Part shown: in pieces, positions 1 to 64,000 of the stretch | How the letters are laid out: each line of letters opens with the position of its first letter | Position numbering within the stretch: position 1 is the first letter of the stretch | Origin: Lentzea tibetensis | Lineage (GTDB): Bacteria > Actinomycetota > Actinomycetes > Mycobacteriales > Pseudonocardiaceae | Length of the DNA: 64,000 nucleotides | Assembly: GCF_007845675.1 (NCBI RefSeq) | Contig: NZ_VOBR01000007.1 | Span: forward strand, 1 to 64,000 | Direction: 5' to 3' | Made by a program: the position numbers and the translations under genes | The notes under the pieces: generated by a model | What the model was told of the DNA's origin: nothing | Database searches by the model: none | What the model saw: only the letters and a program-made list of their open reading frames with translations

Positions 1-92
1 GACTTGGGGTGCGGCGTGGTACCCCTATCGGGCCGGCAGGTGCTCTTCCTGCCGGCGGAGCCGGCCCCACCACGCCGCGAGGGGCCCCAAGT
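1..92. repeat. Large inverted repeat / hairpin
   Basis: The outer arms are 1-20 and 68-92: GACTTGGGG at 1-9 pairs with CCCCAAGTC at 84-92, and GCGGCGTGGT pairs with ACCACGCCGC, with a 6-nt bulge. An inner hairpin has stem GCCGGCAGG at 32-40 and its complement at 48-56. It lies about 350 bp past the stop of the minus-strand gene at 440. It could be a terminator for a gene outside the window or the end of a small mobile element. There is no T-run, so the role is unproven. Confidence 0.5.
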
Positions 93-166
93 CAAGGCCC
101 AATCGCTGCGCCGAAGGCGCGACGCAAGCCACGACAGCGAAACACCGAAGCGCAGTAAGCATCAGA

Positions 167-345
167 CCCCGGCCCCAAGAAAAACCAGCAGCCAAGCAGG
201 GACCCGAGCCCCGACGAGAACCGGCAGCCAGGCAAAGACCCGAGCCCCGGCGAAACCGGCAGCCAGGCAAAGAACCCGGCCCCGACGAGAACCGGCAGCC
301 AGGCAAAGACCCCAGCACCACCGAGAACCGGCAGCCAAGCGACAC
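167..345. repeat. 36-bp minisatellite, 4-5 units
   Basis: About five degenerate head-to-tail units of roughly 36 bp (best at 203-238, 239-273, 274-309) share the core GAACCGGCAGCCAGGCAAAGA with a CCCGAGCCCCG segment. Because 36 is divisible by three, open frames run through the array on both strands. These have no start signal and no family resemblance, so I treat the stretch 93-439 as non-coding. A related core occurs at 34.7 kb. Confidence 0.7.
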
Positions 346-439
346 CTCGGACACGAGCGCCGATGAGACTGGAAGCAGGTGCCTCGTCGGACCCGCAACC
401 CAGGCCGGACGAGACACCGCTACCGCAACCTGAGCGGGG

Positions 440-1030
440 CTAGAAGAGCTCCGCTCCGATCGTCGTGCTGGCGCCGTGTCCGGTGTGGACCACGGTGTCC
501 GGCGGCAGGGTGAACAACCGCTCCTTGATGGACCGCTCGATGGTGGGCCGGTCCGAGTAGGAGCGCCCAGTAGCACCGGGACCACCGGAAAACAGCGTGT
601 CGCCGGTGAACAAGAGACCCATGTCGGGCACGTGGAAGCAGCACGCGCCCGGCGCGTGGCCCGGCGTGTGCAGGACGTGCACCTCTACGGTGCCGACTGG
701 GATGACCTGGCCGTCGGACAGTTCGCCCGGTTGCTCGCTGGGGTGGGTCATGTTCCACAGCACCAGGTCGTCGGGGTGCAGCAGGATGGGGGCGCCGGTG
801 GCGTCGGACAGTTCCGGAGCGAAGCGGATGTGGTCGTCGTGGGCGTGGGTCGCCAGGATGGCTACCACCCTGCGGGGGCCGATCACGTCCAGGATCGCGG
901 GTACCGAGTGCGGGGCGTCGATCACCACGCACTCGTTGTCGTCGCCCAGCACCCAGACGTTGTTGTCCACGTCGAAGGTTTCGCCGTCCAGCGAGAAGGT
1001 GCCGGACGTGACGGTGTGGTCGACTCGCAT
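440..1030 (-). CDS. MBL-fold hydrolase of the mycothiol formaldehyde pathway
   Basis: This 196-residue protein is a metallo-beta-lactamase-fold hydrolase. The zinc motif THAHDDH is at residues 61-67, followed by HTPGHAPG and GDTLF, the further metal ligands of the glyoxalase-II-like class. The ATG at 1030 overlaps the TGA of the upstream dehydrogenase gene by one base, so translation is probably coupled. In mycobacteria and relatives an MBL protein follows the S-(hydroxymethyl)mycothiol dehydrogenase gene (Rv2260 after Rv2259). The likely job is cleavage of the S-formylmycothiol or another mycothiol thioester made by that enzyme. The fold and linkage are visible; the substrate is inferred. 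Confidence 0.85.
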   Translation of the reverse strand: MRVDHTVTSGTFSLDGETFDVDNNVWVLGDDNECVVIDAPHSVPAILDVIGPRRVVAILATHAHDDHIRFAPELSDATGAPILLHPDDLVLWNMTHPSEQPGELSDGQVIPVGTVEVHVLHTPGHAPGACCFHVPDMGLLFTGDTLFSGGPGATGRSYSDRPTIERSIKERLFTLPPDTVVHTGHGASTTIGAELF

Positions 1031-2115
1031 CAGAAGACCACCACGGAACGTAGTACCTCGCCCTTGTGCATCTTGTCGAACGCGGCCTCGACCTGGTCGA
1101 GTGCGATCTCCTCGCTGACGAACGCGTCCAGGTCGAAGCGGCCCTGCTGGTACAGGTCCACGAGCATGGGGAAGTCGCGGGTGGGCAGGCAGTCGCCGTA
1201 CCACGAGGACTTCAGCGAGCCGCCGCGCGAGAAGAAGTCGATCAGGGGCATCTCGAGTTGCATGTCGGGGGTGGGGACGCCGACGAGAACCACAGTGCCT
1301 GCCAGGTCTCGGGCGTAGAACGCCTGCTTCCACGTCTCCGGGCGGCCTACAGCATCGATCACCACGTCGGCGCCGAAGCCTTCGGTGAGGTCCTGGATCG
1401 CGGACACCACGTCTGCCGAGCGGGCGTCGATCGTGTGGGTTGCGCCGAAACCCTTGGCCCACTCCAGTTTTCGCGGGTCCATGTCCACCGCGATGATCTT
1501 CGCGGCGCCTGCTATGCGGGCGCCCGCGATGGCGCCGTCGCCCACGCCGCCGCAGCCGATCACGGCCACCGAGTCGCCGCGTGAGACGCCGCCGGTGTTC
1601 ACGGCCGCGCCCACGCCGGCCATGACGCCGCAACCCAGGAGGCCGACTGCGGCGGCGCGGGCTGCGGGTGAGACCTTTGTGCACTGTCCTGAGTGGACGA
1701 GAGTTTTCTCTGCGAAGGCGCCGATGCCCAGTGCGGGGGACAGGGCGGTGCCGTCGGACAGGGTCATCGGCTGGGAGGCGTTGAACGTCGAGAAGCAGTA
1801 CCAGGGCTTGCCGCGGCGGCAAGCCCGGCACGAGCCGCACACGGCGCGCCAGTTGAGGACGACGAAGTCGCCCGGCTCGAGGTCGGTGACGCCGGCGCCG
1901 ACCTGTTCGACGACGCCCGCCGCCTCGTGGCCGAGCAGGAACGGGAAGTCGTCGTTGATGCCGCCCTCGCGGTAGTGCAGGTCGGTGTGGCAGACCCCGC
2001 ACGCCTGCACGCGCACGACCGCCTCGCCCGGTCCCGGGTCGGGGACCAGCACCGTCGTGAGCTCGACCGGCTGACCCTTGCCTCGGGCGATGACGCCCTT
2101 GACTTCCTGCGCCAC
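1030..2115 (-). CDS. mscR: S-(hydroxymethyl)mycothiol dehydrogenase
   Basis: This is a zinc-dependent class III-type alcohol dehydrogenase that oxidises the formaldehyde-mycothiol adduct with NAD+; the family member MscR/AdhE2 also reduces S-nitrosomycothiol. The catalytic zinc motif CGVCHTD is near residues 39-45 and GHEAAG follows. Four cysteines of the structural zinc lobe ([15 protein letters not shown]) and the Rossmann motif IGCGGVG are present. The GTG at 2115 gives exactly 361 residues, the usual family length, and has GGAG five bases upstream, so I prefer it to an ATG 72 bp further up. It lies 13 bp after the VOC gene and is coupled to the MBL gene. Confidence 0.93.
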
Positions 2116-2128
2116 GTGCGACTCCGTT

Positions 2129-2647
2129 TCAGTCGACCAGGTGCTCGCCTTCGAACACCCCGAGCTCTTCGCGGTAGAACTCAACACCTACACCGTTGGG
2201 GTCGCGGATGTACAGGCTGTCCTCGACGCCGCGATCCGGGCCGAGGTACTCCACACCCGCGGAATCCAGCTTCGACTTGATCTGGTCGAAGTGGTCCGAA
2301 GAGACGGACAGCGCGAGGTGCTGCACCGCGCCGATGGTCTCCGAGTAGTCCGGGTGCTCATGGCCGGGGAAGTCGAAGAACCCCAGCAGGTTCCGGTTAC
2401 CGATGTCGAAGAAGAAGTGACTGGAACCGCGGTAGTCGCGGTTCTCCACGAGCTCCACGAGCGGGAAGCCCAGGAACTCCTGGTAGAAGCGGATCGTCTC
2501 CTCGACGTCCTTGCAGATCAGGGCGAGGTGGTGCACGCCGCGGACCGGGGTCGCGGGCCGACCGGTCCGCGGCTGGAGGTAACGCGACTTCAGTTCGGCT
2601 CGTCGTGACCTGATGGCGTCGAGCTCAGCACCGTCTGGCTGTGGCAT
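2129..2647 (-). CDS. VOC (glyoxalase-like) protein
   Basis: This 172-residue protein has a vicinal-oxygen-chelate fold. It begins the core with [13 protein letters not shown] and ends with HLALSVSS...[15 protein letters not shown], the beta-alpha-beta-beta-beta pairing of glyoxalase/dioxygenase-type proteins. The putative metal ligands are the His of HHLAL, the His of VQHLAL and the Glu of VEFY. It sits between the chorismatase-like gene and mscR in a minus-strand operon, so it may act on an aromatic or thiol-adduct substrate. That is inference; VOC proteins are too diverse to assign a reaction. The ATG at 2647 is chosen because the longer start at 2683 would overlap the upstream gene. Confidence 0.8.
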
Positions 2648-2669
2648 GCCGCCCAGAGTAGTTTCATTT

Positions 2670-3521
2670 TCAACCTGCCACACCTTCGAACTCTGCGGTC
2701 CGGTCCGAGTGCAGCAGTCCGGCGTGGAGGTAGGCCACGTCGGTCTCCGCCAGCAGGCGCGACTCGCAGTCGTACTGCACCGACGCCATCTGGTCCGGGT
2801 GCCGCACGTAGACCTTCAACGACGTGATGTCGGTCAGCTCGTACCCGCGGTCGATGCCCCAGTCCCGCAGGTTGATCTTGCTGATCAGGTGCTCGACGTC
2901 GTCCAGCGACGACGCCGAGAAGTACAGCCGGTCGTGCAGGAACGTGCCGCGCGCGCCGGTCGGCGCGATGATCGTCACCGGCACCCCGGTGCGGCACGCG
3001 AGCAGGTGAAACGCGGTGCCGCCGCCGAGCGACTTGATCGCGGTCGCCGTCGGCAGGCCGCTCCACGTCACCGGCCGCTTCGCGAACGCCTCGGCCTGGC
3101 CGAGCAGGAAGTCCTGGTAGGTGCGCGGGGTGAGGTCCTCGAGGAAGTTCCACATCCGGAACACGTGGTGGTAGCCGAGCGCGCCCGCCAGCTCCAGCGC
3201 CGCGCGGAACGCGAGGCGGGCGGCGTAGGTGTGCTCGTTGCACGGCGGGATGCGGCCCGCGCAGAACAGGTACTCGCCGTCGTGCGAGAACGCGATGGCC
3301 TTGTGCTCACCCGACTCGACCGGCCGGGGCGTCGCCCACACCTCGGCGAAGCTGTTGGCGGGCTCGTCGACGAGGTGGACGTTGAGGGTGGCGTGGCCGC
3401 CGCGTGACTCAGGGTTGAACGTGGTGCCGGTGTAGTTCACGACGCCCAGCGCGCCGGGGACCGGGCCCGTGATGGGCTCGAATCTGGAAGACAATGCGCG
3501 AGCGTTCAGTTGTCGCGTCAT
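2670..3521 (-). CDS. Chorismatase-like protein (FkbO/Hyg5/XanB2 type)
   Basis: The 283-residue protein matches the trimeric RidA-like chorismatase group. RMWNFLEDL (122-130) followed by YQDFLLGQAEAF parallels the RIWNYLP...YxxFxxGR segment of XanB2/FkbO. GLPTATAI (155-162), LKVYVRHPDQ (235-244) and the terminal TAEFEG parallel further conserved blocks. Those enzymes hydrolyse chorismate to pyruvate plus a dihydroxy- or hydroxybenzoate. Two oddities suggest a changed or lost activity: it is about 60 residues shorter than typical members, and the usual SGTASI...GH block reads YFSASSLDD. The ATG at 3521 has GGGAGG upstream. It heads the operon leading into the VOC and mscR genes. Confidence 0.65.
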   Translation of the reverse strand: MTRQLNARALSSRFEPITGPVPGALGVVNYTGTTFNPESRGGHATLNVHLVDEPANSFAEVWATPRPVESGEHKAIAFSHDGEYLFCAGRIPPCNEHTYAARLAFRAALELAGALGYHHVFRMWNFLEDLTPRTYQDFLLGQAEAFAKRPVTWSGLPTATAIKSLGGGTAFHLLACRTGVPVTIIAPTGARGTFLHDRLYFSASSLDDVEHLISKINLRDWGIDRGYELTDITSLKVYVRHPDQMASVQYDCESRLLAETDVAYLHAGLLHSDRTAEFEGVAG

Positions 3522-3623
3522 CTTCAGCCTCCCGGAGTCGACCGGGCCAGAGTATGTCGCGAACCGATTGGTGTGTACCTTTGCGTCTCGATTGGCGCAA
3601 TTCGCACACCGTCCGTAGAGGAC

Positions 3624-3896
3624 TCAATCCTCCTCGTCGCCCGGCCATTCACCTGTCAACTTGTCGAAACCTGTGGCGCCGCCGCGATCGATGACAGCCT
3701 TGACCAGGCCGAATATTGCGCCCTGCAACGTTGCTGCCAGCAAGACCTCTGTCCACGTCCCGTTGCGCATCGTCGCGCTGGGTGCTTCTTTTTCACCGCT
3801 TATGAATTTCCACACCTGGCCGAAAACTGCCGACGCGGCCAGCCCGCCGAGCACGCCGAAGAGCAATCCCAGTGGTCGGTACAAGAGCTTCGTCAT
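3624..3896 (-). CDS. DUF4235 small membrane protein
   Basis: This 90-residue protein has two hydrophobic stretches (LGLLFGVLGGLAASAVFGQVW and VLLAATLQGAIFGLVKAVIDR) separated by a polar loop, the layout of DUF4235 family proteins of actinobacteria. The ATG at 3896 has AGGAGG seven bases upstream and overlaps the DUF3618 gene by four bases. It is the last gene of a three-gene envelope operon. No enzyme activity is expected; an envelope or stress role is only suggested by its partners. Confidence 0.85.
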   Translation of the reverse strand: MTKLLYRPLGLLFGVLGGLAASAVFGQVWKFISGEKEAPSATMRNGTWTEVLLAATLQGAIFGLVKAVIDRGGATGFDKLTGEWPGDEED

Positions 3897-4180
3897 CGGG
3901 ACCTCCTGGACAGGATCCACAGCAGCATCACGATCGCGCCCAGCACGGCGGCGACCGCGGCCGGATGCCTGCGCGCTTTCTCGATCTGCACGGCGACGGG
4001 TTCCGGCAGCTGCTCGACGGCGTGGTCGGTGGCCGCGGTCATCCTGGCGGTCGTCTCGTGCGCCTTCTCCTTGACACGACCGGGCACGTCCATCTTGTGC
4101 GCCAACGCTTCCACGGTCTCACCGAGCTGCTTGCGGGTGCGTTCGATGTCCTCGCGCAGCTCGTCTTCCGGGGTGGTCAT
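3893..4180 (-). CDS. DUF3618 membrane-anchored protein
   Basis: This 95-residue protein has an N-terminal amphipathic helix beginning with EDELREDIERTRKQLGETVEAL, the signature of DUF3618, then a charged helical linker. A single C-terminal membrane helix (AAVAAVLGAIVMLLWIL) ends in RRSR. It overlaps both neighbours by four bases (ATGA), so the three genes form one translational unit. The topology suggests a cytoplasmic helical domain tethered to the membrane. Function is unknown in the family. Confidence 0.85.
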   Translation of the reverse strand: MTTPEDELREDIERTRKQLGETVEALAHKMDVPGRVKEKAHETTARMTAATDHAVEQLPEPVAVQIEKARRHPAAVAAVLGAIVMLLWILSRRSR

Positions 4181-4566
4181 CGGTGGGCTCCTTCACGGAT
4201 CGCGGTGATGTCCTGCTTGACGCTCTCGACCGCTTCGCGCGGAACCGGGGGAGTGCCCTGTTTGACCTGCGAGCGTCCGACGAGTGCCAGCACACCCGCG
4301 ACCAGGAGCAGCGCGCCCGCGACGATGAACGCCGCGATCCACGCCGCGAGCACCGTGGCCAGCAGCATGATCAGCCCGGCGACGACGCTCAGGCCGCCCC
4401 ACCACGCGAAGACGCCGGCTCCGCCGAAGAGGCCGGCGCCGGCGCCAACGTGTTTGCCCTTGTGCTTCAGCTCCGCCACGGCGAGCCTGATCTCGTCGCG
4501 GGTGAGCCTGCTCACCTGCTCGGACAGCTGGTTCACCAGCTGCGCGGTCGACGTGTCGTGGTTCAT
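4177..4566 (-). CDS. Holin-X / DUF1469-type phage holin family protein
   Basis: The 129-residue protein starts with a polar helix (TAQLVNQLSEQVSRLTRDEIRLAVAELKHKGKHVG) typical of the actinobacterial Holin-X/YqjE group. Two long membrane segments follow, at about residues 52-75 and 78-95, and then a polar tail. It is the first gene of the DUF1469-DUF3618-DUF4235 operon, a common actinobacterial arrangement. Despite the family name these proteins are chromosomal and not phage lysis proteins. A role in membrane or envelope homeostasis is inferred. Confidence 0.85.
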   Translation of the reverse strand: MNHDTSTAQLVNQLSEQVSRLTRDEIRLAVAELKHKGKHVGAGAGLFGGAGVFAWWGGLSVVAGLIMLLATVLAAWIAAFIVAGALLLVAGVLALVGRSQVKQGTPPVPREAVESVKQDITAIREGAHR

Positions 4567-4614
4567 GCACGTCGGCTACCCGCAGCCGCGAGCGTTTACT
4601 CCGTCACCGCGAGG

Positions 4615-4983
4615 TCACTGGGCTTCCTGGGCCTGCTTCACCTTCTCGTGCACCTCGGCCATGTCGACGTCGCGCGCCTGCTTGATCAGGTCCTCCAGTG
4701 CGGGCGCGGGGAGTGCGCCGGGCTGCGAGTACAGCACCACGCCCTCGCGCACGATCATCAGCGTCGGGATCGACCGGATGCCGAACGCGCCGGCGAGCTG
4801 CTGCTGGTCCTCGGTGTCGACCTTGCCGAACACCAGGTCCTCGTGCTGCTCGGAGGCGTCCTCGAAGATCGGCGCGAACTGGCGGCACGGGCCGCACCAC
4901 GACGCCCAGAAGTCGACCAGGACGATGCCGGACCCGCCGACCACCTCATCGAAGTTCTCCGTGGTCAGGTCCACCGTGGCCAT
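4615..4983 (-). CDS. Thioredoxin
   Basis: This 122-residue thioredoxin has the active site WASWCGPCRQF at about residues 31-41 and the cis-proline motif SIPTLM later in the fold. The C-terminal tail of about 15 residues is somewhat longer than usual and rich in charge. The ATG at 4983 (MATVDLTTENF) is preferred to an upstream start because the fold begins right after it. It is transcribed on its own side of the LAL gene, 58 bp downstream of that gene's stop. It would supply reducing equivalents to cytoplasmic disulfide-dependent enzymes. Confidence 0.93.
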   Translation of the reverse strand: MATVDLTTENFDEVVGGSGIVLVDFWASWCGPCRQFAPIFEDASEQHEDLVFGKVDTEDQQQLAGAFGIRSIPTLMIVREGVVLYSQPGALPAPALEDLIKQARDVDMAEVHEKVKQAQEAQ

Positions 4984-5040
4984 CTGCGTTCCTCCTATGT
5001 CGGCTGTCCGGTCCAACGGACGACAGCCAACAAGAATTCC

Positions 5041-7665
5041 CTAGGCGCTGCTGGCCATGTCGGTGGGCAGGTCGGTCCGGTCCTTGACGTTGAGCTTCCG
5101 GTACACGCGGGTGAGGTGCTGCTCGACGGTGCTGGGGGTGATGAACAGCTTGTCCGCGATCTCCCTGTTGGTGTGCCCGGTCGCGGCCAGCGCGGCCACC
5201 CGGCGTTCCGCGCCGGACAGCGCGTCCGCACCGCAGGCCGCGTGCGGTTCCTCGTCCGGCAGGAGCTCGCGGCACAACGGCAGCGCGTCGCACTCCTTCG
5301 CGATGTGCCACGCCCTGCGCAGCACCATCCGCGCGCGCCGCTGGTCGCCGAGCGCGTGGTGGGCGCGGCTGAGCTCACCCGACGCGCGCGCCAGCTCGTA
5401 GCGGTCGCCGCACAGCTCCAGCACCTCGGCGGCCTCGGCCAGCAGCGCCGGTCTGCGCGTCGGGTCCTCGCACGCGGCGAGGATCCGCAGTGCCGCGCCG
5501 CGCGCCCGCGACGGGCCCTCGCCGGTGATGTCCAGCTGTTCGAACGCCAGCGAGCGCGCCCGATCTGGCATGTCCTGGCGCAGCCACGCTTCGGCCGCGC
5601 CGGTCCGCCACGGCACGAAGCCCGGCGCGTCGAGCCGCCACGAGCTCACCAGCTCGCCCACGACGAGGAAGTCGGCCAGCGCGGCGTGCTGCCGCCCGGT
5701 CGCGAGGTGGTGCTGCCCGCGCGCGTACAGGTAGTGCACGCCCGCGCGCGTCTCGAACATCGTCTCCGGCACGGGCAGTTCGACGAGCCGCGCGGCGTCG
5801 TCCAGCCGCCCGGAGTACGTGGCGGCGAGCAGCGCGCAGCTCAGCGGGAAGCCGAGGTTCGTGCCCCAGCCCTGGGCGTCGAGCGTGGTGAGCGCGGTGT
5901 CGGCGTACCGCGCCGCCTCGCGCAGGTCACCCTGGCGCACCGAGATCTCCGCGCGGGTGCCGGACAGCGTGGCCCGCAACGTGTCCGCCCGCTTGCCCTC
6001 GGCCGCGGCGAGCAGCCGGTCGCACCACGTCGCGGCCGTGTCGAGCCGGTCGGCGTAGACGAGCGCCAGCAGCGCGGCGACGCGGTAGTCGGACACGCCG
6101 TTCGCCCGCGCGCCCTGCAGGATCTGCTCGGCGGTGACGACCGCCTCCTCGCCGCACCGGCCGGTCAGCACCTGCGCCAGCGCGGTCGTCGCGCGCGCCC
6201 ACGGGTCGGCGGTGAGCGTGCCCGGCGGCTCCGCGGCACCGGTCCGATCGGCCAGCCGGGGGTAGCAGCAGGCCAGCCACAGCTCGACGGCCTGCGGAAC
6301 CGACCTGGACGCACGCGTCCGTTCGAGTGCTTCCGCGGCCTCGGTGAAGCGGCCGTGCCACAGCATCTGGCGCATCAGCGACACGGTGTCCCAGCATCCG
6401 AGCAGTCCTTCGCGCGAAGCGGCGAGCAACGCGGGGAAGTGCCGTGCCGCGGTGGCCGGGCTGGTGCGCCATTCCACGCGGGCGAGCCGGGACCGGATCG
6501 ACGCCCGCTGCTTGTCGTCGGTACCGGTGCGCACGGCCCGTTCGAGGTGCAGCACGGCCTGCTCGACGTCACCCTCGCGCAGCGCGTGCTCAGCCGCCTC
6601 GTGCAGGACGGGCGCCGCCCACGCCGCGAGCGGACGGTCCGCCGCGGCGAGGTGCCGCGCGATGTCGATGGCCGGCGCGCCCTGGTCGTGCAGCAGCCGC
6701 GCCGCGCGCAGGTGGAGTTCCCCCAGCTCACTCCGGGAGAGGTCGTCGAGAACGACGGACGCCGACGCGGGGTGCCGGAACCAGCCGTCGGCGAGCAGGC
6801 CCGCCGACTCCATGGCGTGCACCGTGCGCGGCACGTCCAGCACGTCCACCCCGGTGAGTTGGGCGAGCAGCGTCGGCGACGGGTCCTCGCCCAGCACCGC
6901 GAGTCCGGCGGCGAGCGCGACGACGGCGGGGTCGCTGCGGTGCACGCACGCCAGCAGGTCCTCGCGGAACGCGGGCCCGAAGAACCGGCGGGTCGTGTCG
7001 TGGTCCTCCAGCAGCGCGTGCGCGAGCAGCGGGTTCCCGCCGCTGAGCTGGTGCACGTCGTCGGCGAGGTGCGCGGCGAGCTGGCCGGTCTCGCGCCGGG
7101 ACAGCGCGGCGAGCCGGATGCGGCGGCAGTGCCGTTCGCGCAACAGCTCGGAGTGGAACGGCGTGCGGGGCTGGTCGATCTCGGTCAGCACGAGCAGGAC
7201 GCGGGCCGTGCCGACCCGTCTGGCCAGGTACAACAGGCAGTCCAGCGACGGGGCGTCGGCGTGCTGGACGTCGTCGACGCCGATCAGCAGCGGACGCTCC
7301 TCGGCGAGGTCCGTCAGCGCGCGGCTGACGTCGTGCAGCACCATCGCGTGCTCGGCGACGCTGGGGTCGAGCTCGGTCAGCCCGTTGCCCACGAGCCGGG
7401 CGATCCGGTCCGGTGTGGCCGGCAGCAGCTGACTGATGACACCGAGCGGAAGCAGTCGTTCGGCCGGCGAGCAGGTGGCCTTCTGGAACCGCAGTCCGTC
7501 TTTTGACGCTTTCTCGGCAAAGGTGTGAATCAACTCCGTCTTTCCGCAACCGACCGGGCCGCTCACCAGAGCGACCCGGCCGTTTCCGGAAAGGCAGTCC
7601 GCTCCCATGCGTTCGAGTTGGGCAAGTTGGTCCGCTCGTCCGATCAAGGTCACGCTCGTCCGCAC
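5041..7665 (-). CDS. LAL-type LuxR transcriptional regulator
   Basis: This 874-residue regulator of the large ATP-binding LuxR class has an N-terminal AAA/STAND ATPase with Walker A GPVGCGKTE near residue 34 and Walker B LLIGVDDVQ. A long helical, TPR-like middle follows, and the C-terminal LuxR helix-turn-helix (LSGAERRVAALAATGHTNREIADKLF...VEQHLTRVYRKL) is about residues 810-865. Such proteins activate secondary-metabolite or catabolic operons on sensing a ligand. It lies immediately downstream of the truncated FAD monooxygenase gene on the same strand, which may be its target. The start could also be the GTG at 7653, which has GGA at suitable spacing. Confidence 0.88.
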   Translation of the reverse strand: MRTSVTLIGRADQLAQLERMGADCLSGNGRVALVSGPVGCGKTELIHTFAEKASKDGLRFQKATCSPAERLLPLGVISQLLPATPDRIARLVGNGLTELDPSVAEHAMVLHDVSRALTDLAEERPLLIGVDDVQHADAPSLDCLLYLARRVGTARVLLVLTEIDQPRTPFHSELLRERHCRRIRLAALSRRETGQLAAHLADDVHQLSGGNPLLAHALLEDHDTTRRFFGPAFREDLLACVHRSDPAVVALAAGLAVLGEDPSPTLLAQLTGVDVLDVPRTVHAMESAGLLADGWFRHPASASVVLDDLSRSELGELHLRAARLLHDQGAPAIDIARHLAAADRPLAAWAAPVLHEAAEHALREGDVEQAVLHLERAVRTGTDDKQRASIRSRLARVEWRTSPATAARHFPALLAASREGLLGCWDTVSLMRQMLWHGRFTEAAEALERTRASRSVPQAVELWLACCYPRLADRTGAAEPPGTLTADPWARATTALAQVLTGRCGEEAVVTAEQILQGARANGVSDYRVAALLALVYADRLDTAATWCDRLLAAAEGKRADTLRATLSGTRAEISVRQGDLREAARYADTALTTLDAQGWGTNLGFPLSCALLAATYSGRLDDAARLVELPVPETMFETRAGVHYLYARGQHHLATGRQHAALADFLVVGELVSSWRLDAPGFVPWRTGAAEAWLRQDMPDRARSLAFEQLDITGEGPSRARGAALRILAACEDPTRRPALLAEAAEVLELCGDRYELARASGELSRAHHALGDQRRARMVLRRAWHIAKECDALPLCRELLPDEEPHAACGADALSGAERRVAALAATGHTNREIADKLFITPSTVEQHLTRVYRKLNVKDRTDLPTDMASSA

Positions 7666-7704
7666 GGCTTTTGAACGGCCGAAGGTTCGAACGAATTTAT
7701 GAGT

Positions 7705-8841
7705 TCACTCGATCGGACGCGGCCGGAATCGGCGCCGGAATAACTGCTCGCGCAGGTCGTCCACGAGATCGGCCAGATCGCACTCGTCGTGCGCGGTGCC
7801 GAACAGGTAGAAGTCCGGCCGCACGAGCGCACCGATCTCACCGGCCTCGGCGAGGTACGGCAGGTACACGTCGTCGACGTCGACCACGGTGCCGCCGCCC
7901 GCCTGGTCGAGCGGCGTTCCCGCTGGCAGGAGCTGCACGACGTGGGCGTCGATGTCGTGCAGGAACGCCCGCAGCCGGTCGGTCAGCACCTCCTTCGGCG
8001 GCGCCGTCGACATGAGCACGAACCCGCGTCCGACGACGTCGTCCAACGCGCCGCGCTGGTCCGCCGTCGCCACGCTGGCCTGCGGCAACAGCTGTCCGGT
8101 GTGATCACCGGTCGCCGGGTGGACCACGCCGGACGAGAGCCTGCGCGGGTTCTGCCGCTCGACGGCGTAGCTGTCCAGCAGCGCCTCGTTCGCGCGGTCG
8201 CGGAGCACCAGGTCGAGCTTCCACGCCAGGTTGGACGAGTCGCGGATGCCCGCGCACATGCCAGGTCCCGCGAGCAGCGGCGCCAGGTTCGCCGAGTCGC
8301 CCGCGAGCAGGATGCGGCCGGAGCGCCAGCGGTCCGTCTCGTGGTGGAAGCTGTGCATGCCGTCGCAGCCGACGACCCAGGACGCCGTGATCACGTCGCC
8401 ACCCGCGACGACCTCGGCGTAGCCGCCCCGGTCGACGAGCAGCGCCGCCTCGACGCCGCGCACCACGGTGAGGTTCGGCAGCTTCCGCTCCCGGTCGGCG
8501 AGCGCGGCCTGCAGCGCGGGTTGGTGGAACAGCGTGAGGCACGCCCACCGCTTCGGTTGTGAGAATCGCAGCGTGGCATTCTCGAATTCGAGACAGATGG
8601 CCGGTACGCCTATTTGCCGCAGTCGCGTTCCGAGTCCGGCGCTGGCGAGTACGCGCATGGTCTCGCTGTCGAACCCGATGACACTGGGAATGGAGGTCGC
8701 GGCGGAGCTGGGATCAACGACGGTGGTGAGCCAGCCGCGTTGTGCGAGAAGTATGCCGAGCACCTGGCCGACGGGTCCGTGGCCGACGACCAGCACGTCG
8801 GTGTCGGGGCAGGAGTGCGCGGAGGGTGTGGGCATCGCCAT
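7705..8841 (-). CDS. FAD-dependent aromatic hydroxylase-like protein, internally shortened
   Basis: This 378-residue relative of PHBH/MhpA-type flavin monooxygenases has an N-terminal Rossmann motif VVGHGPVGQVLGILLAQRG (GxGxxG). It also has the DG motif WVVGCDGMHS and the GD motif GRILLAGDSAN followed by GPGMCAGIRDSSNLAWKLDL. In family members roughly 100 residues of substrate-binding sheet lie between DG and GD; here DG runs straight into GD with only about a dozen residues. The frame is intact. The ATG at 8841 has AGGGGAAG upstream. It may be a degenerate or repurposed enzyme. It could be read from the same promoter region as the divergent ABC importer at 9021. Confidence 0.75.
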   Translation of the reverse strand: MAMPTPSAHSCPDTDVLVVGHGPVGQVLGILLAQRGWLTTVVDPSSAATSIPSVIGFDSETMRVLASAGLGTRLRQIGVPAICLEFENATLRFSQPKRWACLTLFHQPALQAALADRERKLPNLTVVRGVEAALLVDRGGYAEVVAGGDVITASWVVGCDGMHSFHHETDRWRSGRILLAGDSANLAPLLAGPGMCAGIRDSSNLAWKLDLVLRDRANEALLDSYAVERQNPRRLSSGVVHPATGDHTGQLLPQASVATADQRGALDDVVGRGFVLMSTAPPKEVLTDRLRAFLHDIDAHVVQLLPAGTPLDQAGGGTVVDVDDVYLPYLAEAGEIGALVRPDFYLFGTAHDECDLADLVDDLREQLFRRRFRPRPIE

Positions 8842-9020
8842 CGCCAACTTCCCCTTCTCGTTTGGCGGTTTTCTCCATTCCTGCATCGAGGGAGTCGCGG
8901 GACAACCCGTGTTGGTGGAAAACAGTTTCCACACAAAGTTAGGGAGGGCGTAGGGGGTGCGCTAGGGGGTTGCTTCAACTTTTTGTGGACTCCTTCAACT
9001 CCACGTTGTACCGTCCGGCC

Positions 9021-9926
9021 ATGCTGCTGACCCGATCGCTTCTCGTGACCGCCGTGGCGGCGTCCCTGCTCGCTGGATGTGGATCAGCGCAGGACGGCGC
9101 AGCTCCCGCATCGACCCCGCCGTCCGCGCCCGCCGTGGCCAAGGACGACGCGCTCGCGGCCAAGGTGCCGCCCGCCATCGCGTCGACCGGCAAGCTGCGC
9201 GTCGGGTCGAACGTCCAGAACCCGCCGAACAACTTCTACGCGCAGGACGGCAAGACGCCGATGGGCTCAGAGGTCGACCTCGCAAACGCGATCGCGGCCA
9301 AGCTCGGGCTCAAGACCGAGTACTCCGACATGGTGTTCAGCTCGCTGATCACGTCGCTCCAGTCGGGGCGCATCGACGTGACCATGGCGGCGATGAACGA
9401 CACCGCCGAGCGCCAGCAGAAGATCGACTTCGTCGACTACTTCACGTCCGGCATCACGATCATGGTGCAGAAGGACAACCCGGCGGGCATCAAGGGCCCG
9501 GACGACCTGTGCGGCAAGAGCGTCGCGGTCAACCTCGGCACCAGCCAGGAGGCCTACGCCAAGGAGCAGAGCGGCAAGTGCACCGCGGCAGGCAAGGGCG
9601 AGGTGACGCTGACCGTGACCGACAGCGACACCGGCAACCAGAACCAGCTGCGCACCGGCCGCGTGGCCGCGATCCTCAACGACCTGCCGACCGCCGTGTA
9701 CATCTCCAAGACCGCGGGCGACGGCAAGTACTTCCAGGTCGTGCCCGGCGCGCCGATCAACGGCGGCCCGTACGGCATCGGCGTCAACAAGGACAACGCG
9801 CAGCTCACGGCCGCGATCCAGGGTGCGCTCCAGGCGCTCGTCGACGACGGCACCTACGGCAAGATCCTGAAGAACTGGGACGTCGAGCAGGGCGCGATCG
9901 CCAAGGTCACGGTCAATGGCAAGTGA
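9021..9926 (+). CDS. ABC transporter substrate-binding lipoprotein (family 3)
   Basis: This 301-residue extracytoplasmic solute-binding protein has the lipobox LLAGC at about residues 14-18 after a short signal peptide, then a Pro/Ala-rich linker. The bacterial SBP family 3 fold includes GKLRVGSNVQNPPNNF, EVDLANAIAAKLGL, and the DVTMAAMNDTAERQQKIDFVDY segment that corresponds to the family signature. These proteins deliver polar amino acids or related compounds. It is the first gene of a three-gene importer and overlaps the permease gene by 11 bp. No strong Shine-Dalgarno sequence precedes the ATG at 9021. Confidence 0.92.
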   Translation: MLLTRSLLVTAVAASLLAGCGSAQDGAAPASTPPSAPAVAKDDALAAKVPPAIASTGKLRVGSNVQNPPNNFYAQDGKTPMGSEVDLANAIAAKLGLKTEYSDMVFSSLITSLQSGRIDVTMAAMNDTAERQQKIDFVDYFTSGITIMVQKDNPAGIKGPDDLCGKSVAVNLGTSQEAYAKEQSGKCTAAGKGEVTLTVTDSDTGNQNQLRTGRVAAILNDLPTAVYISKTAGDGKYFQVVPGAPINGGPYGIGVNKDNAQLTAAIQGALQALVDDGTYGKILKNWDVEQGAIAKVTVNGK

Positions 9927-10722
9927 CCTCGAGGTAGTTCCGCTCCGCCACTACGGGCGCTGGGTCAGCGGCGTGCTGATCCTCGCCGTGGTGGTCGGCA
10001 TCGTGCTCGCGTTCGTGGACGCGCAGATCATCTGGGAGGACGTCCCGGAGTTCTTCACCCACGAGACGATGATCCGCGGCCTGCTCAACACGATCGTGCT
10101 CGCCGTGCTGGCGCAGGTGGGCGCGATCGCGCTCGGTGTGGTGATCGCGCTGATGCGGATCTCGGTGAACCCGGTCGCCCGCTGGTTCGCCGTCGGCTAC
10201 ATCTGGCTGTTCCGCGGCCTGCCGGTGCTGCTCCAGATCCTCGTGTGGTTCAACCTGGCGCTGGTGTTCGAGCACATCTCGATCCCGATGCTGTTCGAGG
10301 AGAAGACGAACGTCCTGATCACCGCGTTCGTCGCCGCGCTGCTCGGGCTGGGGCTCAACGAGAGCGCCTACATGGCCGAGATCGTCCGCGCCGGCCTGAC
10401 CAGCGTCGACTCCGGCCAGGTCGAGGCGGCCAAGTCGATCGGCATGACGCCCGCGCTGACGTTGCGGCGGGTCGTGCTGCCGCAGGCCATGCGGGTGATC
10501 ATCCCGCCGACCGGGAACAACTTCATCAACATGCTCAAGGGCACCTCGATGGCGTCGGTCATCGGCTTCCTGGAGCTGATCCACGCGGCGAACAACATCG
10601 CGTCGCGGAACCTCGAGGTCATGGAGACCCTGCTCGCCGCCGCTGCCTGGTACATGGTGCTGGTCAGCATCGCGTCGATCGGTCAGCACTACTTGGAGCG
10701 TGCGTATGGCCGCGCTGGTTGA
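9916..10722 (+). CDS. Polar amino-acid ABC transporter permease
   Basis: This 268-residue inner-membrane permease has about five membrane segments and the HisM/GlnP-type signature. RGLPVLLQILVWF, the ESAYMAEIVRAGLTSVDSGQVEAAKSIGM EAA loop that contacts the ATPase, and LPQAMRVIIPPTGNNFINMLKGTS are all present. A single permease suggests a homodimeric channel. It starts inside the last codons of the binding-protein gene and overlaps the ATPase gene by 17 bp, so the three are translated together. Confidence 0.94.
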   Translation: MASDLEVVPLRHYGRWVSGVLILAVVVGIVLAFVDAQIIWEDVPEFFTHETMIRGLLNTIVLAVLAQVGAIALGVVIALMRISVNPVARWFAVGYIWLFRGLPVLLQILVWFNLALVFEHISIPMLFEEKTNVLITAFVAALLGLGLNESAYMAEIVRAGLTSVDSGQVEAAKSIGMTPALTLRRVVLPQAMRVIIPPTGNNFINMLKGTSMASVIGFLELIHAANNIASRNLEVMETLLAAAAWYMVLVSIASIGQHYLERAYGRAG

Positions 10723-11467
10723 GGCCGTCGGAGTCCGCAAGTCGTTCGGGCACACCGAGGTGCTCAAGGGCGTCGACCTCGCGGTCGACCGGGGCGAGGT
10801 CGTGTGCCTGCTCGGCCCGTCCGGTGCCGGGAAGAGCACGTTCCTGCGCTGCGTGAACCACCTGGAGACCATCGATGCCGGCCGGATCTGGGTCGACGGC
10901 GTGCCCGTCGGGTTCCGGCAGGCCCACGGCAAGCTCTACGAGCTGCGGGAACGCGAGGTCGCGCGGCAGCGGCGCGACATCGGCATGGTTTTCCAGCGGT
11001 TCAACCTGTTCCCGCACCGCACCGCGCTGGAGAACGTGACCGAGGGCCCGGTGCGGGTGCTCGGGCTCGACCGCGCCGCCGCGCGCGCCGACGCCATGGC
11101 GCTCCTCGACCGCGTGGGCCTGTCGGACAAGGCGTTGTCGTACCCGCGGCAGCTGTCCGGCGGGCAGCAGCAGCGCGTGGCGATCGCGCGGGCTCTCGCG
11201 ATGGAGCCGAAGCTGATGCTGTTCGACGAGCCGACGTCCGCGCTGGACCCCGAGCTGGTGGGCGAGGTGCTGGACGTGATGGTCGGCCTCGCCCGCGACG
11301 GCATGACGATGATCGTGGTGACGCACGAGATCGGGTTCGCGCGGTCGGTGGCGGACCAGGTGGCCTTCATGGTGGACGGCGCCGTCGTCGAGACCGGTCC
11401 GCCGTCGCAGGTGCTGGACAATCCTCAGCAGCCGCGTACCCAACAGTTCCTCGCAAAGGTGTACTGA
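10706..11467 (+). CDS. Polar amino-acid ABC transporter ATP-binding protein
   Basis: This 253-residue ATPase of the GlnQ/HisP group has Walker A GPSGAGKST, the Q-loop GMVFQRFNLFPH, the signature LSGGQQQRVAIARAL, Walker B LMLFDEPTSALD and the switch His in VVTHE. The ATG at 10706 is chosen over an in-frame GTG at 10700 because the GGAG at 10695-10698 is seven bases away from it. It drives uptake through the permease and lipoprotein encoded just upstream. The next gene starts one base after its stop. Confidence 0.95.
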   Translation: MAALVEAVGVRKSFGHTEVLKGVDLAVDRGEVVCLLGPSGAGKSTFLRCVNHLETIDAGRIWVDGVPVGFRQAHGKLYELREREVARQRRDIGMVFQRFNLFPHRTALENVTEGPVRVLGLDRAAARADAMALLDRVGLSDKALSYPRQLSGGQQQRVAIARALAMEPKLMLFDEPTSALDPELVGEVLDVMVGLARDGMTMIVVTHEIGFARSVADQVAFMVDGAVVETGPPSQVLDNPQQPRTQQFLAKVY

Positions 11468-11468
11468 G

Positions 11469-13136
11469 TTGCCGATCTCCCCGTCGTACCTCGGTCAGTT
11501 CCAGGAGCCGGAGGGGTACCTCGACTTCGCCCGCTTCGGGCCGCCGTCGCACACCGTCGTCTCGACGACCGCGCGGCTGCTGGAGGAGTCCTCGCTCGCC
11601 GGGCCGTCCACCGTGGACACGCTGATGCGGGAGGAGACGCGGGTCAAGGCTGCGGTGGCGCGGTTGTGCGGCACCGACACCGACCACGTGGTGCTGACAC
11701 CGAACACCAGCACCGGGCTGTTCCAGGCCGCGTTCGGCCTCACCGGCTCGGTGCTGTTCTCCGCGGGCGAGTTCCCGTCGAACACCTATCCGTGGGTGCG
11801 CGCCGGGTTGCCGTGCGTGCAACTCCCGGCCGGCCCGGTCACGGCCGACGCGGTGCGTGCGGCGTTGACTGACGACGTCACGGCGGTCTCGGTGTCCGCC
11901 GTGGACTTCCGCACCGGCTACCGAGCCGACCTCGCCGCGTTGCGGTCCGTCGTCGGCGACCGCCTGCTGGTCGTGGACGGCATCCAGGGCTTCGGCGTCG
12001 TCGACGAACCGTGGGACGCGGCGGACGTGCTGGTCGTCGGCGGCCAGAAGTGGCTGCGCGCGGGCTGGTCGACCGGGTTCGTGGTGCTGTCCGACCGGGC
12101 GCTCGAACGCCTGTCGCCGGTGCTGTCCGGCTGGACCGGTGCCGTGGACGCCGGTCTGTTCGACAACTCGGTGCACGACCCGGCACCCGACGCGGCGTCG
12201 TGGTCCATCACGAACCTCTCGCCGGTGGTGTCCGGCGCGTTCGCGCAGGCGCTCGAGCTGGTCGAGCTCGCCGGGGTGCCCGCGATCGAGTCGCGGATCG
12301 CCTCGCTGGTCGGTGAGCTGGGCGAGGTCGTCCAGTCCTGCGGAGGTGTCGTCGAGTCCGCGGGCCGTTCCGGGATCTTCGCGTTCTCGATGCCGGAGAC
12401 CGCCGCGGCCGTGATCGGTGACGCGCTGGTCGCCGAGGGCGTCACGGCGACCGTGCGGCCCGAGCACGTCCGGCTCTCACCGCACGCCACGACCACGACG
12501 GCCACCCTGGAACGGGTGCGGTCCGCGCTGCGGTCGCTGGCACCGCGCCCCGCGGTCGCCAGCGCGCTGTCCGCGCTGGTCCCGACGGTGAACTCGATGG
12601 CGCTCGCGCTCGGCCCGGACACCGAGGTGGTGCTGCACGACCTGGGCCGCCTGCCGAACTCGATCGTGGCGATCGCGGGGTCGCTCACCGGGCGGACCGT
12701 CGACGGTCCGATGACCGACCTGCTGCTCGGCCTGGTCCGCCGCGGCACGACCCAGGACCTGACCGACTACGAGACGTACGCGCCCGACGGCAGGGCCATC
12801 AGGTCGTCGACGGTGTTCGTGCGCGACGACGCGGGTGTCGCGATCGGGTGCCTCTGCGTGAACCGGCTCGCCGCGCACTCGGCCGTCGCGCCGGTGGAGT
12901 CGTTCCCGCAGGACGTCGACACGCTGCAGCGCGTGCTGGTCGAGAAAGCCGTCGCGGACGTGGGCGTTCCGGTGTCGTTGATGAAGAAGGTGCACAAGTT
13001 GCGCGTGGTGAAGGTGCTGGACGAGGCCGGTTTCTTCCTGATCCGCGACTCGGTCGACCACCTCGCGGGTGTGTTGGACGTGACCCGCTACACGATCTAC
13101 AACTACCTGAACGAAGTGCGAGACTCGTCGGCGTGA
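11469..13136 (+). CDS. Fusion of a class-V aminotransferase and a YheO-type PAS/HTH regulator
   Basis: The 555-residue protein combines two normally separate parts. Residues 1 to about 355 are a class-V PLP aminotransferase/cysteine-desulfurase fold: DTDHVVLTPNTSTGLFQ, DFRTGYRADL, LLVVDGIQGFGVV with the PLP-contacting Asp, and VVGGQKWLRAGWSTGF with the Schiff-base Lys. Residues from about 365 to the end match YheO-like proteins: a PAS-like domain (VPTVNSMALALGPDTEVVLHDL...NSIVAI) and a terminal HTH (LDEAGFFLIRDSVDHLAGVLDVTRYTIYNYL). It starts at TTG one base after the ATPase stop, with AAGGTG upstream. Location in the importer operon suggests a regulator that senses or processes the imported amine. 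Confidence 0.8.
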   Translation: MPISPSYLGQFQEPEGYLDFARFGPPSHTVVSTTARLLEESSLAGPSTVDTLMREETRVKAAVARLCGTDTDHVVLTPNTSTGLFQAAFGLTGSVLFSAGEFPSNTYPWVRAGLPCVQLPAGPVTADAVRAALTDDVTAVSVSAVDFRTGYRADLAALRSVVGDRLLVVDGIQGFGVVDEPWDAADVLVVGGQKWLRAGWSTGFVVLSDRALERLSPVLSGWTGAVDAGLFDNSVHDPAPDAASWSITNLSPVVSGAFAQALELVELAGVPAIESRIASLVGELGEVVQSCGGVVESAGRSGIFAFSMPETAAAVIGDALVAEGVTATVRPEHVRLSPHATTTTATLERVRSALRSLAPRPAVASALSALVPTVNSMALALGPDTEVVLHDLGRLPNSIVAIAGSLTGRTVDGPMTDLLLGLVRRGTTQDLTDYETYAPDGRAIRSSTVFVRDDAGVAIGCLCVNRLAAHSAVAPVESFPQDVDTLQRVLVEKAVADVGVPVSLMKKVHKLRVVKVLDEAGFFLIRDSVDHLAGVLDVTRYTIYNYLNEVRDSSA

Positions 13137-13510
13137 TCGATCGTGGCACCGAGTTCTCCCAGTTCTGGACCGAGCGGCACCTGTGCACGCTGACGACGTT
13201 GCGCGCGGACGGCACCCCGCACGTCGTGCCGGTCGGCGTCACCGTGGACGCCGAGGCCGGGGTCGCGCGGGTCATCACCTTCGCGTCCTCGCGGAAGGTG
13301 CGGCACGTGCGGTCCGGCGGGTACGCCTCGGTGTGCCAGGTGGACGGTCGGCGCTGGTCGACTTTGGAGGGACCCGCGGTGGTGCTGGAGGACGCCTCGT
13401 CCGTCGCGGACGCGGAGCGCCGGTACGCGGAGCGCTACCGCACGCCCAGGGTCAACCCGCAGCGGGTCGTCATCGAGATCAAGGTGTCGCGTGTACTCGG
13501 CACCGTCTGA
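13133..13510 (+). CDS. PPOX-class (F420/FMN-binding) oxidoreductase
   Basis: This 125-residue split-barrel flavin/deazaflavin protein has FSQFWTERHLCTLTTLRADGTPHVVPVGVTVD at the start and RVITFASSRKVRHVRSGGYASVCQVDGRRW in the middle. These are typical of the actinobacterial pyridoxamine-phosphate-oxidase-like proteins of the Rv1155 type, many of which use F420. The GTG start overlaps the TGA of the fusion gene (GTGA), and its 3' end overlaps cobL by 20 bp. It is therefore the bridge between the importer operon and the cobalamin genes. Confidence 0.82.
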   Translation: MIDRGTEFSQFWTERHLCTLTTLRADGTPHVVPVGVTVDAEAGVARVITFASSRKVRHVRSGGYASVCQVDGRRWSTLEGPAVVLEDASSVADAERRYAERYRTPRVNPQRVVIEIKVSRVLGTV

Positions 13511-14639
13511 CGTTCTCGTCGTCGGCATCGGCGCGGACGGCTGGGACGGCCTGTCGCCGGTGGCCCGCGAGGCGATCTCGTCGCGTTCGGTGCTGATGGG
13601 GTCGGCGCGGCAGCTCTCGCTCGTGCCCGGCTCGTTCGAACGGGTGGAGTGGCCGTCGCCGCTGCTGCCCGCGCTGCCCGGTCTGCTTGAGCGGCACTCG
13701 GACGTGTGCGTGCTGGCCAGCGGCGACCCCATGTTCCACGGCATCGGCACGACCCTGGTGCGGTTGCTCGGTTCCGCGCGGGTCCGGGTGATCCCGCACC
13801 CGTCGTCGGCGTCGCTGGCGTGCGCGCGGCTGGGCTGGGCGCTCGACGCCGTCTCGGTCGTGTCGCTGGTCGGACGGCCGGTCGACCTGCTGCGTCCGGA
13901 GCTGCAGCCCGGACGCCGGGTGCTCGTGCTCGGCGGTGACCCCGCCGAGGTCGCCGCGCTGGCCGGGCCGATCACCGTGCTGGAACAGCTCGGCGGGCCT
14001 GCCGAGCGAGTGTCCCAGTGGGACGGATCGCCCGTCGATCCGTTGCACGTCATCGCTTTCGAGTACGCCGGTGAAGGCCTGTCGCGCGTGCCAGGACTGC
14101 CGGACGACGCGTTCGACCACGACGGCCAGATCACCAAGCGCGAGGTGCGCGCGGTGTCGCTGTCGACGCTGGCGCCGTTGCCCGGTCAGCTGCTGTGGGA
14201 CGTCGGCGCGGGTGCCGGTTCGATCGCGATCGAGTGGTCGCGCACGCACCCGTCGTGCCGCGCCATCGCGATCGAGCAGTCGGTCGAACGGGCGGAACGG
14301 TTGCGCCACAACACTTCCGCGCTCGGCGTGCCGGGTGTAGCGGTGTGCGTGGGACGTGCGCCCGAGGCGTTGAAGGACCTGGACGCGCCGGACGCGGTGT
14401 TCATCGGCGGCGGCCTGACCGTGCAGGGCGTCGTGGAAACCTGCTGGGCCGCCTTGAAACCCGGCGGCCGGCTGGTGGTGAACGCGGTGACGCTGGAGTC
14501 CGAGGCCGTGGTCGCGTCCTGGTACTCCAAACTCGGCGGCTCGCTGGTGCGGGTGTCCGTGAGCCGCGGTTCGGCGGTCGGCGGGTTCACCGGCTGGCGC
14601 CCGCACATGCCCGTGACGACCTGGAGCGTGACCAAGTGA
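13491..14639 (+). CDS. cobL: Precorrin-6Y C5,15-methyltransferase (decarboxylating)
   Basis: This 382-residue bifunctional CobL methylates precorrin-6B (precorrin-6Y) at C5 and C15 and decarboxylates the C12 acetate to give precorrin-8X. The N-terminal half is the CbiE-like tetrapyrrole methylase (DVLVVGIGADGWDGLSP, VLASGDPMFHGIG). The C-terminal half is the CbiT-like Rossmann methylase (ITKREVRAVSLSTLAPLPG, LWDVGAGAGSIAIEW). It starts at GTG within the previous gene and overlaps cobM by four bases. Both halves are complete. Confidence 0.95.
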   Translation: MYSAPSDVLVVGIGADGWDGLSPVAREAISSRSVLMGSARQLSLVPGSFERVEWPSPLLPALPGLLERHSDVCVLASGDPMFHGIGTTLVRLLGSARVRVIPHPSSASLACARLGWALDAVSVVSLVGRPVDLLRPELQPGRRVLVLGGDPAEVAALAGPITVLEQLGGPAERVSQWDGSPVDPLHVIAFEYAGEGLSRVPGLPDDAFDHDGQITKREVRAVSLSTLAPLPGQLLWDVGAGAGSIAIEWSRTHPSCRAIAIEQSVERAERLRHNTSALGVPGVAVCVGRAPEALKDLDAPDAVFIGGGLTVQGVVETCWAALKPGGRLVVNAVTLESEAVVASWYSKLGGSLVRVSVSRGSAVGGFTGWRPHMPVTTWSVTK

Positions 14640-15379
14640 CGGTGCACTTCATCGGCGCGGGGCCCGGCGCCGCGGACCTGATCACCGTGCGCGGCCGCGA
14701 CCTCATCGCGTCCTCCCCGGTGTGCCTGTACGCGGGTGCGCTGGTGCCGCGGGAGCTGCTGGCGTTCTGCCCCGACGGGGCGCGGGTCGTCGACACGGCG
14801 AACCTGACGCTCGACGAGATCGTCGGCGAGCTGCTGGCGGCGCACGAGGCCGGGCACGACGTGGCGCGGCTGCACTCGGGCGACCCGTCCGTGTTCAGCG
14901 CGATGGCCGAGCAGATGCGCCGCCTCGACACCGCCGGTGTGCCCTACGACGTGACGCCCGGTGTGCCGGCCTTCGCGGCGGCCGCGGCGTCGTTGCAGCG
15001 GGAGCTGACCGTGCCCGGCGTCGGGCAGACGGTCGTGCTGACCCGCACCTCGCAGCGCGCCACGCCCATGCCCGAAGGCGAGGACCTGGCCACGCTCGGT
15101 GCGTCGCGGGCGACGATGGTGCTGCACCTGGCCGTGCAGCGGATCGGTGCGATCGTCGAGGAGCTGGTCCCGAACTACGGCCCGGACTGCCCGGTCGCCG
15201 TCGTCGCGTACGCCAGCCGTGACGACGAGGTGATCCTGCGCGGCACGCTGGCCGACATCGCGGCCCAGGTCGAGGCGGCGGGGATCAAGCGGACCGCGGT
15301 GATCGTCGTCGGGCGGGTGCTGACCGCGTCGCAGTTCCCGGACAGCCACCTGTACTCACACGACCGCTGCCGTTCCTGA
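14636..15379 (+). CDS. cobM: Precorrin-4 C11-methyltransferase
   Basis: This 247-residue class-III SAM methyltransferase carries VHFIGAGPGAADLITVRG at the N-terminus. LHSGDPSVFSAMAEQM (the GDP motif) and the DVTPGVPAFAAAAASL segment specific to CobM/CbiF follow. It methylates C11 of precorrin-4 to give precorrin-5. The GTG start at 14636 overlaps the cobL TGA. It ends 111 bp before the small secreted-protein gene; no terminator-like hairpin is obvious in between. Confidence 0.95.
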   Translation: MTVHFIGAGPGAADLITVRGRDLIASSPVCLYAGALVPRELLAFCPDGARVVDTANLTLDEIVGELLAAHEAGHDVARLHSGDPSVFSAMAEQMRRLDTAGVPYDVTPGVPAFAAAAASLQRELTVPGVGQTVVLTRTSQRATPMPEGEDLATLGASRATMVLHLAVQRIGAIVEELVPNYGPDCPVAVVAYASRDDEVILRGTLADIAAQVEAAGIKRTAVIVVGRVLTASQFPDSHLYSHDRCRS

Positions 15380-15490
15380 TCTCCACAACCGCGCCACAAC
15401 CGGCCGCGGGTACTTCTCTTCGTGACGTATCACGGAGCGGGTGGGCAACTCCGCTGGAGCGGAAGCGACCATCCGAGGGGGAGTTACCTG

Positions 15491-15886
15491 ATGAAGCTGT
15501 TGGTGGCGTTGTTGTCGCTGCTCGTGCTGCCCTGCACGGCGCAGGCGACCCCGGCGGGCTGCGGCGAGCAGTGCGAGCTGTCGGTCAACGACGGTCCGGT
15601 GTGCGTGGTCCCGAACCCGTGCAAGGTGAAGTTCCAGCTGGACGAGGTGACCATGCGGGACATCACCGCCGAGTACCGCGTGGACAACGGCTCGGCCCGT
15701 CCCGGCCGCGAGTTCGAAGCCGACCCGACCGGCCGCGTGGTCGTCCGGGCCGGGACGGACCACGCGGTGCTGACGATCAAGACGCTCGCCGGTGGGCGTG
15801 ACTCGAAGTTCGACGTCGTGGCCACGCGGGTCAGCGCAGGCCGGATCGTCAAGGCGACGGGGGCGGTGACGATCAAGTCTCACTGA
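15491..15886 (+). CDS. Small secreted Calx-beta-like protein
   Basis: This 131-residue protein has a clear signal peptide (MKLLVALLSLLVLPCTAQA). The mature part has four cysteines near its start (CGEQCELS...CVVPNPCKV) and a beta-rich stretch (VDNGSARPGREFEADPTGRVVVRAGTDHAVLTIKTL). That stretch resembles a single Calx-beta repeat. The ATG at 15491 has GAGGGGG about eight bases upstream. Its last 14 bases overlap the 3' end of the convergent SARP gene. Function is unknown; a cell-surface or matrix role is a guess from the fold. Confidence 0.7.
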   Translation: MKLLVALLSLLVLPCTAQATPAGCGEQCELSVNDGPVCVVPNPCKVKFQLDEVTMRDITAEYRVDNGSARPGREFEADPTGRVVVRAGTDHAVLTIKTLAGGRDSKFDVVATRVSAGRIVKATGAVTIKSH

Positions 15887-18644
15887 GCCGCGCGGCGCGG
15901 AGCAGGTCGACCGCACTGGCCCAGTGCCGCGCCGCCTCGTACCACCTCCCGCACCGCGCTTCCACCTCGGCGGAGGTGCGGTGCGCCAGTCCCTTCTCGA
16001 ACGGGTCGGGGTGCACCTCGATCGCGAGCGCCAGGTAGCCCCGCGCGCTCGACGGGTCACCCCGACGCAGCCCGACCTGCCCGAGGTGGTGCAGGACGGT
16101 GGCCTCCCGGTGCCGGTCGGCGATGCCCCGGCACACCTCCAGTGCCTCGTCGAACGCGGCGTGCGCCGCCGGGAGGTCACCCCGCGCCAGCCGGGTGACG
16201 CCGAGGTCGGCCAGCGCGTCGGCCTCGAACCGCTGGTCGCCCAGCGCGCGGCCGATGCGCAGCGCCTCACCGAAGTGCTCCAGCGCGGTCGCGTGCTCGC
16301 CGAGCTGCTGATGCGCGGTGCCCAGGGTGTTGAGCGTCGCGCCGACCATGCGCAGGTGGTCGGACGCGCGGAACGTCGCGAGCGCCTCGCGGAGATGAGG
16401 CAGGGCGAGCTTCGTCCGTCCCATTCGGACGTACGTGTAGCCGAGGTTCCGCTGGGACAGCGCGACTCCCAGCGGATCGCCCGCGGCCTGGTTGCGTTCG
16501 ATGGCCTGCTCGAACGCCGCCAGCGCGGGGGTGAAGCGGCGCAACTCGGCGTAGGCGTTGCCGATGTTGTTGTGCAGCCTGCCCTCGCTCTGCGGATCAC
16601 CGTCGACGAGCACGAGCGCCTTGCGCTGCACCTCGATAGCGAGGTCCAGCTGACGAGTCATGAAGTACGCGACTCCCGAGGCGCGCAACATCTCCGCCTC
16701 GGCGCACGGGTCGCCGAGCGCTCTGGTGGCGTCGAGCGCCACCGCGCACAGCTCGACGCGGGCCGTCCAGTTGCCGCGCGCCTCGAAGTAGCCGGTCAGC
16801 AGGTACGTGAGCTGCCACGTCTCGGCGTGCCGTTGGTGTGCCGCGGCCAGCCGGACGACCGGCAGCAGGTTGTCCCGCTCGGCGTCGAGGTACGCGAGCA
16901 CATCGGTGCGATCCGAGCCGAACGGAACCGAGGTGGACTGCCGGCTGACCCGGTGATGCGTCTGCGACAACACGGTGTTGGCCGCGAACGCGATGTCGAG
17001 ATACCAGTCCAGAAGTGGTTGCACGTCCTCGGTGCCGCACGACCGCGCGAACAGCCGGACGAGGTCGTGGAAGCGGTACCGCCCGCTGACCACCTCGCTG
17101 ACCAGGTGCGCGTCCACCAGCTCGTCCAGCCCGGTGCCGAGCGAGCAGGCCAGGTGCTCGGCGAACGTGCCGGGATGCAGGCTGAGCAGCCGGAACAGCC
17201 GTTGTGCCGCCGGGCTCAACGCGCGGTAGGCGCTGGTGAACACCGCGCGCACCGAGCGGTCGTCCACCGCCAGCACGTCGAACGGGTCGGCGCGGTCGAG
17301 CTCCGCCACCAGCTCCGCGATCCTGCGCCGCGGCCGGGCGGCGAGCTTCGCGGCGGCGATGCGCAGCGCGAGCGGCAGGTGCCCGCACCGCGCGGCCAGC
17401 GCGGCGGCTGCGTCGGGTTCCTCGTCGACCCGCGGGCCGATCACGCCCCGCAGCAACGCGACCGCGTCCGATGCGCTCAGCACGTCGAGGTGCACGGTCC
17501 GCACGGCGAACGACGTGTTCAACGCCGCCAGCGCGTCGCGTGAGGTGACCAGCAGCAGGTTGCCGGGATCGCCCGGCACCAGCGGCAGCACGTCCCGCGC
17601 GCAACGGGCGTTGTCGAGCACGATGAGGAAACGCTTGCCGTGCAACAAAGAGCGGTAGAGGCCGGGCGACGCCGGCTGGTCCGCGCCCAGCGCGTGCAGC
17701 ACGTGCGCGAGCGCGTCGGTCCGGTCGCCCAGCTCGACGAACAGCTGCCCGTCCGGGTAGCGCTCAGCGACCCGGTGCGCCCACTCGACGGCCAGCGACG
17801 TCTTGCCGACACCGGCCGCGCCGCAGACCACCACGACCGACGGGCCGTCCGGCGACAACGCCGCCAGCTCGGCGTTCCGCGCGGTGAAGTAGCCGGCGCG
17901 GGCGGGCAGTTCCGCGGGCTTCACGGTGCGCACCTCGAGCGACGGGTCGCGGCGCAGGATCGCGGTGTGCAGCTCCATCAGGTCCGGGCTCGGGTCGACG
18001 CCGAGGTCGTCGGCCAGCCGGGTGCGCAGCCGTTGGTAGGTCTCCAGCGCGTCGGTGTGCCTGCCGGTGCGGTGCAACGCCAGCATCGCGAGCCGCACGA
18101 ACCGCTCCCGCGCCGGGTGGCTGACCAGCAACCGCTCCAGCTCGCCGATGGCGTCCGCGTGGTTGCCGCGGTCGAGCTCCGCCTGCCACAGCTGTTCCAG
18201 CGCGCACAACCGCACCTCGCGCAGCCGGTCGACCTCGGCCACACCCCAGCCGAACAGCTCGGCGTCGGCCAGCGGATCACCGCGCCACAGTGCGAGGCCC
18301 TCGTGGAACCGCCCGGCCTTGACGTCTCTCTCGAATCTCGAGGCGTCCACGTCCGCGGTCAGCTGGTAGCCGGGCTCGCGGGTGACGAGCGCACCCGGCA
18401 TGCCGCAGTCGGCCAGCGCCTGCCGCACGCGTGCGACGTGGCTGTGCAGCGACTTCACCGCGGTGCGCGGCGGGTCGTCACCCCACAGCACGTCGATCAG
18501 CCGTTCCGTCGGCAGCACCGAGCCCGTGTGCAGCGCTAGCACCGCCACGAGCGTCCGCTGCCGGGCCCCGCTCAACGCCGCGCGCCCGCGCGGCCCGTGC
18601 ACCTCGACCGGGCCGAGCACCCGGACCTCCCCGGCGCCGGTCAA
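15873..18644 (-). CDS. AfsR/SARP-family regulator with NB-ARC and TPR domains
   Basis: This 923-residue regulator begins with an OmpR-type winged helix (EVRVLGPVEVHGPRGRAALSGARQRTLVAVLALHTG, then AVKSLHSHVARVRQALAD). A bacterial transcriptional activation domain follows (residues about 95-250, LALWRGDPLAD...GDxxDALETYQRLRTRLADDLGVDPSPDLMEL). Next is an NB-ARC ATPase (GAAGVGKTSLAVEWAHR) and then about eight TPR-like repeats. It has the domain order of AfsR. No ATG or GTG lies in frame near the start, and TTG at 18644 fits the domain. That TTG overlaps the stop of an 8-codon upstream frame that has a strong ribosome site. The target is unknown; the position among cob genes is suggestive only. 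Confidence 0.85.
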   Translation of the reverse strand: MTGAGEVRVLGPVEVHGPRGRAALSGARQRTLVAVLALHTGSVLPTERLIDVLWGDDPPRTAVKSLHSHVARVRQALADCGMPGALVTREPGYQLTADVDASRFERDVKAGRFHEGLALWRGDPLADAELFGWGVAEVDRLREVRLCALEQLWQAELDRGNHADAIGELERLLVSHPARERFVRLAMLALHRTGRHTDALETYQRLRTRLADDLGVDPSPDLMELHTAILRRDPSLEVRTVKPAELPARAGYFTARNAELAALSPDGPSVVVVCGAAGVGKTSLAVEWAHRVAERYPDGQLFVELGDRTDALAHVLHALGADQPASPGLYRSLLHGKRFLIVLDNARCARDVLPLVPGDPGNLLLVTSRDALAALNTSFAVRTVHLDVLSASDAVALLRGVIGPRVDEEPDAAAALAARCGHLPLALRIAAAKLAARPRRRIAELVAELDRADPFDVLAVDDRSVRAVFTSAYRALSPAAQRLFRLLSLHPGTFAEHLACSLGTGLDELVDAHLVSEVVSGRYRFHDLVRLFARSCGTEDVQPLLDWYLDIAFAANTVLSQTHHRVSRQSTSVPFGSDRTDVLAYLDAERDNLLPVVRLAAAHQRHAETWQLTYLLTGYFEARGNWTARVELCAVALDATRALGDPCAEAEMLRASGVAYFMTRQLDLAIEVQRKALVLVDGDPQSEGRLHNNIGNAYAELRRFTPALAAFEQAIERNQAAGDPLGVALSQRNLGYTYVRMGRTKLALPHLREALATFRASDHLRMVGATLNTLGTAHQQLGEHATALEHFGEALRIGRALGDQRFEADALADLGVTRLARGDLPAAHAAFDEALEVCRGIADRHREATVLHHLGQVGLRRGDPSSARGYLALAIEVHPDPFEKGLAHRTSAEVEARCGRWYEAARHWASAVDLLRAARLSET

Positions 18645-18680
18645 CGTACTCTGCGTCCTGTGTTCACGTTGGTCTCCTCC
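18641..18680 (-). promoter_or_regulatory. Possible 8-codon leader peptide coupled to the SARP start
   Basis: On the minus strand GGAGGAG (18674-18680) sits six bases before a GTG at 18667 that opens only eight codons and stops at TGA 18643-18641. That TGA overlaps the TTG start of the SARP gene as TTGA. No comparable ribosome site exists for the TTG itself, so translation by termination-reinitiation is plausible. Confidence 0.45.
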
Positions 18681-18699
18681 CCACAGGACTGATGCGCGA

Positions 18700-19407
18700 G
18701 TGACGGTGTTGATACTCGGTGGCACCGGAGAAGCCCGCCGGCTCGCCGCGCAGGTCACCGCGATCACCTCGCTCGCGGGCAGGGTGAGCAACCCTCGGCT
18801 GCCGTCCGGCGAGGTGCGCGTGGGCGGGTTCGGCGGTGTCGACGGCCTGGCCGACTACCTGCGCGCCAACGGGATCACCGCCGTCGTCGACGCCACGCAC
18901 CCGTTCGCCGCGCGCATCACGGCCAACGCGTTCGCCGCGACGTCACGGCTGGGCGTGCCGTTCCTGATCCTGCGCAGGCCGGGCTGGACGCCGCGGCCCG
19001 GCGACGACTGGCGGTGGGTCCCGTCGGTCGGGGACGCCGTCGACCTGCCCGGTGACCGGGTCTTCCTCACCACCGGCAGGCAGGACATCGCCGCGTTCGC
19101 CGACGCGCCGCAGTGGTTCCTCGCGCGCATGGTCGAACCGCCTTCACCGCCGATGCCCGCGCGCATCGAGGTGCTGCTCGACCGCGGCCCGTTCACCGTC
19201 GACGGCGAGCTGGACCTGATGCGCCGCCACCGGATCGACGTGCTCGTCACCAAGGACAGCGGCGGCGAGATGACGTCCGCGAAGCTCGTCGCGGCCCGTC
19301 AGCTCGGCCTGCCGGTGGTGATCGTCCGCCGCCCGACGCTCCCGGACGCGCCGGTGGTCGAGACCGTCGAGGCCGCGGTCAGCTGGTTGGGTACCGCCGG
19401 GGCGTGA
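18700..19407 (+). CDS. cobK: Precorrin-6A reductase
   Basis: This 235-residue CobK reduces precorrin-6A to the dihydro form with NADPH. It opens with VLILGGTGEARRLA, the family N-terminal nucleotide motif. VVDATHPFAARITANA (the DATHPFA signature), VFLTTGRQDIAAF and VTKDSGGEMTSAKLVAAR follow. The GTG at 18700 (or GTG 18706) is used; an ATG at 18692 opens only three codons before a TGA that overlaps this GTG. It is divergent from the SARP gene and convergent with cobIJ, overlapping the latter by 29 bp. Confidence 0.93.
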   Translation: MTVLILGGTGEARRLAAQVTAITSLAGRVSNPRLPSGEVRVGGFGGVDGLADYLRANGITAVVDATHPFAARITANAFAATSRLGVPFLILRRPGWTPRPGDDWRWVPSVGDAVDLPGDRVFLTTGRQDIAAFADAPQWFLARMVEPPSPPMPARIEVLLDRGPFTVDGELDLMRRHRIDVLVTKDSGGEMTSAKLVAARQLGLPVVIVRRPTLPDAPVVETVEAAVSWLGTAGA

Positions 19408-20854
19408 ACACGACGCCCTGCGGCGTCACCTGCGTCTGCGACGAGCCGATGATCAGCAGGCAGCGCATGTCGACGGTCGCCGGGTCGAGTTCGGCCAGCG
19501 TCACCACGTGCACCTCCTCCTTCTCCGAGCCGACGGCCCGGCCGACCACCACGGGAGTGCCGGGGGCGCGGTGCCGCAGCAGCAGATCGCGAGCCTCCTC
19601 GACCTGCGTCGTGCGCACGGTCGACGCCGGGTTGTAGATCGCGATCACGAGGTCGGCCTTCGCGGCGGCCTCCAGCCGTTCCGCGATGATCTCCCACGGC
19701 TTCAGGCGATCCGACAGCGACAGCACGCAGTAGTCGTGCCCGAGCGGCGCGCCGACCCGGCTCGCGACGGCGTTCGCGGCGGTCACACCGGGAAGCACGC
19801 GCACCGCGACGTCCGGCGACTCGGCGGCCACCTCCAGCACGGCCGTGGCCATCGCGAACACACCCGGATCACCGGATGAGACGACCGCGACCCGCTGCCC
19901 GCGCCGGGCCAGGTCCAGCGCGAACGCGGCGCGCTCGGACTCGACCTGGTTGTGCGACGCGTGCCTGGCCTGACCGGGCTTCTGCGGAACGCGGTTGAGG
20001 TACGTCGTGTACCCGACCAGCGCGTCGGCCTCGTCGAGCGCCTGCCGCGCCTCGGGCGTGAGCCACTCCGGACCACCCGGCCCGAGGCCGACGACGACCA
20101 CGGAACCCGGCTCGTCGCACCACGTCGAGGCGACCTTCGGCTCGTGGTGCGCGCGCGAGGGCAGCATCGCCAGCGAGAAGTACGGCACCGTGTCCGGGTC
20201 GACGTCGGCCAGCGGCGACAACCGCTGCTTGCCGGTCGTCGCTCGCTCGACGTACCAGGCGTCACCCAGCCGTCCGGCCTCCTCCAGCGCCGACCGCACG
20301 CCGCCGAACGTCCGTCCCAGCTTGAGGATCGCGGCCGAGTCGGTGTTCGCGATCCGGCGTGCCAACTCGTCCTGCGGCAGCGTGCCGGGCAGGATCGTCA
20401 GCACCTCGTCCCGTTCGACGAGAGGCTTGCCGAGCACCGCCGACGCGCCGGACACCGACGTCACGCCGGGCACGACCTCCCACGGATACTTGTGCGCCAA
20501 GCGTTTGTGCATGTGCATGTACGAGCCGTAGAAGAACGGGTCGCCCGCCGCGAGCACGACCACGTCGCGTCCCGCGTCGAGGTGCGCGGCCAGCCGGGCC
20601 GCGGCCGTCTCGTAGAACGCGTCGATCTCGCCCTGGTAGTCGTCGCTGTCCTCGGTCGTCACCGGGTAGACGAGCTGCTCCTCGATCACGCCGTCGCGGA
20701 AGTACTGCGCCGCAATGGATCGCGCCACGCTGCGACCGTGCCGCGCGCTGTGGTAGGCGACGACGTCGGCCGCCGAGATCAGCCGCGCCGCCTTGACGGT
20801 CACCAGTTCCGGATCGCCCGGACCCAGCCCGACGCCGTAGAGCTTGCCCGTCAT
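19379..20854 (-). CDS. cobIJ: Fused precorrin-2 C20-methyltransferase / precorrin-3B C17-methyltransferase
   Basis: This 491-residue fusion is usual in actinobacteria. Residues 1 to about 240 are Cob[55 protein letters not shown]. Residues from about 245 are Cob[71 protein letters not shown]. Together they methylate precorrin-2 at C20 and precorrin-3B at C17 with ring contraction. The ATG at 20854 overlaps the cobH TGA by four bases. It is the last gene of the minus-strand cobG-cobH-cobIJ operon. Confidence 0.95.
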
Positions 20855-21477
20855 TCGTCCTCGCTCGCGATCGCGTTGATGGCGGCGGCCGTCATGGCGC
20901 TGCCGCCCCGGCGGCCGTGCACGACCAGGTACTCCAGGCCGAGCTCGTTGGCCGCCAAGGCTTCCTTCGACTCGGCGGCACCGATGAAGCCGACCGGGAT
21001 GCCCAGCACGGCGGCCGGCTTCGGCGCGCCCGCGGCGATCAGGTCGAGCAGGTGGAACAACGCGGTGGGCGCGTTGCCGATCGCGATCACCGCGCCGGCG
21101 AAGCGGTCCTGCAGCAGTTCGAGAGCGGCCGCGCTGCGCGTGTTCCCGATCTCCTGCGCGAGACCGGGCGTGCGCGGATCGGCCAGGAAGCACAGGACCT
21201 CGTTGTCCGCGGGCAACCTGCGCCGCGTGACACCCGCGGCGACCATGGTGGCGTCGCACAGGATCGGCGCACCGGCGCGCAACGCCTTGCGGGCGTCACG
21301 CACCACGTCGGCCGAGTACGCGAGATCCTCGGTCAGGTCGGTCATGCCGCACGAGTGGATCATCCGCACGGCGACCTGCGCGACGTCGGCGGGCAGCCCG
21401 GAGAGGTCCGACTCCGCGCGGATGGTGGCGAAGGACTGGCGGTAGATCTCCGCGCCGTCCCTGATGTAGCTGGTCAC
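20851..21477 (-). CDS. cobH: Precorrin-8X methylmutase
   Basis: This 208-residue CobH moves the methyl group from C11 to C12 to give hydrogenobyrinate. [21 protein letters not shown] carries the conserved active-site His. The [10 protein letters not shown] segment and [15 protein letters not shown] and [16 protein letters not shown] blocks are characteristic. The GTG start at 21477 overlaps the cobG stop by four bases. All expected conserved blocks are present. Confidence 0.95.
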
Positions 21478-22454
21478 CTGATCTCCTCGTACCCGTCGCC
21501 GGTCGCGACGTACTCCACCACATCGCCCGCCGGGCGCCCGCACCTGCGCGCGCAGCCGGACCAGTGCACGAGGCTCGCGTGCGGCGTGCCGAGCCACGCG
21601 GTGACGTCGGCTCGCACGTCCGAAAGGGACTTCGCGCAGCCGGGGCGTCCGGTGCACGCGGAGACACCGTGCCAGTGCGAGTCGGGTGAGGTGAAGAGGC
21701 CAGTCGTGTCCGTTCCCTCGGGCACGACCAGGCTGCGCCACGGCGTGATCCGCACCGGAACACCCGCGAGCAGCCGCGCGTCGAGCCTGCCCAGCGGCAC
21801 ACCGGCGACCGTCGGGCCGGGTATGGCAGGCGTCACAACGGCCGAAGTTCGCGCCTGGCCCGGCACCCCCAGCGCGGAGGTGATCTTTCGCACACCGTTG
21901 TCCACTTCGGACAGCCGCCACGCCGTTCCGCGCATCTCCCCGAACAGCAGGGCCGCCCGCACCACGGCCCCGACCGGATCGGTGACCCGCAGCCCGGAGT
22001 CCTGCCCTGCCAGGAACAACGCGTCACCGACCAACCCGATGTCGCCACCGAGCCCGCTGACCGCAGCGCCGACCGTGACGAGGAAACGCCCAGGCAGATC
22101 GGCCAGCACCGGTTCAGCGCACAGCGCCTGGTCGATGGCGTCCACGAGGTCCTGGTTGTCGTCCAGCGGCGCCGCGATGATGTTGCGCATCCGCTCGTGC
22201 GTGTCGGACGGCAGGAGGCCGGCCGCGCGCAGCCGTCCGCTCAGCTCGATGCCCGAGTCCAAGCCCCTGATCTGCACGTTCGCCCGTGAGGTCAGTTCGA
22301 GGAACCCGCTGCCGAGCTCCAGCGCCGCGACCCTCAGCACGTCGAACTGCTCGGCCGACAGTGATCCACCCGGAACCCGGATCCGAGCCAGTCCGCCGTC
22401 CGCCGCCTGGTGCAGATCGACGGCGCCGGGACAGGCATCCGGGTGAGCGCGCAT
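21474..22454 (-). CDS. cobG: Precorrin-3B synthase (monooxygenase)
   Basis: This 326-residue member of the sulfite/nitrite reductase-like ferredoxin-dependent family converts precorrin-3A to precorrin-3B with oxygen in the aerobic pathway. Two NIR/SIR ferredoxin-like halves are visible ([32 protein letters not shown]). The cysteine ligand set for the siroheme-type Fe-S cluster is [10 protein letters not shown]...[10 protein letters not shown]. Its presence marks the oxygen-dependent route. It is somewhat short for the family. The ATG at 22454 lies 20 bp from the start of the divergent riboswitch region. Confidence 0.93.
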
Positions 22455-22473
22455 GGGCCACACAGTAAACGCC

Positions 22474-22595
22474 GGTTAGGGTGACCACCGAACGGCGAAG
22501 CACAGGAGGAAGCCGGTGTGAGTCCGGCGCGGTCCCGCCACTGTGACCAGGTCAAACGTCTGGGAGTCAGGAACTCCGCGACGCCGTGCCCAACA
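22474..22595 (+). promoter_or_regulatory. Cobalamin riboswitch upstream of cobN
   Basis: The B12-box core is at 22511-22547: AGCCGGTGTGAGTCCGGC, then CGGTCCCGCCACTGT. It is preceded by CACAGGAGGA at 22501 and followed by the GGGAGTCAGGAACTCC hairpin at 22562-22577. This is the conserved cobalamin-riboswitch layout. A GGGGCGAGGACCCCC hairpin lies just before the GGAG of cobN, so control of translation initiation is likely. It is oriented with cobN and would shut off cobaltochelatase synthesis when adenosylcobalamin is plentiful. Confidence 0.93.
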
Positions 22596-22631
22596 ACAGG
22601 GGCGAGGACCCCCGAGGGATGGAGCCCGCGC

Positions 22632-25600
22632 GTGATCCTGCTGCTGTCGACCTCCGACACAGACCTGCTGTCCGCTCGTTCCAGCGGCGCCGACTACCGC
22701 CTCGGCAACCCCGCGAGGCTCTCGAAGGACGACCTGCCCGCGCTCGAAGAGGGCGCCGACCTGGTGGTCGTCCGCATCCTCGGTGGCCGCCGGATGTGGG
22801 AGGAAGGCCTCGACCACCTCCTCGCCGGACCGCGCCCGGTGGTCGTGCTCGGCGGCGAGCAGGCGCCGGACGCGCAGCTCATGGAGCTGTCGACGGTGCC
22901 GAAGGGCGTCGTCGCCGAGGCGCACACGTACCTCGCGCACGGCGGCCCGGCGAACCTCCAGCAGCTGCACAACTTCCTCAGCGACACCGTGCTGCTCACC
23001 GGTGAGGGCTTCGAACCGCCCAAGCCCACGCCCACGTGGGGGCTGCTGGAGCGCGAGGAGAAGCCCGGACTTCCGCTGGGAGACGCACGTCGGCCGGTCG
23101 TGGCGGTTCTCTACTACCGGGCGCACCACGTCGCCGGGAACACGGCGTTCGTGCACGCGCTGTGCGACGCGATCGAGGCGAAGGGCGGCAACCCGCTGCC
23201 CGTCTACTGCTCGTCGCTCCGCACCGCCGAGCCCGAGCTGCTGGACACGCTCGGCAAGGCTGACGCGCTCGTCGTCACGGTCCTCGCGGCCGGTGGCACG
23301 AACCCGTCCGCGGCGAGCGCCGGTGGTGACGAGGACGCGTGGGACGTCGGCGCGCTGGCCGCTTTGGACGTGCCGATCCTCCAGGGTCTCTGCCTCACCA
23401 GCAGCCGCGAGTCGTGGGATTCCAACGACGACGGCCTGAGCCCGCTGGACACCGCGACCCAGGTCGCGATCCCCGAGTTCGACGGCCGGATCATCACGGT
23501 TCCGTTCTCCTTCAAGGAGATCGACGCCGACGGCCTCACCGTCTACGTCGCCGACCCCGAGCGCGCGGGCCGCGTGGCGGGCATCGCCGTCCGGCACGCC
23601 CGCCTGCGGCACATCCCGCCCGCCGAACGCAAGATCGTCGTGATGCTCTCGGCGTACCCGACGAAGCACTCGCGCATCGGCAACGCGGTCGGCCTCGACA
23701 CCCCGGCGAGCACCGTCCGGCTGCTGCAGGCCATGCGGGAACGCGGGTACGACATCGGGAACGAGCTGCCCGGTGTGGACCCCCGAAGGGACAAGGAATT
23801 CAATGCAGCGGACGGTGACGCGCTCATCCACGCGCTCATCGCCGCCGGTGGCCAGGACGCGGACTGGCTCACCCAGGAGCAGTTCGAGACGAACCCGGTG
23901 CGCATGACCGCCGCGCGCTACCGCGAGTTCTACGGCACGCTGCCCGACGACTTCCGCGAGGAGATGGAGCAGCACTGGGGCGAAGCGCCCGGTGAGCTGT
24001 TCGTCGACCGCTCGAAGAACAAAGACGGCGAGATCGTCATGGCCGCGCTGCGGTCCGGCAACGTCGTGGTGATGGTCCAGCCGCCGCGCGGCTTCGGCGA
24101 GAACCCGATCGCGATCTACCACGACCCGGACCTGCCGCCGAGCCACCACTACCTGGCCGCGTACCAGTGGCTGCAGCACGACTTCGGCGCCGACGCGGTC
24201 GTGCACGTCGGCAAGCACGGCAACCTGGAGTGGTTGCCCGGCAAGACGGTCGGCATGTCCGCGGGCTGCGGCACCGACGCCGCGCTCGGCGACCTGCCGC
24301 TGATCTACCCGTTCCTCGTCAACGACCCCGGTGAGGGCACGCAGGCCAAGCGCCGCGCGCACGCCACGCTCGTCGACCACCTCGTCCCGCCGATGGCCCG
24401 CGCCGACAGCTACGGCGACATCGCGCGGCTGGAGCAGCTGCTCGACGAGTACGGCAACATCTCCGCGATGGACCCGGCCAAGGTTCCCGCCGCCCGCGCG
24501 CAGATCTGGACGCTGATCCAGGCCGCGAAGCTCGACCACGACCTCGGCCTCGACGACCGGCCGCACGACGCCGAGTTCGACGAGTTCATCCTGCACGTCG
24601 ACGGCTGGCTGTGCGAGGTCAAGGACGTCCAGATCCGCGACGGTCTGCACATCCTCGGCCAGGCACCGGAAGGCGAGGCGCGGGTCAACCTCGTGCTCGC
24701 CATGCTCCAGGCGCGGCAGATGTGGGGCGGCCAGGTCGCCGCGCTGCCCGGCCTGCGCGAAGCGTTGGGGCTCAACGACACCACCCGTGAGTCGACCGAT
24801 GCCGTCGAGGCACAGGCCAAGGGGCTCGTGCAGGCGATGGAGGACGCCGGCTGGGACGCCTCGGTCGCGCAGTCGTTGAGCGACAACGAGAACGTCGTCA
24901 AGATCCTCGAGTTCGCGGCTCTCGAAGTCGTGCCGCGTCTCGCGCGCACGACCGACGAGATGACGAACCTGCTGCACGCGCTGGACGGCGGCTACGTCCC
25001 GGCAGGCCCGTCGGGTTCTCCGTTGCGCGGCCTGGTGAACGTGCTGCCGACCGGCCGCAACTTCTACTCGGTCGACCCGAAGGCGATCCCGTCGCGGCTC
25101 GCGTGGGAGACCGGTCAGGCGATGGCGGACTCGCTGCTGCAGCGCTACCGCGACGACAACGAGAACGAGTGGCCGCCTTCGGTGGGCCTGTCGGTGTGGG
25201 GCACGTCCGCGATGCGCACCTCGGGTGACGACATCGCGGAAGTCCTCGCGCTCATCGGTGTCCGGCCGGTGTGGGACGACCAGTCCCGCCGCGTCACCGG
25301 CCTCGAGGCGATCGGCCTCGAGGAGCTGGGCCGCCCGCGCATCGACGTGACCGTGCGCATCAGCGGCTTCTTCCGCGACGCGTTCCCGCACGTCGTTGCG
25401 TTGCTGGACGACGCGGTGCGGCTGGTCGCGAACCTCGACGAGCCCGCCGACCAGAACTTCGTGCGCGCGCACGCCGAGGCGGACAAGGCCGAGCACGGTG
25501 ACGAGCGGCGTGCGACGATGCGCATCTTCGGCTCCAAGCCGGGCGCGTACGGCGCGGGCGTCCTGCCGTTGATCGACAGCCGGAACTGGCGCGACGACAA

Positions 25601-26237
25601 GGACATCGCCGAGGTCTACGCGGTGTGGGGCGGCTACGCCTACGGCCGCGGCCTGGACGGTGCCGAGGCGCGGCCGGACATGGAGGCCGCGTACCGGCGG
25701 ATCGCTGTGGCGGCCAAGAACATCGACACGCGCGAGCACGACATCATCGACTCGGACGACTACTACCAGTACCACGGCGGCATGGTCACCATGGTGCGCG
25801 CGCTGACCGGCAAGGCACCGGCCGCGTACGTCGGCGACAGCACCCGTCCGGAGGCGGTGCGCACGCGGACCCTGACGGAGGAGACGTCCCGCATCTTCCG
25901 CGCCCGCGTGGTGAACCCGCGCTGGATCAACGCGATGCGCCAGCACGGCTACAAGGGCGCGTTCGAGCTGGCGGCGACCGTCGACTACCTGTTCGGCATC
26001 GACGCCACCACCGGCGTCGTGCACGACTGGATGTACGAGGAGCTCACCGCCAAGTACGTCATGGACCCGGAGACCAGGAAGTTCCTGACCGAGTCGAACC
26101 CGTGGGCGCTGCACGGCATCGCCGAGCGCCTCCTGGAGGCGGCGTCGCGCAACCTCTGGGAGCACCCGGACCAGGAGACCCTCGACGCCCTGCGCGCCGC
26201 CTACCTCGAGACCGAGGGCGATCTCGAAGGACGTTAG
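22632..26237 (+). CDS. cobN: Cobaltochelatase large subunit
   Basis: CobN inserts cobalt into hydrogenobyrinic acid a,c-diamide with ATP and the CobS/CobT (or ChlI/D-like) subunits. The 1201 residues match the usual length of about 1200. Family blocks include VILLLSTSDTDLL at the start, VVAVLYYRAHHVAGN, VVHVGKHGNLEWLPGK, GLHILGQAPEGEARVN, GRNFYSVDPKAIPS and FRARVVNPRWINAMRQHGYKGAFELAATVDYLFG. The GTG at 22632 has GGAG seven bases upstream, directly behind the riboswitch. No chelatase partner subunit is in the window. Confidence 0.97.
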   Translation: MILLLSTSDTDLLSARSSGADYRLGNPARLSKDDLPALEEGADLVVVRILGGRRMWEEGLDHLLAGPRPVVVLGGEQAPDAQLMELSTVPKGVVAEAHTYLAHGGPANLQQLHNFLSDTVLLTGEGFEPPKPTPTWGLLEREEKPGLPLGDARRPVVAVLYYRAHHVAGNTAFVHALCDAIEAKGGNPLPVYCSSLRTAEPELLDTLGKADALVVTVLAAGGTNPSAASAGGDEDAWDVGALAALDVPILQGLCLTSSRESWDSNDDGLSPLDTATQVAIPEFDGRIITVPFSFKEIDADGLTVYVADPERAGRVAGIAVRHARLRHIPPAERKIVVMLSAYPTKHSRIGNAVGLDTPASTVRLLQAMRERGYDIGNELPGVDPRRDKEFNAADGDALIHALIAAGGQDADWLTQEQFETNPVRMTAARYREFYGTLPDDFREEMEQHWGEAPGELFVDRSKNKDGEIVMAALRSGNVVVMVQPPRGFGENPIAIYHDPDLPPSHHYLAAYQWLQHDFGADAVVHVGKHGNLEWLPGKTVGMSAGCGTDAALGDLPLIYPFLVNDPGEGTQAKRRAHATLVDHLVPPMARADSYGDIARLEQLLDEYGNISAMDPAKVPAARAQIWTLIQAAKLDHDLGLDDRPHDAEFDEFILHVDGWLCEVKDVQIRDGLHILGQAPEGEARVNLVLAMLQARQMWGGQVAALPGLREALGLNDTTRESTDAVEAQAKGLVQAMEDAGWDASVAQSLSDNENVVKILEFAALEVVPRLARTTDEMTNLLHALDGGYVPAGPSGSPLRGLVNVLPTGRNFYSVDPKAIPSRLAWETGQAMADSLLQRYRDDNENEWPPSVGLSVWGTSAMRTSGDDIAEVLALIGVRPVWDDQSRRVTGLEAIGLEELGRPRIDVTVRISGFFRDAFPHVVALLDDAVRLVANLDEPADQNFVRAHAEADKAEHGDERRATMRIFGSKPGAYGAGVLPLIDSRNWRDDKDIAEVYAVWGGYAYGRGLDGAEARPDMEAAYRRIAVAAKNIDTREHDIIDSDDYYQYHGGMVTMVRALTGKAPAAYVGDSTRPEAVRTRTLTEETSRIFRARVVNPRWINAMRQHGYKGAFELAATVDYLFGIDATTGVVHDWMYEELTAKYVMDPETRKFLTESNPWALHGIAERLLEAASRNLWEHPDQETLDALRAAYLETEGDLEGR

Positions 26238-28861
26238 TCGGCGAGGTCGAGCACCTCGGGCAGCTGGAGCCTGCCGGAGACACCGAGTTTCCGGCAGGCG
26301 CCCGACAACAGGCCCTCGATGGCGTGCGCGGGCACGAGCAACGTCGTGGCGATCTCCTCGTTGGACCGTCCCCGCGCCGCCAGGTTCGCCACCTGGTGCT
26401 CGGTCGGCGTCAACGCGGTGGGCCCGGTCTGCCGCATCCGGCGAGGCCCGGACCCGGTGGCCACGAGCTCGGCGTGGGCGCGCGCGGACAACGCCGCCGA
26501 ACCGCACTTCTTCGCCAGGTCCAGCGCGTCGCGCAGGTGCCCGCGTGCGGTGGACGTGTCGCCCTGTCGTCGCAGCACCACGCCGAGATCGGTCAACGCC
26601 CGCGCCAGCTCCAGCCGTGCGGACGAGGTGCGCAGCACGACGACCGCGGACTCCAGCAGCGCCCGGCCCGCGGCACCGCTGTTGACCCGACCGGCGGCGC
26701 GCAACGTCATGCCGAGCATGCGCGGCGCACCCCAGGCGCGGGCGCGCGCCAGCTCCTCGTCGGCGTACTGCCGCGCGCGTTCACCGTCGCCGAGCGCGGC
26801 GCAGGCCAGTGCGGCACCCGCGCGCCACGGCAGCAGCGCCGGGTTGCGGAACGGCCACCGCGCGGCGTGCTCGTGTGCGGCGAGGAAGTCGGCGAGCGCG
26901 GTACGGGCGTCACCGCGCACGATGTTCAGCCTGCCGCGCGCGGCCAGCACCCCGGCCATCGCCCACGACGCCCGCACGCCCTCGCTGCACACCTTGTCCA
27001 GCACCGCTTCCGCCTCGTCGACCCGGTTGTCCTCCATCAGCAGGTCGACGCACAGCGTCGCGTACATCGCGGACACGGTCGGCCAGCGCTTCTCGTCGCG
27101 CAGCAACGGTTCCGCGGCTTCGGCGTCCGTGCGGCCCGCCTGCAGGTCGCCGTTGCGGCGGTGCGCGTTCGAGCGGTACAGGAACGCGAGGCCGCGCACC
27201 ACGGGCGCGTGCTCCTGCTGAAGCACCTTGTCCATCAACGCGATCGCGTCGTCGCCGCGGTCGGCGATGCTCAGCGTCGTCGCGGCCGCGATGCGGCTCA
27301 TCGCGTCCTGCCGGTCGGCGACCACGCGCATCGTCAGCTCGACGGCGGCAGGCGCGTCCAGCTCGTTCGTCGAGGCGCGGTAGAGGATGTTGACCGGCTC
27401 GTCCTCCGGCACGACGGTGGCGGGAACCGCTTCCGCCCAGCCGAACGCGTGCATCAGCCGGTGCTCGCGCAGGCGCACGGCGAGCGGCCCGTCGACCCTG
27501 GCTTCGGCGGAGGAGAGCACGGACGTCAGCTCGGCCGGGTCTTGCTCGGCGTGCAGCGCGATCGCCAGCGGGATCGCGGTCTGCGCCTGTTCGACGGGGT
27601 CGTCAGAGGACTGGAACGCCTCGCGCAGCCTGCTCGTCGCACCCGGCAGGCCGCCGACGAGCTCCGCGGTGCCCAGCAACCGGAACGCCCGCGCGGGGTT
27701 GCCCTGCGGTTCGCGCAGCGAGCGCCACAGCAGGCGGGCGGCGGCGTCCGGCTCACCCCTGCTCACCGCGTCGCGTGCGGCGCTGTCCAGCACCTCGCCC
27801 GCCCACGGGTCGGCGCCGGGCGGGGTCTCCAGCAACTGTTCGGCGACCGCGCGGTCGTCCGCGCCGTGGTTGCGCAACGACCGCGCGGCGCGCAGGTGCA
27901 GGTCGCAGCGGGTCGCGGGCGGCATGTCGTCGAGCACGGCCGCGCGCACCGGTGCGCCCAGCGCGCCGATGCCCTCCAACGTCCGCAGCGCGTCCGCCAG
28001 CTCGACCGCACCCATCCCGGTCAGCTCGCCGAGCACCGCCGGGTGCGGGTCGGGTCCGAGCACCGCGACGCACTGCGCCGCGGCCACCACCTTCGGCGGT
28101 CTTCGGCGCAGCCTGCCGAGCACGACCTCGCCGCGCACGAACGTCCCGTACTCGGCTGCCCGCCAGGCCGACGCCGCGCGCGGCGGCACGCCGTCGTCCG
28201 ACATCGCGCGCAGCAGCCGCGCGGTGAGCTGCGGGTTCCCGTCGGTCGCCGCGAGGCACGCGTCGACGAACGCCGGCTCGACCGCACCGCCGTAGACGCG
28301 CGCGGCCAGCTCGGCCGCCGCCGCGTCGTCCAGGTCGCCGAGCACCACGCGTTCGCACGTCGGCTGGTTGACGACCTCGCCGAACGACGGGTCGTCGCAC
28401 CGCTCGTCCGCGCCGATGGACAGCAGCAGCGAGATCGGCTGGCGGCGCATGCGCAGCGCCAGGTAGGCGAGCCAGCGCAACGACGGCGCGTCCGCCCAAT
28501 GCACGTCGTCCACCACCACGAGCAGGCCGCTGTCACCGGCCAGCTTCACCGCGAGCCGGTAGACGGCGTGCAGCACCGCGAAGTCCGGCGACGGGGTGGT
28601 CATCCGCAACGCGCCCAGCGCGTCCGGCGGCACGTCGACGCCCTCGTCGAGCACCGGCTCGAAGAGCTGGGCCACGATCCCGAACGGCAGCTCGCGGTCG
28701 AGCTCGCTGCCGTGCGCCCGGATCACCCGGTGCCCGCGCTCCTCCCACATCGCCGCGGCTTCGTCGAGCGCTGACGTTTTTCCGGTACCCGCAGCGCCTT
28801 CGACGAGGGTCGTGGCACCGCTGCTGATTCCGGCGCACCACACTTTTCGCGGGTGTTTCAA
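26234..28861 (-). CDS. LAL-type LuxR transcriptional regulator
   Basis: This 875-residue ATP-binding LuxR regulator has Walker A GAAGTGKTS at about residue 22 and Walker B LLVVVDDVHWADAPSLRWLAYLAL. A long alpha-helical repeat region follows, and the C-terminal HTH is LTPTEHQVANLAARGRSNEEIATTLLVPAHAIEGLL. The ATPase begins unusually close to the N-terminus. The start is TTG at 28861 with GGAGAG upstream. Its last codons overlap the end of cobN by four bases. It is divergent from a second regulator of the same class, with 225 bp between their starts. Confidence 0.87.
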   Translation of the reverse strand: MKHPRKVWCAGISSGATTLVEGAAGTGKTSALDEAAAMWEERGHRVIRAHGSELDRELPFGIVAQLFEPVLDEGVDVPPDALGALRMTTPSPDFAVLHAVYRLAVKLAGDSGLLVVVDDVHWADAPSLRWLAYLALRMRRQPISLLLSIGADERCDDPSFGEVVNQPTCERVVLGDLDDAAAAELAARVYGGAVEPAFVDACLAATDGNPQLTARLLRAMSDDGVPPRAASAWRAAEYGTFVRGEVVLGRLRRRPPKVVAAAQCVAVLGPDPHPAVLGELTGMGAVELADALRTLEGIGALGAPVRAAVLDDMPPATRCDLHLRAARSLRNHGADDRAVAEQLLETPPGADPWAGEVLDSAARDAVSRGEPDAAARLLWRSLREPQGNPARAFRLLGTAELVGGLPGATSRLREAFQSSDDPVEQAQTAIPLAIALHAEQDPAELTSVLSSAEARVDGPLAVRLREHRLMHAFGWAEAVPATVVPEDEPVNILYRASTNELDAPAAVELTMRVVADRQDAMSRIAAATTLSIADRGDDAIALMDKVLQQEHAPVVRGLAFLYRSNAHRRNGDLQAGRTDAEAAEPLLRDEKRWPTVSAMYATLCVDLLMEDNRVDEAEAVLDKVCSEGVRASWAMAGVLAARGRLNIVRGDARTALADFLAAHEHAARWPFRNPALLPWRAGAALACAALGDGERARQYADEELARARAWGAPRMLGMTLRAAGRVNSGAAGRALLESAVVVLRTSSARLELARALTDLGVVLRRQGDTSTARGHLRDALDLAKKCGSAALSARAHAELVATGSGPRRMRQTGPTALTPTEHQVANLAARGRSNEEIATTLLVPAHAIEGLLSGACRKLGVSGRLQLPEVLDLAD

Positions 28862-29086
28862 GATCTCTCCGCAATCCGTGGGGGAAGGTGTCCGCGAATT
28901 TCATGCTACTGAATGAAGGCCACTTGCTCAGGTAAAGGTAGTTACGCTATGGCGCGTCTCAACAGGGACGTTCCGCCTATGATCTCCGCGGCTACTACCC
29001 GGATGGGTAGTGGTGGCACTTCGACGTGCTCACGACGGTCATCCCATCGGCCTAGTGGATCTGCATCGAAGGAAAGGGAAAAAATA

Positions 29087-31711
29087 GTGTCGGGGAATCG
29101 AGACGGAGCGTTCCACGGCCGTGCCGCAGAACGGGACGTCCTGGCCAAGGTGCTCGACGCCGGTTCCGGTGTGGTGCTCGTCGAGGGCGCGCCGGGAACG
29201 GGCAAGACGCGCCTGCTCGCCGAAGCGGCGCGTGAGGCGGTGCGCCGGGGTTTCACCGTTGAGACCGCGGCCGACGAGCTGGATCAGCCGTTCCTGCTCG
29301 CGCGCGTCGCCGAGCGCTCGCCCGCCGAGCCGACGGTGATCGTGCTCGACGACCTGCACGTCGCCGAGCCCGGCACGCTCGCCGCGCTGCGCTCGTTGCT
29401 CCCCACCTGCCGCGACCTGCCCGTCGTGTGGCTGCTCGCCCGAGTGGCGGGCGCGGGCGCGGACCGCTCGTTCGCGGCCATCGGCGGGCTGGCGACGCGG
29501 CTCGAGCTCTCGCCGCTTCCTGACAACGTTGTCCTCGATCTGGTTGCTGATTTGCTGGGTGGCAAGCCGGACGCCGGGCTGCGTTCGCTCGCCGCGCTCG
29601 CGCAGGGCAACCCGGCCGAGTTGGTCGCGCTGTTCACCGCGCTGTGCGAGGACGGCCAGGTGCAGCTCGAACGCGGCCGGGCCGTGCTGTCGCCGGAACC
29701 GCCGCCGCGCCGCGTCGAACGGCTGATGCGGCGCCGCATCGACACCCTGTCCGGACCGGCGCGGCACCTGCTCCAGGTCGCGTCCGTGCTCGGCGCCGGC
29801 TTCGAACCCGGTGACGTCGCGCAGATGCTGGGCACCAGCACCGCTGTTCTCTTACCCGTGCTCGACGAGACGATCGGCGCGGGCGTCGTGACGTCCGCCG
29901 ACGACCGCCTCGCGTTCCGGCACGAGCTGATCTGGCGGCTCGTCTCGGACTCGGTGCCCGCACCCGTGCGGCGCGCGTTGCACCGCGAGGCGGGGGAGAT
30001 GCTGCTCGACCGCGGCGACTCCGCCGTCACCGCCGCGCAGCACCTGCTGCACGGTGCGCAGCGCGGTGACGTCCGGTCCATCGAAGGACTCGTCACCGCC
30101 GCGCGAGCCGTGCTGCGGCAGGCACCGGACGCCTCCGCCGAGCTGGCTGTCCGCGCGCTCGAGCTCACCGACCCGGCGAGCCAGTCGGTCATGCCGCGCA
30201 CGGTCGTCGCGGTTCGCGCGCTGGCCGCGTCGGGCAAGCTGACCGCCGCGCAGGTCATGGCGCAGGACGCGCTGTCCCGCCAGGTCTCCGCACCCGCGTC
30301 GGCCCAGCTGCGCCACATCGTCGCGCTGACCCTGATGCTGAGCGGTCAGTACGCGGACGCGGTCGACGTCGTCGAGCACCTGCTCGACGAGCCGGACCTG
30401 CCCGACGACCTGGTCGAGTGGGTCGAGATCACCCGCTTGATGAGCCTGCTCGGCCACGAACCCTCTCGCGCGGGTGAGATCGCCGAGACGATCGTGCGCG
30501 CGCACCGCGGTCCGTCGACGGACCTGCTGGCGACCGCGCTCGCCGTGCTCGCGGTCGTCACCCGCGACACCGGGCAGCCCGGCGCGGCGGTCCAGCTCGC
30601 CAGGGAGGCGGGCAACTCGGCGGCGGGGACCGAGCTGTGCGGCTACCCCCAGCTGGTGTACGCGTCGCAGCTCGGCTGCCTGCGCGAGTTCGCCGACGCG
30701 GACGCCGTGGTGCGCAGGGTGCGCAGCATCCCGCTCGGCAACGCGCCCAAGGAGACGCTCACGTCCGTCGTCCAGTCGCGGATCCTGTTGCAGGCCGGGC
30801 GGATCGAGGACGCGGTGACCGAGGCGCGCCGCGCGCTGGCCGTCGCGGAGGAGACCGGGCTGGTCCTGCTCGTCCCGCCCGCGCTGGCCGTGCTGGCGAC
30901 CGTCGCGATCCACACCGGCGACCTGCCTGCCGCGATCGAGCACGTCGAACGGTTCCGCACCAAGCTCCCCGCGGACGGGGTCGTCTTCTCCGCCGCCTAC
31001 TACCAGTGGACCGACCTGCTGGTGTCGTTCGTGGGCTTCGGTCTGGAGCGCGCGTTGACGTTGCTGACCGACACCTATCCGGACCTGGTCGAGGGTTCCG
31101 CGTTGTTCGTCGAGGAACCGCGTTCGGCCCCTTGGTTCGTGCGGCGCGCGCAGGAGGCGGAGGACCAGGCGCTGGCGGAGGCCGTGGTGCGCAGGATCGA
31201 GCGCTTCGCCGACGACAACCCGGAGTTCCGCGCGGTCGCGGTCGCCGCCATCCACGCGCGCGGCGTGCTCGACGGTGACGCGAAGCTGTTGGAGCAGGCG
31301 GCTGTGCAGCACCGCGACCTGTGGGCGCGCGCCAACGCGTCCGAGGACCTCGGCGTGCTGCTGGCGGCATCCGACCGGGCCGCGTCGGTGAAGGCGCTGG
31401 AGAGCGCGCTCGGCCTCTACCGCGAGATCGGCGCGATCCGCGACGGCGCCCGTGTCATGGGCAGGCTGCGCAAACTGGGGCGCCGCAGGCGAACCCAGCC
31501 CGTCCGGCCGCTGTCCGGGTGGTCCAGTTTGGACGACACCGAACAGGCGATCGCGAACCTCGTGGCGAAGGGGCAGACGAACAGGCAGATCTCGACGCAG
31601 CTGTTCATGTCACCGCACACGGTGAACTTCCACCTGCGCAAGATCTTCCGGAAGCTCGGGATCAGCTCGCGGGTGGAACTGGTGATGAGGACTCGTCCGG
31701 AACAGGCTTAG
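29087..31711 (+). CDS. LAL-type LuxR transcriptional regulator (divergent partner)
   Basis: This 874-residue protein has the layout of its neighbour: the ATPase starts with FHGRAAERDVLAKVLDAGSG, Walker A is EGAPGTGKTR and Walker B is VIVLDDLHVAEPG. A helical sensor region follows, and the HTH near the end is LDDTEQAIANLVAKGQTNRQISTQLFMSPHTVNFHLRKIFRKLG. The GTG at 29087 follows AAGGAAAGGG; longer in-frame starts lack a ribosome site. Its 3' end overlaps the convergent LapA-like gene by 50 bp. Pairs of this kind often control a nearby biosynthetic set; no clear target is visible here. Confidence 0.87.
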   Translation: MSGNRDGAFHGRAAERDVLAKVLDAGSGVVLVEGAPGTGKTRLLAEAAREAVRRGFTVETAADELDQPFLLARVAERSPAEPTVIVLDDLHVAEPGTLAALRSLLPTCRDLPVVWLLARVAGAGADRSFAAIGGLATRLELSPLPDNVVLDLVADLLGGKPDAGLRSLAALAQGNPAELVALFTALCEDGQVQLERGRAVLSPEPPPRRVERLMRRRIDTLSGPARHLLQVASVLGAGFEPGDVAQMLGTSTAVLLPVLDETIGAGVVTSADDRLAFRHELIWRLVSDSVPAPVRRALHREAGEMLLDRGDSAVTAAQHLLHGAQRGDVRSIEGLVTAARAVLRQAPDASAELAVRALELTDPASQSVMPRTVVAVRALAASGKLTAAQVMAQDALSRQVSAPASAQLRHIVALTLMLSGQYADAVDVVEHLLDEPDLPDDLVEWVEITRLMSLLGHEPSRAGEIAETIVRAHRGPSTDLLATALAVLAVVTRDTGQPGAAVQLAREAGNSAAGTELCGYPQLVYASQLGCLREFADADAVVRRVRSIPLGNAPKETLTSVVQSRILLQAGRIEDAVTEARRALAVAEETGLVLLVPPALAVLATVAIHTGDLPAAIEHVERFRTKLPADGVVFSAAYYQWTDLLVSFVGFGLERALTLLTDTYPDLVEGSALFVEEPRSAPWFVRRAQEAEDQALAEAVVRRIERFADDNPEFRAVAVAAIHARGVLDGDAKLLEQAAVQHRDLWARANASEDLGVLLAASDRAASVKALESALGLYREIGAIRDGARVMGRLRKLGRRRRTQPVRPLSGWSSLDDTEQAIANLVAKGQTNRQISTQLFMSPHTVNFHLRKIFRKLGISSRVELVMRTRPEQA

Positions 31712-32063
31712 CCAGCTCGGTCTTGTCGGCGAGCCCGGTCTTGTCGGCGAGCTCCTTCTTCTCGGCCAGCCCGGTCTTCTTGGCCAGTTCCGTTTTCTTG
31801 GTCAGCTCCCTGCGGGCCTGCCTGCGCAGCTGCATGATCCGCGCGGCGCCGACGAGCGCGACGGTCAGCGCGCCGCCGATCATCCCGAACAGCAGCGCGA
31901 CGCCCAGCGGCAGCGTGGCCTCGACCCACAGGAAGTGGACCGTGGCGGTGCCGAGGTTCTGCAGGATGAAGACGAGGAGGAAGATCAGCAGGACGATCGC
32001 GACGAGCACCGCGACCCAGGTGCCGCTGATGCGGGTCGGCCGTGGCTTCTTCGGCGTGGTCAC
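31662..32063 (-). CDS. LapA-domain (DUF1049) membrane protein
   Basis: This 133-residue membrane protein has two hydrophobic helices (WVAVLVAIVLLIFLLVFILQ and LPLGVALLFGMIGGALTVALVG) flanking the short loop NLGTATVHFLWVEATL, the LapA/DUF1049 pattern. The cytoplasmic tail is a run of near-repeats of six to seven residues (TELAKKTGLAEKKELADKTG...), rich in Lys, Leu and Ala, probably helical. The GTG at 32063 lacks a clear ribosome site. The last 17 codons lie opposite the end of the LAL gene, so the C-terminus may be constrained by that frame. Confidence 0.78.
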   Translation of the reverse strand: MTTPKKPRPTRISGTWVAVLVAIVLLIFLLVFILQNLGTATVHFLWVEATLPLGVALLFGMIGGALTVALVGAARIMQLRRQARRELTKKTELAKKTGLAEKKELADKTGLADKTELAKPVPDESSSPVPPAS

Positions 32064-32083
32064 GTGCTGATTATGGGGCCTGC

Positions 32084-32578
32084 TCAGAGCCGGTGCAGGC
32101 CGGCGAGCACGCGTTCCAGCAACGACATGTCCGGCAGGTCGCGCTCGTGCACGGCGACGAGGCCCAGCGTGATCAGGTCGCTCAGCAGCACGCGCGCGAC
32201 GCCCAGCGGGACGTCCGACAGCGCGGCGATCTCGGCGACCGAACGCGGGTGCACGCACAGCCGCATCATCGGCAGCTGGTCGTTCGTGGCGCGGTAGAGG
32301 TTGACCTCCTCGGCGGAGATCAGGGTTTCCAGGCGGAGGTCGTAGCTCGACTCCGTGCGGCCGCCTGTCCTGGCGTACGGCCGGACCAGCGCGCTGCTGT
32401 CGACGTACTCCGGCCACACCGGCTCGGGTTCGAACTCCGGCTCGGGCTCCGGTGGGGGAGCGGGCTCGGGTTCCGGTTTCGCCTTGGCACGTCTTCGTTC
32501 TTCACGCAGACGCTTGCGGACCGAGGGCGAGCCGAACCGCGCGCCCACATATCCGACCTCTGTGTCCTCGTCGTGCAC
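32084..32578 (-). CDS. DUF742 regulatory protein
   Basis: This 164-residue protein has the DUF742 winged-helix-like domain in its C-terminal half (YDLRLETLISAE...RSVAEIAALSDVPLGVARVLLSDLITLGLVAVH). In conservons DUF742 proteins (CvnC) work with a roadblock protein (CvnB) and a small GTPase (CvnD) beside a sensor kinase. Here none of these partners is adjacent; the upstream gene is a MEDS/anti-sigma ATPase. The N-terminal part is a low-complexity linker of Glu-Pro repeats (about residues 35-55). The GTG at 32578 is the start. Confidence 0.85.
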   Translation of the reverse strand: MHDEDTEVGYVGARFGSPSVRKRLREERRRAKAKPEPEPAPPPEPEPEFEPEPVWPEYVDSSALVRPYARTGGRTESSYDLRLETLISAEEVNLYRATNDQLPMMRLCVHPRSVAEIAALSDVPLGVARVLLSDLITLGLVAVHERDLPDMSLLERVLAGLHRL

Positions 32579-32617
32579 CGGATCACGCTATAACGCGGTT
32601 TTCGCCAGATATTTCGA

Positions 32618-33559
32618 TCAGGTTTCCAGTTGGTTGTGGGCGTGTGACCGGGTGAACCTGACCTGGATCGTGGTGCCCGACGGTGTGGTGTGCAGCCGAA
32701 CGAGATCCGCCAGATGGTTGACGACCAGCAGTCCGCGCCCGCCCATCCGCTCCGGCCCGACCGGCAGCCGCCCGGCGAGCGGGTCCGAGATGTAGCCGCC
32801 GTCGGCGACCTGGCACACGTACGCCTCGTCGTCCGCCCAGAGGTGCACGGTGCTGTTGCCGCTGCCGTGCTCGATGCTGTTGGTGACCAGTTCGGTGATC
32901 GTGAGCAGCAGGTCGTCGAGCCGCAGCGGGTCGAACCCCGCGTGCAGCGCGTGCTCCTTGGTGAACCTGCGCGCCTGCGACACCGGCCCGGAGATCTCCG
33001 TGCGCACCGCGTCCGGCGGTGGCGGCAGCAGCGGCCGGTTGTGTCTCGCGATCACCTGCTCGGGGGCGAAGTGCTCACTGGGTCTGGGTCCGCTGTCGTC
33101 CACGACGAGCGGGTGCGTCGCCTCCGCGTCGCGCAGCACGTCGGCGCTGAGCCGGTGGACGTCGTACGGGCACAGGATCGTGGCGCCCCGCCCGTTGAAC
33201 GCCTTGTTGATCAGCGCCTCGTGCGTCGCGCACGCCGGGTACTCGTTCTCCGACCGGCCGGGCCACACCGGTTCCCCGATGATCCGCACGTGCCTGCCGG
33301 GATGCGAGTCCGCGAACGCCCGCAGCACACCGGGGATGATGCGGCCGGGATTGCGCCCGACCAGCGACATGTCGTGGAACACGATCATGTTCTCGAACGT
33401 GGCGAGCGCGTCGCGCAGCAACGCCAGGTTCGGCGGTGGCACGGCCACCGCGACCGGCTCGCCCTCGGCGAGCCCTTCCACGACGAACGGAACGGTCGCG
33501 GAGAGGTAGTCCTCGGCGTCGCGGTAGAACAACGCCGGGTGCACGAAGGATTCGCTCAT
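32618..33559 (-). CDS. MEDS-domain anti-sigma / sensor ATPase
   Basis: The 313-residue protein joins an N-terminal MEDS domain (HPALFYRDAEDYLSATVPFVVEGLAEGEPVAVAV..., residues about 1-165) to a C-terminal RsbW-like HATPase_c domain (LLLTITELVTNSIEHGSG, N box; GGRGLLVVNHLADL, G box). MEDS domains are proposed to bind hydrocarbon derivatives or to transmit light/stress cues. The ATPase part resembles serine kinases that act on STAS proteins. The STAS gene at 36.8 kb could be a partner, but that is inference. Confidence 0.85.
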   Translation of the reverse strand: MSESFVHPALFYRDAEDYLSATVPFVVEGLAEGEPVAVAVPPPNLALLRDALATFENMIVFHDMSLVGRNPGRIIPGVLRAFADSHPGRHVRIIGEPVWPGRSENEYPACATHEALINKAFNGRGATILCPYDVHRLSADVLRDAEATHPLVVDDSGPRPSEHFAPEQVIARHNRPLLPPPPDAVRTEISGPVSQARRFTKEHALHAGFDPLRLDDLLLTITELVTNSIEHGSGNSTVHLWADDEAYVCQVADGGYISDPLAGRLPVGPERMGGRGLLVVNHLADLVRLHTTPSGTTIQVRFTRSHAHNQLET

Positions 33560-33726
33560 CGGGTCCGCACTTCTGTCCGGGGTGTGTCCTCCAACCGCGT
33601 TGCCGTCTCATGCACGACGATACGTCTGCCGGGGCGCGACCGGCCCACTCGCACCTGCAAGGTCACCCCTCATGAGTCCATGGACGTCCTGGGGTTCCCA
33701 CTGGTGGTCGTGTTCAAACCTCGTGT

Positions 33727-33757
33727 TTGACCCTGACACCGTGTCAGCCTCTAGACA
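33727..33757 (+). promoter_or_regulatory. MerR-type promoter and operator
   Basis: TTGACC (33727-33732) and TAGACA (33752-33757) form -35 and -10 elements separated by 19 bp, the long spacer typical of MerR-controlled promoters. Within the spacer is a perfect palindrome, CTGACAC-C-GTGTCAG (33733-33747). The regulator gene starts ten bases after the -10 element. This strongly suggests autoregulation by DNA distortion. Confidence 0.85.
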
Positions 33758-33766
33758 GGACGCGTC

Positions 33767-34588
33767 ATGTTCACCATCGGAGACTTCGCCCAGCTGGGGC
33801 TCGTGTCGGTCCGGATGCTGCGCCACTACGACGCCATCGGGCTGCTGCGGCCGGCCCACGTGGATCCTGCTTCCGGCTACCGGTTCTACGAGGCCGCGCA
33901 ACTGGCCAGGCTCAACCGCCTGGTCGCGTTGAAGGACCTCGGGCTGACGCTCGACCAGGTCGGCGTCGTGCTGTCCGGGTCGATCTCGCTCGCCGAGCTC
34001 CAGGGGATGCTGCGGCTGCGCAGTTTGGAGCTGCAGCAGGAACTCTCGGCGTCGGCTGCCCGGTTGCGCCGGGTCGAGGCGCGTCTCCGCGCCATTGAAA
34101 GGGAAGGCCACATGCACACCGACGACATCGTCGTGAAGCCGCTCGGAGCGGCTCGGGTCGCCGTTCTGTCCGCTGTCGCCGCGTCCTACGACAGCGAGGA
34201 CATCGGGCCGGTCATCCAGCCCATGTACCCCGACCTCTGCGCTCGGCTGGAGCGGGCCGGGGTGCCCATCGTCGGGCCCGGGATCGCTTACTACACACCT
34301 GCTGACGGGGACGCGGTCAACGTCCACGCCGGGATGCCGGTCAACGTTGCTCCGTCTGCCGCGTACGACTTCGACGTGGTCGACTTGCCTGCTGTGCCCA
34401 CTGCTGCCTCGTTGATCCATCGGGGGGCGATGGAGAACATCGGGGCCTCGTACCAGGTGCTGGCCACCTGGATCGAGGACAACGGGTACCGGCAGGACGG
34501 GTTCGCTCGCGAGGTGTACCTCGACTGTCCTGACGACCAGTCCGCGTGGGTGACCGAGTTGCAGGTCGTTGTGGTGCCTGGTTCTTGA
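33767..34588 (+). CDS. MerR-family regulator with GyrI-like effector domain
   Basis: This 273-residue regulator has an N-terminal MerR winged helix (FTIGDFAQLGLVSVRMLRHYDAIGLLRPAHVD), a dimerisation coiled coil to about residue 113, and a C-terminal GyrI-like ligand-binding domain from about residue 120. The layout is that of BmrR/TipAL-type multidrug sensors. The ATG at 33767 has AGGA at suitable spacing. Its own promoter has the 19-bp spacer and a central palindrome. No efflux gene is adjacent, so the regulated target lies elsewhere or is the gene itself. Confidence 0.92.
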   Translation: MFTIGDFAQLGLVSVRMLRHYDAIGLLRPAHVDPASGYRFYEAAQLARLNRLVALKDLGLTLDQVGVVLSGSISLAELQGMLRLRSLELQQELSASAARLRRVEARLRAIEREGHMHTDDIVVKPLGAARVAVLSAVAASYDSEDIGPVIQPMYPDLCARLERAGVPIVGPGIAYYTPADGDAVNVHAGMPVNVAPSAAYDFDVVDLPAVPTAASLIHRGAMENIGASYQVLATWIEDNGYRQDGFAREVYLDCPDDQSAWVTELQVVVVPGS

Positions 34589-34974
34589 TGTTCGTGGTGG
34601 GGTGGGGAGGTCCTCCGGGAAAGTTTGCTCTGTTCATTTGGCTGCCGGTTTGTGCTCGGGGGCCGCGCCCGGTTGGCAGTGCGGGGGGTCGCCAGTGCGG
34701 CGGGCGCTCCTTTCTTTTGGTACCTGCCGGTTTGGCGGTGCTCCCTTGGTGCCCGCCGGTTTAGGCGTTGCTCGCTTGGTACGCGCCGGTTTCGCTGTGC
34801 CCGGCTCGCCCTGCTGGCCCGGAATTGTCGGTGCTGACTGGGAGCATCGATTCGGGGGGTTCTCCGCGCGAGGGGACGCCCGCGTGAGCATTGCCGCGAA
34901 CGTGCGGTCACGCTCCCGCGGACATCCCCGGCGCCCAGGGCCTTGCCGAACCGCGGACACACCCACGGCGCGTT
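34589..34974. other. Non-coding stretch with minisatellite
   Basis: About 385 bp lie between the MerR gene and the SEC-C remnant. I see no convincing gene: open frames run through on both strands but lack ribosome sites and family motifs. It contains the 30-bp tandem repeat described separately and a related single copy at 34,631-34,652. Confidence 0.6.
34708..34797. repeat. 30-bp tandem repeat, 3 units
   Basis: Three contiguous 30-bp units (34708-34737, 34738-34767, 34768-34797) share the core CTTGGTNCCNGCCGGTTT. A fourth partial copy lies at 34631. The core resembles the complement of the 36-bp repeat at 167-345, where CCTGGCTGCCGGTTCTC is repeated. Confidence 0.75.
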
Positions 34975-35217
34975 CTAGTCACGCACGTAGTAGTCGCCCA
35001 GCACGCCGTCGTACCCACCGCCCGCGCGGCAGCACCGGCGAAAACCGCCGCCCGGAACCACACGGACAAGGGTCGTTCCCGCCGAGCTTCTCGATCAGCT
35101 CCTTGCCGTCCCCAACGCTGCGCGAGCCGCGCTTGACGCGGTCTCGCTAGAGGGAACCCCCTGCGGCGCTTGCTGGTCGGCTCAAAAGGACGATTCGTTC
35201 TCGTGATCGCGGCGCAT
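34975..35217 (-). pseudogene. SEC-C motif protein remnant
   Basis: The minus strand encodes [24 protein letters not shown], the start of a SEC-C zinc motif. The expected continuation [21 protein letters not shown] is in the next frame after one extra base in a run of four T (35041-35044 on the plus strand). Upstream, an ATG at 35217 with GGGGAGG opens MRRDHENESSF and then stops. The frame that leads into the SEC-C part has a TAG (35147-35149) and no start codon after it. At least two lesions are needed to explain this, so I call it a decayed gene. A sequencing error could explain the T-run but not both. Confidence 0.7.
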
Positions 35218-35256
35218 GACTGCCTCCCCAAGAAGAGCCAACAACAGAGGCGAACG

Positions 35257-35913
35257 CTAGCCGGGCGAGCCGTCGGTCTGCGACGGGTTTTCCAGATGGA
35301 CGCGCCGGTGCAGCGACTCCATGCGCTCGTCGAGCTGGGCGGCGATGGCGGCGGTGCTGCTGAGCTCGTCGGCGAAGTCGCTGGGGATCTGGTCGTCGTA
35401 CTTGTAGAACAGCTTGTGCTCGAGGGTCGCCCAGAAGTCCATGGCGATGGTGCGCAGCTGGACCTCGACCTTGACGTTCTCGACCCGGTCGGACAGGAAC
35501 ACCGGGATGCGCACGATGAGGTGCAGGCTGCGGTAGCCGTTCGGCTTCGGCGAGGCGATGTAGTCCTTGGTGCGCATGATCTCGACGTCGTGCTGGCGGC
35601 GCAGCATCTGCTCCACGCGGTACACGTCGGACACGAACGGGCAGATCACGCGCACACCGGCGACGTCGTCGAGGTGCTCGTCGATCAGTGAGATGTCGGC
35701 GGGCAGGCCCTTGCGGCGCAGCTTCTCGAGGATGCCGTCGGGCTTCTTGATGCGGTTGGTGATGTGCTCGATCGGGTCGTGCTGGTGAACGGAGTCGAAC
35801 TCCTCGCTCAGGATGCGGAGCTTGGTCATCAGCTCCTCGACGGCGAACTTGTAGACGAGCAAACGCCTTTCGAGCTGCCTGAACACACCGAGATCGTCGA
35901 CCACGTCCGTCAC
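35257..35913 (-). CDS. Small alarmone synthetase ((p)ppGpp synthetase, RelA/SpoT domain only)
   Basis: This 218-residue stand-alone RelA/SpoT synthetase domain is of the YjbM/YwaC (RelQ/RelP) type. VYKFAVEELMTKLRILSEEF, RIKKPDGILEKLRRKGLP, DDVAGVRVICPFVSDVY and YIASPKPNGYRSLHLIVRIPVFL are the substrate-binding blocks, and VEVQLRTIAMDFWATLEHKL follows. There is no HD hydrolase and no TGS/ACT region, so it should only make alarmone from ATP and GDP/GTP. It starts at GTG 35913, 33 bp from the divergent dehydratase gene. It is the clearest stress-response enzyme in the window. Confidence 0.93.
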   Translation of the reverse strand: MTDVVDDLGVFRQLERRLLVYKFAVEELMTKLRILSEEFDSVHQHDPIEHITNRIKKPDGILEKLRRKGLPADISLIDEHLDDVAGVRVICPFVSDVYRVEQMLRRQHDVEIMRTKDYIASPKPNGYRSLHLIVRIPVFLSDRVENVKVEVQLRTIAMDFWATLEHKLFYKYDDQIPSDFADELSSTAAIAAQLDERMESLHRRVHLENPSQTDGSPG

Positions 35914-35946
35914 GTGATCCAGCGTACAAGCGGGTACGTTGGGGCC

Positions 35947-36819
35947 GTGATCGGCTTGGGGGAGATCCGGGCGGCGGCGGAGCGGATCGCGCCGCACGTG
36001 CGGCGCACACCGTTGCTGGAGTGCGCCGAGCTCGGCGTGGTCGTGAAGGCCGAGAACCTGCAGCACGCTGGGAGTTTCAAGGTCAGGGGCGTGTTCAACG
36101 CGCTGCTGTCCTACGAGGAACTGCCGCGCGGCATCGCGACGTTCAGCGCGGGCAACCACGGCGCGGCCGTCGCGTACGCCACTCGATCGGTCGGGATTCC
36201 CTCGGTCGTGTGCATGCCGCCGAAGGCCGTGCGGGCGAAGGTCGACAACGTGCGCAAGCACGGCGGTGAGGTGGTGTTCACCGAGGACCTGCTCGGCACG
36301 TGCCAGACCATCGCGGCCGAGCGCGGCTACTCGCTGCTGCACCCGTTCGACGACCTGGCCGTGATCGCCGGGCAGGGCACCGTGGGACTGGAGATCGGTG
36401 ATGCCGACCTGGTGCTCGTGCCGGTCGGCGGTGGTGGGCTGATCAGCGGGATCGCGGCCGCGCTGCCGGGTGTGCGGGTGGTGGGCGTCGAACCGGAGAC
36501 GGCGAACGCGATGACGCACGCGTTGCGCGTCGGGTGGCCGGAGCCGTTGCCGGAGAAGCCGGTCTCGATGGCGGACGGGCTCACCGCGCCGTTCGCGGGC
36601 GAGCACACGCTGGCTCACGTGCGGGCGCTGGTGTCCGAGGTGGTCGAGGTGACCGAGCAGCACATCCGCGACGCGTGGTGGCCGTTGATGGACGCGACGA
36701 AGCTGCTGGTGGAGCCGTCTGCGGCGGTGGGACTGGCGGCGTTGCGGGAGGGGCTGGTGGAACCGGGGGAGAGGACCGTGCTGGTGCTCTCCGGCGGCAA
36801 CACCGCGCTAGCTCACTAG
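35947..36819 (+). CDS. PLP-dependent threonine dehydratase / serine racemase-like enzyme
   Basis: This 290-residue fold-type II PLP enzyme has the Schiff-base Lys in AGSFKVRGVFNALL, substrate-loop FSAGNHGAAVAYA, phosphate-binding VPVGGGGLISGIAAAL and a C-terminal LSGGNTA. There is no ACT regulatory domain, and it is somewhat shorter than biosynthetic IlvA. This suggests a catabolic L-threonine/L-serine ammonia-lyase or a racemase. The GTG at 35947 is the start. It overlaps the convergent STAS gene by 12 bp. Confidence 0.85.
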   Translation: MIGLGEIRAAAERIAPHVRRTPLLECAELGVVVKAENLQHAGSFKVRGVFNALLSYEELPRGIATFSAGNHGAAVAYATRSVGIPSVVCMPPKAVRAKVDNVRKHGGEVVFTEDLLGTCQTIAAERGYSLLHPFDDLAVIAGQGTVGLEIGDADLVLVPVGGGGLISGIAAALPGVRVVGVEPETANAMTHALRVGWPEPLPEKPVSMADGLTAPFAGEHTLAHVRALVSEVVEVTEQHIRDAWWPLMDATKLLVEPSAAVGLAALREGLVEPGERTVLVLSGGNTALAH

Positions 36820-37185
36820 CTGGATGCGGACCGCGGCCAGTGCGTCGGGCAGCGTCTGGTGCACGTGCACGACGCGGTCGACCCCGGTGACCGCCATCGG
36901 GCGCAGCACGGCGCGTTGCGGGGCGACGACCGCGAAGACCACGTCCTGGTTCTCGGCGCGCTGCTGCGACTCGACCAGCACGGAGAGACCGGTGGAGCCG
37001 AAGAACGTGGTGGCGCACAGGTCGAGCACGATCGCCGGCGAGTGACGATCGAACTGGGCCGTCAGCGCGGAACGGATCGGCTCGACAGTGTGCTCGTCGA
37101 CCTCACCCGTCACCCGGACCACCGGCACGCCGTCGACCTCAGTGGCGGTGACCGAGTCCGGTACGTCGGGTACGTGTTCGCTCAT
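36808..37185 (-). CDS. STAS-domain anti-anti-sigma factor
   Basis: This 125-residue STAS protein has VPVVRVTGEVDEHTVEPIRSAL followed by AIVLDLCATTFFGSTGLSVLVES. The serine in FGSTGL is the usual phosphorylation site, which an RsbW-type kinase would modify. The ATG at 37185 is chosen because TTGAGG lies six bases upstream; the ATG at 37191 directly abuts it. Two ATPase proteins of the RsbW type nearby (32.6 and 38.4 kb) are candidate partners. Confidence 0.9.
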   Translation of the reverse strand: MSEHVPDVPDSVTATEVDGVPVVRVTGEVDEHTVEPIRSALTAQFDRHSPAIVLDLCATTFFGSTGLSVLVESQQRAENQDVVFAVVAPQRAVLRPMAVTGVDRVVHVHQTLPDALAAVRIQLVS

Positions 37186-37279
37186 GCGCATCCTCAAGAC
37201 AGCGGATCAGGATCGAGCACGCTGCTGAACTCGGGTTGGCCTCACCGTACGGTGGGCGTGAGGCGACCACAAGGAGCAC

Positions 37280-38347
37280 TCACCCGCTTGAGCCAACGAA
37301 GGGCAACCAGAACTCGACGGTGGTGCCCTCACGGTCCGGTGCGACTGTCCACCAGCCGCCCGCGGTTTCCGCGCGTTCACGCATTTCAATCAAACCGAAA
37401 TGCTCGCGACCACGAGCGCTGTGGACCACGGCGGGCTCGAAGCCCTTGCCGTCGTCGGTGACCCTCACCAGCGCCCCGTCGTCCACTGTGGACAAACTGA
37501 TGTGAACGGTTTTCGCGTTGGCGTGCCTGAGCACGTTGGTGAGCGCCTCCTGGCAGATGCGGAAGATCGTGATCGCGACCACGGCGGGCGGCTCCTGGTC
37601 GAGCTCGTTGTGCAGCACGAGCCGCAGCTCGCTGTCCCGCAACACGACGCTCGTGTAGCTGGTCAGCGCTTCCACGAGCCCGTGCTGGTCGATCCCGGGA
37701 GGACGGAGCCGGAAGACGAGGTGCCGCAACCGGTTGATCGTGCTGTCGACGGCCTCGTCCAGCTCTCGCAACACTTGCGCGTACTCGGCGGGCACGTCGT
37801 CCGCCAGCAGCTGCAACCGCATGCCCACGGCGATCATGGCCTGCACGGAGTCGTCGTGCACGTCCCACGCGATGCGCCGCCGCTCGGTCTCCTGCGCCTC
37901 GACGAGGTGCGCGAGCAGCAGGCGCCGCTCGGACAGCCTCAGCTCGGCGTTGCGCCGCTCGGTCAGGTCGCGGGTGACCTTGCCGAAGCCGCGGAGCTCC
38001 CCGGTGTCGTCGAACAGCGCGGTGATGACGACGTTGGCCCAGAAGCGCGTGCCGTCCTTGCGCAGCCGCCAGCCCTCGTCCTCGAGTCGCCCGTCCCTCT
38101 TCGCGGTCTCCAGCTCGAGTGCCGGCTTCCCCGCGTCCTCGGGCGGGTAGAAGACCGAGAAGTGCTGGCCGATGATCTCGTCGGCGCGGTACCCCTTGAT
38201 GCGTTGCGCACCGATGTTCCAGCTGGCGATGTAGCCCTGCGGGTCGAGCATGAAGATGCCGTAGTCGACGACGCTCTGCACCAGCAGCCGGAAGCGCTCC
38301 TCGCTCTCCAGGAGCAGGCGGGTCGGTTCGACGGGCGGCACGGACAT
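37280..38347 (-). CDS. PAS-domain sensor histidine kinase (HisKA_3)
   Basis: This 355-residue cytoplasmic kinase has one PAS domain (residues about 20-135, YGIFMLDPQGYIASWNIGAQRIKGYRADEIIG... and a PAC tail GFGKVTRDLTERRNAE). The HisKA_3 dimerisation helix ETERRRIAWDVHDDSVQAM carries the phosphorylatable His. The HATPase domain has N box EALTNVLRHANAK and G box DDGKGF. It belongs to the NarX/DegS class, which pairs with NarL-type regulators such as the gene at 38.8 kb. The ATG at 38347 gives a protein beginning MSVPPVEPT. No membrane segment is present, so it senses an internal signal. Confidence 0.9.
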   Translation of the reverse strand: MSVPPVEPTRLLLESEERFRLLVQSVVDYGIFMLDPQGYIASWNIGAQRIKGYRADEIIGQHFSVFYPPEDAGKPALELETAKRDGRLEDEGWRLRKDGTRFWANVVITALFDDTGELRGFGKVTRDLTERRNAELRLSERRLLLAHLVEAQETERRRIAWDVHDDSVQAMIAVGMRLQLLADDVPAEYAQVLRELDEAVDSTINRLRHLVFRLRPPGIDQHGLVEALTSYTSVVLRDSELRLVLHNELDQEPPAVVAITIFRICQEALTNVLRHANAKTVHISLSTVDDGALVRVTDDGKGFEPAVVHSARGREHFGLIEMRERAETAGGWWTVAPDREGTTVEFWLPFVGSSG

Positions 38348-38373
38348 GATGCAACTGTGCACCACCGGCGCGG

Positions 38374-38817
38374 TCAGCAGGGGTAGGTGACCGTCTCCGG
38401 TTCGGCGTGCAGCTCGGACCACACGACCTTGCCCGCGTCGCGTTCGTCGACACCCCAGTCCGTGCTCAGCCCGGCGACCAGCATCAACCCCCAGCCGCCG
38501 TCCGTGCCGGACCGCCTGCGCCGCGGACTTCGCCTGCTGCGGTCGGTGACTTCCAGCCGGACCCGGCCAGCATCGCCAGCGACTCGGAGCACCACGTCGC
38601 CGCGGCCGTGGCGCAGCGCGTTGGTGACTAGCTCGGAGGTCACGAGGATGACGTCGTCGTGCGATCCGGTGTATCCGGCCCTGGTGAGGAAGATGCGGGC
38701 GAACTCCCTGGCCAGCGCGACGCTGCCGGCGTCGCGGGCCACGCTGAAGTCAGCCTGGGTGCTCACAGTCGCACTGTCCGCCACGGGAGCGTCCGGAGCG
38801 AGACACAGGATCACCAC
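38374..38817 (-). CDS. RsbW-like anti-sigma ATP-binding protein
   Basis: This 147-residue stand-alone HATPase_c_2 domain has the N box DDVILVTSELVTNALRHGRG and the G-box-like GGWGLMLVAGLSTDWG. This is the form very common in actinomycetes as single-domain serine kinases/anti-sigma factors. It lies between the PAS kinase and the NarL regulator on the same strand. The GTG start at 38817 has no good ribosome site; a GTG at 38766 is an alternative. Confidence 0.85.
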   Translation of the reverse strand: MVILCLAPDAPVADSATVSTQADFSVARDAGSVALAREFARIFLTRAGYTGSHDDVILVTSELVTNALRHGRGDVVLRVAGDAGRVRLEVTDRSRRSPRRRRSGTDGGWGLMLVAGLSTDWGVDERDAGKVVWSELHAEPETVTYPC

Positions 38818-38821
38818 GTCA

Positions 38822-38841
38822 ACTAGTGCAACTGCACTAGT
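38822..38841. repeat. 20-bp perfect inverted repeat
   Basis: ACTAGTGCA (38822-38830), AC, TGCACTAGT (38833-38841). It spans the stop codon of the NarL-type regulator (TAG at 38837-38839) and ends five bases before the start of the ATPase gene. It could be a protein-binding site or an attenuating hairpin between the two. Confidence 0.7.
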
Positions 38842-39469
38842 CGATCACGCCCTGCCTGCGTGCGATCGACACGGCTTCCAGCTTCGAGCGCGCGCCCAGC
38901 TTCTGCAGCAGGTTGCGGATGTGGTTGCGCACGGTGTTGTGCGCGATGCCCAGCTTCACGCCGATCTCGCGCGTGCTCGCCCCGTCTGCCAGGAGGAACA
39001 ACGTCTGCTGCTCGCGTTCGGTCAGCGCGGCGCCCGCCGGGTCGACCCGGCCGGTCAGCCGGTCGAGCACCCCCGCGAGCAGGCGGGAGTCGAACACGGC
39101 CTCACCGCTCGCGACCCGGTGCACGCCGACGACCAGCTCGTCCAGCTTGGACGACTTGAGGAGCAGACCCGACCCGCCCGTTTCGGCGACCCTCGTCGCC
39201 ACGGCGGCTGTCGCTTCGGCGGTCAGCACGAGCACGCGGGCTCCCAGTGCGGCCAGCTCGCCGATCAGGTCGATGCCGTCGCCGTCCGGCAGCCTGCGGT
39301 CCAGCACCACCACGTCCGGCCGGTGGCGGGTGACCTCGGCCAGCGCGAGTGCCATCGTGTCGGCGCGGGCGGTCACGCGGACGTTGGAGCGCTCGAGCGC
39401 GAGCGCGATCGCCTCGGCCACCATGTCGTGATCCTCGACGATGACCACCCGGATCGGTGGTGCGGACAT
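38837..39469 (-). CDS. NarL/FixJ-family response regulator
   Basis: This 210-residue regulator has an N-terminal receiver (IRVVIVEDHDMVAEAIALAL; phosphoacceptor Asp in PDVVVLDRRLPDGDGIDL; LLLKSSKLDELV with the conserved Lys) and a C-terminal LuxR-type HTH (LTEREQQTLFLLADGASTREIGVKLGIAHNTVRNHIRNLLQKLG). The ATG at 39469 begins MSAPPIRVV. It is upstream of the anti-sigma ATPase and the PAS kinase on the same strand; the kinase is the likely cognate sensor. Confidence 0.93.
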   Translation of the reverse strand: MSAPPIRVVIVEDHDMVAEAIALALERSNVRVTARADTMALALAEVTRHRPDVVVLDRRLPDGDGIDLIGELAALGARVLVLTAEATAAVATRVAETGGSGLLLKSSKLDELVVGVHRVASGEAVFDSRLLAGVLDRLTGRVDPAGAALTEREQQTLFLLADGASTREIGVKLGIAHNTVRNHIRNLLQKLGARSKLEAVSIARRQGVID

Positions 39470-39504
39470 GAGATCAACCCTAGTCGCACCACCGGCCCGG
39501 CGCG

Positions 39505-39780
39505 TCAGATGGAGATGACGCTGCCCTGGTGGTCGACGTAGTCCGCGGTGGTGTCGTCGAGCCACATGTCGTGCTCGGCGAGGTAGCGGAACTTGTGCTC
39601 ACCGGGCGGGAGCGTCACGGAGACCGTTCGCCTGCCACCCCTGCGGGGCAACAGCTCGTGCACTCCGGGTGCCCATCCGTTGAAGCTGCCGACGACGCTC
39701 ACCCGGCCGGGCGGCGCGTCGGACGGCAGTTCGAACGTGATCCTCATCTTGGTACCGAAGAGTCGTGTTCGACGCAGCAT
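39505..39780 (-). CDS. CBM48 / AMPK-type glycogen-binding-like protein
   Basis: This 91-residue protein has an isoamylase N-terminal (early-set, E-set) fold: MRITFELPSDAPPGRVSVVGSFNGWAPGVHEL, then VSVTLPPGEHKFRYLAEHDMWLDD. The GSFNGW and FRYL...W aromatic positions are those that bind alpha-glucan in AMPK beta and CBM48 modules. It stands alone without a catalytic domain. The start may be ATG 39780 or the internal ATG at 39747 (MRITFELP). Confidence 0.82.
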   Translation of the reverse strand: MLRRTRLFGTKMRITFELPSDAPPGRVSVVGSFNGWAPGVHELLPRRGGRRTVSVTLPPGEHKFRYLAEHDMWLDDTTADYVDHQGSVISI

Positions 39781-39887
39781 CGATGTCCTCACTCGGATCG
39801 GTTGCGCGCAGCAGGTTAGCGGCGAACAGCCCGAAACTGTCGGACCCCACGCGTATGTTCACCACATCAAGTCTGGGGAGGCATGAG

Positions 39888-40841
39888 ATGTCCTTGAACA
39901 GAAGGAAGATGATCGCGCTGGGGGCCGGGGCGGCGGCGCTCGCCACCACCGGAGGCGTCGCGTCCGCGGCGTCCGGACCCAGCGACAGCGAGCTGGCCCG
40001 CTCGCTCGGTTTCCGGAGCTCTTTCGCCCGTGCCAACGGAATCCGGCTGCACTACGTCGCCGGTGGCCGCGGCGAACCGCTCGTCCTGCTGCCCGGCTGG
40101 CCGCAGACGTGGTGGGAGTACCACAAGGTCATGCCCGCGCTGGCGCGGAAGTACCGGGTGATCGTGCCGGACCTGCGCGGCATGAACCTCTCGGAGAAGC
40201 CCGCGGGCGGCTACGACAAGAAGACCATGGCCCGCGACATCCTGGAGCTGGTGCGGTCGCTGGGCCACCAGAGCGTCAACATCGCGGGCCACGACATCGG
40301 CTCGCAGGTGGCGTTCAGCTTCGCCGCGAACCACCCGGCGGCGACCCGCAAGGTCGCGCTGATGGACATCGCGCACCCGGACGACAGCTACTACGACCTG
40401 CCGCTGATTCCGCGGCCGGGCGCGGGCTTCAACCTGTGGTGGTTCGCGTTCAACCAGGTCCAGGGTCTGCCGGAGCAGGTGCTGCAGGGCAGGTTCCGGC
40501 AGGTGCAGGACTGGCTGTTCGACAACACCCTCGCCGATCCCACGTCGATCCCGGACCGCGACCGCGCGATCTACGCCCGCGCCTACGACCCGGCGGAGGC
40601 GATCCGCGCGAGCAACGGCTGGTACCAGGCGTTCCACCAGGACATCGCAGACCTGAAGACGTACGCCAGGATCCCGTCACCGCTGCTCGCGCTGTCCACG
40701 GAGTTCAGCGACGCCGATTTCCGCGCCAAGCTGCCGAACCTCGCGGCCGACTTCCGCGTGACCAAGCTCAACACCGGCCACTGGATGCCCGAGGAGGCGC
40801 CGGAGGAGGTGTCCCGCCTACTGGCCGAGTTCTTCGCCTGA
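39888..40841 (+). CDS. Exported alpha/beta hydrolase (epoxide-hydrolase-like)
   Basis: This 317-residue hydrolase starts with a Tat-type signal (NRRKMIALGAGAAALATTGGVASAASG). The fold contains LVLLPGWPQTWWEYHKVMPALA (oxyanion HG-like GW), the nucleophile motif IAGHDIGSQVAFSFA with Asp as nucleophile (epoxide hydrolase/dehalogenase type), and the terminal catalytic His in LNTGHWMPEEAPEEV. The ATG at 39888 has GGGGAGG six bases upstream. It overlaps the 3' end of the convergent SRPBCC gene by 24 bp. Confidence 0.88.
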   Translation: MSLNRRKMIALGAGAAALATTGGVASAASGPSDSELARSLGFRSSFARANGIRLHYVAGGRGEPLVLLPGWPQTWWEYHKVMPALARKYRVIVPDLRGMNLSEKPAGGYDKKTMARDILELVRSLGHQSVNIAGHDIGSQVAFSFAANHPAATRKVALMDIAHPDDSYYDLPLIPRPGAGFNLWWFAFNQVQGLPEQVLQGRFRQVQDWLFDNTLADPTSIPDRDRAIYARAYDPAEAIRASNGWYQAFHQDIADLKTYARIPSPLLALSTEFSDADFRAKLPNLAADFRVTKLNTGHWMPEEAPEEVSRLLAEFFA

Positions 40842-41282
40842 CAGGCGCGCCAGGGACGTCTCCATGGCCTTGGCGACGTCCTTGGCGCCGAACGCCTTCA
40901 TCAGCCAGCCCTTGACCCGCCCAGCGGGCTCCTGGAGCGACCGCAGCGTCACCGACGTGCCGCCGTCCTCCTGCGCGAGCTCGATGCGGAACTCGGTCGA
41001 CGCCGCGAACTTCGGCGCGGGCTTGCCGTTGAGGCGCTCCTCGACGTGCCGCCACGCGAGGAGCCTGCCGGGCTCGAACGCGATGACCTCCTGGTCGACC
41101 TCGGCCGGCTTGCCGCCCCACCGCCCGTGCTGGGTGCGCAGCTGGCCGAGGCCGTCGCCCGCGCGCACCTCGACCCGTTCGGCGAAGGCGAACCACTCCG
41201 GCGCCCTCACCGCGTCCGACACCTTGGCCCACACGTCGTCAACCGGCGCGTCGACGTGCGCCTGCCGCACGATCTCGATCAC
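40818..41282 (-). CDS. SRPBCC-family protein
   Basis: This 154-residue START/Bet v1-like protein has IEIVRQAHVDAPVDDVWAKVSDAVRAPEWFAFAERVEV at the N-terminus, the usual first strand and helix. FEPGRLLAWRHVEE and STEFRIELAQEDGGTSVTLRS lie in the core. It should bind a hydrophobic ligand. A GTG at 41282 with GAGGTGG five bases upstream is preferred over the GTG at 41291. It is divergent from the marR-type gene, and its promoter lies under the same operator, so co-regulation is likely. Confidence 0.85.
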   Translation of the reverse strand: MIEIVRQAHVDAPVDDVWAKVSDAVRAPEWFAFAERVEVRAGDGLGQLRTQHGRWGGKPAEVDQEVIAFEPGRLLAWRHVEERLNGKPAPKFAASTEFRIELAQEDGGTSVTLRSLQEPAGRVKGWLMKAFGAKDVAKAMETSLARLSGEELGQ

Positions 41283-41303
41283 GACGACCACCTCGCGGTA
41301 TGA

Positions 41304-41335
41304 TGTTCACATCATGAACAGTTCAGATTCTGAAC
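41304..41335. promoter_or_regulatory. Tandem MarR operators and -10 box
   Basis: Two adjacent perfect inverted repeats are present: TGTTCA-catca-TGAACA (41304-41320) and GTTCAG-att-CTGAAC (41321-41335). A TATGAT -10 box is at 41299-41304, nine bases before the ATG at 41314, so the marR transcript may be leaderless. The start codon lies inside the first operator. Confidence 0.8.
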
Positions 41336-41721
41336 GTTTCGAGCAACTGTACCGCCGCATCTGGGGCGCGCTCAATCGTCAGGACGACCCGGATCTGAGC
41401 CAGCACGAACGCCAGCTGCTGCACCACATCGCGCCCGGCACCCCGCTGACGTGGCTGGCGACCCATCTCGGCCTGCCGAAGAGCACCACGTCGGTCATGG
41501 TGAAAGCACTGGCGGCACGCGGTTTCGTCGAACGCGCCCGCGACCCCGACGACGAGCGCCGCCTCGCACTCCGCCTCACCGCGAAGGGGCAGGAGGTCGT
41601 CGCGAAGGACACCGTCCTGCGGCCGGGGGACCTGACGGCCGCGCTGGCCGAGGTCGCTCCGGACGTGCGCGCGGCGATGCTCGAAGGCCTGCGACAGCTG
41701 GCGGAAGCGGCGGAGCGCTGA
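41314..41721 (+). CDS. MarR-family transcriptional regulator
   Basis: This 135-residue MarR protein has the winged helix HIAPGTPLTWLATHLGLPKSTTSVMVKALAARGFVERARDPDDERRLALRLTAKGQEVV, including the DxRR-type wing. The start codon lies within a palindromic operator and there is no ribosome site, which points to a leaderless message and tight autorepression. The divergent SRPBCC gene shares the control region. It ends shortly before the tRNA-operon terminator. Confidence 0.92.
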   Translation: MNSSDSERFEQLYRRIWGALNRQDDPDLSQHERQLLHHIAPGTPLTWLATHLGLPKSTTSVMVKALAARGFVERARDPDDERRLALRLTAKGQEVVAKDTVLRPGDLTAALAEVAPDVRAAMLEGLRQLAEAAER

Positions 41722-41770
41722 GCACCCTGTTGCATCGCCAAGAAATCGTTCTTCGCGGCCTGGAAAAGCA

Positions 41771-41804
41771 AGAAGCCAGGCAGTTGGTGAACTGCCTGGC
41801 TTCT
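41771..41804 (-). terminator. Rho-independent terminator of the tRNA operon
   Basis: A perfect 15-bp stem (41771-41785 with 41790-41804) has loop GGTG. On the minus strand it is followed by TGCTTTTCC. It sits eight bases past the 3' end of tRNA-Val. It could also stop transcripts from the marR side. Confidence 0.9.
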
Positions 41805-41811
41805 GTGCGAA

Positions 41812-41883
<72 letters not shown>

Positions 41884-41884
41884 G

Positions 41885-41956
41885 AGGCGGAGACGGGAAT
41901 CGAACCCGTGTACAGGGCTTTGCAGGCCCTTGCCTAAACCACTCGGCCACTCCGCC
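41885..41956 (-). tRNA. tRNA-Cys (GCA)
   Basis: The cloverleaf has acceptor GGCGGAG paired with CTCCGCC, anticodon loop CTGCAAA (GCA) and T-arm GGGTTCGATTCCC. It is the middle gene of the tRNA operon, one base away from tRNA-Val. Confidence 0.95.
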
Positions 41957-41993
41957 ACCGTGTCCAACCAGGTAGTGAGCCTGGGGCTCACAG

Positions 41994-42066
41994 AGCGGAT
42001 GACGAGACTCGAACTCGCGACCCTCACCTTGGCAAGGTGATGCGCTACCAACTGCGCTACATCCGC
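41994..42066 (-). tRNA. tRNA-Gly (GCC)
   Basis: The cloverleaf starts GCGGATGTAGCGCAG and ends CATCCGCT, with anticodon loop TTGCCAA (GCC). It is the first gene of the Gly-Cys-Val operon, a common actinobacterial order. Confidence 0.95.
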
Positions 42067-42172
42067 GTGCATCACGTTGTGTTCGTGATGTTGGAAACCC
42101 TATACGACCGGTTCAACCGGTTTCAAACCGGGGGTCCCCCACCACCTTGTGGGCCCCCGGACCTCGGGTTTC

Positions 42173-42598
42173 TCAGCTCAAGTCGTTCGAGATGAGGTGT
42201 GTCAGCGCCTCGTCGACGTTGACCCACAGGTGCTCGTTGCCGGGCACGACCACGTCGTACGTCCGGTCGAGGAAGTCTGCGAGCTCCTGGGCGGACGCCT
42301 CGAACATGGCGTGCCCGGAGGGAGAACTCAGTTCGATGACGACGACTTCGGGGTCGTCGGCAGCAGGGCGGATCCGGACGTCACCGTCACCGGCGTCGGC
42401 GATCAGTCCGTCGGCCAGCAGGTCGCGGGCGTACACCCACTCGACCCAGCCGGCACGGCCGGTTCGGAACGCGGCAACGACCGCGTACGGGTCTTTCGTG
42501 TCGTATCGAAGCTCCACCTGGACCGGGACCGCCGGTGTCCTCGGCGCCAGCAGGTCGAAGACCGCTGTCGAGCGGAGCGTCACATGGTCGTTGCGCAT
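42173..42598 (-). CDS. SsgA-family sporulation / cell-division protein
   Basis: This 141-residue SsgA-like protein (SALP) matches the family throughout: FDLLAPRTPAVPVQVELRYDTKDPYAVVAAFRTGRAGWVEWVYARDLLADGL and the C-terminal FLDRTYDVVVPGNEH. Proteins of this family, found only in morphologically complex actinomycetes, place FtsZ during sporulation septation. The length and lack of extensions are closest to SsgB, the archetypal member. The ATG at 42598 is used. It lies between the tRNA operon and the sigma-factor gene. Confidence 0.93.
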   Translation of the reverse strand: MRNDHVTLRSTAVFDLLAPRTPAVPVQVELRYDTKDPYAVVAAFRTGRAGWVEWVYARDLLADGLIADAGDGDVRIRPAADDPEVVVIELSSPSGHAMFEASAQELADFLDRTYDVVVPGNEHLWVNVDEALTHLISNDLS

Positions 42599-42840
42599 CG
42601 TCGTTACCCTCTTCTCCCTTCCCGGTCATGGAAACGACCGAGCACGTTAGTTGTGACGTGCATGTGGCGAGGAACGCTCAAGAATGGGTCGCAGATCACC
42701 CGTCCGGGGCATCATGACTTCGTAGTGCCACCGGTCGTGCGCGTTCCGTGTCCACCTCGCTCCTGCTGCGCTCTTGTGGTTCTTCCGGCATCTGACATCT
42801 TGCTGGGTCTAACCTGAACCCGGTACCGGCTGTTGCGCGA

Positions 42841-43497
42841 ATGTTGGACGTGAGGACATCTCTGGTGGCTGACTCGCCTGCCCAACCCGGTGCGTCGAGC
42901 GACGGTAGACCGTCCGATGTCGAGCTGGTCAGCAGGCTCGCCAGGGGCGATCGAACCGCGTTCGGCGAGCTGTACGACCGGTACGGCACGCCGGCGTATT
43001 CGCTGGCACGACGCATCTGTGTGGACCCCGACCTGTCGGAGGACGTCGTCCAGGAGGCGTTCCTCGCCCTCTGGCGGCACCCCAGCAGGTTCGACCCCGC
43101 CAGAGGAGGTTTCGGCAGCTGGTTGATGACCGTGGTCCATCACCGGGCTGTCGACACCGTCCGTAGGGAGAACACCCAGCGCCGACGGAATGTTCCGTTG
43201 ACGGACGAGGTGTCCGAACGCACAGTCCCGCCCGCGGACGGTGCGGACGCCGAGGCGCTGACCAGCGTCGTCGGGGCGGAGGTCAGAGCCGCGCTGCGGA
43301 CGTTGCCGGAGGAACAGCGCCAGGTGATAGCCCTGGCCTACCTCGGCGGCTACACGCAGTGCGAGGTGGCGAAGTTGACCGGCGTCCCGCTGGGCACTGT
43401 GAAGTCGCGCACATTCGCGGCCATCAGGCGCCTGCGCGGCACGTTGGGGAGTTTGTGGGCCGGCGAGACCGGCGAGACGACAGGAGCGCAGCGGTGA
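42841..43497 (+). CDS. ECF-type RNA polymerase sigma factor
   Basis: This 218-residue ECF sigma factor has region 2 (ELYDRYGTPAYSLARRICVDPDLSEDVVQEAFLALWRHPSRFDPARGGFGSWLMTVVHHRAVDTVRRE) and region 4 (LRTLPEEQRQVIALAYLGGYTQCEVAKLTGVPLGTVKSRTFAAIRRLR). The gene immediately downstream is a RskA-like anti-sigma factor overlapping by four bases, the SigK/RskA arrangement. Its promoter should lie in the 240-bp gap after the divergent ssgA-like gene; I could not assign boxes with confidence. Confidence 0.93.
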   Translation: MLDVRTSLVADSPAQPGASSDGRPSDVELVSRLARGDRTAFGELYDRYGTPAYSLARRICVDPDLSEDVVQEAFLALWRHPSRFDPARGGFGSWLMTVVHHRAVDTVRRENTQRRRNVPLTDEVSERTVPPADGADAEALTSVVGAEVRAALRTLPEEQRQVIALAYLGGYTQCEVAKLTGVPLGTVKSRTFAAIRRLRGTLGSLWAGETGETTGAQR

Positions 43498-44285
43498 CCG
43501 GGGAGCGGAGGGGCCAGCCGTGCCCCAACGAGGAGCTCGCGGTCGGCTGGGCGATGCACGCGCTGGAGCCGAACGAGGAAGCAATCCTGCGCGACCACCT
43601 GCCCGGCTGCGCGCGATGCCAGCTGACCGTGCGCTCGACGCACGAGGTGATGGCCGTGATGGGCGGATCCGTCCGGCGCGAGGAGCCGCCGGCGCGTCTG
43701 CGGGCGCGACTGATGGACGCGATCGAGCACACCCCGCAGGAGCCGCAGAAGCCGAACCAGCCCAGGCACGCCCTGCCGGACGCCTCACCGATCCCGCTGC
43801 GCCCCCGGCGCAGCAAGGCCCGCGTCCTGCTAGCGGCCGCGGCGGTCCTGCTCGTGGTGGCGATGGGCGGCGCGGCGGCGGTCAAGCTGAACCAGCTGTC
43901 CGGCGAGGTGTCCGCGGTGAAGCTGCAGAACGAGCAGATGAACCGAGCACTGGCGCTCAGCGTCGACCCGAAGGCCAGCCACGTACCGCTGAAGTCGACG
44001 ACGACGGGCGAGGAGATCGGCACACTCGTGTCGACCGCCACCGACGCCGCCTTCGTGCCGGAACGCCTGTCGCCCAACGACAACGGCCACATCTACGTGG
44101 TCTGGGGGACCAGCACGCCGTCACCGGTGCCACTGGCCACCTTCGACCTCCAGTCCGGAGCCCCCAACCTGCTCACGTGGTCGGCCGACGCCCACAAGCA
44201 CAAGCAGTTCGCGGTCTCCATCGAACCCGGACGTGTCGCACCTGCCGAACCCACCACCATCGTCGCCAACGGGCAGGTAGCGTAA
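43494..44285 (+). CDS. RskA-like membrane anti-sigma factor
   Basis: The 263-residue protein has an N-terminal anti-sigma/zinc-finger-like domain (CPNEELAVGWAMHALEPNEEAILRDHLPGCARC), a membrane helix at about residues 115-135 (ARVLLAAAAVLLVVAMGGAAAV), and a C-terminal extracytoplasmic RskA domain (HIYVVWGTSTPSPVPLATFDL). It would hold the sigma factor encoded just upstream until regulated proteolysis. The GTG at 43494 has AGGAG eight bases upstream and overlaps the sigma stop. Confidence 0.92.
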   Translation: MTGERRGQPCPNEELAVGWAMHALEPNEEAILRDHLPGCARCQLTVRSTHEVMAVMGGSVRREEPPARLRARLMDAIEHTPQEPQKPNQPRHALPDASPIPLRPRRSKARVLLAAAAVLLVVAMGGAAAVKLNQLSGEVSAVKLQNEQMNRALALSVDPKASHVPLKSTTTGEEIGTLVSTATDAAFVPERLSPNDNGHIYVVWGTSTPSPVPLATFDLQSGAPNLLTWSADAHKHKQFAVSIEPGRVAPAEPTTIVANGQVA

Positions 44286-44289
44286 ACAC

Positions 44290-44715
44290 GTGGTCCAACA
44301 GGATGAGACGAAGAAGCACCACCACGGCCCCCGCCACTGGTTCCGCCGCACCCCCGCGCTGAACCTGGCCTACCGCATCGGCGTCGGCGTGGTCGGCGGC
44401 CTCGTCCTGGTCGCGGGCATCCTGATGATCCCGTACCCCGGCCCCGGCTGGCTGGTCGTGTTCTTCGGCCTCGCCATCCTCGCGACCGAGTTCGAGTGGG
44501 CCGGCCGCGTGCTCAAGTTCGCCAAGCGCTACTACGACGCCTGGGTCGAGTGGCTCAAGCGCCAGCCCGGCTGGGTCAAGGGCCTGGTGATGGCAGGCGT
44601 CTGCGCCATCGTGCTCGCAACTTGCTACTTGCTCGGCGTGTTCTCCCTGGTTGGCGGATGGTTCGGGGTGCACGAACCCTGGTTGGAGAGCCCGATTTTT
44701 GGGTCTCGCGGGTGA
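44290..44715 (+). CDS. PGPGW-motif (TIGR02611-type) membrane protein
   Basis: This 141-residue protein has hydrophobic helices around IGVGVVGGLVLVAGILMI and GLVMAGVCAIVLATCYLLGVFSLVGGW, and the diagnostic YPGPGWLVVFFGLAILATEFEWAGRVL between them. Such proteins are conserved in actinobacteria with unknown function. The GTG start is four bases after the anti-sigma stop, so it is likely co-transcribed with the sigma operon. It is the last chromosomal gene before the tRNA integration site. Confidence 0.85.
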   Translation: MVQQDETKKHHHGPRHWFRRTPALNLAYRIGVGVVGGLVLVAGILMIPYPGPGWLVVFFGLAILATEFEWAGRVLKFAKRYYDAWVEWLKRQPGWVKGLVMAGVCAIVLATCYLLGVFSLVGGWFGVHEPWLESPIFGSRG

Positions 44716-44767
44716 TGTTGTAAGCTATGGCCACACCGCGAGAGCGGGGCTAGCAACAACTCAACAA

Positions 44768-44839
44768 GGGCGTTTAGCTCAGCGGGAGAGCGCTTCGTTC
44801 ACACCGAAGAGGTCACTGGTTCGATCCCAGTATCGCCCA
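44768..44839 (+). tRNA. tRNA-Val (CAC), element integration site
   Basis: The sequence starts GGGCGTTTAGCTCAG and ends CAGTATCGCCCA, with anticodon loop TTCACAC (CAC). The acceptor stem has a T-T mismatch at 6-67; the other pairs are good. The 3' half (about 44812-44839) is the probable attachment core of the adjacent integrase. A strong terminator follows. Confidence 0.93.
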
Positions 44840-44845
44840 TTTCAG

Positions 44846-44892
44846 CCGAAAGGCCCCCTCATCTGCACAGATGAGGGGGCCTTTCGGTTTTT
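44846..44892 (+). terminator. Rho-independent terminator after tRNA-Val
   Basis: A 20-bp perfect stem (44846-44865 with 44868-44887) is followed by TTTTT (44888-44892). It separates the tRNA transcript from the convergent integrase gene. Confidence 0.95.
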
Positions 44893-44962
44893 CGCGCACG
44901 CCAAGGAGTTCGGAAACCGGCCTTCGGTAGCCGAAACGGTAGCCAAACAGGGATTTAGCCGC

Positions 44963-46306
44963 TCAGTCGTCCTCCTCTTTCAGGACCGGTAGGAATAGAC
45001 CACCGATGGCCTCCGCCGCGTCGGCATCGATGTCGGGGATGTCTTCGGTGTAGGTGTCGAGGGTGAACGCCACCTTGGCGTGTCCGAGCCGACTGCTCAC
45101 GATCTTCGGGTGTGTGCCGGACCGCAGCGCGATCGTGGCGTAGGTGTGCCGCACGTCGTGCAGCCGGATCCGCGGCAGACCGGCGCGGTCCACGATGCGG
45201 TTGAAGTGCTCGGTGATCGTGTCCGGGTAGATCGGGGTGCCGTCCTCCCAGCAGAACATCAGCCCGTGGTCCTGGTAGGTGCTGCCCCAGAGCCGTTTCT
45301 CCTCCTCGATCATCGCGACGTGGATCCGGACCACCGCCACGGTGAACGCGTCCAGCGCCATCGAACGGCGGCTCTTCTGGCTCTTGCCGCTGCCCGCCTG
45401 CACCTTGCCGCCCGCGACCACGCGCGTCGCGTTCATCCGGACTCTCGCCTCCTCAGGAGCGAACCTGTCCAGCGGCAGACCGCACAGCTCGGAGCGGCGC
45501 ATGCCGGTGGCGGCCTCCAGCACCCACATCGCGAACAGTCGCTCTCCACGCGCCTCCTCCAGGAACCGCCGCAGCTGCGCCGGCGTCCAGGTCTTGTGCG
45601 GCCGACGCGGCACGGATGGCGCTTTGACACCGGTGACCGGGTTCCTGCCGATGTACTGCCAGACAACCGCGGTCGTCATGGCCGAACTCAGCATGATGTG
45701 CACGCTCTGCACCGTCTTCGGAGACAACCCGGCTTCCGGCGGACTCGGCACCCTGCCGACCTCGTACCGTCGAAACGCCTTGCGCGCCGCCGCGTACGAG
45801 ACGCCTACCTTGTCGGCGACCTCACGAGGCCGGATCTCCCGCTTGCTCAGCTGAGCGTCTTCCCAGAGTTGGAACATCTCCCAGTTCGTGTCGCGCTTGC
45901 GCCTCCCCGCCGTCAACAGGTGCTGATACAGCGCCACGATCACGGACGGCACGATCTCCTGCATCGACCGCTTCCCGATCCACGGCAGCACGTACGCCTT
46001 GGCGAGCTGCTCGTAGTTCGCCGCGGTCGTGGGCTCCGTCGTCGTGTGCGCGTACGGGATCCACCTTTCGAAGAAGTCGGAGACCTTGGCCCTGGACGGC
46101 TTGACGTAGGTCTCGGTCTTGATGGCGTTCTGCGCTTCCGCCATCGCGTCCCACGCGTCGTCTTCGGTTTCGAAGCCGCTCTTGGTGATCCGCTGACGAT
46201 CACCGGTCAACGGGTGCGGCGGGCCATCGAACGCATACGCCCACTTGTTGCCACGCTTGAAGACAGTGCCCGGTATCTGACCCCGGTTGGGCTTTCGCTT
46301 GGTCAT
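44963..46306 (-). CDS. int: Tyrosine site-specific integrase
   Basis: This 447-residue phage-type integrase has an N-terminal arm-binding domain (GNKWAYAFDGPPHPLTGDRQRITKSGFETEDDAW), a SAM-like core-binding domain and the catalytic domain. The catalytic set is complete: Arg in ATGMRRSEL (270), HxxR in HDVRHTYA (383/386), His in LGHAK (409), Tyr in LDTYTED (419). An extra segment at about residues 134-190, with a helix-turn-helix-like REVADKVGVSYAAARKAFRRYE, is inserted in the core-binding region. Its 3' end faces the tRNA. It overlaps xis by four bases. Confidence 0.95.
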   Translation of the reverse strand: MTKRKPNRGQIPGTVFKRGNKWAYAFDGPPHPLTGDRQRITKSGFETEDDAWDAMAEAQNAIKTETYVKPSRAKVSDFFERWIPYAHTTTEPTTAANYEQLAKAYVLPWIGKRSMQEIVPSVIVALYQHLLTAGRRKRDTNWEMFQLWEDAQLSKREIRPREVADKVGVSYAAARKAFRRYEVGRVPSPPEAGLSPKTVQSVHIMLSSAMTTAVVWQYIGRNPVTGVKAPSVPRRPHKTWTPAQLRRFLEEARGERLFAMWVLEAATGMRRSELCGLPLDRFAPEEARVRMNATRVVAGGKVQAGSGKSQKSRRSMALDAFTVAVVRIHVAMIEEEKRLWGSTYQDHGLMFCWEDGTPIYPDTITEHFNRIVDRAGLPRIRLHDVRHTYATIALRSGTHPKIVSSRLGHAKVAFTLDTYTEDIPDIDADAAEAIGGLFLPVLKEEDD

Positions 46307-46503
46307 GCCGCGTCCGCAGCGAGCTGCTCGTCGGACGCGAGGAACTCCTCAAGCCGAGCACGGACGACGTACACACGTCGGCCGAACCGCCGAACACCCG
46401 GCAACTGGTTTGCGTCTGCGTAGCGGTAGGCGGACGCGCGGCTGATGCCGAGGAGTTCGGCGGCCGCAGGGACGGAGATGAGGGCAGGCTGCTGGTCGGA
46501 CAC
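46303..46503 (-). CDS. xis: Excisionase (MerR/HTH_17-type)
   Basis: This 66-residue protein is a single winged HTH: LISVPAAAELLGISRASAYRYADANQLPGVRRFGRRVYVVRARLEEFL, the AlpA/HTH_17 excisionase form. The ATG at 46503 and the ATGA overlap with int make the pair a translationally coupled unit. Its start is 33 bp from the first iteron cluster, which may be its promoter or binding region. Confidence 0.92.
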   Translation of the reverse strand: MSDQQPALISVPAAAELLGISRASAYRYADANQLPGVRRFGRRVYVVRARLEEFLASDEQLAADAA

Positions 46504-46535
46504 GGATGCTCCTCGGAGTCGACGCCGCTGGGCTG

Positions 46536-46860
46536 CCGCAGAAACCGCAGAATCCGCAGAATTGGCGGTAGTTGTGGGTTTGTGCAGCTCAGTGGCGGTG
46601 TCGGTGATCTTGGCTCGCTTGCCGCAGAATTCCGCAGAATTGCCGCAGAATTCAGGGCGGTCGCGGCGGCGGCCCGCGTGCGCGGAGCACCTGGCGGCTG
46701 CGCGTGGCGCCGGGGCCGCTCGCCTCTCCCCGCAGCTGGGTATTTGTGCGGCAGTTCTGCGGAGTTCTGCGGCAGACGGCCCGTGATCGGCCGCAGCACT
46801 GCTGACCAGCGCAGATCCACCCCTTGAAGGATTTCTGCGGATTCTGCGGTTTCTGCGGCA
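46536..46860. repeat. Iteron-like array: 11 copies of CCGCAGAA in four clusters
   Basis: Non-coding 46504-46863 holds four clusters. A is at 46536-46563 (three CCGCAGAAN units, 9-bp period). B is at 46622-46653 (three CCGCAGAATT units, 10-11 bp period). C is at 46754-46774 (two inverted TTCTGCGG units). D is at 46832-46860 (three inverted TTCTGCGG units, 9-bp period). A and B face C and D. Candidate roles are the replication origin of the element, or the site that controls xis-int. The 9-bp period without a 10.5-bp helical phase is unusual. Confidence 0.8.
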
Positions 46861-46863
46861 GGG

Positions 46864-48429
46864 TCATCGCGCGGGCTGCCGGTGCGCCGGGTGCACGAAG
46901 TAGGTGGGGCTGGGCTTGCGGCCTCGTCCACTGCGTTCGGCTTCGGGTGCGCGCTGGATGTGGAAGTGCTGTTCGAGCAGATCGAGCGCGGGCAGCAGGT
47001 CGGCGACCTTGCGGAACCGTGCCCTGGTGATCGAGGTGAACAGCTCGCGGACGGTGAAGCTGATCGGTCCCTGCCGCTCGATCCACGCGAGCACCGCACG
47101 GGCGTCGTCGGTGGCCTCGTCGCTGCCCATGTAGTCGAACGCACCGAGTGCGTGCGCGAGGTAGTAGGAGCCGAGAGCGCGGGCGCGGCTGAACGTCTCG
47201 CTGGTGATCTCGGTGGACCACTTGTCGGCGGGACGGTCGGCGAGGTGCAGCAGCCCGGCGAGACGGGCGACGGTCCCGGCGTACTTGGCGGCCCAGTCGG
47301 TGATGTGGTGCAGGGTGCCGCCGCGCGCGAGCTGAGGTTCGAGTTCGGTCTGCAACGCGAACATGTCCTCGTCGGCATCGTGGCTGAAGTCGACGGTGGT
47401 CAGGTCGCGCGGTGCCAGGTGCAGCACCAGTTGCGCGAGCCGTGTGCGGTAGGTGGTGCTGATGTGGTCAGGGACTTCGGGTACGCGGATCTCGCGGTGT
47501 CCGACCGTGCTGACCGGCAGCGAGTAGAGGAAGCGTCCGAGCAAACCGCGTTCCTTGGCTGCCTTGATCTGTCCGAGGTCGCGGATGATCTGCGGCTGTA
47601 CGACGAGGCCCAGGGTGAGGTAGGCGTGTTCGATGAAGTCGGAGTCGCGGCCCTGGCGGTCGACCTCGAGGTATTCGCCGGCGTGGCCGCGCAGGAACAC
47701 CTCGTAGTTCGGGGTTCCTGAGTAGCGCCCGGCGATGTTGGCGACGATGCCGCCCTCGGGTGCGAGCACGGCCAGGCGTCCGCCCTGTTCGGACATGATG
47801 GTGGCGGCCTTCTCCGCGGTGATGTCGTCCACGACCAGGCGGGGCTTGGCTGGGATCACGATCTCTTGTGCGCGCAGCGCCGCGTCACTGGCCAGGCCGA
47901 TGGACACGACGTCGGCGCTACTGGCGGATTTCTCCAACTTCTCCGCTTCGCGTTCGGCGACGACCTTCTGGATGCGGGTTTCCTCGATCTGCGGCAGCGC
48001 GAGTTCGACGAGTTCAGCCTGAGCCTCGCGGATGGGTCCAGCCATGGCAGCGAACACGTCGGACTTGCGCGATCCCGGCGGCAGCGCCACAGCCAGGAAC
48101 AGGTTGACCGGCTGGGTCCAACCCGGCCGGATACGCACGCTGATGCGCCCGGCCGCGGCCGTCGACAACGCGGACAGCGCGACACACCCGGCGAGGTCCG
48201 CCGGTGTCTGGGTGAACTCGGTGACGGCGCTGACCATGTCGGCCGCCCAGCCGGGCAGGACGTCGACCGGGAACGTGGGCAGCGCCCGCTGTGCAGCCGA
48301 GAGCGGAACCGGCTGCTCCCAACCGTCTCCGGTCTGGTTGGCGCCTCCGGACTGGCCAGGTTCGTCCGGCACAGCACGCAGAACGCGCGCAGCACCAGTC
48401 TCGGGCAGGTGCTTGTTCGTCGCGTTCAT
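46864..48429 (-). CDS. DUF3987 (YfjI-type) replication-associated protein
   Basis: This 521-residue DUF3987 protein is commonly found beside primase-polymerases on plasmids and AICEs, and probably has a helicase/primase-accessory role. Recognisable blocks are FPVDVLPGWAADMVSAVTEFTQTPADLAGCVALSALSTAAAGRISVRI, LFLAVALPPGSRKSDVFAAMAGPI, a P-loop-like segment, APEGGIVANIAGRYSG and GLLGRFLYSLPVS. The C-terminal part has winged-helix character (IERQGPISFTVRELF). It starts 103 bp after the primase gene. Its 3' end abuts iteron cluster D. Confidence 0.85.
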   Translation of the reverse strand: MNATNKHLPETGAARVLRAVPDEPGQSGGANQTGDGWEQPVPLSAAQRALPTFPVDVLPGWAADMVSAVTEFTQTPADLAGCVALSALSTAAAGRISVRIRPGWTQPVNLFLAVALPPGSRKSDVFAAMAGPIREAQAELVELALPQIEETRIQKVVAEREAEKLEKSASSADVVSIGLASDAALRAQEIVIPAKPRLVVDDITAEKAATIMSEQGGRLAVLAPEGGIVANIAGRYSGTPNYEVFLRGHAGEYLEVDRQGRDSDFIEHAYLTLGLVVQPQIIRDLGQIKAAKERGLLGRFLYSLPVSTVGHREIRVPEVPDHISTTYRTRLAQLVLHLAPRDLTTVDFSHDADEDMFALQTELEPQLARGGTLHHITDWAAKYAGTVARLAGLLHLADRPADKWSTEITSETFSRARALGSYYLAHALGAFDYMGSDEATDDARAVLAWIERQGPISFTVRELFTSITRARFRKVADLLPALDLLEQHFHIQRAPEAERSGRGRKPSPTYFVHPAHRQPAR

Positions 48430-48532
48430 GGAGGTGCCTCCAACCGTGGTGTCTGGAGTGGACGGTGAGGGGTGCCCGTGCCGCGCATCGCGGTGTGCGG
48501 CACCGGCCGTGTGTTAGTAGTGGTGACGAGAG

Positions 48533-49429
48533 CTAGGCGGCGTCGCGGTGCAGGCGGCGGGGGCGCGTGGCTCCGAGCTTGATTCCGGACTGGACGGTGG
48601 CCGTGATCTGGCGGGGCGTGCAGTCGCAGTCGCCGGTGACCATGTGCGCGGCGGATTGCTGCAACATGTGGGCAGCGTCGGCGTGGCCCAGCTCGTTACC
48701 CCCGACCAGTTGTCCAAGGCTGAGCGCGGCCTGGAACAGGGTCTTGTTGTGGCGGCTCCGCTGGGCGGCTGCGACCTTGGCGCACTCGCCGGTCACGATC
48801 GCGTCCAGGTACGCGGACCGTTGCGCAAGGGCGTTCTGGCCGGGCGCTGAGGCGGCCGTGGACGGCTTGGCGGCGGGTGGCTGGACCAGCCAGATGGGTA
48901 GTTCGGCAGGCGGGCGGTCGTCGGTGACCTCGTAGCGGCCAGCGGCGGTGATCGATGGTGGAGCGACGACGTAGCCGCCGTGTGCGCGGGTGTCGATGAG
49001 CCAGCCCAGCGTGCCCGCCGTGTTGCGCAACGGGTGGCCGGCGGGTGCCCGGAAGTACAGGTGCGTGCCACCGGATGGGGTGTGCGCGGTCCAGGTGGCA
49101 GGGATCGTGGTGCCAGCCCGTTCGGCCAGCACCGCCAGGACGTCGAGCCCTGTTGCCACTCCGAGCATGTTGAAGCCGTCCGGTGCGACCTGGCCGGGCT
49201 TGGCGACGTCGCAGTCGACCACGACGAGGTGTGACGGCCCGGTCGCGATCGCGACGTTGTGGTGTGGGTAGCGGGTCCAGAAGTCGCGGATCACCGTGGG
49301 GTCGGTGGTGGCGCGGGACTCCCACTCGTCGACGGCGGGGCGTTTGGCGCCGGGGACGACGGGGAAGACGTGCCAGCCGCATGCGGCGGCGCGCAGGATC
49401 TCAGCGAGGCGGGCGGGTTCGGTGCTCAC
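48533..49429 (-). CDS. Bifunctional primase-polymerase (Prim-Pol)
   Basis: This 298-residue AEP-superfamily primase-polymerase is the probable replication initiator or primase of the element. The metal-binding pair is in LVVVDCDVAKPG (about residues 69-75). SGGTHLYFRAP and DTRAHGGYVVAPPS are the other catalytic blocks. A helical C-terminal region follows (CTPRQITATVQSGIKLG). The GTG at 49429 with AGGAAGGAA upstream is chosen. It is downstream of the small hypothetical gene and upstream of the DUF3987 gene, which is typical for prim-pol AICEs that lack RepSA. Confidence 0.9.
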   Translation of the reverse strand: MSTEPARLAEILRAAACGWHVFPVVPGAKRPAVDEWESRATTDPTVIRDFWTRYPHHNVAIATGPSHLVVVDCDVAKPGQVAPDGFNMLGVATGLDVLAVLAERAGTTIPATWTAHTPSGGTHLYFRAPAGHPLRNTAGTLGWLIDTRAHGGYVVAPPSITAAGRYEVTDDRPPAELPIWLVQPPAAKPSTAASAPGQNALAQRSAYLDAIVTGECAKVAAAQRSRHNKTLFQAALSLGQLVGGNELGHADAAHMLQQSAAHMVTGDCDCTPRQITATVQSGIKLGATRPRRLHRDAA

Positions 49430-49526
49430 ATCGGTTCCTTCCTGGGGGCTTGAGTTGGTGCCGTGGCGGGGCGAGGTGGTGGGCTGCACTCGCCCCGCCA
49501 CGGGGTCCGGGTGGTGCTGGTGAGGG

Positions 49527-49748
49527 TCAGCTGTCGAGTTCACCGGCGGGCGGCAGGCGATCGGTGCGCGCGGCGGTGGCGCGCACGACACGGGCGGTGT
49601 GTGCGGCCACGGTGAGGTACACGCGACCGAGCACGGAGTCCCCGCGGTTGGGGTAGAAGCGGCTGGCCTCGTGCACGTCGAACACTTCGCGCAGCGCGGC
49701 CACGGCGGCGGTGGTCTCGTCGCGGGTGCCCTCGACACGGATCTTCAT
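49527..49748 (-). CDS. Small hypothetical protein
   Basis: This 73-residue basic protein (MKIRVEGTRDETTAAVAALREVFDVHEASRFYPNRGDSVLGRVYLTV...) has a beta-alpha-beta look. It resembles small AICE-encoded proteins of unknown function. The ATG at 49748 has GAAGGGA upstream. It sits between the methyltransferase and the primase genes and is presumably co-transcribed. I cannot name a family. Confidence 0.65.
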   Translation of the reverse strand: MKIRVEGTRDETTAAVAALREVFDVHEASRFYPNRGDSVLGRVYLTVAAHTARVVRATAARTDRLPPAGELDS

Positions 49749-49774
49749 GGGATTCCCTTCCGGTGCGGTGATGG

Positions 49775-51352
49775 TCAGGCCAGGATCTGGGCGAGGCGTC
49801 CGGCGAGCCATTGGGCGACGTTGGCGGACACGGCGTTTCCGGCCTGCATGGTCTGTTGGGCGACGTTGCCGGTGACGTGGTAGTCGTCGGGGAACCGTTG
49901 GGCGCGGAGCTGTTCGCGGGGGCGCAGCATGCGGTAGCGGCAGTCGGCGACGTCGATGGCGGTGCGCGGCACGCCGTGCTGTTCGCGGGTGGCCACCGTG
50001 GACAGCGGCTGGTCGGTGCCGTGCGGTTTCGCGTCTTTGCGGTAGGGGATGACCAGGGCGTGGTGGTCGCGGGTGGTGACCGCGCCGAACGGCTCGCCGA
50101 TAGGTTTGGCGGCGTGGCGGGGTTCGAGGTTGCCGCCGTAGTTCTTGACGTAGAAGGCGTTCTCCGCGCCGGGCGGCACGGTGAGCCCGTGGTGGTTACC
50201 TCCGGCGGACACGGTGGTCAGCGGGGCGTCCACGCCGGTGGCGGTGGCGTGGTTGCGCAGCACGGTGAGGAACGGCGAGCACACCAGGGCGTCGTTCTCC
50301 CTCGTGGTGCGCGCGGGCATCGGCACACGCAGGCTGGTCGCGTCGCTGCGCCAGGTACCGCCTGAGGGCACCAGGTAGCCGGGCGTGGCCAGGCCGTCCC
50401 CGATCTTCACGGTGCGGGTGTGCAGCGGCGCGGTGCGCGCGGGGTAGGCGCGGCCGTCGTCTCCGCCGTGCGTGACGGTGACCATGGTCGGTTCGCCGAA
50501 CATGGCCAGCCCGGCCTCGATGCGGCGCATGGTGGATGCCGCGAGCGGGCGGGCGCGGTCGCCGATGCGTCCTCCGAGGTCGGTCCAGTCGATCGCGGCG
50601 GCGGCCGGGAGGACGTAGGGCTCCACCAGGGCGTGGCGGCACGCGGCGTTGGGGCAGCGGTAGTCGTACTGCTGGCGGTACTTCCCGATCGGCCGGGGCC
50701 GTTGCTTGCGCCACGACTGCACTGCCCGCACCTGCTCGGCGCACGCCGCGCACCAGGAGAGCGGGCGCGGCGTGACGTCGGGCAGCGGGATGCCCTCACG
50801 GGTGAAGCTCATGAAGAGCCGGTCACGCCACTGGGGAGCGTGCGGGTTGGTCTCGTCGCCGATGTGCGCGGAGCTGACGCTGGTGAACTGGACGTTGTAG
50901 CCCAGCAGCTTCATGCCGCCGATCCACCAGTCGAACAGCTCCCAGTCGGTGGCGACGTCGACCACGTTCTCCACCAGCACGGCGCGGTAGCGGTGCACCT
51001 CGGTGGCGCGGATGACGTCCATGAAGGTGGCGCGGGTGCGCTCGAACCCGGCCTGCCGCACAGGGCCTTGCTCGAGGAGATCGAGCTGGGCGCGCTGGCG
51101 TTTGCGCCCGCCGGCTGGGCTGATCTCGGTGCAGATCGGCGAGGCCCACAGCACGTCGGTGCGCGGCAGGCGCCGCATGTCGTAGTTCGAGACGTCCGCG
51201 CACAGGTGCTCCGCGGCGGGGAAGTTCGCGGCGTGCGTCTCGATCGCCCGGTCCCAGTGGTTCGCGGCCAGCTTGAGCTCGAACCCCGCGGCGGCCAGGC
51301 CGATCGAGGAACCGCCGGCGCCGCAGAAGATGTCGGTGAACGTGAGGGACAT
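49775..51352 (-). CDS. dcm: DNA (cytosine-5) methyltransferase
   Basis: This 525-residue C5-cytosine methylase has SAM motif I FTDIFCGAGGSSIGLAAAGF, the catalytic Cys in WASPICTEISPAGG (motif IV), and ENV (motif VI, VLVENVVDV). It also has QRFPDDY (motif IX region) and QAGNAVS (motif X). An insertion with CxxC pairs (CAACAEQ, CPNAACRH) looks like a zinc module. It has no partner endonuclease nearby, so it is an orphan methylase that probably protects the element from host restriction. It begins at the TGA of the upstream gene (TGATG). Confidence 0.9.
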   Translation of the reverse strand: MSLTFTDIFCGAGGSSIGLAAAGFELKLAANHWDRAIETHAANFPAAEHLCADVSNYDMRRLPRTDVLWASPICTEISPAGGRKRQRAQLDLLEQGPVRQAGFERTRATFMDVIRATEVHRYRAVLVENVVDVATDWELFDWWIGGMKLLGYNVQFTSVSSAHIGDETNPHAPQWRDRLFMSFTREGIPLPDVTPRPLSWCAACAEQVRAVQSWRKQRPRPIGKYRQQYDYRCPNAACRHALVEPYVLPAAAAIDWTDLGGRIGDRARPLAASTMRRIEAGLAMFGEPTMVTVTHGGDDGRAYPARTAPLHTRTVKIGDGLATPGYLVPSGGTWRSDATSLRVPMPARTTRENDALVCSPFLTVLRNHATATGVDAPLTTVSAGGNHHGLTVPPGAENAFYVKNYGGNLEPRHAAKPIGEPFGAVTTRDHHALVIPYRKDAKPHGTDQPLSTVATREQHGVPRTAIDVADCRYRMLRPREQLRAQRFPDDYHVTGNVAQQTMQAGNAVSANVAQWLAGRLAQILA

Positions 51353-51786
51353 CAGCAGGCCTCCGCGTACTCGTTGGCTTCGAAGCAGGTCCAGCAGCGC
51401 TTGTAGGAGGTGGGCACGCAGTAGCCGACGTCGCGTTGGCATTGCGGGCACCAGCGGCGGGCGGCCATCGCCTTGTCCAGCGCGAAGATCCGCGCGGCGT
51501 TGAGCGGCCGGACCGGCGCGGCGAGGTCCACGCGGAATAGGTCGGCCATTTCCTCGCGCCGGTAGGGCTTGCGGTGGCGGAACCACAGCAGCGCCTGCGC
51601 GCCCTGCCCGTTCGGGCGCAGCCCGATCATCCGCAGCTGGCGACGTGTGGCGAGACCAGGTGGGACGGCGCCGGGCTTCCCGCGCCAGGCAAACACGATC
51701 AGCCCGAACTCCCAGCCCCGGCAGAACGCCATCTGCCCGTTCCACGGCAGCACCACCTCGCAGATCGGCCGGGTGAGGCCGCTCAC
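51352..51786 (-). CDS. RRQRL-type zinc-binding protein
   Basis: This 144-residue protein contains TRRQLRMIGLRPNGQGAQALLWFRHRK (RRQ(R)L-type motif) and a C-terminal zinc-binding part with WCPQCQRDVGYCVPTSYKRCWTCFEAN (two CxxC pairs). This is the form often found on actinomycete integrative elements. It overlaps both neighbours (GTGA and TGATG), so it is in the same translational chain as the methylase. A DNA- or RNA-binding role is inferred from the zinc fingers. Confidence 0.8.
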   Translation of the reverse strand: MSGLTRPICEVVLPWNGQMAFCRGWEFGLIVFAWRGKPGAVPPGLATRRQLRMIGLRPNGQGAQALLWFRHRKPYRREEMADLFRVDLAAPVRPLNAARIFALDKAMAARRWCPQCQRDVGYCVPTSYKRCWTCFEANEYAEAC

Positions 51787-52214
51787 CAGTGGTCCCGGCC
51801 TTCGGCGAGTTCGGCAACGACGCGCTGCCGGACCTTGAGCTGCTCGATCAACCGCGTCAGCACGCCAGCAGCCCGATGGAATTGCTGGTCGCGAACGAGG
51901 TCGGCGACATGCTGCACGGCGTCGCCGGTGCGGTCGGCCCACTGGCGCCACGAACGCTTGGCCTTGTCGATGAGCTGCTGCAAGTGCTCGCGGTCCCACT
52001 CATCGCCAGCGGTCTCCTCGCCCTGCTCGGTGGGCGGGTGCAGCGTGGCGCCAGTCCATCCGCAGTCGCACTGGGCGACGTAGCCGACGAACTCGCGGGT
52101 CTCGTGCGTCCACGTGCCGGTGAGCTTGCCGCTGGGGAGCTTGCGGGCGGCGTAGCCCTCGTGGGAGTAGGAGTCGATCAGGTCCGCGTACGGTCCGCAG
52201 TAGACGATGCCCAT
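51783..52214 (-). CDS. Hypothetical element protein
   Basis: The 143-residue protein begins MGIVYCGPYADLIDSYSHEG and has a CDCGW pair at about residue 50. A long charged helical C-terminus follows (LQQLIDKAKRSWRQWADRTG...). The ATG at 52214 overlaps the TGA of the GGDEF gene. No family is recognised; related proteins occur on AICEs. Its C-terminal helices may be a coiled coil. Confidence 0.7.
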   Translation of the reverse strand: MGIVYCGPYADLIDSYSHEGYAARKLPSGKLTGTWTHETREFVGYVAQCDCGWTGATLHPPTEQGEETAGDEWDREHLQQLIDKAKRSWRQWADRTGDAVQHVADLVRDQQFHRAAGVLTRLIEQLKVRQRVVAELAEGRDHW

Positions 52215-52843
52215 CACGCACTCTCCAGTCCGGGCTCGGGGCGCTGGTCACGCAGTCGTCCGGTGGCGGGGAGGCTGGTCAAGCGGCGGTCGTGCTTGTC
52301 CGCGTACATGGCGGCGTCGGCCCCCGCGAGCAGCGCGGACAGCGACACCTCGCGGGCCGGAAGGGTGTGGGCGCCGATGCTGACCGCGACCCGCAGCCGG
52401 TGGCCGTCCACGGTGATCGGCTCGGCGAGTGCGGCACGCACTCGGTCGGCACGGTGTACGGCGGCCTGGCGGCCACGCTCGCCGGACGGGACGCATCCGA
52501 GCCAGACGGCGAACTCGTCGCCGTGCAGCCGGATCGGGTGCTCGCCGGGCAGCCGCAGTGCGGCCAGCCGTGACGCGAGCACGCGCAGCACGTGGTTGCC
52601 CGCCTCGTGGCCGTGGGTGTCGTTGACGGCTTTGAATCCGTCGATGTCGAGCAGCAGCACACCGACCGCGCCACCACGGCGGGTCCGGGCGGCGCGGCGG
52701 GCCAGGATCGACAGGACTTCGCGGTTGCCCAGCCCGGTCAACGGGTCGATGTGCAGGCGGCGGAACAGGTGCAGGGCGTAGGCGGTGCTGGCCGCGTACC
52801 CAGCGGTGGCGGTGGTCAGCAAGATGGTGCTGGTGGTACTCAT
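52214..52843 (-). CDS. GGDEF-domain protein (diguanylate-cyclase-like) on the element
   Basis: This 209-residue protein has one N-terminal membrane helix (TSTILLTTATAGYAASTAYALHLF) and one GGDEF domain. DPLTGLGNREVL, LLLDIDGFKAVNDTHGHEAGN (metal Asp), RLHGDEFAVW in place of GGDEF, and ADAAMYADK are visible. The first Gly is His, which is not usual, but the Asp and Glu are kept. No RxxD inhibitory site is seen before the motif. It would make a cyclic dinucleotide if active. The ATG at 52843 has GAGGAG upstream. The PycTM-like gene lies 1.1 kb away in the same operon direction. Confidence 0.85.
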   Translation of the reverse strand: MSTTSTILLTTATAGYAASTAYALHLFRRLHIDPLTGLGNREVLSILARRAARTRRGGAVGVLLLDIDGFKAVNDTHGHEAGNHVLRVLASRLAALRLPGEHPIRLHGDEFAVWLGCVPSGERGRQAAVHRADRVRAALAEPITVDGHRLRVAVSIGAHTLPAREVSLSALLAGADAAMYADKHDRRLTSLPATGRLRDQRPEPGLESA

Positions 52844-52941
52844 GGGTGGCTCCTCGAAACCGTGGAAGCGGTGGGAGAGCGGGGTTGCGGGGCGGGGTCT
52901 TGCTTTGGTCGGCGACATCGCCCCGCAACGCCCGGCGCGGA

Positions 52942-53400
52942 TCAGAACGGCGGTTCCTCGGCGAACCCGGAGCCCGTGGCGGCCGGCGTGGTGTTCCACG
53001 CGTCAGCGGCCGGGCTCGCGCCCGTCGTGGCGGTCGTGCGGGTGGCCTTGACGACCTTGGCGGTGGCCCAGCGCAGCGAGGGACCGACCTCGGTGACGTC
53101 GAGTTCCATCGCGGTGCGTTTCTGGCCGTCGACCTCGTAGGACCGCTGGCGCAGGGTGCCGGTGACCAGGACGCGGTTGCCCTTGCGCAGTGACTCGGCG
53201 AGGTTCTCGGCGGGCTGGCGCCACAGGGTGCAGCGCAGGAACGTGGCGTCGCCGTCGACCCACTGCCCGGACTGCTGGTCGAACTTGCGGTCGTTGGCTG
53301 CGACGGTGAAGTTCGCGACCGGGATACCGGATTGAGTGAACCGCAGCTCGGGGTCGGCGGTGAGGGTTCCGGCAACGGTGACCTCGGGAAGACCGGCCAT
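52942..53400 (-). CDS. ssb: Single-stranded DNA-binding protein
   Basis: This 152-residue SSB has the OB fold ([98 protein letters not shown]) and a short acidic tail EEPPF, the usual partner-binding tip. The ATG at 53400 is used. It is a plasmid-type accessory SSB that would support the element's replication or transfer. Confidence 0.95.
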
Positions 53401-53427
53401 GATCTGTACTCCTGTTCTCGCGTGAGT

Positions 53428-53895
53428 TCAGCGGGTGACGTGGTGCAGGCAGCGGGCGTCGATGAGCCGCGCGGCCAGGTCGGTGATGCGGCCCCAGTGC
53501 GCGGCGACGAGCCGGTCGGCCTCGCCCTGCACCGCGCGGAAGCTCGGCCGCTGAGCGCGCGGGATGCGGGCCAGGCACTCGTGGACGACCGTGCGGTCGT
53601 AGGCGCCGCTGGCATCGACGTCGTGCGGCCACGCCGACCGCAGTACGTCGTGCTCCTCGAGCCAGGCCAGTTCCGCGGCCACACCGGCCAGCAGCGCGAC
53701 AGCGGCGGCGTGATCGCCGTCCGGGGACTCCTCGAACTCCATGTCGGTCCAGCCGCGCCAACCGGCCAGGGTGGCCTGCCAGATCCGGACCTTGGGCACG
53801 GCGTTGCCACTGACGAGAGCACCGACGGCGTGCGCGGCCTCGTGATGGGCGATGGTGGCGAGGTCGTGGTCGACGACAACCGTTGTGGGATTCAT
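53428..53895 (-). CDS. HEAAH-motif putative metalloprotease
   Basis: The 155-residue protein has IAHHEAAHAVGALVSG at about residues 15-30, which fits the HExxH zinc motif of M41-like peptidases. A helical tail follows with E in VAAELAWLEEHDV that could be the third ligand. The family is uncertain; it resembles FtsH peptidase-domain-like proteins on mobile elements. It lies between ssb and the PycTM-like gene. Confidence 0.6.
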   Translation of the reverse strand: MNPTTVVVDHDLATIAHHEAAHAVGALVSGNAVPKVRIWQATLAGWRGWTDMEFEESPDGDHAAAVALLAGVAAELAWLEEHDVLRSAWPHDVDASGAYDRTVVHECLARIPRAQRPSFRAVQGEADRLVAAHWGRITDLAARLIDARCLHHVTR

Positions 53896-53914
53896 CGGAT
53901 TGCGCCTCCCCGGC

Positions 53915-54403
53915 TCAGGCGGTGAGGACGGCGAGGGCGAGCAGGGCGAGGCCGGTCAGCAGCAGGTGGACCGCGGTGCGGATCCGCCAGTACTTCGCGA
54001 CCACGGCGGCCGACATCGCGGCCAGCACCTCGGTCCGGACGATCAGCGCGCCCGGTTCGATGAGGTCGGCGAGCAGATCGGTGGGCAGGCCGCGGAAGCG
54101 GGCCCAGCGTGGGAACCCGTAGGGGCAGCGGTAATCGAGGGTGGGGCGGAGCACGGCGAGCAGCAGCACGATCGCGGCGGCGATCGGCAGCGCGGCGAGG
54201 TGCAACAGCACGGTGGCGGCGGAACCGGGGTGGGTGCCGAGCAGCGCGACGACGCCGGCTAGTGCGGCGCCGAACAGTCCGAGCAGGCCGATCGCCTTGG
54301 TGTCGGCGCGGCGCAGCTCGTCGCGCACTTCGCTGTCTGCGGCCTTGAGCGCCTCCTGGTGGTGCTGGTCGGTGGGGATCGCGGTGAACTCTGCTCGAAC
54401 CAT
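53915..54403 (-). CDS. PycTM-like membrane protein (Pycsar effector family)
   Basis: This 162-residue protein starts with a charged helix (EALKAADSEVRDELRRADTKA), then about three membrane segments (residues about 38-56, 62-85 and 142-160). The ADTKAIGLLGLFGAALAG pattern and YGFPRWARF loop match proteins annotated as Pycsar-system effectors, which depolarise the membrane on binding cyclic UMP or cCMP. No uridylate/cytidylate cyclase is next to it; the nearest nucleotide cyclase is the GGDEF gene. The assignment is by residue pattern only. The ATG at 54403 has GGAGG upstream. Confidence 0.55.
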   Translation of the reverse strand: MVRAEFTAIPTDQHHQEALKAADSEVRDELRRADTKAIGLLGLFGAALAGVVALLGTHPGSAATVLLHLAALPIAAAIVLLLAVLRPTLDYRCPYGFPRWARFRGLPTDLLADLIEPGALIVRTEVLAAMSAAVVAKYWRIRTAVHLLLTGLALLALAVLTA

Positions 54404-54594
54404 GACGTCCTCCCTGGTGTCACTTTCTGTAATCGTCAGAAGGTGTGCGAGGTCGGGCCAACGGGGCGTTGGCCTGTGTCAGAACGGTGTTATGAATCGG
54501 GTTTCGCGCGCGCACGTGCGCGCGGACGCATAGGGCGGGAGTGCGGGCGCCTGACGTCAGGTGACATCCGGGGACGTCAGACACCCGCTGCGTG
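54404..54594. promoter_or_regulatory. Short intergenic block with palindromes, possible transfer site
   Basis: An 18-bp perfect palindrome lies at 54507-54524 with centre CACGTG, and a 12-bp one, CCTGACGTCAGG, at 54550-54561. GACGTCAG recurs at 54573-54580, 20 bp after the copy at 54553. It lies immediately past the end of the tra gene, where AICE transfer (clt) or iteron sites occur. The role is unproven. Confidence 0.45.
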
Positions 54595-56577
54595 TCACGC
54601 TGCGTTATGTGCGGGCGCGCGGTAGACGGTGGCGCGGCCGTCGCTTCCGGCCTCCTCGAGGACGCCGTCGCGGGCGAGGGCGGCGAGCTCACCGGACACC
54701 CAGGACCGGCCGCGGCCGAACGTGGTGTCGGGGTCGGGCAGGTCCCGCACGGTGATCTCGGTGCGTCCCTCGGCGATCAGCTTGTCGACGATCAGCCGCA
54801 GCCGCTGGCGGGCAACCCGGCGCGGCGGGCGACCGGCAGGCAACTCCATGCCGGGGTCGATGGGCAGGTCGCTGTCGAGATCGCCCTCGAGGTCCGGCTC
54901 CGGGTCGGCGGGCAGCTCGATCAGCGTGGCGTCTTCTTCATCGGAGGGCAGGGGCATCGCGTCCAGGTCGTCCACGGCCGCGGTGGCGCGTGAGGTCGTA
55001 GGGGCGATGACGCCGGCGGTCCGCGCGCCTTCCGGGCGTTCGGTCAGGCCCAGCAGCTTCGCGGTGGGCGCCCACAACCCTGGTCGTACGTCGCGGTACT
55101 CGGTGAGCGCCGCGGCCAGCTCGGAGTCGGTGGTGCTGAACGTGCGTGCGGGCATGGCGAACCTCTCCTCGTCGATACCGGGGGCCTCGAGGTAGAAGGA
55201 CCCGGCGCGGCGGTTCTTCCACCGGTCCGGCCGCGCCCCGGCCTCGATCGCGTCGTCGGACAGGCAGAACCCCGCGTCGTCGATGCTGTTGACGCCGAAA
55301 CACCACGCGGCACCGAGCTGCGAGCGGATGTCGGTGTTCATCCGGCGGAAGCTGGACTTCTGCTGCGACAGCACCAGCGCGATCCCCGCGGACCGGGCCT
55401 CCTCGGCGATGCGGGTCAGCGTGGCGGCGTCCTCGAGCACCCGCGAGGCCTCCTCGATCCACAGCACGATGAACGGCATGTCGTGCTGCTCGAACACCTC
55501 CGGCCGCCACTGGTCGAAACCCCACTTGCCCAGCTGCGAGGCCTGCTCGGTAATCACGTCCGGGACGCGGGTGATGAACCGGCGGCACGCGTCGTGCCCG
55601 ATCACGGTGTGCACGTTGTCCCCGAGGAACCCGACCGTCTGCTCGCCCTTCGAGGGATCGAGCACGATCAGCACCGCGTCGCGACGGGTACCGGCCTCGG
55701 TCCAGGCGAGCTTGCCGCCGTGCGACTTACCCGACCCGTTCATGCCGTTGATCTGCACATGGGTCAGCTGGCGAGCGGTTGCCTTGTCACCGGGCAACCA
55801 CAACCGCACCTGCTCGCCGTCCTCGTACAGACCAGGCACCAGTGGCTCCACAATGGACCCACCGGGCGCGGACGGCCCCGGCCAGGTCTGCGGGTGCCGA
55901 AGCACGTCCTTCGGGACGATCGTCATCGTGGCCTGCGACAGGTCGTCCGGATCACCGCTGATGCGCACCGCGCCCTTGTGCAGCCGCAACGCACCGGCCA
56001 GCTTGTCCGAGGCGGCCTGCACCTCCTCCACCGTGACCTCCCCGGCCGGGAGCTGCAGGGGAGCGGTGACCTTGTTCGGCGCCACCTCGATCTCCCGCGT
56101 CCGCACCCCGGCCAGCTTGACCTTCTCGAACAACCCACCCGCCCCGTCGCCGTCCCGGCCCCGCAGAGCACGGCGGATGTTCCAGGACAACGCCACACCG
56201 GCGCCGCCGTAGAACCACAGCCCGACCAGCGGCTGCCGCCACGGCGGGTTGATCGCGCACGCGACCATCCACGCGGTCGCGATCACGACGGTGAGCGCGG
56301 CGTGCGCCTTGGTCATCGGCGACCTCGAGCCCGCTTCCTTCCACGCCACCCCGGCCAGCACCGCACCGCCCACGGCCAAACCCGAGGTCAGCCACGGCAG
56401 GTGCGGCGAGTCGGACATCATCGCGTGCGTCAACGCACCCAGCGGCCACACCAGCAGCAACGCCAGCCACTGCCCCAAGTACGGGGCGAGCTTGCTGCCC
56501 ACGTAGTTGCGGGGTACGTAGTAGCCCATCTCGGAGTTGCTGGCCGCGAGGTCGCCGCCACCCGTCCGCTTGCCCAT
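54595..56577 (-). CDS. tra: FtsK/SpoIIIE-type DNA translocase (TraB family)
   Basis: This 660-residue mycelial transfer protein has an N-terminal region with four or five membrane-associated segments (to about residue 135). The FtsK-type ATPase has Walker A NGMNGSGKSH (278-286) and Walker B FIVLWIEEASR (369-379). An acidic linker (LDSDLPIDPG) and a winged-helix C-terminus (LPDPDTTFGRGRSWVSGELAAL) that may recognise a clt-type sequence follow. It moves double-stranded DNA between hyphae. It is the key transfer gene of the element and lies near the palindromic block. Confidence 0.92.
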   Translation of the reverse strand: MGKRTGGGDLAASNSEMGYYVPRNYVGSKLAPYLGQWLALLLVWPLGALTHAMMSDSPHLPWLTSGLAVGGAVLAGVAWKEAGSRSPMTKAHAALTVVIATAWMVACAINPPWRQPLVGLWFYGGAGVALSWNIRRALRGRDGDGAGGLFEKVKLAGVRTREIEVAPNKVTAPLQLPAGEVTVEEVQAASDKLAGALRLHKGAVRISGDPDDLSQATMTIVPKDVLRHPQTWPGPSAPGGSIVEPLVPGLYEDGEQVRLWLPGDKATARQLTHVQINGMNGSGKSHGGKLAWTEAGTRRDAVLIVLDPSKGEQTVGFLGDNVHTVIGHDACRRFITRVPDVITEQASQLGKWGFDQWRPEVFEQHDMPFIVLWIEEASRVLEDAATLTRIAEEARSAGIALVLSQQKSSFRRMNTDIRSQLGAAWCFGVNSIDDAGFCLSDDAIEAGARPDRWKNRRAGSFYLEAPGIDEERFAMPARTFSTTDSELAAALTEYRDVRPGLWAPTAKLLGLTERPEGARTAGVIAPTTSRATAAVDDLDAMPLPSDEEDATLIELPADPEPDLEGDLDSDLPIDPGMELPAGRPPRRVARQRLRLIVDKLIAEGRTEITVRDLPDPDTTFGRGRSWVSGELAALARDGVLEEAGSDGRATVYRAPAHNAA

Positions 56578-56627
56578 CTCGCCACGCTCCTTCCTGCGGT
56601 TTCCCTCGCGGTACCAACGGATTCCGA

Positions 56628-56972
56628 CTACACGTCGAACTTGAACTCGCGGCGGTTGCTCGCCATGCTCAGCTCAGCGACGTAGTGCTTGCGGAAGCTC
56701 AGGTAGGTCTTCACCATCGAGCCGCACAGCACCTCGACCGCCTCCGCGCCACGGATCATGTGCTTGGCCACCAACTTCGCCCGCACCCGCGAGTCCAGCC
56801 CGAACGGCATGGGGTTGGCCGACTTCACGTACTTCAGGGCGGCCTCCAACTCCTCCGCGCCCACCCGCAGTTCGTTGGCCACCGGCCGCATCAGCATGCG
56901 GGCGTTGTTGCAGTAGTCACGAATCTGGGACGAGCTGAAGAAGTCCGGCTCACCGAACACCAGTTGACTCAT
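56628..56972 (-). CDS. Conserved element protein, function unknown
   Basis: This 114-residue helical protein (MSQLVFGEPDFFSSSQIRDYCNNARMLMRPVANELRVGAEELEAAL...RVRAKLVAKHMIRGAEAVE) lies between the tra gene and the spread-type genes. It has no membrane segment. The ATG at 56972 has AGAGG seven bases upstream. It is probably a tra-operon accessory. Confidence 0.7.
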   Translation of the reverse strand: MSQLVFGEPDFFSSSQIRDYCNNARMLMRPVANELRVGAEELEAALKYVKSANPMPFGLDSRVRAKLVAKHMIRGAEAVEVLCGSMVKTYLSFRKHYVAELSMASNRREFKFDV

Positions 56973-57080
56973 CGCGTTGCCTCTCACTGGTCCTGTGTGG
57001 ACTCATCGGCTGGGCGTCGTCGGCCTGCCGGGCACGGCACCCGCACCGGGGGAGTAGCGCGGGTGCCGCACCCTCGCGGG

Positions 57081-58433
57081 TCACGCCACCCGGTCGCGTT
57101 CGGCCAGCACCGCGTCGTAGACCGCCTTGCGGCGCCTGCCCCCGACCGACAACCCGGCCGCCCGCAGGCTGGCCAGCAGCGCGTCACGCGACAACCGGTC
57201 GCCCAGCTCGGTCGCGACCCGACGAGCAGCAGGCATCAGGTCCGTGATGTCGACCCCGTCGACCACCACCGGCTCCGGCACGGTCGCTTCCGGTTCGCCG
57301 CGACCGGACAGCCGCAGCCACCCGAACCTGCGCGGCCGGACCGCCTGGTCCTCACCGCCCTGGTAGACGGCGTTGTCGCTGGTCGGTCGCGACCGGGTCG
57401 TCTCGGCCGCCTGCTCATGCAACCGGTCCGGTCCGAACAGCAGCGCCGCCGCCCCGGTCACCTGCTCGGCCTCGCGGATGATCGCCTCAGCCTCACGGCG
57501 GCGGGCCTCGTCGGTCGCCTCGATCCGCGATGCCACCACCCGACCGAACCGGCGTCGCGCCCGCCACCCGAGAGCCTTGCGAGCCTTGGCACGAGCTCGC
57601 CGTTCGGTCACCTCACGGTCGGCGACCGAGAGCGCGTCGGCCGCGTCGGTCAGTCCGTGCCGCAACGCGACCGACCATGCCCGCCACGTCCACAGTGGAT
57701 AGCGCATCCACCGCGCCGCACCGAACCGCGGACGCCGATGCGGCAGCCGACCCGCCACTGCGAGCGCCTGACGATGCACACGCCGCTCACGTGCCTCCCA
57801 CACCACCACACCCACGATCGACAGCACACCCACCGTCGGGTCACCGGAATGCGCCCAGTTCGAGCCGGCCGCGTAGCCGACCACCAGCCACATCACCAGC
57901 CGCTCCACCCACGACGAGTCATCGCGCGTGACCTCGCTGCCGTCGAGGGCGGTGACGGTGATCGTCTGACGCGCCTGATGAGCCAGCCGTCCGCACACCA
58001 GCCCAATGCACTCGATTCCCGTGGCCGCCGCAGCAGCCAGCGGAGCGGGCCAGCTGAGCCGCTCGGAGAACAGCTGGAACTGCCCCCACCACGCGCCAGC
58101 CATCGCCAGCACGATCGGCACCACGATCACCCGATCCGCCAACCAGACCTGCAACCGCATCGACCACGCTGTGCGCCGCGCCTGACGTTCCGCACCGCGC
58201 TCGCGGCGCCACACACGGGCTTCCTGCTTGGCTTCCAGCCTGCGAGCACGCTCGGTGCGCTGGTCCTCCAACTGCGCCAGCTTGCTCGAACGCTTCGCCT
58301 CCGCACGCTCACGCGCCAGGTCGATCTCCGCGCGCCGCAGCTCGAGGTTCCTCACCGCAGCGGCGTCCGCGCGCCGGATGTCCGCCTCCGTGCTCGCCGC
58401 GATCCGCACGGCCTTGCGATCCAGGAGCGTCAT
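57081..58433 (-). CDS. Large spread-type membrane protein
   Basis: This 450-residue protein has a long charged coiled coil at about residues 15-85 (RAEIDLARERAEAKRSSKLAQLEDQRTERARRLEAKQEARVWRR). Four hydrophobic segments follow at about 95-185 (VIVVPIVLAMAGAWW, LAAAAATGIECIGLV, ERLVMWLVVGYAAGSNW, VGVLSIVGVVVW), resembling DUF2637/SpdB proteins, then a charged tail with a DNA-binding-like C-terminus (ALLASLRAAGLSVGGRRRKAVYDAVL). Spd proteins help spread elements through the mycelium. The ATG overlaps the upstream TGA (TGATG). Confidence 0.75.
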   Translation of the reverse strand: MTLLDRKAVRIAASTEADIRRADAAAVRNLELRRAEIDLARERAEAKRSSKLAQLEDQRTERARRLEAKQEARVWRRERGAERQARRTAWSMRLQVWLADRVIVVPIVLAMAGAWWGQFQLFSERLSWPAPLAAAAATGIECIGLVCGRLAHQARQTITVTALDGSEVTRDDSSWVERLVMWLVVGYAAGSNWAHSGDPTVGVLSIVGVVVWEARERRVHRQALAVAGRLPHRRPRFGAARWMRYPLWTWRAWSVALRHGLTDAADALSVADREVTERRARAKARKALGWRARRRFGRVVASRIEATDEARRREAEAIIREAEQVTGAAALLFGPDRLHEQAAETTRSRPTSDNAVYQGGEDQAVRPRRFGWLRLSGRGEPEATVPEPVVVDGVDITDLMPAARRVATELGDRLSRDALLASLRAAGLSVGGRRRKAVYDAVLAERDRVA

Positions 58434-58690
58434 CACCGACCACCGCGCCGCTGCATTTCCCGCACCGTCACAACCCCACGCCCCAGCGACGCGAACTTGC
58501 CGCGCACCACCACCCGCCACACCAGCCCGACCGCGACTGCGTAACCGGAGGCGCCGGCCAACACGAACGGGAACCACGAGGGCGGAAACATCAAGTAGCC
58601 GACCAGCACCAGCAGTGCGGGCCAGAACAGCAACTTGATCAGCGACCACGCGAGCTTGAAGGGCAACAGCGCCAAGGACAACACCCGCAT
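58433..58690 (-). CDS. Small spread-type membrane protein
   Basis: This 85-residue protein has membrane stretches LALLPFKLAWSLIKLLFWPALLVLVGYLMF and WFPFVLAGASGYAVAVGLVWRVVV, and a basic tail (VTVREMQRRGGR). ATG 58690 is preferred to GTG 58693 because it forms a TGATG overlap with the upstream gene. It is a typical small AICE membrane gene. Confidence 0.75.
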   Translation of the reverse strand: MRVLSLALLPFKLAWSLIKLLFWPALLVLVGYLMFPPSWFPFVLAGASGYAVAVGLVWRVVVRGKFASLGRGVVTVREMQRRGGR

Positions 58691-58896
58691 CACGCCACCT
58701 CCGTCAGCAATTCGAAGGCGTGCCGGTGAGCCTGTTGCGCCAGCGTCGTGGCGCTGGAGGCATCCGGTCCACCTTCAGCAGCAACGTGCTCGAACAGCAC
58801 CGCCTTGCGCTCGTACCAAGCTGCGACTGCCTCAGCCGGCGCGTTCATGCCTGGTGCCGAACGAAGCACCTCGCCCAACTCGACAAGCACGCCCAT
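58690..58896 (-). CDS. Small hypothetical protein of the transfer operon
   Basis: This 68-residue helical protein (MGVLVELGEVLRSAPGMNAPAEAVAAWYERKAVLFEHVAAEGG...) overlaps both neighbours by one base (TGATG on each side). No family is recognised. Confidence 0.65.
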   Translation of the reverse strand: MGVLVELGEVLRSAPGMNAPAEAVAAWYERKAVLFEHVAAEGGPDASSATTLAQQAHRHAFELLTEVA

Positions 58897-59165
58897 CAGG
58901 CTGCCTCCTCCGACTCGTGACGCGTGAAGCGAGCGGCACCACCGGGGAGCAGCCGCAGGCGATGCTGCGGACGGATCTCTGCGCGCTCTTCGTCGGACAT
59001 GAGCAGCCAGGACGTCGGCTGTGGGCCCGACGGGTTGGGCGTGCGGACGTGGAAGAACTCGATCTCGTCCGCGTTGGGGAAGTCGCGGCAAGCCTGGATG
59101 TCGTCATCGAGCAACGGCCACAACGTTTCTCGCAGAGTGCGTGAGCTGAGGTGGGTGACTCGCAT
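58896..59165 (-). CDS. First gene of the transfer operon, hypothetical
   Basis: This 89-residue protein (MRVTHLSSRTLRETLWPLLDDDIQACRDFPNADEIEFFHVRTPNPSG...) has GGAG six bases before the ATG at 59165. It is the first gene after the divergent GntR promoter region, so its promoter probably carries the GntR operator. I cannot name a family. Confidence 0.65.
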   Translation of the reverse strand: MRVTHLSSRTLRETLWPLLDDDIQACRDFPNADEIEFFHVRTPNPSGPQPTSWLLMSDEERAEIRPQHRLRLLPGGAARFTRHESEEAA

Positions 59166-59183
59166 CAGGTTCTCCGTTCATCA

Positions 59184-59248
59184 GCACCTTGTGGTGCCAT
59201 AAGGTGCCACATGTGCAGCATGGCGTCAAGACTCGCGTTTGTGGTGCC
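59184..59248. promoter_or_regulatory. Likely GntR operator region between transfer operon and regulator
   Basis: GCACCTT (59184-59190) and AAGGTGC (59201-59207) form a perfect inverted repeat. TTGTGGTGCC occurs twice, at 59189-59198 and 59239-59248. The region lies between divergent genes, as expected for a KorSA-like repressor controlling transfer. Confidence 0.6.
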
Positions 59249-59284
59249 CTAGAGCGCTAGATCGTCTGGGCGTAACGTGGACTG

Positions 59285-59644
59285 GTGCCGATCAACCGAC
59301 AGAACGCGCGCCCGCTGAGCGCGCAGATCGCAGACGACCTACGGCGCCGCGTGGCAACGGAGCAGCTCGTTGTGGGGGAGAAGATCCCCTCGCTGCGTGC
59401 ACTTGCCGAGGAGTACAGCGTCGCCGAGCTGACCGTGCACGCCGCGGTGAAGGAGCTGCAGCACGAAGGGGTGCTCGCGTCGACCAGTGGTCGTGGCACC
59501 TTCGTCAAGGCGCTTCCGTCGGCTGGCTCCGAGGAGCCTGTCGACAGCGACGCGGTGCTCACCGAGCTCCGCGAACTGCGGCAGGAAGTCGAGGCTCTGC
59601 GCACCCGTGTTGAGGCGGTAGAGCAGTCCCAGCGGGGCGACTGA
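59285..59644 (+). CDS. GntR-family repressor of the element
   Basis: This 119-residue protein has a GntR winged helix (RPLSAQIADDLRRRVATEQLVVGEKIPSLRALAEEYSVAELTVHAAVKELQHEGVLASTSGRGTFV) followed by a short acidic coiled coil (VLTELRELRQEVEALRTRVEAVEQ). It lacks the large effector domains of FadR/HutC proteins. It is divergent from the tra operon, the arrangement of KorSA in pSAM2. The GTG at 59285 is the start. Confidence 0.88.
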   Translation: MPINRQNARPLSAQIADDLRRRVATEQLVVGEKIPSLRALAEEYSVAELTVHAAVKELQHEGVLASTSGRGTFVKALPSAGSEEPVDSDAVLTELRELRQEVEALRTRVEAVEQSQRGD

Positions 59645-59675
59645 AGCGGGTGTGTTCGGCGTCATAGGTAAAGAA

Positions 59676-59707
59676 GACCGCACTTCCCTCTGCGCCGGAA
59701 TGCGGTC
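59676..59707. terminator. Possible bidirectional terminator
   Basis: Stem GACCGCA (59676-59682) pairs with TGCGGTC (59701-59707), with an 18-nt loop that has weak further pairing. It lies between the GntR gene and the convergent epimerase gene. No T-run follows. Confidence 0.4.
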
Positions 59708-59753
59708 CTCAGTCGCAAACCCGATATTTGATTCCGGACTATTCGCGTGGTGA

Positions 59754-60677
59754 CTAACGCCTGGTCAGGGCGTCCCAAGCGTCCGAAACAATCCGCAACA
59801 AATCCGACTTCGGCGCTTGCCAGTCGAGGTCAGTGCGGATTCGGGTGCTGTCGGCGATCATCACCGGGGGCTCTTGTGCGGCGGCCTGGTGCCGCACAGC
59901 GAGCGCACGACCAGTCACCTGCTCGGTTGCGGCGACGACGTCGCGTACTGAGGTGCGCCGCCCACTCCCGACGTTGTACGCGGTCCACCGACCAGGCGTA
60001 CATGCCTCGAAGGCGCGCACGAACGCGTCTGCCATGTCCTCGGCGTGCACGAAGTCGCGGACAGCGGAACCGTCGCCGTTGAGCACGAGTTCGGGCGCGT
60101 GTCCCGCCTGCACGGCAAGTGCTTTCGGGATGAGCCTCGTGTCGTCCTCGTCGTACTTGCCCGCCGCAGCGCCCGCGATGTTGAAGGCGCGCAGGCTGAT
60201 CGCACCGAGAAGTCCCGCAGCTGCGACATCAGCTGCAGCCTGGTCGGCTGCGAGCTTGCTGCGTGCATAGGGGTTGCTGGCTTTGGTCGGTTCGTCCTCG
60301 CTCGTCGGCTGCTTGTCGGCGACGCCGTACACCGCGCCCGTGGACGCCAGCACGATGCGCTTTGGCTGTTCCGCGCTCGCCAACGCGTGCAGCAGGTTGA
60401 TCGTCCCGCCGGTGTTGGTACGCCAGTAGTCGGCAGGCTTCACGAAGGAATCGCGCACACGGGGAAGCGCTGCCAGATGGCAAACCCCGTCGACATCGCG
60501 CACGGCGTCGCCGATCTCGGACGGTTCGCACACGTCGCCGACGATCGAGGCGCTGAGCGCCTGGGGGAGTGCCTTCTCGGACCGGCTGAACCCGATGACC
60601 TCGTGCCCAGCCGCGGCGAGGGCGGCGACGACTGCGTGGCCGAGGAATCCGCTGGCTCCGGTGACGAGAACGCGCAT
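59754..60677 (-). CDS. NAD-dependent sugar-nucleotide epimerase/dehydratase-like protein
   Basis: This 307-residue extended short-chain dehydrogenase has the Rossmann motif VLVTGASGFLGHAVVAAL (TGxxGxxG), and the catalytic pair in VYGVADKQ...NPYARSKLAADQAA (YxxxK). ASTGAVYG carries the usual Ser/Thr, and AYNVGSGRRTSVRDVV is the C-terminal family block. The substrate is unknown. Its ATG is four bases after the stop of the XRE gene upstream, so they form an operon. Confidence 0.85.
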   Translation of the reverse strand: MRVLVTGASGFLGHAVVAALAAAGHEVIGFSRSEKALPQALSASIVGDVCEPSEIGDAVRDVDGVCHLAALPRVRDSFVKPADYWRTNTGGTINLLHALASAEQPKRIVLASTGAVYGVADKQPTSEDEPTKASNPYARSKLAADQAAADVAAAGLLGAISLRAFNIAGAAAGKYDEDDTRLIPKALAVQAGHAPELVLNGDGSAVRDFVHAEDMADAFVRAFEACTPGRWTAYNVGSGRRTSVRDVVAATEQVTGRALAVRHQAAAQEPPVMIADSTRIRTDLDWQAPKSDLLRIVSDAWDALTRR

Positions 60678-60681
60678 GTAC

Positions 60682-62115
60682 CTATCCAAGCAGCCGGTGG
60701 CGGTGCTCCCACGTCAGCTCGATCGTGGCGCGCGAGATCGGAGACAGCGGTTCGTTGCGCAGCCGCTCGCGGGTGTCCGAGGTGAACGGGATGCCCACCG
60801 CGGGAACGCCGGCCTCCGTGCTGACCGCGGAGCCTTCCTCGTTGACGCCGACCATGTCGGCGAACAGCTGGTCGAAGACCGGCGCCTCGATCACGGCAAC
60901 CGTCAGGAACTCCACCCACAGCGTGAGCGGCTCGAGCACGGTGGCCAGCACGTGGGTGCGGAAGTCGCCGTTCTTTCGTGCGAGCTCGAAGGAGCGGAAC
61001 GGCTCCTCGTTGTCGTAGTCGATCGGGTCGATGGCGTTGCCGTCGTGCTCGGGGTTGCCGAGCAGTTCCTCGGAGAACTCGCGCTGGATATTGCGCCACA
61101 TCGAGAAGTCGTTCGCCTGGTGCGCCGGTGCGAGCGAGGACGGCTGGAACACGCCTGCGGGCACGACGTGGTACATGCCGCCGGCCACCGCGGTTGCTGC
61201 AGCGTCGCGCTTGTGCAGGTACATCCGATGGCCGTCGATCGGGTCGCGTCGGATCGTCAGCGTGTTGATGCTAGGCAGCATCGCGCGGGCGGACAGGTCG
61301 AACGGGTCCGTGATGCTGCGCCGCAGCCGAAGGTCGGCCATGCTCGGCCGCTTGCGCCCGTTCCCGAGCCAGGCTTCCGTGAACTCGTGGCTCAGTGCCT
61401 CGCACACGTCCAGGACGTCGAAGTAGCTCGTGTAGCTGAAGCCGAGATCGCACGCGGCGTCGGTCCACGCGACCTCGCGCAGGCGGTAGCTCACCCGGTT
61501 GTCCAGCAGCCGCGGCCGGGCGAGGTCGCGTAGTGCGCGTGAGTACCGGTTGTAGGGCGTGCCTTGGGCGGTGAGCGGACGAACGCCCTCGGTCTCTGGC
61601 GAGGTGCCGGTGATTGTGGGGTGCGCGTTCTCGTCGCCGAGCCAGCACAGCTTGACGTCGGCCAGGTCAACCGGCCGGTCTGGCATCCATCCCGCGCGGG
61701 TGAGCACCGTCGTGTTCGGGATGCGCTGGGACTGCGGATACATCTCGGCTGCAAGGTCGCCGAGGTGGGCGCGGTTGCGGTTCATCTCCGCGCGGACCGC
61801 TCGCCAGTGCTCCTGGCTGTCGTGCGGGGCGCCGGGCGTGGTGCTGACTGTTCCTGGGTGCGGGATCCGGTCGGAGGACCGATCGGGCAGGATGCCGAGT
61901 CGCTCAGGCGGGATCGACAGCCTCGAGGCGATGAACCGGAGCTCGTTGACGTCGCGGAGCGCTTGGCTGCCCTTCTCCAGCTTCGACAGCCGCGACTGCG
62001 TGGTGTTCAGCCGCTCCGCAGCCTCCTGCTGCGTCCAGCCCTCACGCTGGCGATACCAGCGGATTACCTCGCCGACGTCGGAGCCATCAGGTGGAGCGGC
62101 AGCGCTTCCAGCCAC
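60682..62115 (-). CDS. Large XRE-family regulator with C-terminal ligand-like domain
   Basis: This 477-residue protein has an N-terminal HTH (VGEVIRWYRQREGWTQQEAAERLNTTQSRLSKLEKGSQ, residues about 13-52). A helical middle and a C-terminal region with a Nudix-like block follow (VPAGVFQPS...WRNIQREFSEELLG). The box is near but not equal to REUxEExGU, so catalysis is doubtful. Such XRE-Nudix-like proteins are seen on actinomycete elements. GTG 62115 with AGGAGG upstream is used; TTG 62121 is an alternative. The CRISPR leader lies immediately beside its start. Confidence 0.7.
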   Translation of the reverse strand: MAGSAAAPPDGSDVGEVIRWYRQREGWTQQEAAERLNTTQSRLSKLEKGSQALRDVNELRFIASRLSIPPERLGILPDRSSDRIPHPGTVSTTPGAPHDSQEHWRAVRAEMNRNRAHLGDLAAEMYPQSQRIPNTTVLTRAGWMPDRPVDLADVKLCWLGDENAHPTITGTSPETEGVRPLTAQGTPYNRYSRALRDLARPRLLDNRVSYRLREVAWTDAACDLGFSYTSYFDVLDVCEALSHEFTEAWLGNGRKRPSMADLRLRRSITDPFDLSARAMLPSINTLTIRRDPIDGHRMYLHKRDAAATAVAGGMYHVVPAGVFQPSSLAPAHQANDFSMWRNIQREFSEELLGNPEHDGNAIDPIDYDNEEPFRSFELARKNGDFRTHVLATVLEPLTLWVEFLTVAVIEAPVFDQLFADMVGVNEEGSAVSTEAGVPAVGIPFTSDTRERLRNEPLSPISRATIELTWEHRHRLLG

Positions 62116-62420
62116 GTGCAACCAACCTCCTGAACTCGCTGCGGTAGCCATCGCGCTTGTTCCCGTCGCCGTTACGATCTTCCCCGTCCTCAGCTTTGCA
62201 CGGTGAGTCCTTCGAGGCACTGACATCACACGGCAAAGCGGTACGAAGGCGTTGTCGAGGTGGGCTAGCGGTTGCCGGGGGTGACGCGCACATCGGAACC
62301 TCAAGCGTCGTTCGACACGCCCGTAGGTTCCGAGGCAAGTCGATGGCGTGTCACGAGGGCGGTACGGTAATTGCGTCCATTTCTGATCAGCTTGTGTGGT
62401 GTCTTGCCTGCTTGCGCAGG
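62116..62420 (+). promoter_or_regulatory. CRISPR leader candidate / divergent control region
   Basis: About 300 bp without a gene lie between the XRE start and the first repeat. The last 80 bp are less GC-rich than the rest (GTCCATTTCTGATCAGC...), which suits a leader. The minus-strand XRE promoter is also here. Confidence 0.55.
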
Positions 62421-64000
62421 GCAGCGCTGGGCGTCCGCGCTCGGCGAGGATCGCAACCCGAGGACCGCCGCCTCATCGAGTGGTGCCAAGGCGCAGCGCT
62501 GGGCGTCCGCGCTCGGCGAGGATCGCAACACCATCGCCGGTGGCCGGGTGCTCATCACGTCCCTCGGCAGCGCTGGGCGTCCGCGCTCGGCGAGGATCGC
62601 AACGCTTCTGTGAGAACCCTCAGTGCCTCGGTGTAGGCAGCGCTGGGCGTCCGCGCTCGGCGAGGATCGCAACTCCGATGTGCCGAGGATGCGGGCTTCC
62701 CAGGCGGGGGCAGCGCTGGGCGTCCGCGCTCGGCGAGGATCGCAACGTGCACTGTTAACTTGAGTTGCCTGGTGCCTAGCGGGCAGCGCTGGGCGTCCGC
62801 GCTCGGCGAGGATCGCAACTGGTGCGGGTGTGCGAGGAACACGCCGACGAGTCGCAGCGCTGGGCGTCCGCGCTCGGCGAGGATCGCAACTTGGCAGACG
62901 CGGCGCGGAGGGGCCCCTTGTTTTGCAGCGCTGGGCGTCCGCGCTCGGCGAGGATCGCAACAACGGCGTCATCGTCACCGGGGAGAGCCCAGGAGGCAGC
63001 GCTGGGCGTCCGCGCTCGGCGAGGATCGCAACGAACGACAAGCAGTAGAACGGATGAAGAAGCTCGACGGCAGCGCTGGGCGTCCGCGCTCGGCGAGGAT
63101 CGCAACTTGCCGAGGATGAACGTGACCTCGCCCGTACGTTCGCAGCGCTGGGCGTCCGCGCTCGGCGAGGATCGCAACCGCGTCGAACGTGACGCCCAGC
63201 CGGTGATCCTCCATGCAGCGCTGGGCGTCCGCGCTCGGCGAGGATCGCAACCAGTTTCTTCAGTCGCGCGAACATCGCCTCGTTCGGCAGCGCTGGGCGT
63301 CCGCGCTCGGCGAGGATCGCAACCCCGACCGGGTGGTCGAGTTCCCGACCAACGTGGAAAGCAGCGCTGGGCGTCCGCGCTCGGCGAGGATCGCAACTGG
63401 ACCGACCCGCGCAACAACCTCGGCAACATCCAGCAGCGCTGGGCGTCCGCGCTCGGCGAGGATCGCAACTTGGAGGAGGCCAACAAGATCGGTAAGCGCT
63501 GCTACGCAGCGCTGGGCGTCCGCGCTCGGCGAGGATCGCAACAGTCTGTGCTGCTGCAGCGGTGAGGCTGAGACCCGCAGCGCTGGGCGTCCGCGCTCGG
63601 CGAGGATCGCAACGCTGGCACCGTCCCGAGGATCCGGCGCATGCTGCAGGGGCAGCGCTGGGCGTCCGCGCTCGGCGAGGATCGCAACTGGAAGGTCTGC
63701 GTCAAGCGGCTGCGTCACGCTCGCCGGGCAGCGCTGGGCGTCCGCGCTCGGCGAGGATCGCAACGACGTGGACGCGGACAAATGGAAACTCTACGAAGGC
63801 AGCGCTGGGCGTCCGCGCTCGGCGAGGATCGCAACTGGACAACACGCGGCTGGTGTTCGAACGCGCGCAGGGCAGCGCTGGGCGTCCGCGCTCGGCGAGG
63901 ATCGCAACGTGATCGGCGAACTCGACGCCGAACCGAACGCCCCGCAGCGCTGGGCGTCCGCGCTCGGCGAGGATCGCAACGACACCACGATCGACGGTGA
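62421..64000 (+). CRISPR. CRISPR array, 22 repeats of 37 bp, runs off the window
   Basis: Repeats begin at 62421, 62493, 62567, 62637, 62710, 62783, 62854, 62925, 62996, 63070, 63142, 63215, 63287, 63361, 63433, 63506, 63577, 63652, 63728, 63799, 63872 and 63944. All 22 look identical, starting GCAGCGCTGGGCGTCC and ending GAGGATCGCAAC. There are 21 complete spacers of 33-39 bp and a partial one of 20 bp at the edge. AGCGC and GCGCT within the repeat form a weak stem. No cas gene is in the window. The ATCGCAAC 3' end suggests transcription on the plus strand with the leader on the left. Confidence 0.98.

Follow-up and report, generated by a model that had tools for sequence, protein, structure and literature searches.

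The 12-site iteron array at 46536..46858 of the window (the whole 64,000-nucleotide stretch of Lentzea tibetensis DNA that was analysed) is, judged from the sequence, very probably the replication origin of the element that carries it, with the DUF3987 protein encoded beside it as the initiator. The layout of the array, its conservation behind DUF3987 genes, and the co-variation of its repeat word with a helix of the DUF3987 protein were all seen in the sequence. The original prediction had proposed an origin, a switch for xis-int, or both. The origin part is well supported by comparison, because the array follows DUF3987 and its word co-varies with the predicted DNA-binding domain of that protein, while the switch was given up as the main role.

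Layout of the array and its host element

A word count on both strands found 11 exact CCGCAGAA copies at 46536-46858, in the four clusters with 9-11 bp period that had been described. Two clusters point each way, as claimed, with six copies on the + strand and five on the − strand, and the spacing within the four clusters was 9,9 / 10,11 / 10 / 9,9 bp. The whole window contained 15 CCGCAGAA copies against 2.38 expected, and 15 copies were reached in 0 of 100 shuffles. A degenerate 12th site, CCGCACAA at 46744-46751 (− strand), showed one mismatch to CCGCAGAA and filled the last incomplete triplet, so the layout is one of four triplets, that is, two inverted arms of six sites each. The triplets follow each other with a 9-bp period, a 10/11-bp period, and then both again inverted.

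Arm 1 holds an outer triplet of CCGCAGAA with 9-bp period (46536..46561, + strand; starts 46536, 46545, and 46554) and an inner CCGCAGAA triplet with 10/11-bp period (46622..46650, + strand; starts 46622, 46632, and 46643). In arm 2, the inner triplet (46744..46772, − strand) consists of CCGCACAA and two CCGCAGAA copies at 46755-46762 and 46765-46772, and the outer one (46833..46858, − strand) of three CCGCAGAA copies with 9-bp period at 46833, 46842, and 46851. The spacer between the arms (46651..46743) is GC-rich, with a GC of 0.81. In a repeat search the arms appeared together as a single 118-nt inverted repeat (46533-46650 / 46744-46861), with 74% complementarity and 93 nt between them.

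Both arms carry the same inner boxes, approximately GTTTNNGC[AT]G[GC]TCA and TGATCATGG, as seen in a comparison of 43 arms. In arm 1, Box I is GTTTGTGCAGCTCA (46578..46591, + strand), and similar boxes lie between the triplets of many arms; Box II is GTGATCTTGG (46604..46613, + strand), often GTGATCATGG in relatives. Arm 2 has GATCTGCGCTGGTCA as Box I (46803..46817, − strand) and a Box II around TGATC at 46784-46788 (46782..46791, − strand), whose limits were set by eye. GATCA was present in 28 of 43 arms and CAG[GC]TCA in 18 of 43, where about 0.18 and about 0.03 per arm were expected, respectively. Many relatives have these conserved inner boxes in similar positions.

The array occupies the full interval from the DUF3987 stop (46864) to the xis start (46503), so its predicted place between the two genes fits their limits exactly. 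The location given for 325 bp of repeats was correct, and their length was slightly overstated, as they cover 323 bp (46536-46858). The array starts 5 bp 3' of the DUF3987 stop, with the repeats directly downstream of the helicase gene. No other site in the 31.5-kb element had at least five copies of any 8-mer in 300 bp when the CRISPR arrays were masked.

The element measures 31,474 bp including both att repeats and is integrated at tRNA-Val(CAC). The 48-bp att repeat (44796..44843, + strand) lies in the 3' part of this tRNA gene (44768-44839), and its second copy lies beyond the window at contig positions 76222-76269. A tyrosine integrase (44963..46306, − strand; PF00589) is followed by xis with its HTH_17 / excisionase domain (46303..46503, − strand), whose upstream region is the array. 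Behind the array come the 521-aa DUF3987 protein, the proposed initiator helicase or Rep (46864..48429, − strand; PF13148, E 6.5e-101), the Prim-Pol primase-polymerase (48533..49738, − strand; PF09250), and a C5 methylase gene (49775-51817). An ORF with a Pycsar effector-like domain (53915-54403, − strand; PF18967) and a TraB-like DNA translocase (54595..56577, − strand; NCBIfam NF041214, E 1.2e-239) lie further on. The TraB-like protein scored 797.1 bits against the NF041214 cut-off of 800, and no Pfam family was found for it at E 0.001. The integrase with the 48-bp att repeats and an FtsK/SpoIIIE-type Tra protein with Prim-Pol are both present, and by this gene content the element is a Prim-Pol type actinomycete integrative and conjugative element (AICE). 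No Rep_3 or RepA-type initiator was found among the ten element proteins scanned. DUF3987 was the sole Pfam match of the proposed initiator, to the exclusion of DUF927 and D5/Primase_Cterm, and five of six named relatives of this protein came from Lentzea.

Other features of the element and its host were recorded. The element carries Cas3, Cas5, Csd1/Cas8c, Cas7, Cas4, and Cas1 genes, a set which we take to be type I-C-like, and two CRISPR arrays of a 37-nt repeat, with 50 repeats at 62421-66025 and 17 repeats at 73827-75033 (62421-64000 in the window, from there on in the contig). Spacer 59, in the second array, matched a related Lentzea cavernae element (L070/L035) over 26 of 27 nt, and spacer 12 matched the DUF3987 gene of L069/L036 over 18 of 18 nt. 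From these short matches, the CRISPR system may be directed against rival elements of the element's own kind. Near traB, the ORF at 57081-58649 contains small clusters of four CGCGACCG/GCGACCGA words at 57090-57674 in the window, which are a possible clt candidate. A second DUF3987 gene of the host genome (G000:C97:185297-186835, L051) is 48% identical and has an HTH_17 gene directly behind it; no array was found there.

Conservation behind DUF3987 genes

Among 298 genomes of the family Pseudonocardiaceae, 40 contained DUF3987, with 50 matches in total. The surroundings of 48 matches were taken (the window itself and one fragment were excluded), which gave 49 loci with the window and 47 after two duplicates were removed. 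All loci were thus chosen by DUF3987. A scan for triplets, in a word definition that presumes a [GA]CANAA core, recovered the full ordered set of four triplets in 23 of 49 loci (22 without one duplicate) and in 0 of 30 shuffled loci. When any word was allowed, triplets of near-identical octamers at 9-bp steps occurred 47 times in the 39.8 kb at DUF3987 stops and 9 times in the remaining 817.5 kb, a 107-fold enrichment across the 47 loci (none in 100 shuffle rounds). Such a triplet lay near the DUF3987 stop in 30 of 47 loci. In the equivalent zone behind other genes it was present in 0 of 38 cases for Prim-Pol, 2 of 26 for TraB, 1 of 15 for integrase, and 0 of 10 for methylase.

In a paired test, a triplet had to be joined by an inverted partner, with at least 7 of 8 columns in the strict form and 6 columns in the looser one. 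The strict form was passed by 29 of 47 loci against 0 of 235 shuffles and 0 of 47 control zones, and the looser form by 36 of 47 loci but also by 4 of 47 control zones. When the loci were sorted, partly by eye, about 29 arrays were two-armed, 10 minimal, and 1 displaced. The array, whose lack of conservation in related elements had been named as evidence against the proposal, was therefore present in one of these forms in about 40 of 47 family loci. The displaced triplets of L095 lay at +672 and +762 of the DUF3987 stop. Outer triplets were degenerate in L068-L070, L073, and L082, and only one clear triplet was visible in L058 and L092. In L093 (10544-13381), which has a minimal array, a Cas3 ORF starts 114 bp behind DUF3987.

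The array was not found in seven of the 47 family loci (L049, L051, L064-L066, L083, and L088), and the DUF3987 proteins of L064-L066 are 33-35% identical. It was also not found in L100-L105, where about 1.5 kb on each side was covered. In 15 loci, a search for other repeat periods covered −4500 to +2500 relative to the DUF3987 stop (a shorter range in L100-L105) and gave nothing in 13 of them; L083 showed a small repeat cluster around −2900. One-mismatch 8-mer counts in 450-bp windows were uninformative, because GC-rich words scored equally.

Array geometry was kept while the word varied, with CCGCAGAA, GGACAGAA, TGACAGAA, and GCACAGAA among the words observed. Anatomy was compared in those two-armed arrays that satisfied the site criteria, 21 in number, of which 13 had 6+6 called sites. 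Arm length was 91-136 bp, with 113-116 bp in 34 of 42 arms, and the inter-arm spacer ranged from 24 to 513 bp. As arm length is steady and spacer length variable, the arm, rather than the whole array, appears to be the unit. In 21 of 21 arrays the spacer had a higher GC than both arms, and in 21 of 21 both arms had a lower GC than the locus mean, which is partly due to the iterons themselves. Two spacers contained an ORF: L067:6766-7140 encodes 124 aa with a DUF7736 match just below cut-off, and L089:10822-11220 encodes 132 aa and had no Pfam match.

In the reverse direction, the CCGCANAA triplet pattern CCGCANAANCCGCANAANCCGCANAA gave 37 matches in 18 of the 298 family genomes, and a backward control pattern gave 2 matches in 2 genomes. 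By coordinates, 29 of the 37 matches were at a DUF3987 gene and 8 elsewhere; when the triplet-pattern loci were taken with 1.5-kb flanks, a DUF3987 match was present in 24 of 30. In viral contigs, 32 stretches contained the pattern and just 1 had a DUF3987 match, so the triplet pattern alone is unspecific there.

Across the class, 24 of 394 genomes had a DUF3987 match. Of the 24 loci in the class set, 19 came from genomes; the others were two plasmid records, two phage stretches, and one Clostridium contig. Four of 24 passed the strict paired test, from which six further class loci (L119-L124; partial, weak, or repeated) were excluded. By eye, TGACAGAA words in inverted halves were visible in Streptomyces plasmid NZ_CP107792.1 and in Streptomyces-type loci, and one arm of GGACAGAA in a Tsukamurella plasmid; these failed the strict test. 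A related module lies on an 18.45-kb record deposited as a circular plasmid. In the Clostridium contig (L038), 9-bp triplets (GTGCCAAAA-like) were seen both before the DUF3987 gene and at its end, as though it were flanked by the two arms. The DUF3987 relatives from viral contigs were reduced from 43 to 39 by removal of 3 duplicates and 1 locus without the C-terminus. The strict test was passed by 6 of these 39, by 0 of 195 shuffles, and by 0 of 36 control zones, and the looser test by 12 of 39 and by 2 of 36 control zones. Most viral-contig arrays consisted of just one inverted pair of triplets, which makes the two-armed form look like an elaboration.

Repeat word and the DUF3987 C-terminus

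A word could be assigned in 41 loci, each with four or more neighbouring sites. Five of these were dropped beforehand (L048 and L077 as near-identical, L073 as partial, L060 and L063 for weak words), and the test was run with n = 36; loci whose words lack the [GA]CANAA core lie outside it. Word distance correlated with DUF3987 residues 457-487 at r = 0.48 and with the DUF3987 core at r = 0.28. Given the core, the helix retained r = 0.42 (0 of 2000 permutations, in a test where shared ancestry is not fully modelled), and given the helix, the core fell to r = −0.09. Sliding 30-residue windows reached 0.52 and 0.48 at residues 451-490 (starts 451 and 461, respectively) and at most 0.38 elsewhere.

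The uncorrected word correlation was 0.21 for Prim-Pol (25 loci), 0.39 for TraB (21 loci), 0.21 for integrase (10 loci), and −0.13 for Xis (6 loci). Given the helix, these values changed to −0.09, 0.0, −0.3, and −0.81, respectively, with few loci for integrase and Xis. The helix, in turn, kept values of 0.61 given Prim-Pol, 0.54 given TraB, 0.92 given integrase (n = 10), and 0.98 given Xis (n = 6). In these comparisons the word differences track DUF3987 residues of about 451-490, and Prim-Pol, TraB, integrase, and Xis add nothing.

Single pairs of loci gave the same picture. Between the window and L068-L070 the DUF3987 core is 82-83% identical, the helix 36-46%, and the words are different; between the window and L081/L089 the core is 48-49% identical, the helix 76-79%, and the word is the same. 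L069 and the window share 86% identity in Xis and 76% in TraB. The Lentzea relatives thus resemble a natural domain swap, judged by these identities, though residues 301-360 of the window and L069 DUF3987 proteins also show a fall in identity, to 50-68%. The word CCGCAGAA occurs in L108 too, with a helix just 45% identical to that of the window, so the helix–word code is not one-to-one.

An AlphaFold2 model of the DUF3987 protein was built from a 62-sequence alignment and reached a mean pLDDT of 89.3 and a pTM of 0.83. Its last approximately 80 residues contain helices 438-453, 460-466, and 475-487 and strands 491-493 and 509-512, and are predicted to form a winged helix (residues 438-512, 46894..47118, − strand; third helix 475-487 at 46969-47007), the proposed iteron reader. 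Residues 451-490, which the correlation had singled out prior to modelling, cover the helix-turn-helix of the model. Foldseek found no match at E ≤ 0.001 with this model. The best match was an MCM/CMG subunit (E 1.8e-3, TM about 0.3); RuvB was also returned, and lower down 2mh2, SarA, and Fur, which we take to be winged-helix proteins. As these matches are weak, an MCM-like AAA+ helicase is a lead and not a result. A profile search of solved structures with DUF3987 returned two weak matches (E 0.33 and 0.76). DUF3987 was earlier predicted to be a helicase family (PMC5862659).

Alternative readings and the proposed origin

The whole upstream region of xis is array and Xis is a small HTH_17 protein, which would suit a switch in which Xis or a repressor binds the array to regulate xis-int and so control excision. 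As the main role, this is highly improbable. A tblastn search (E 1e-4) with the Xis of the window gave matches in only 8 of 48 relatives, and arrays were present in many more. In 10 of 10 array-free loci (L049, L051, L083, L088, and L100-L105) the first small ORF behind DUF3987 is an xis-like HTH_17 gene, starting −8 to +49 bp from the DUF3987 stop. Array and xis are therefore separable, and the array is tied to DUF3987 and not to xis. Xis is also 86-88% identical in L069 and L073 despite words that differ from that of the window, and the Xis correlation was negative given the helix, but with n = 6 loci. The next large gene in the eight array loci scanned was an integrase (PF00589) in six, a gene without family in one, and Cas3 in one; five of the six integrases had no tblastn match to that of the window and one matched at 25%, and one was just under the Pfam cut-off. 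Such other or unmatched genes behind arrays also speak against the switch. A secondary effect of the array on xis transcription is kept as an option, since the array fills the entire xis upstream region. In a combined form, DUF3987 on the array would start replication and also cover the xis promoter region, coupling excision to replication, and we regard this as possible though on the unlikely side. The xis start codon is 32 bp from the first iteron, and DUF3987, xis, and int are co-oriented, so any promoter of xis itself would lie in or near the array. This coupling is weakened by arrays that look alike where the next gene differs, e.g., the minimal array before cas3 in L093.

TraB of Streptomyces plasmids recognises clusters of short (8-bp) direct repeats at clt, and the similar repeat length suggests a transfer locus bound by the TraB translocase. 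TraB binding to clt-like regions is also mentioned in PMC3218068. TraB matches were present in 20 of 23 four-triplet loci, the element has no second cluster of five copies of an 8-mer in 300 bp outside its CRISPR arrays, and the uncorrected word–TraB correlation is the 0.39 given above. However, the array is 7.7 kb from traB, the triplets sit at the DUF3987 stop and are present behind TraB in just 2 of 26 zones, and the word–TraB correlation vanishes given the helix while the helix keeps 0.54 given TraB. Moreover, the ten minimal-array loci have no TraB match in the stretch covered, save a 25% partial one in L087. A clt role is therefore very unlikely. Clustered short repeats are known at centromere-like sites too, so that a partition site bound by a plasmid partition protein would also fit the repeats; the co-variation of the word with DUF3987 and the lack of a ParA/ParB-like Pfam match among the element proteins scanned (a subset of ORFs) make this the least credible of the readings.

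For the array as a replication origin, we infer binding, hexamer loading, direction, melting site, priming, and replication start at the array as follows. The C-terminal winged helix of DUF3987 would bind the 8-9-bp iterons. Each arm of about 115 bp, with three sites at 9-bp period, three at 10-11-bp period, and two boxes between them, would suit one AAA+ hexamer, as six sites per arm agree with the hexamer that is expected. The arms, inverted to each other, would load two hexamers in opposite orientations. The helicase would then open the DNA in or beside the arms, whose GC is lower than that of the spacer and of the surrounding locus. Synthesis on the excised circle would be primed by the Prim-Pol, whose gene lies upstream.

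Classical iteron plasmids (Rep_3/RepA) have iterons of about 17-22 bp, DnaA boxes, and a separate AT-rich region. The element shares with them direct repeats at the (here putative) origin for initiator binding, and differs in its word of 8-9 bp and in its proposed initiator, which is a predicted helicase. A likeness is also found in the SaPI and SCC systems. SaPI initiator helicases recognise short repeats just downstream of the helicase gene through their C-terminal domain, and these repeats are thought to be bound by two Rep hexamers; the SCC helicase Cch2 binds repeats at the same place, downstream of its gene, where three iterons were found (PMC7581432). As in SaPI/SCC, the element combines an initiator helicase with a C-terminal DNA-binding domain (predicted here), repeats directly downstream, and a primase in the same element. 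In contrast, the SaPI/SCC helicases belong to DUF927 or D5/Primase_Cterm, whereas the protein of the element is DUF3987 by Pfam. Unlike the three iterons of the Cch2 site there are 12 sites here, six in each of two inverted arms that also carry conserved boxes, and the array belongs to an actinomycete conjugative element. By analogy, the best explanation is that the array works like the self-loading Rep origins of SaPI/SCC, with another helicase family and a two-by-six layout.

The pRN1 family of archaeal plasmids has a primase-polymerase, a hexamer-forming helicase, and a winged helix, as the element is predicted to have from sequence and model, and the essential cis region of pRN1 lies just downstream of the primase/helicase/winged-helix gene (PMC4234260). 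Unlike the element, pRN1 has these domains fused in one protein, and its putative origin is described there as a stem-loop of about 100 bp, with no iteron array. The two-by-six layout is absent from the descriptions of SaPI/SCC and pRN1 origins in the portions of PMC7581432 and PMC4234260 used here. With SLP1-type Prim-Pol AICEs the element shares an integrase, an FtsK/SpoIIIE-type transfer protein, and a Prim-Pol beside a second replication gene, and tRNA-site integration is described for many AICEs (PMC3218068). In the portion of PMC3218068 used here, no iteron origin is described for these AICEs, and the word 'iteron' is absent from the main text; for the 40 AICEs with a Prim-Pol gene in this survey, no origin is described in the same portion. 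A DUF3987 iteron origin was not described in titles and abstracts among the matches listed in searches on DUF3987/YfjI, SaPI-type Rep iterons, Prim-Pol AICEs, and self-loading helicases, a literature that mostly leaves out subscription papers. 'Iteron' was likewise absent from the DUF3987 literature looked at, including the available part of PMC5862659.

Tentatively, and with slightly less than even confidence, DUF3987 (YfjI) proteins may form a broad family of initiator helicases that read origins and have gone unrecognised until now. In its simplest form the origin would be a single pair of 9-bp triplets, inverted to each other, where the helicase gene ends; in actinomycete conjugative elements this pair would have been doubled into two six-site arms, one hexamer each, with the word and the winged helix changing together. 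DUF3987 still carries the name of a domain of unknown function; the origin, the initiator, and the part of it that reads the repeats can now be named as candidates. The loci compared here supply natural helix/word pairs for work on origin specificity and incompatibility. If the wider reading is true, a readable helix–word code would decide which elements share or exclude an origin.
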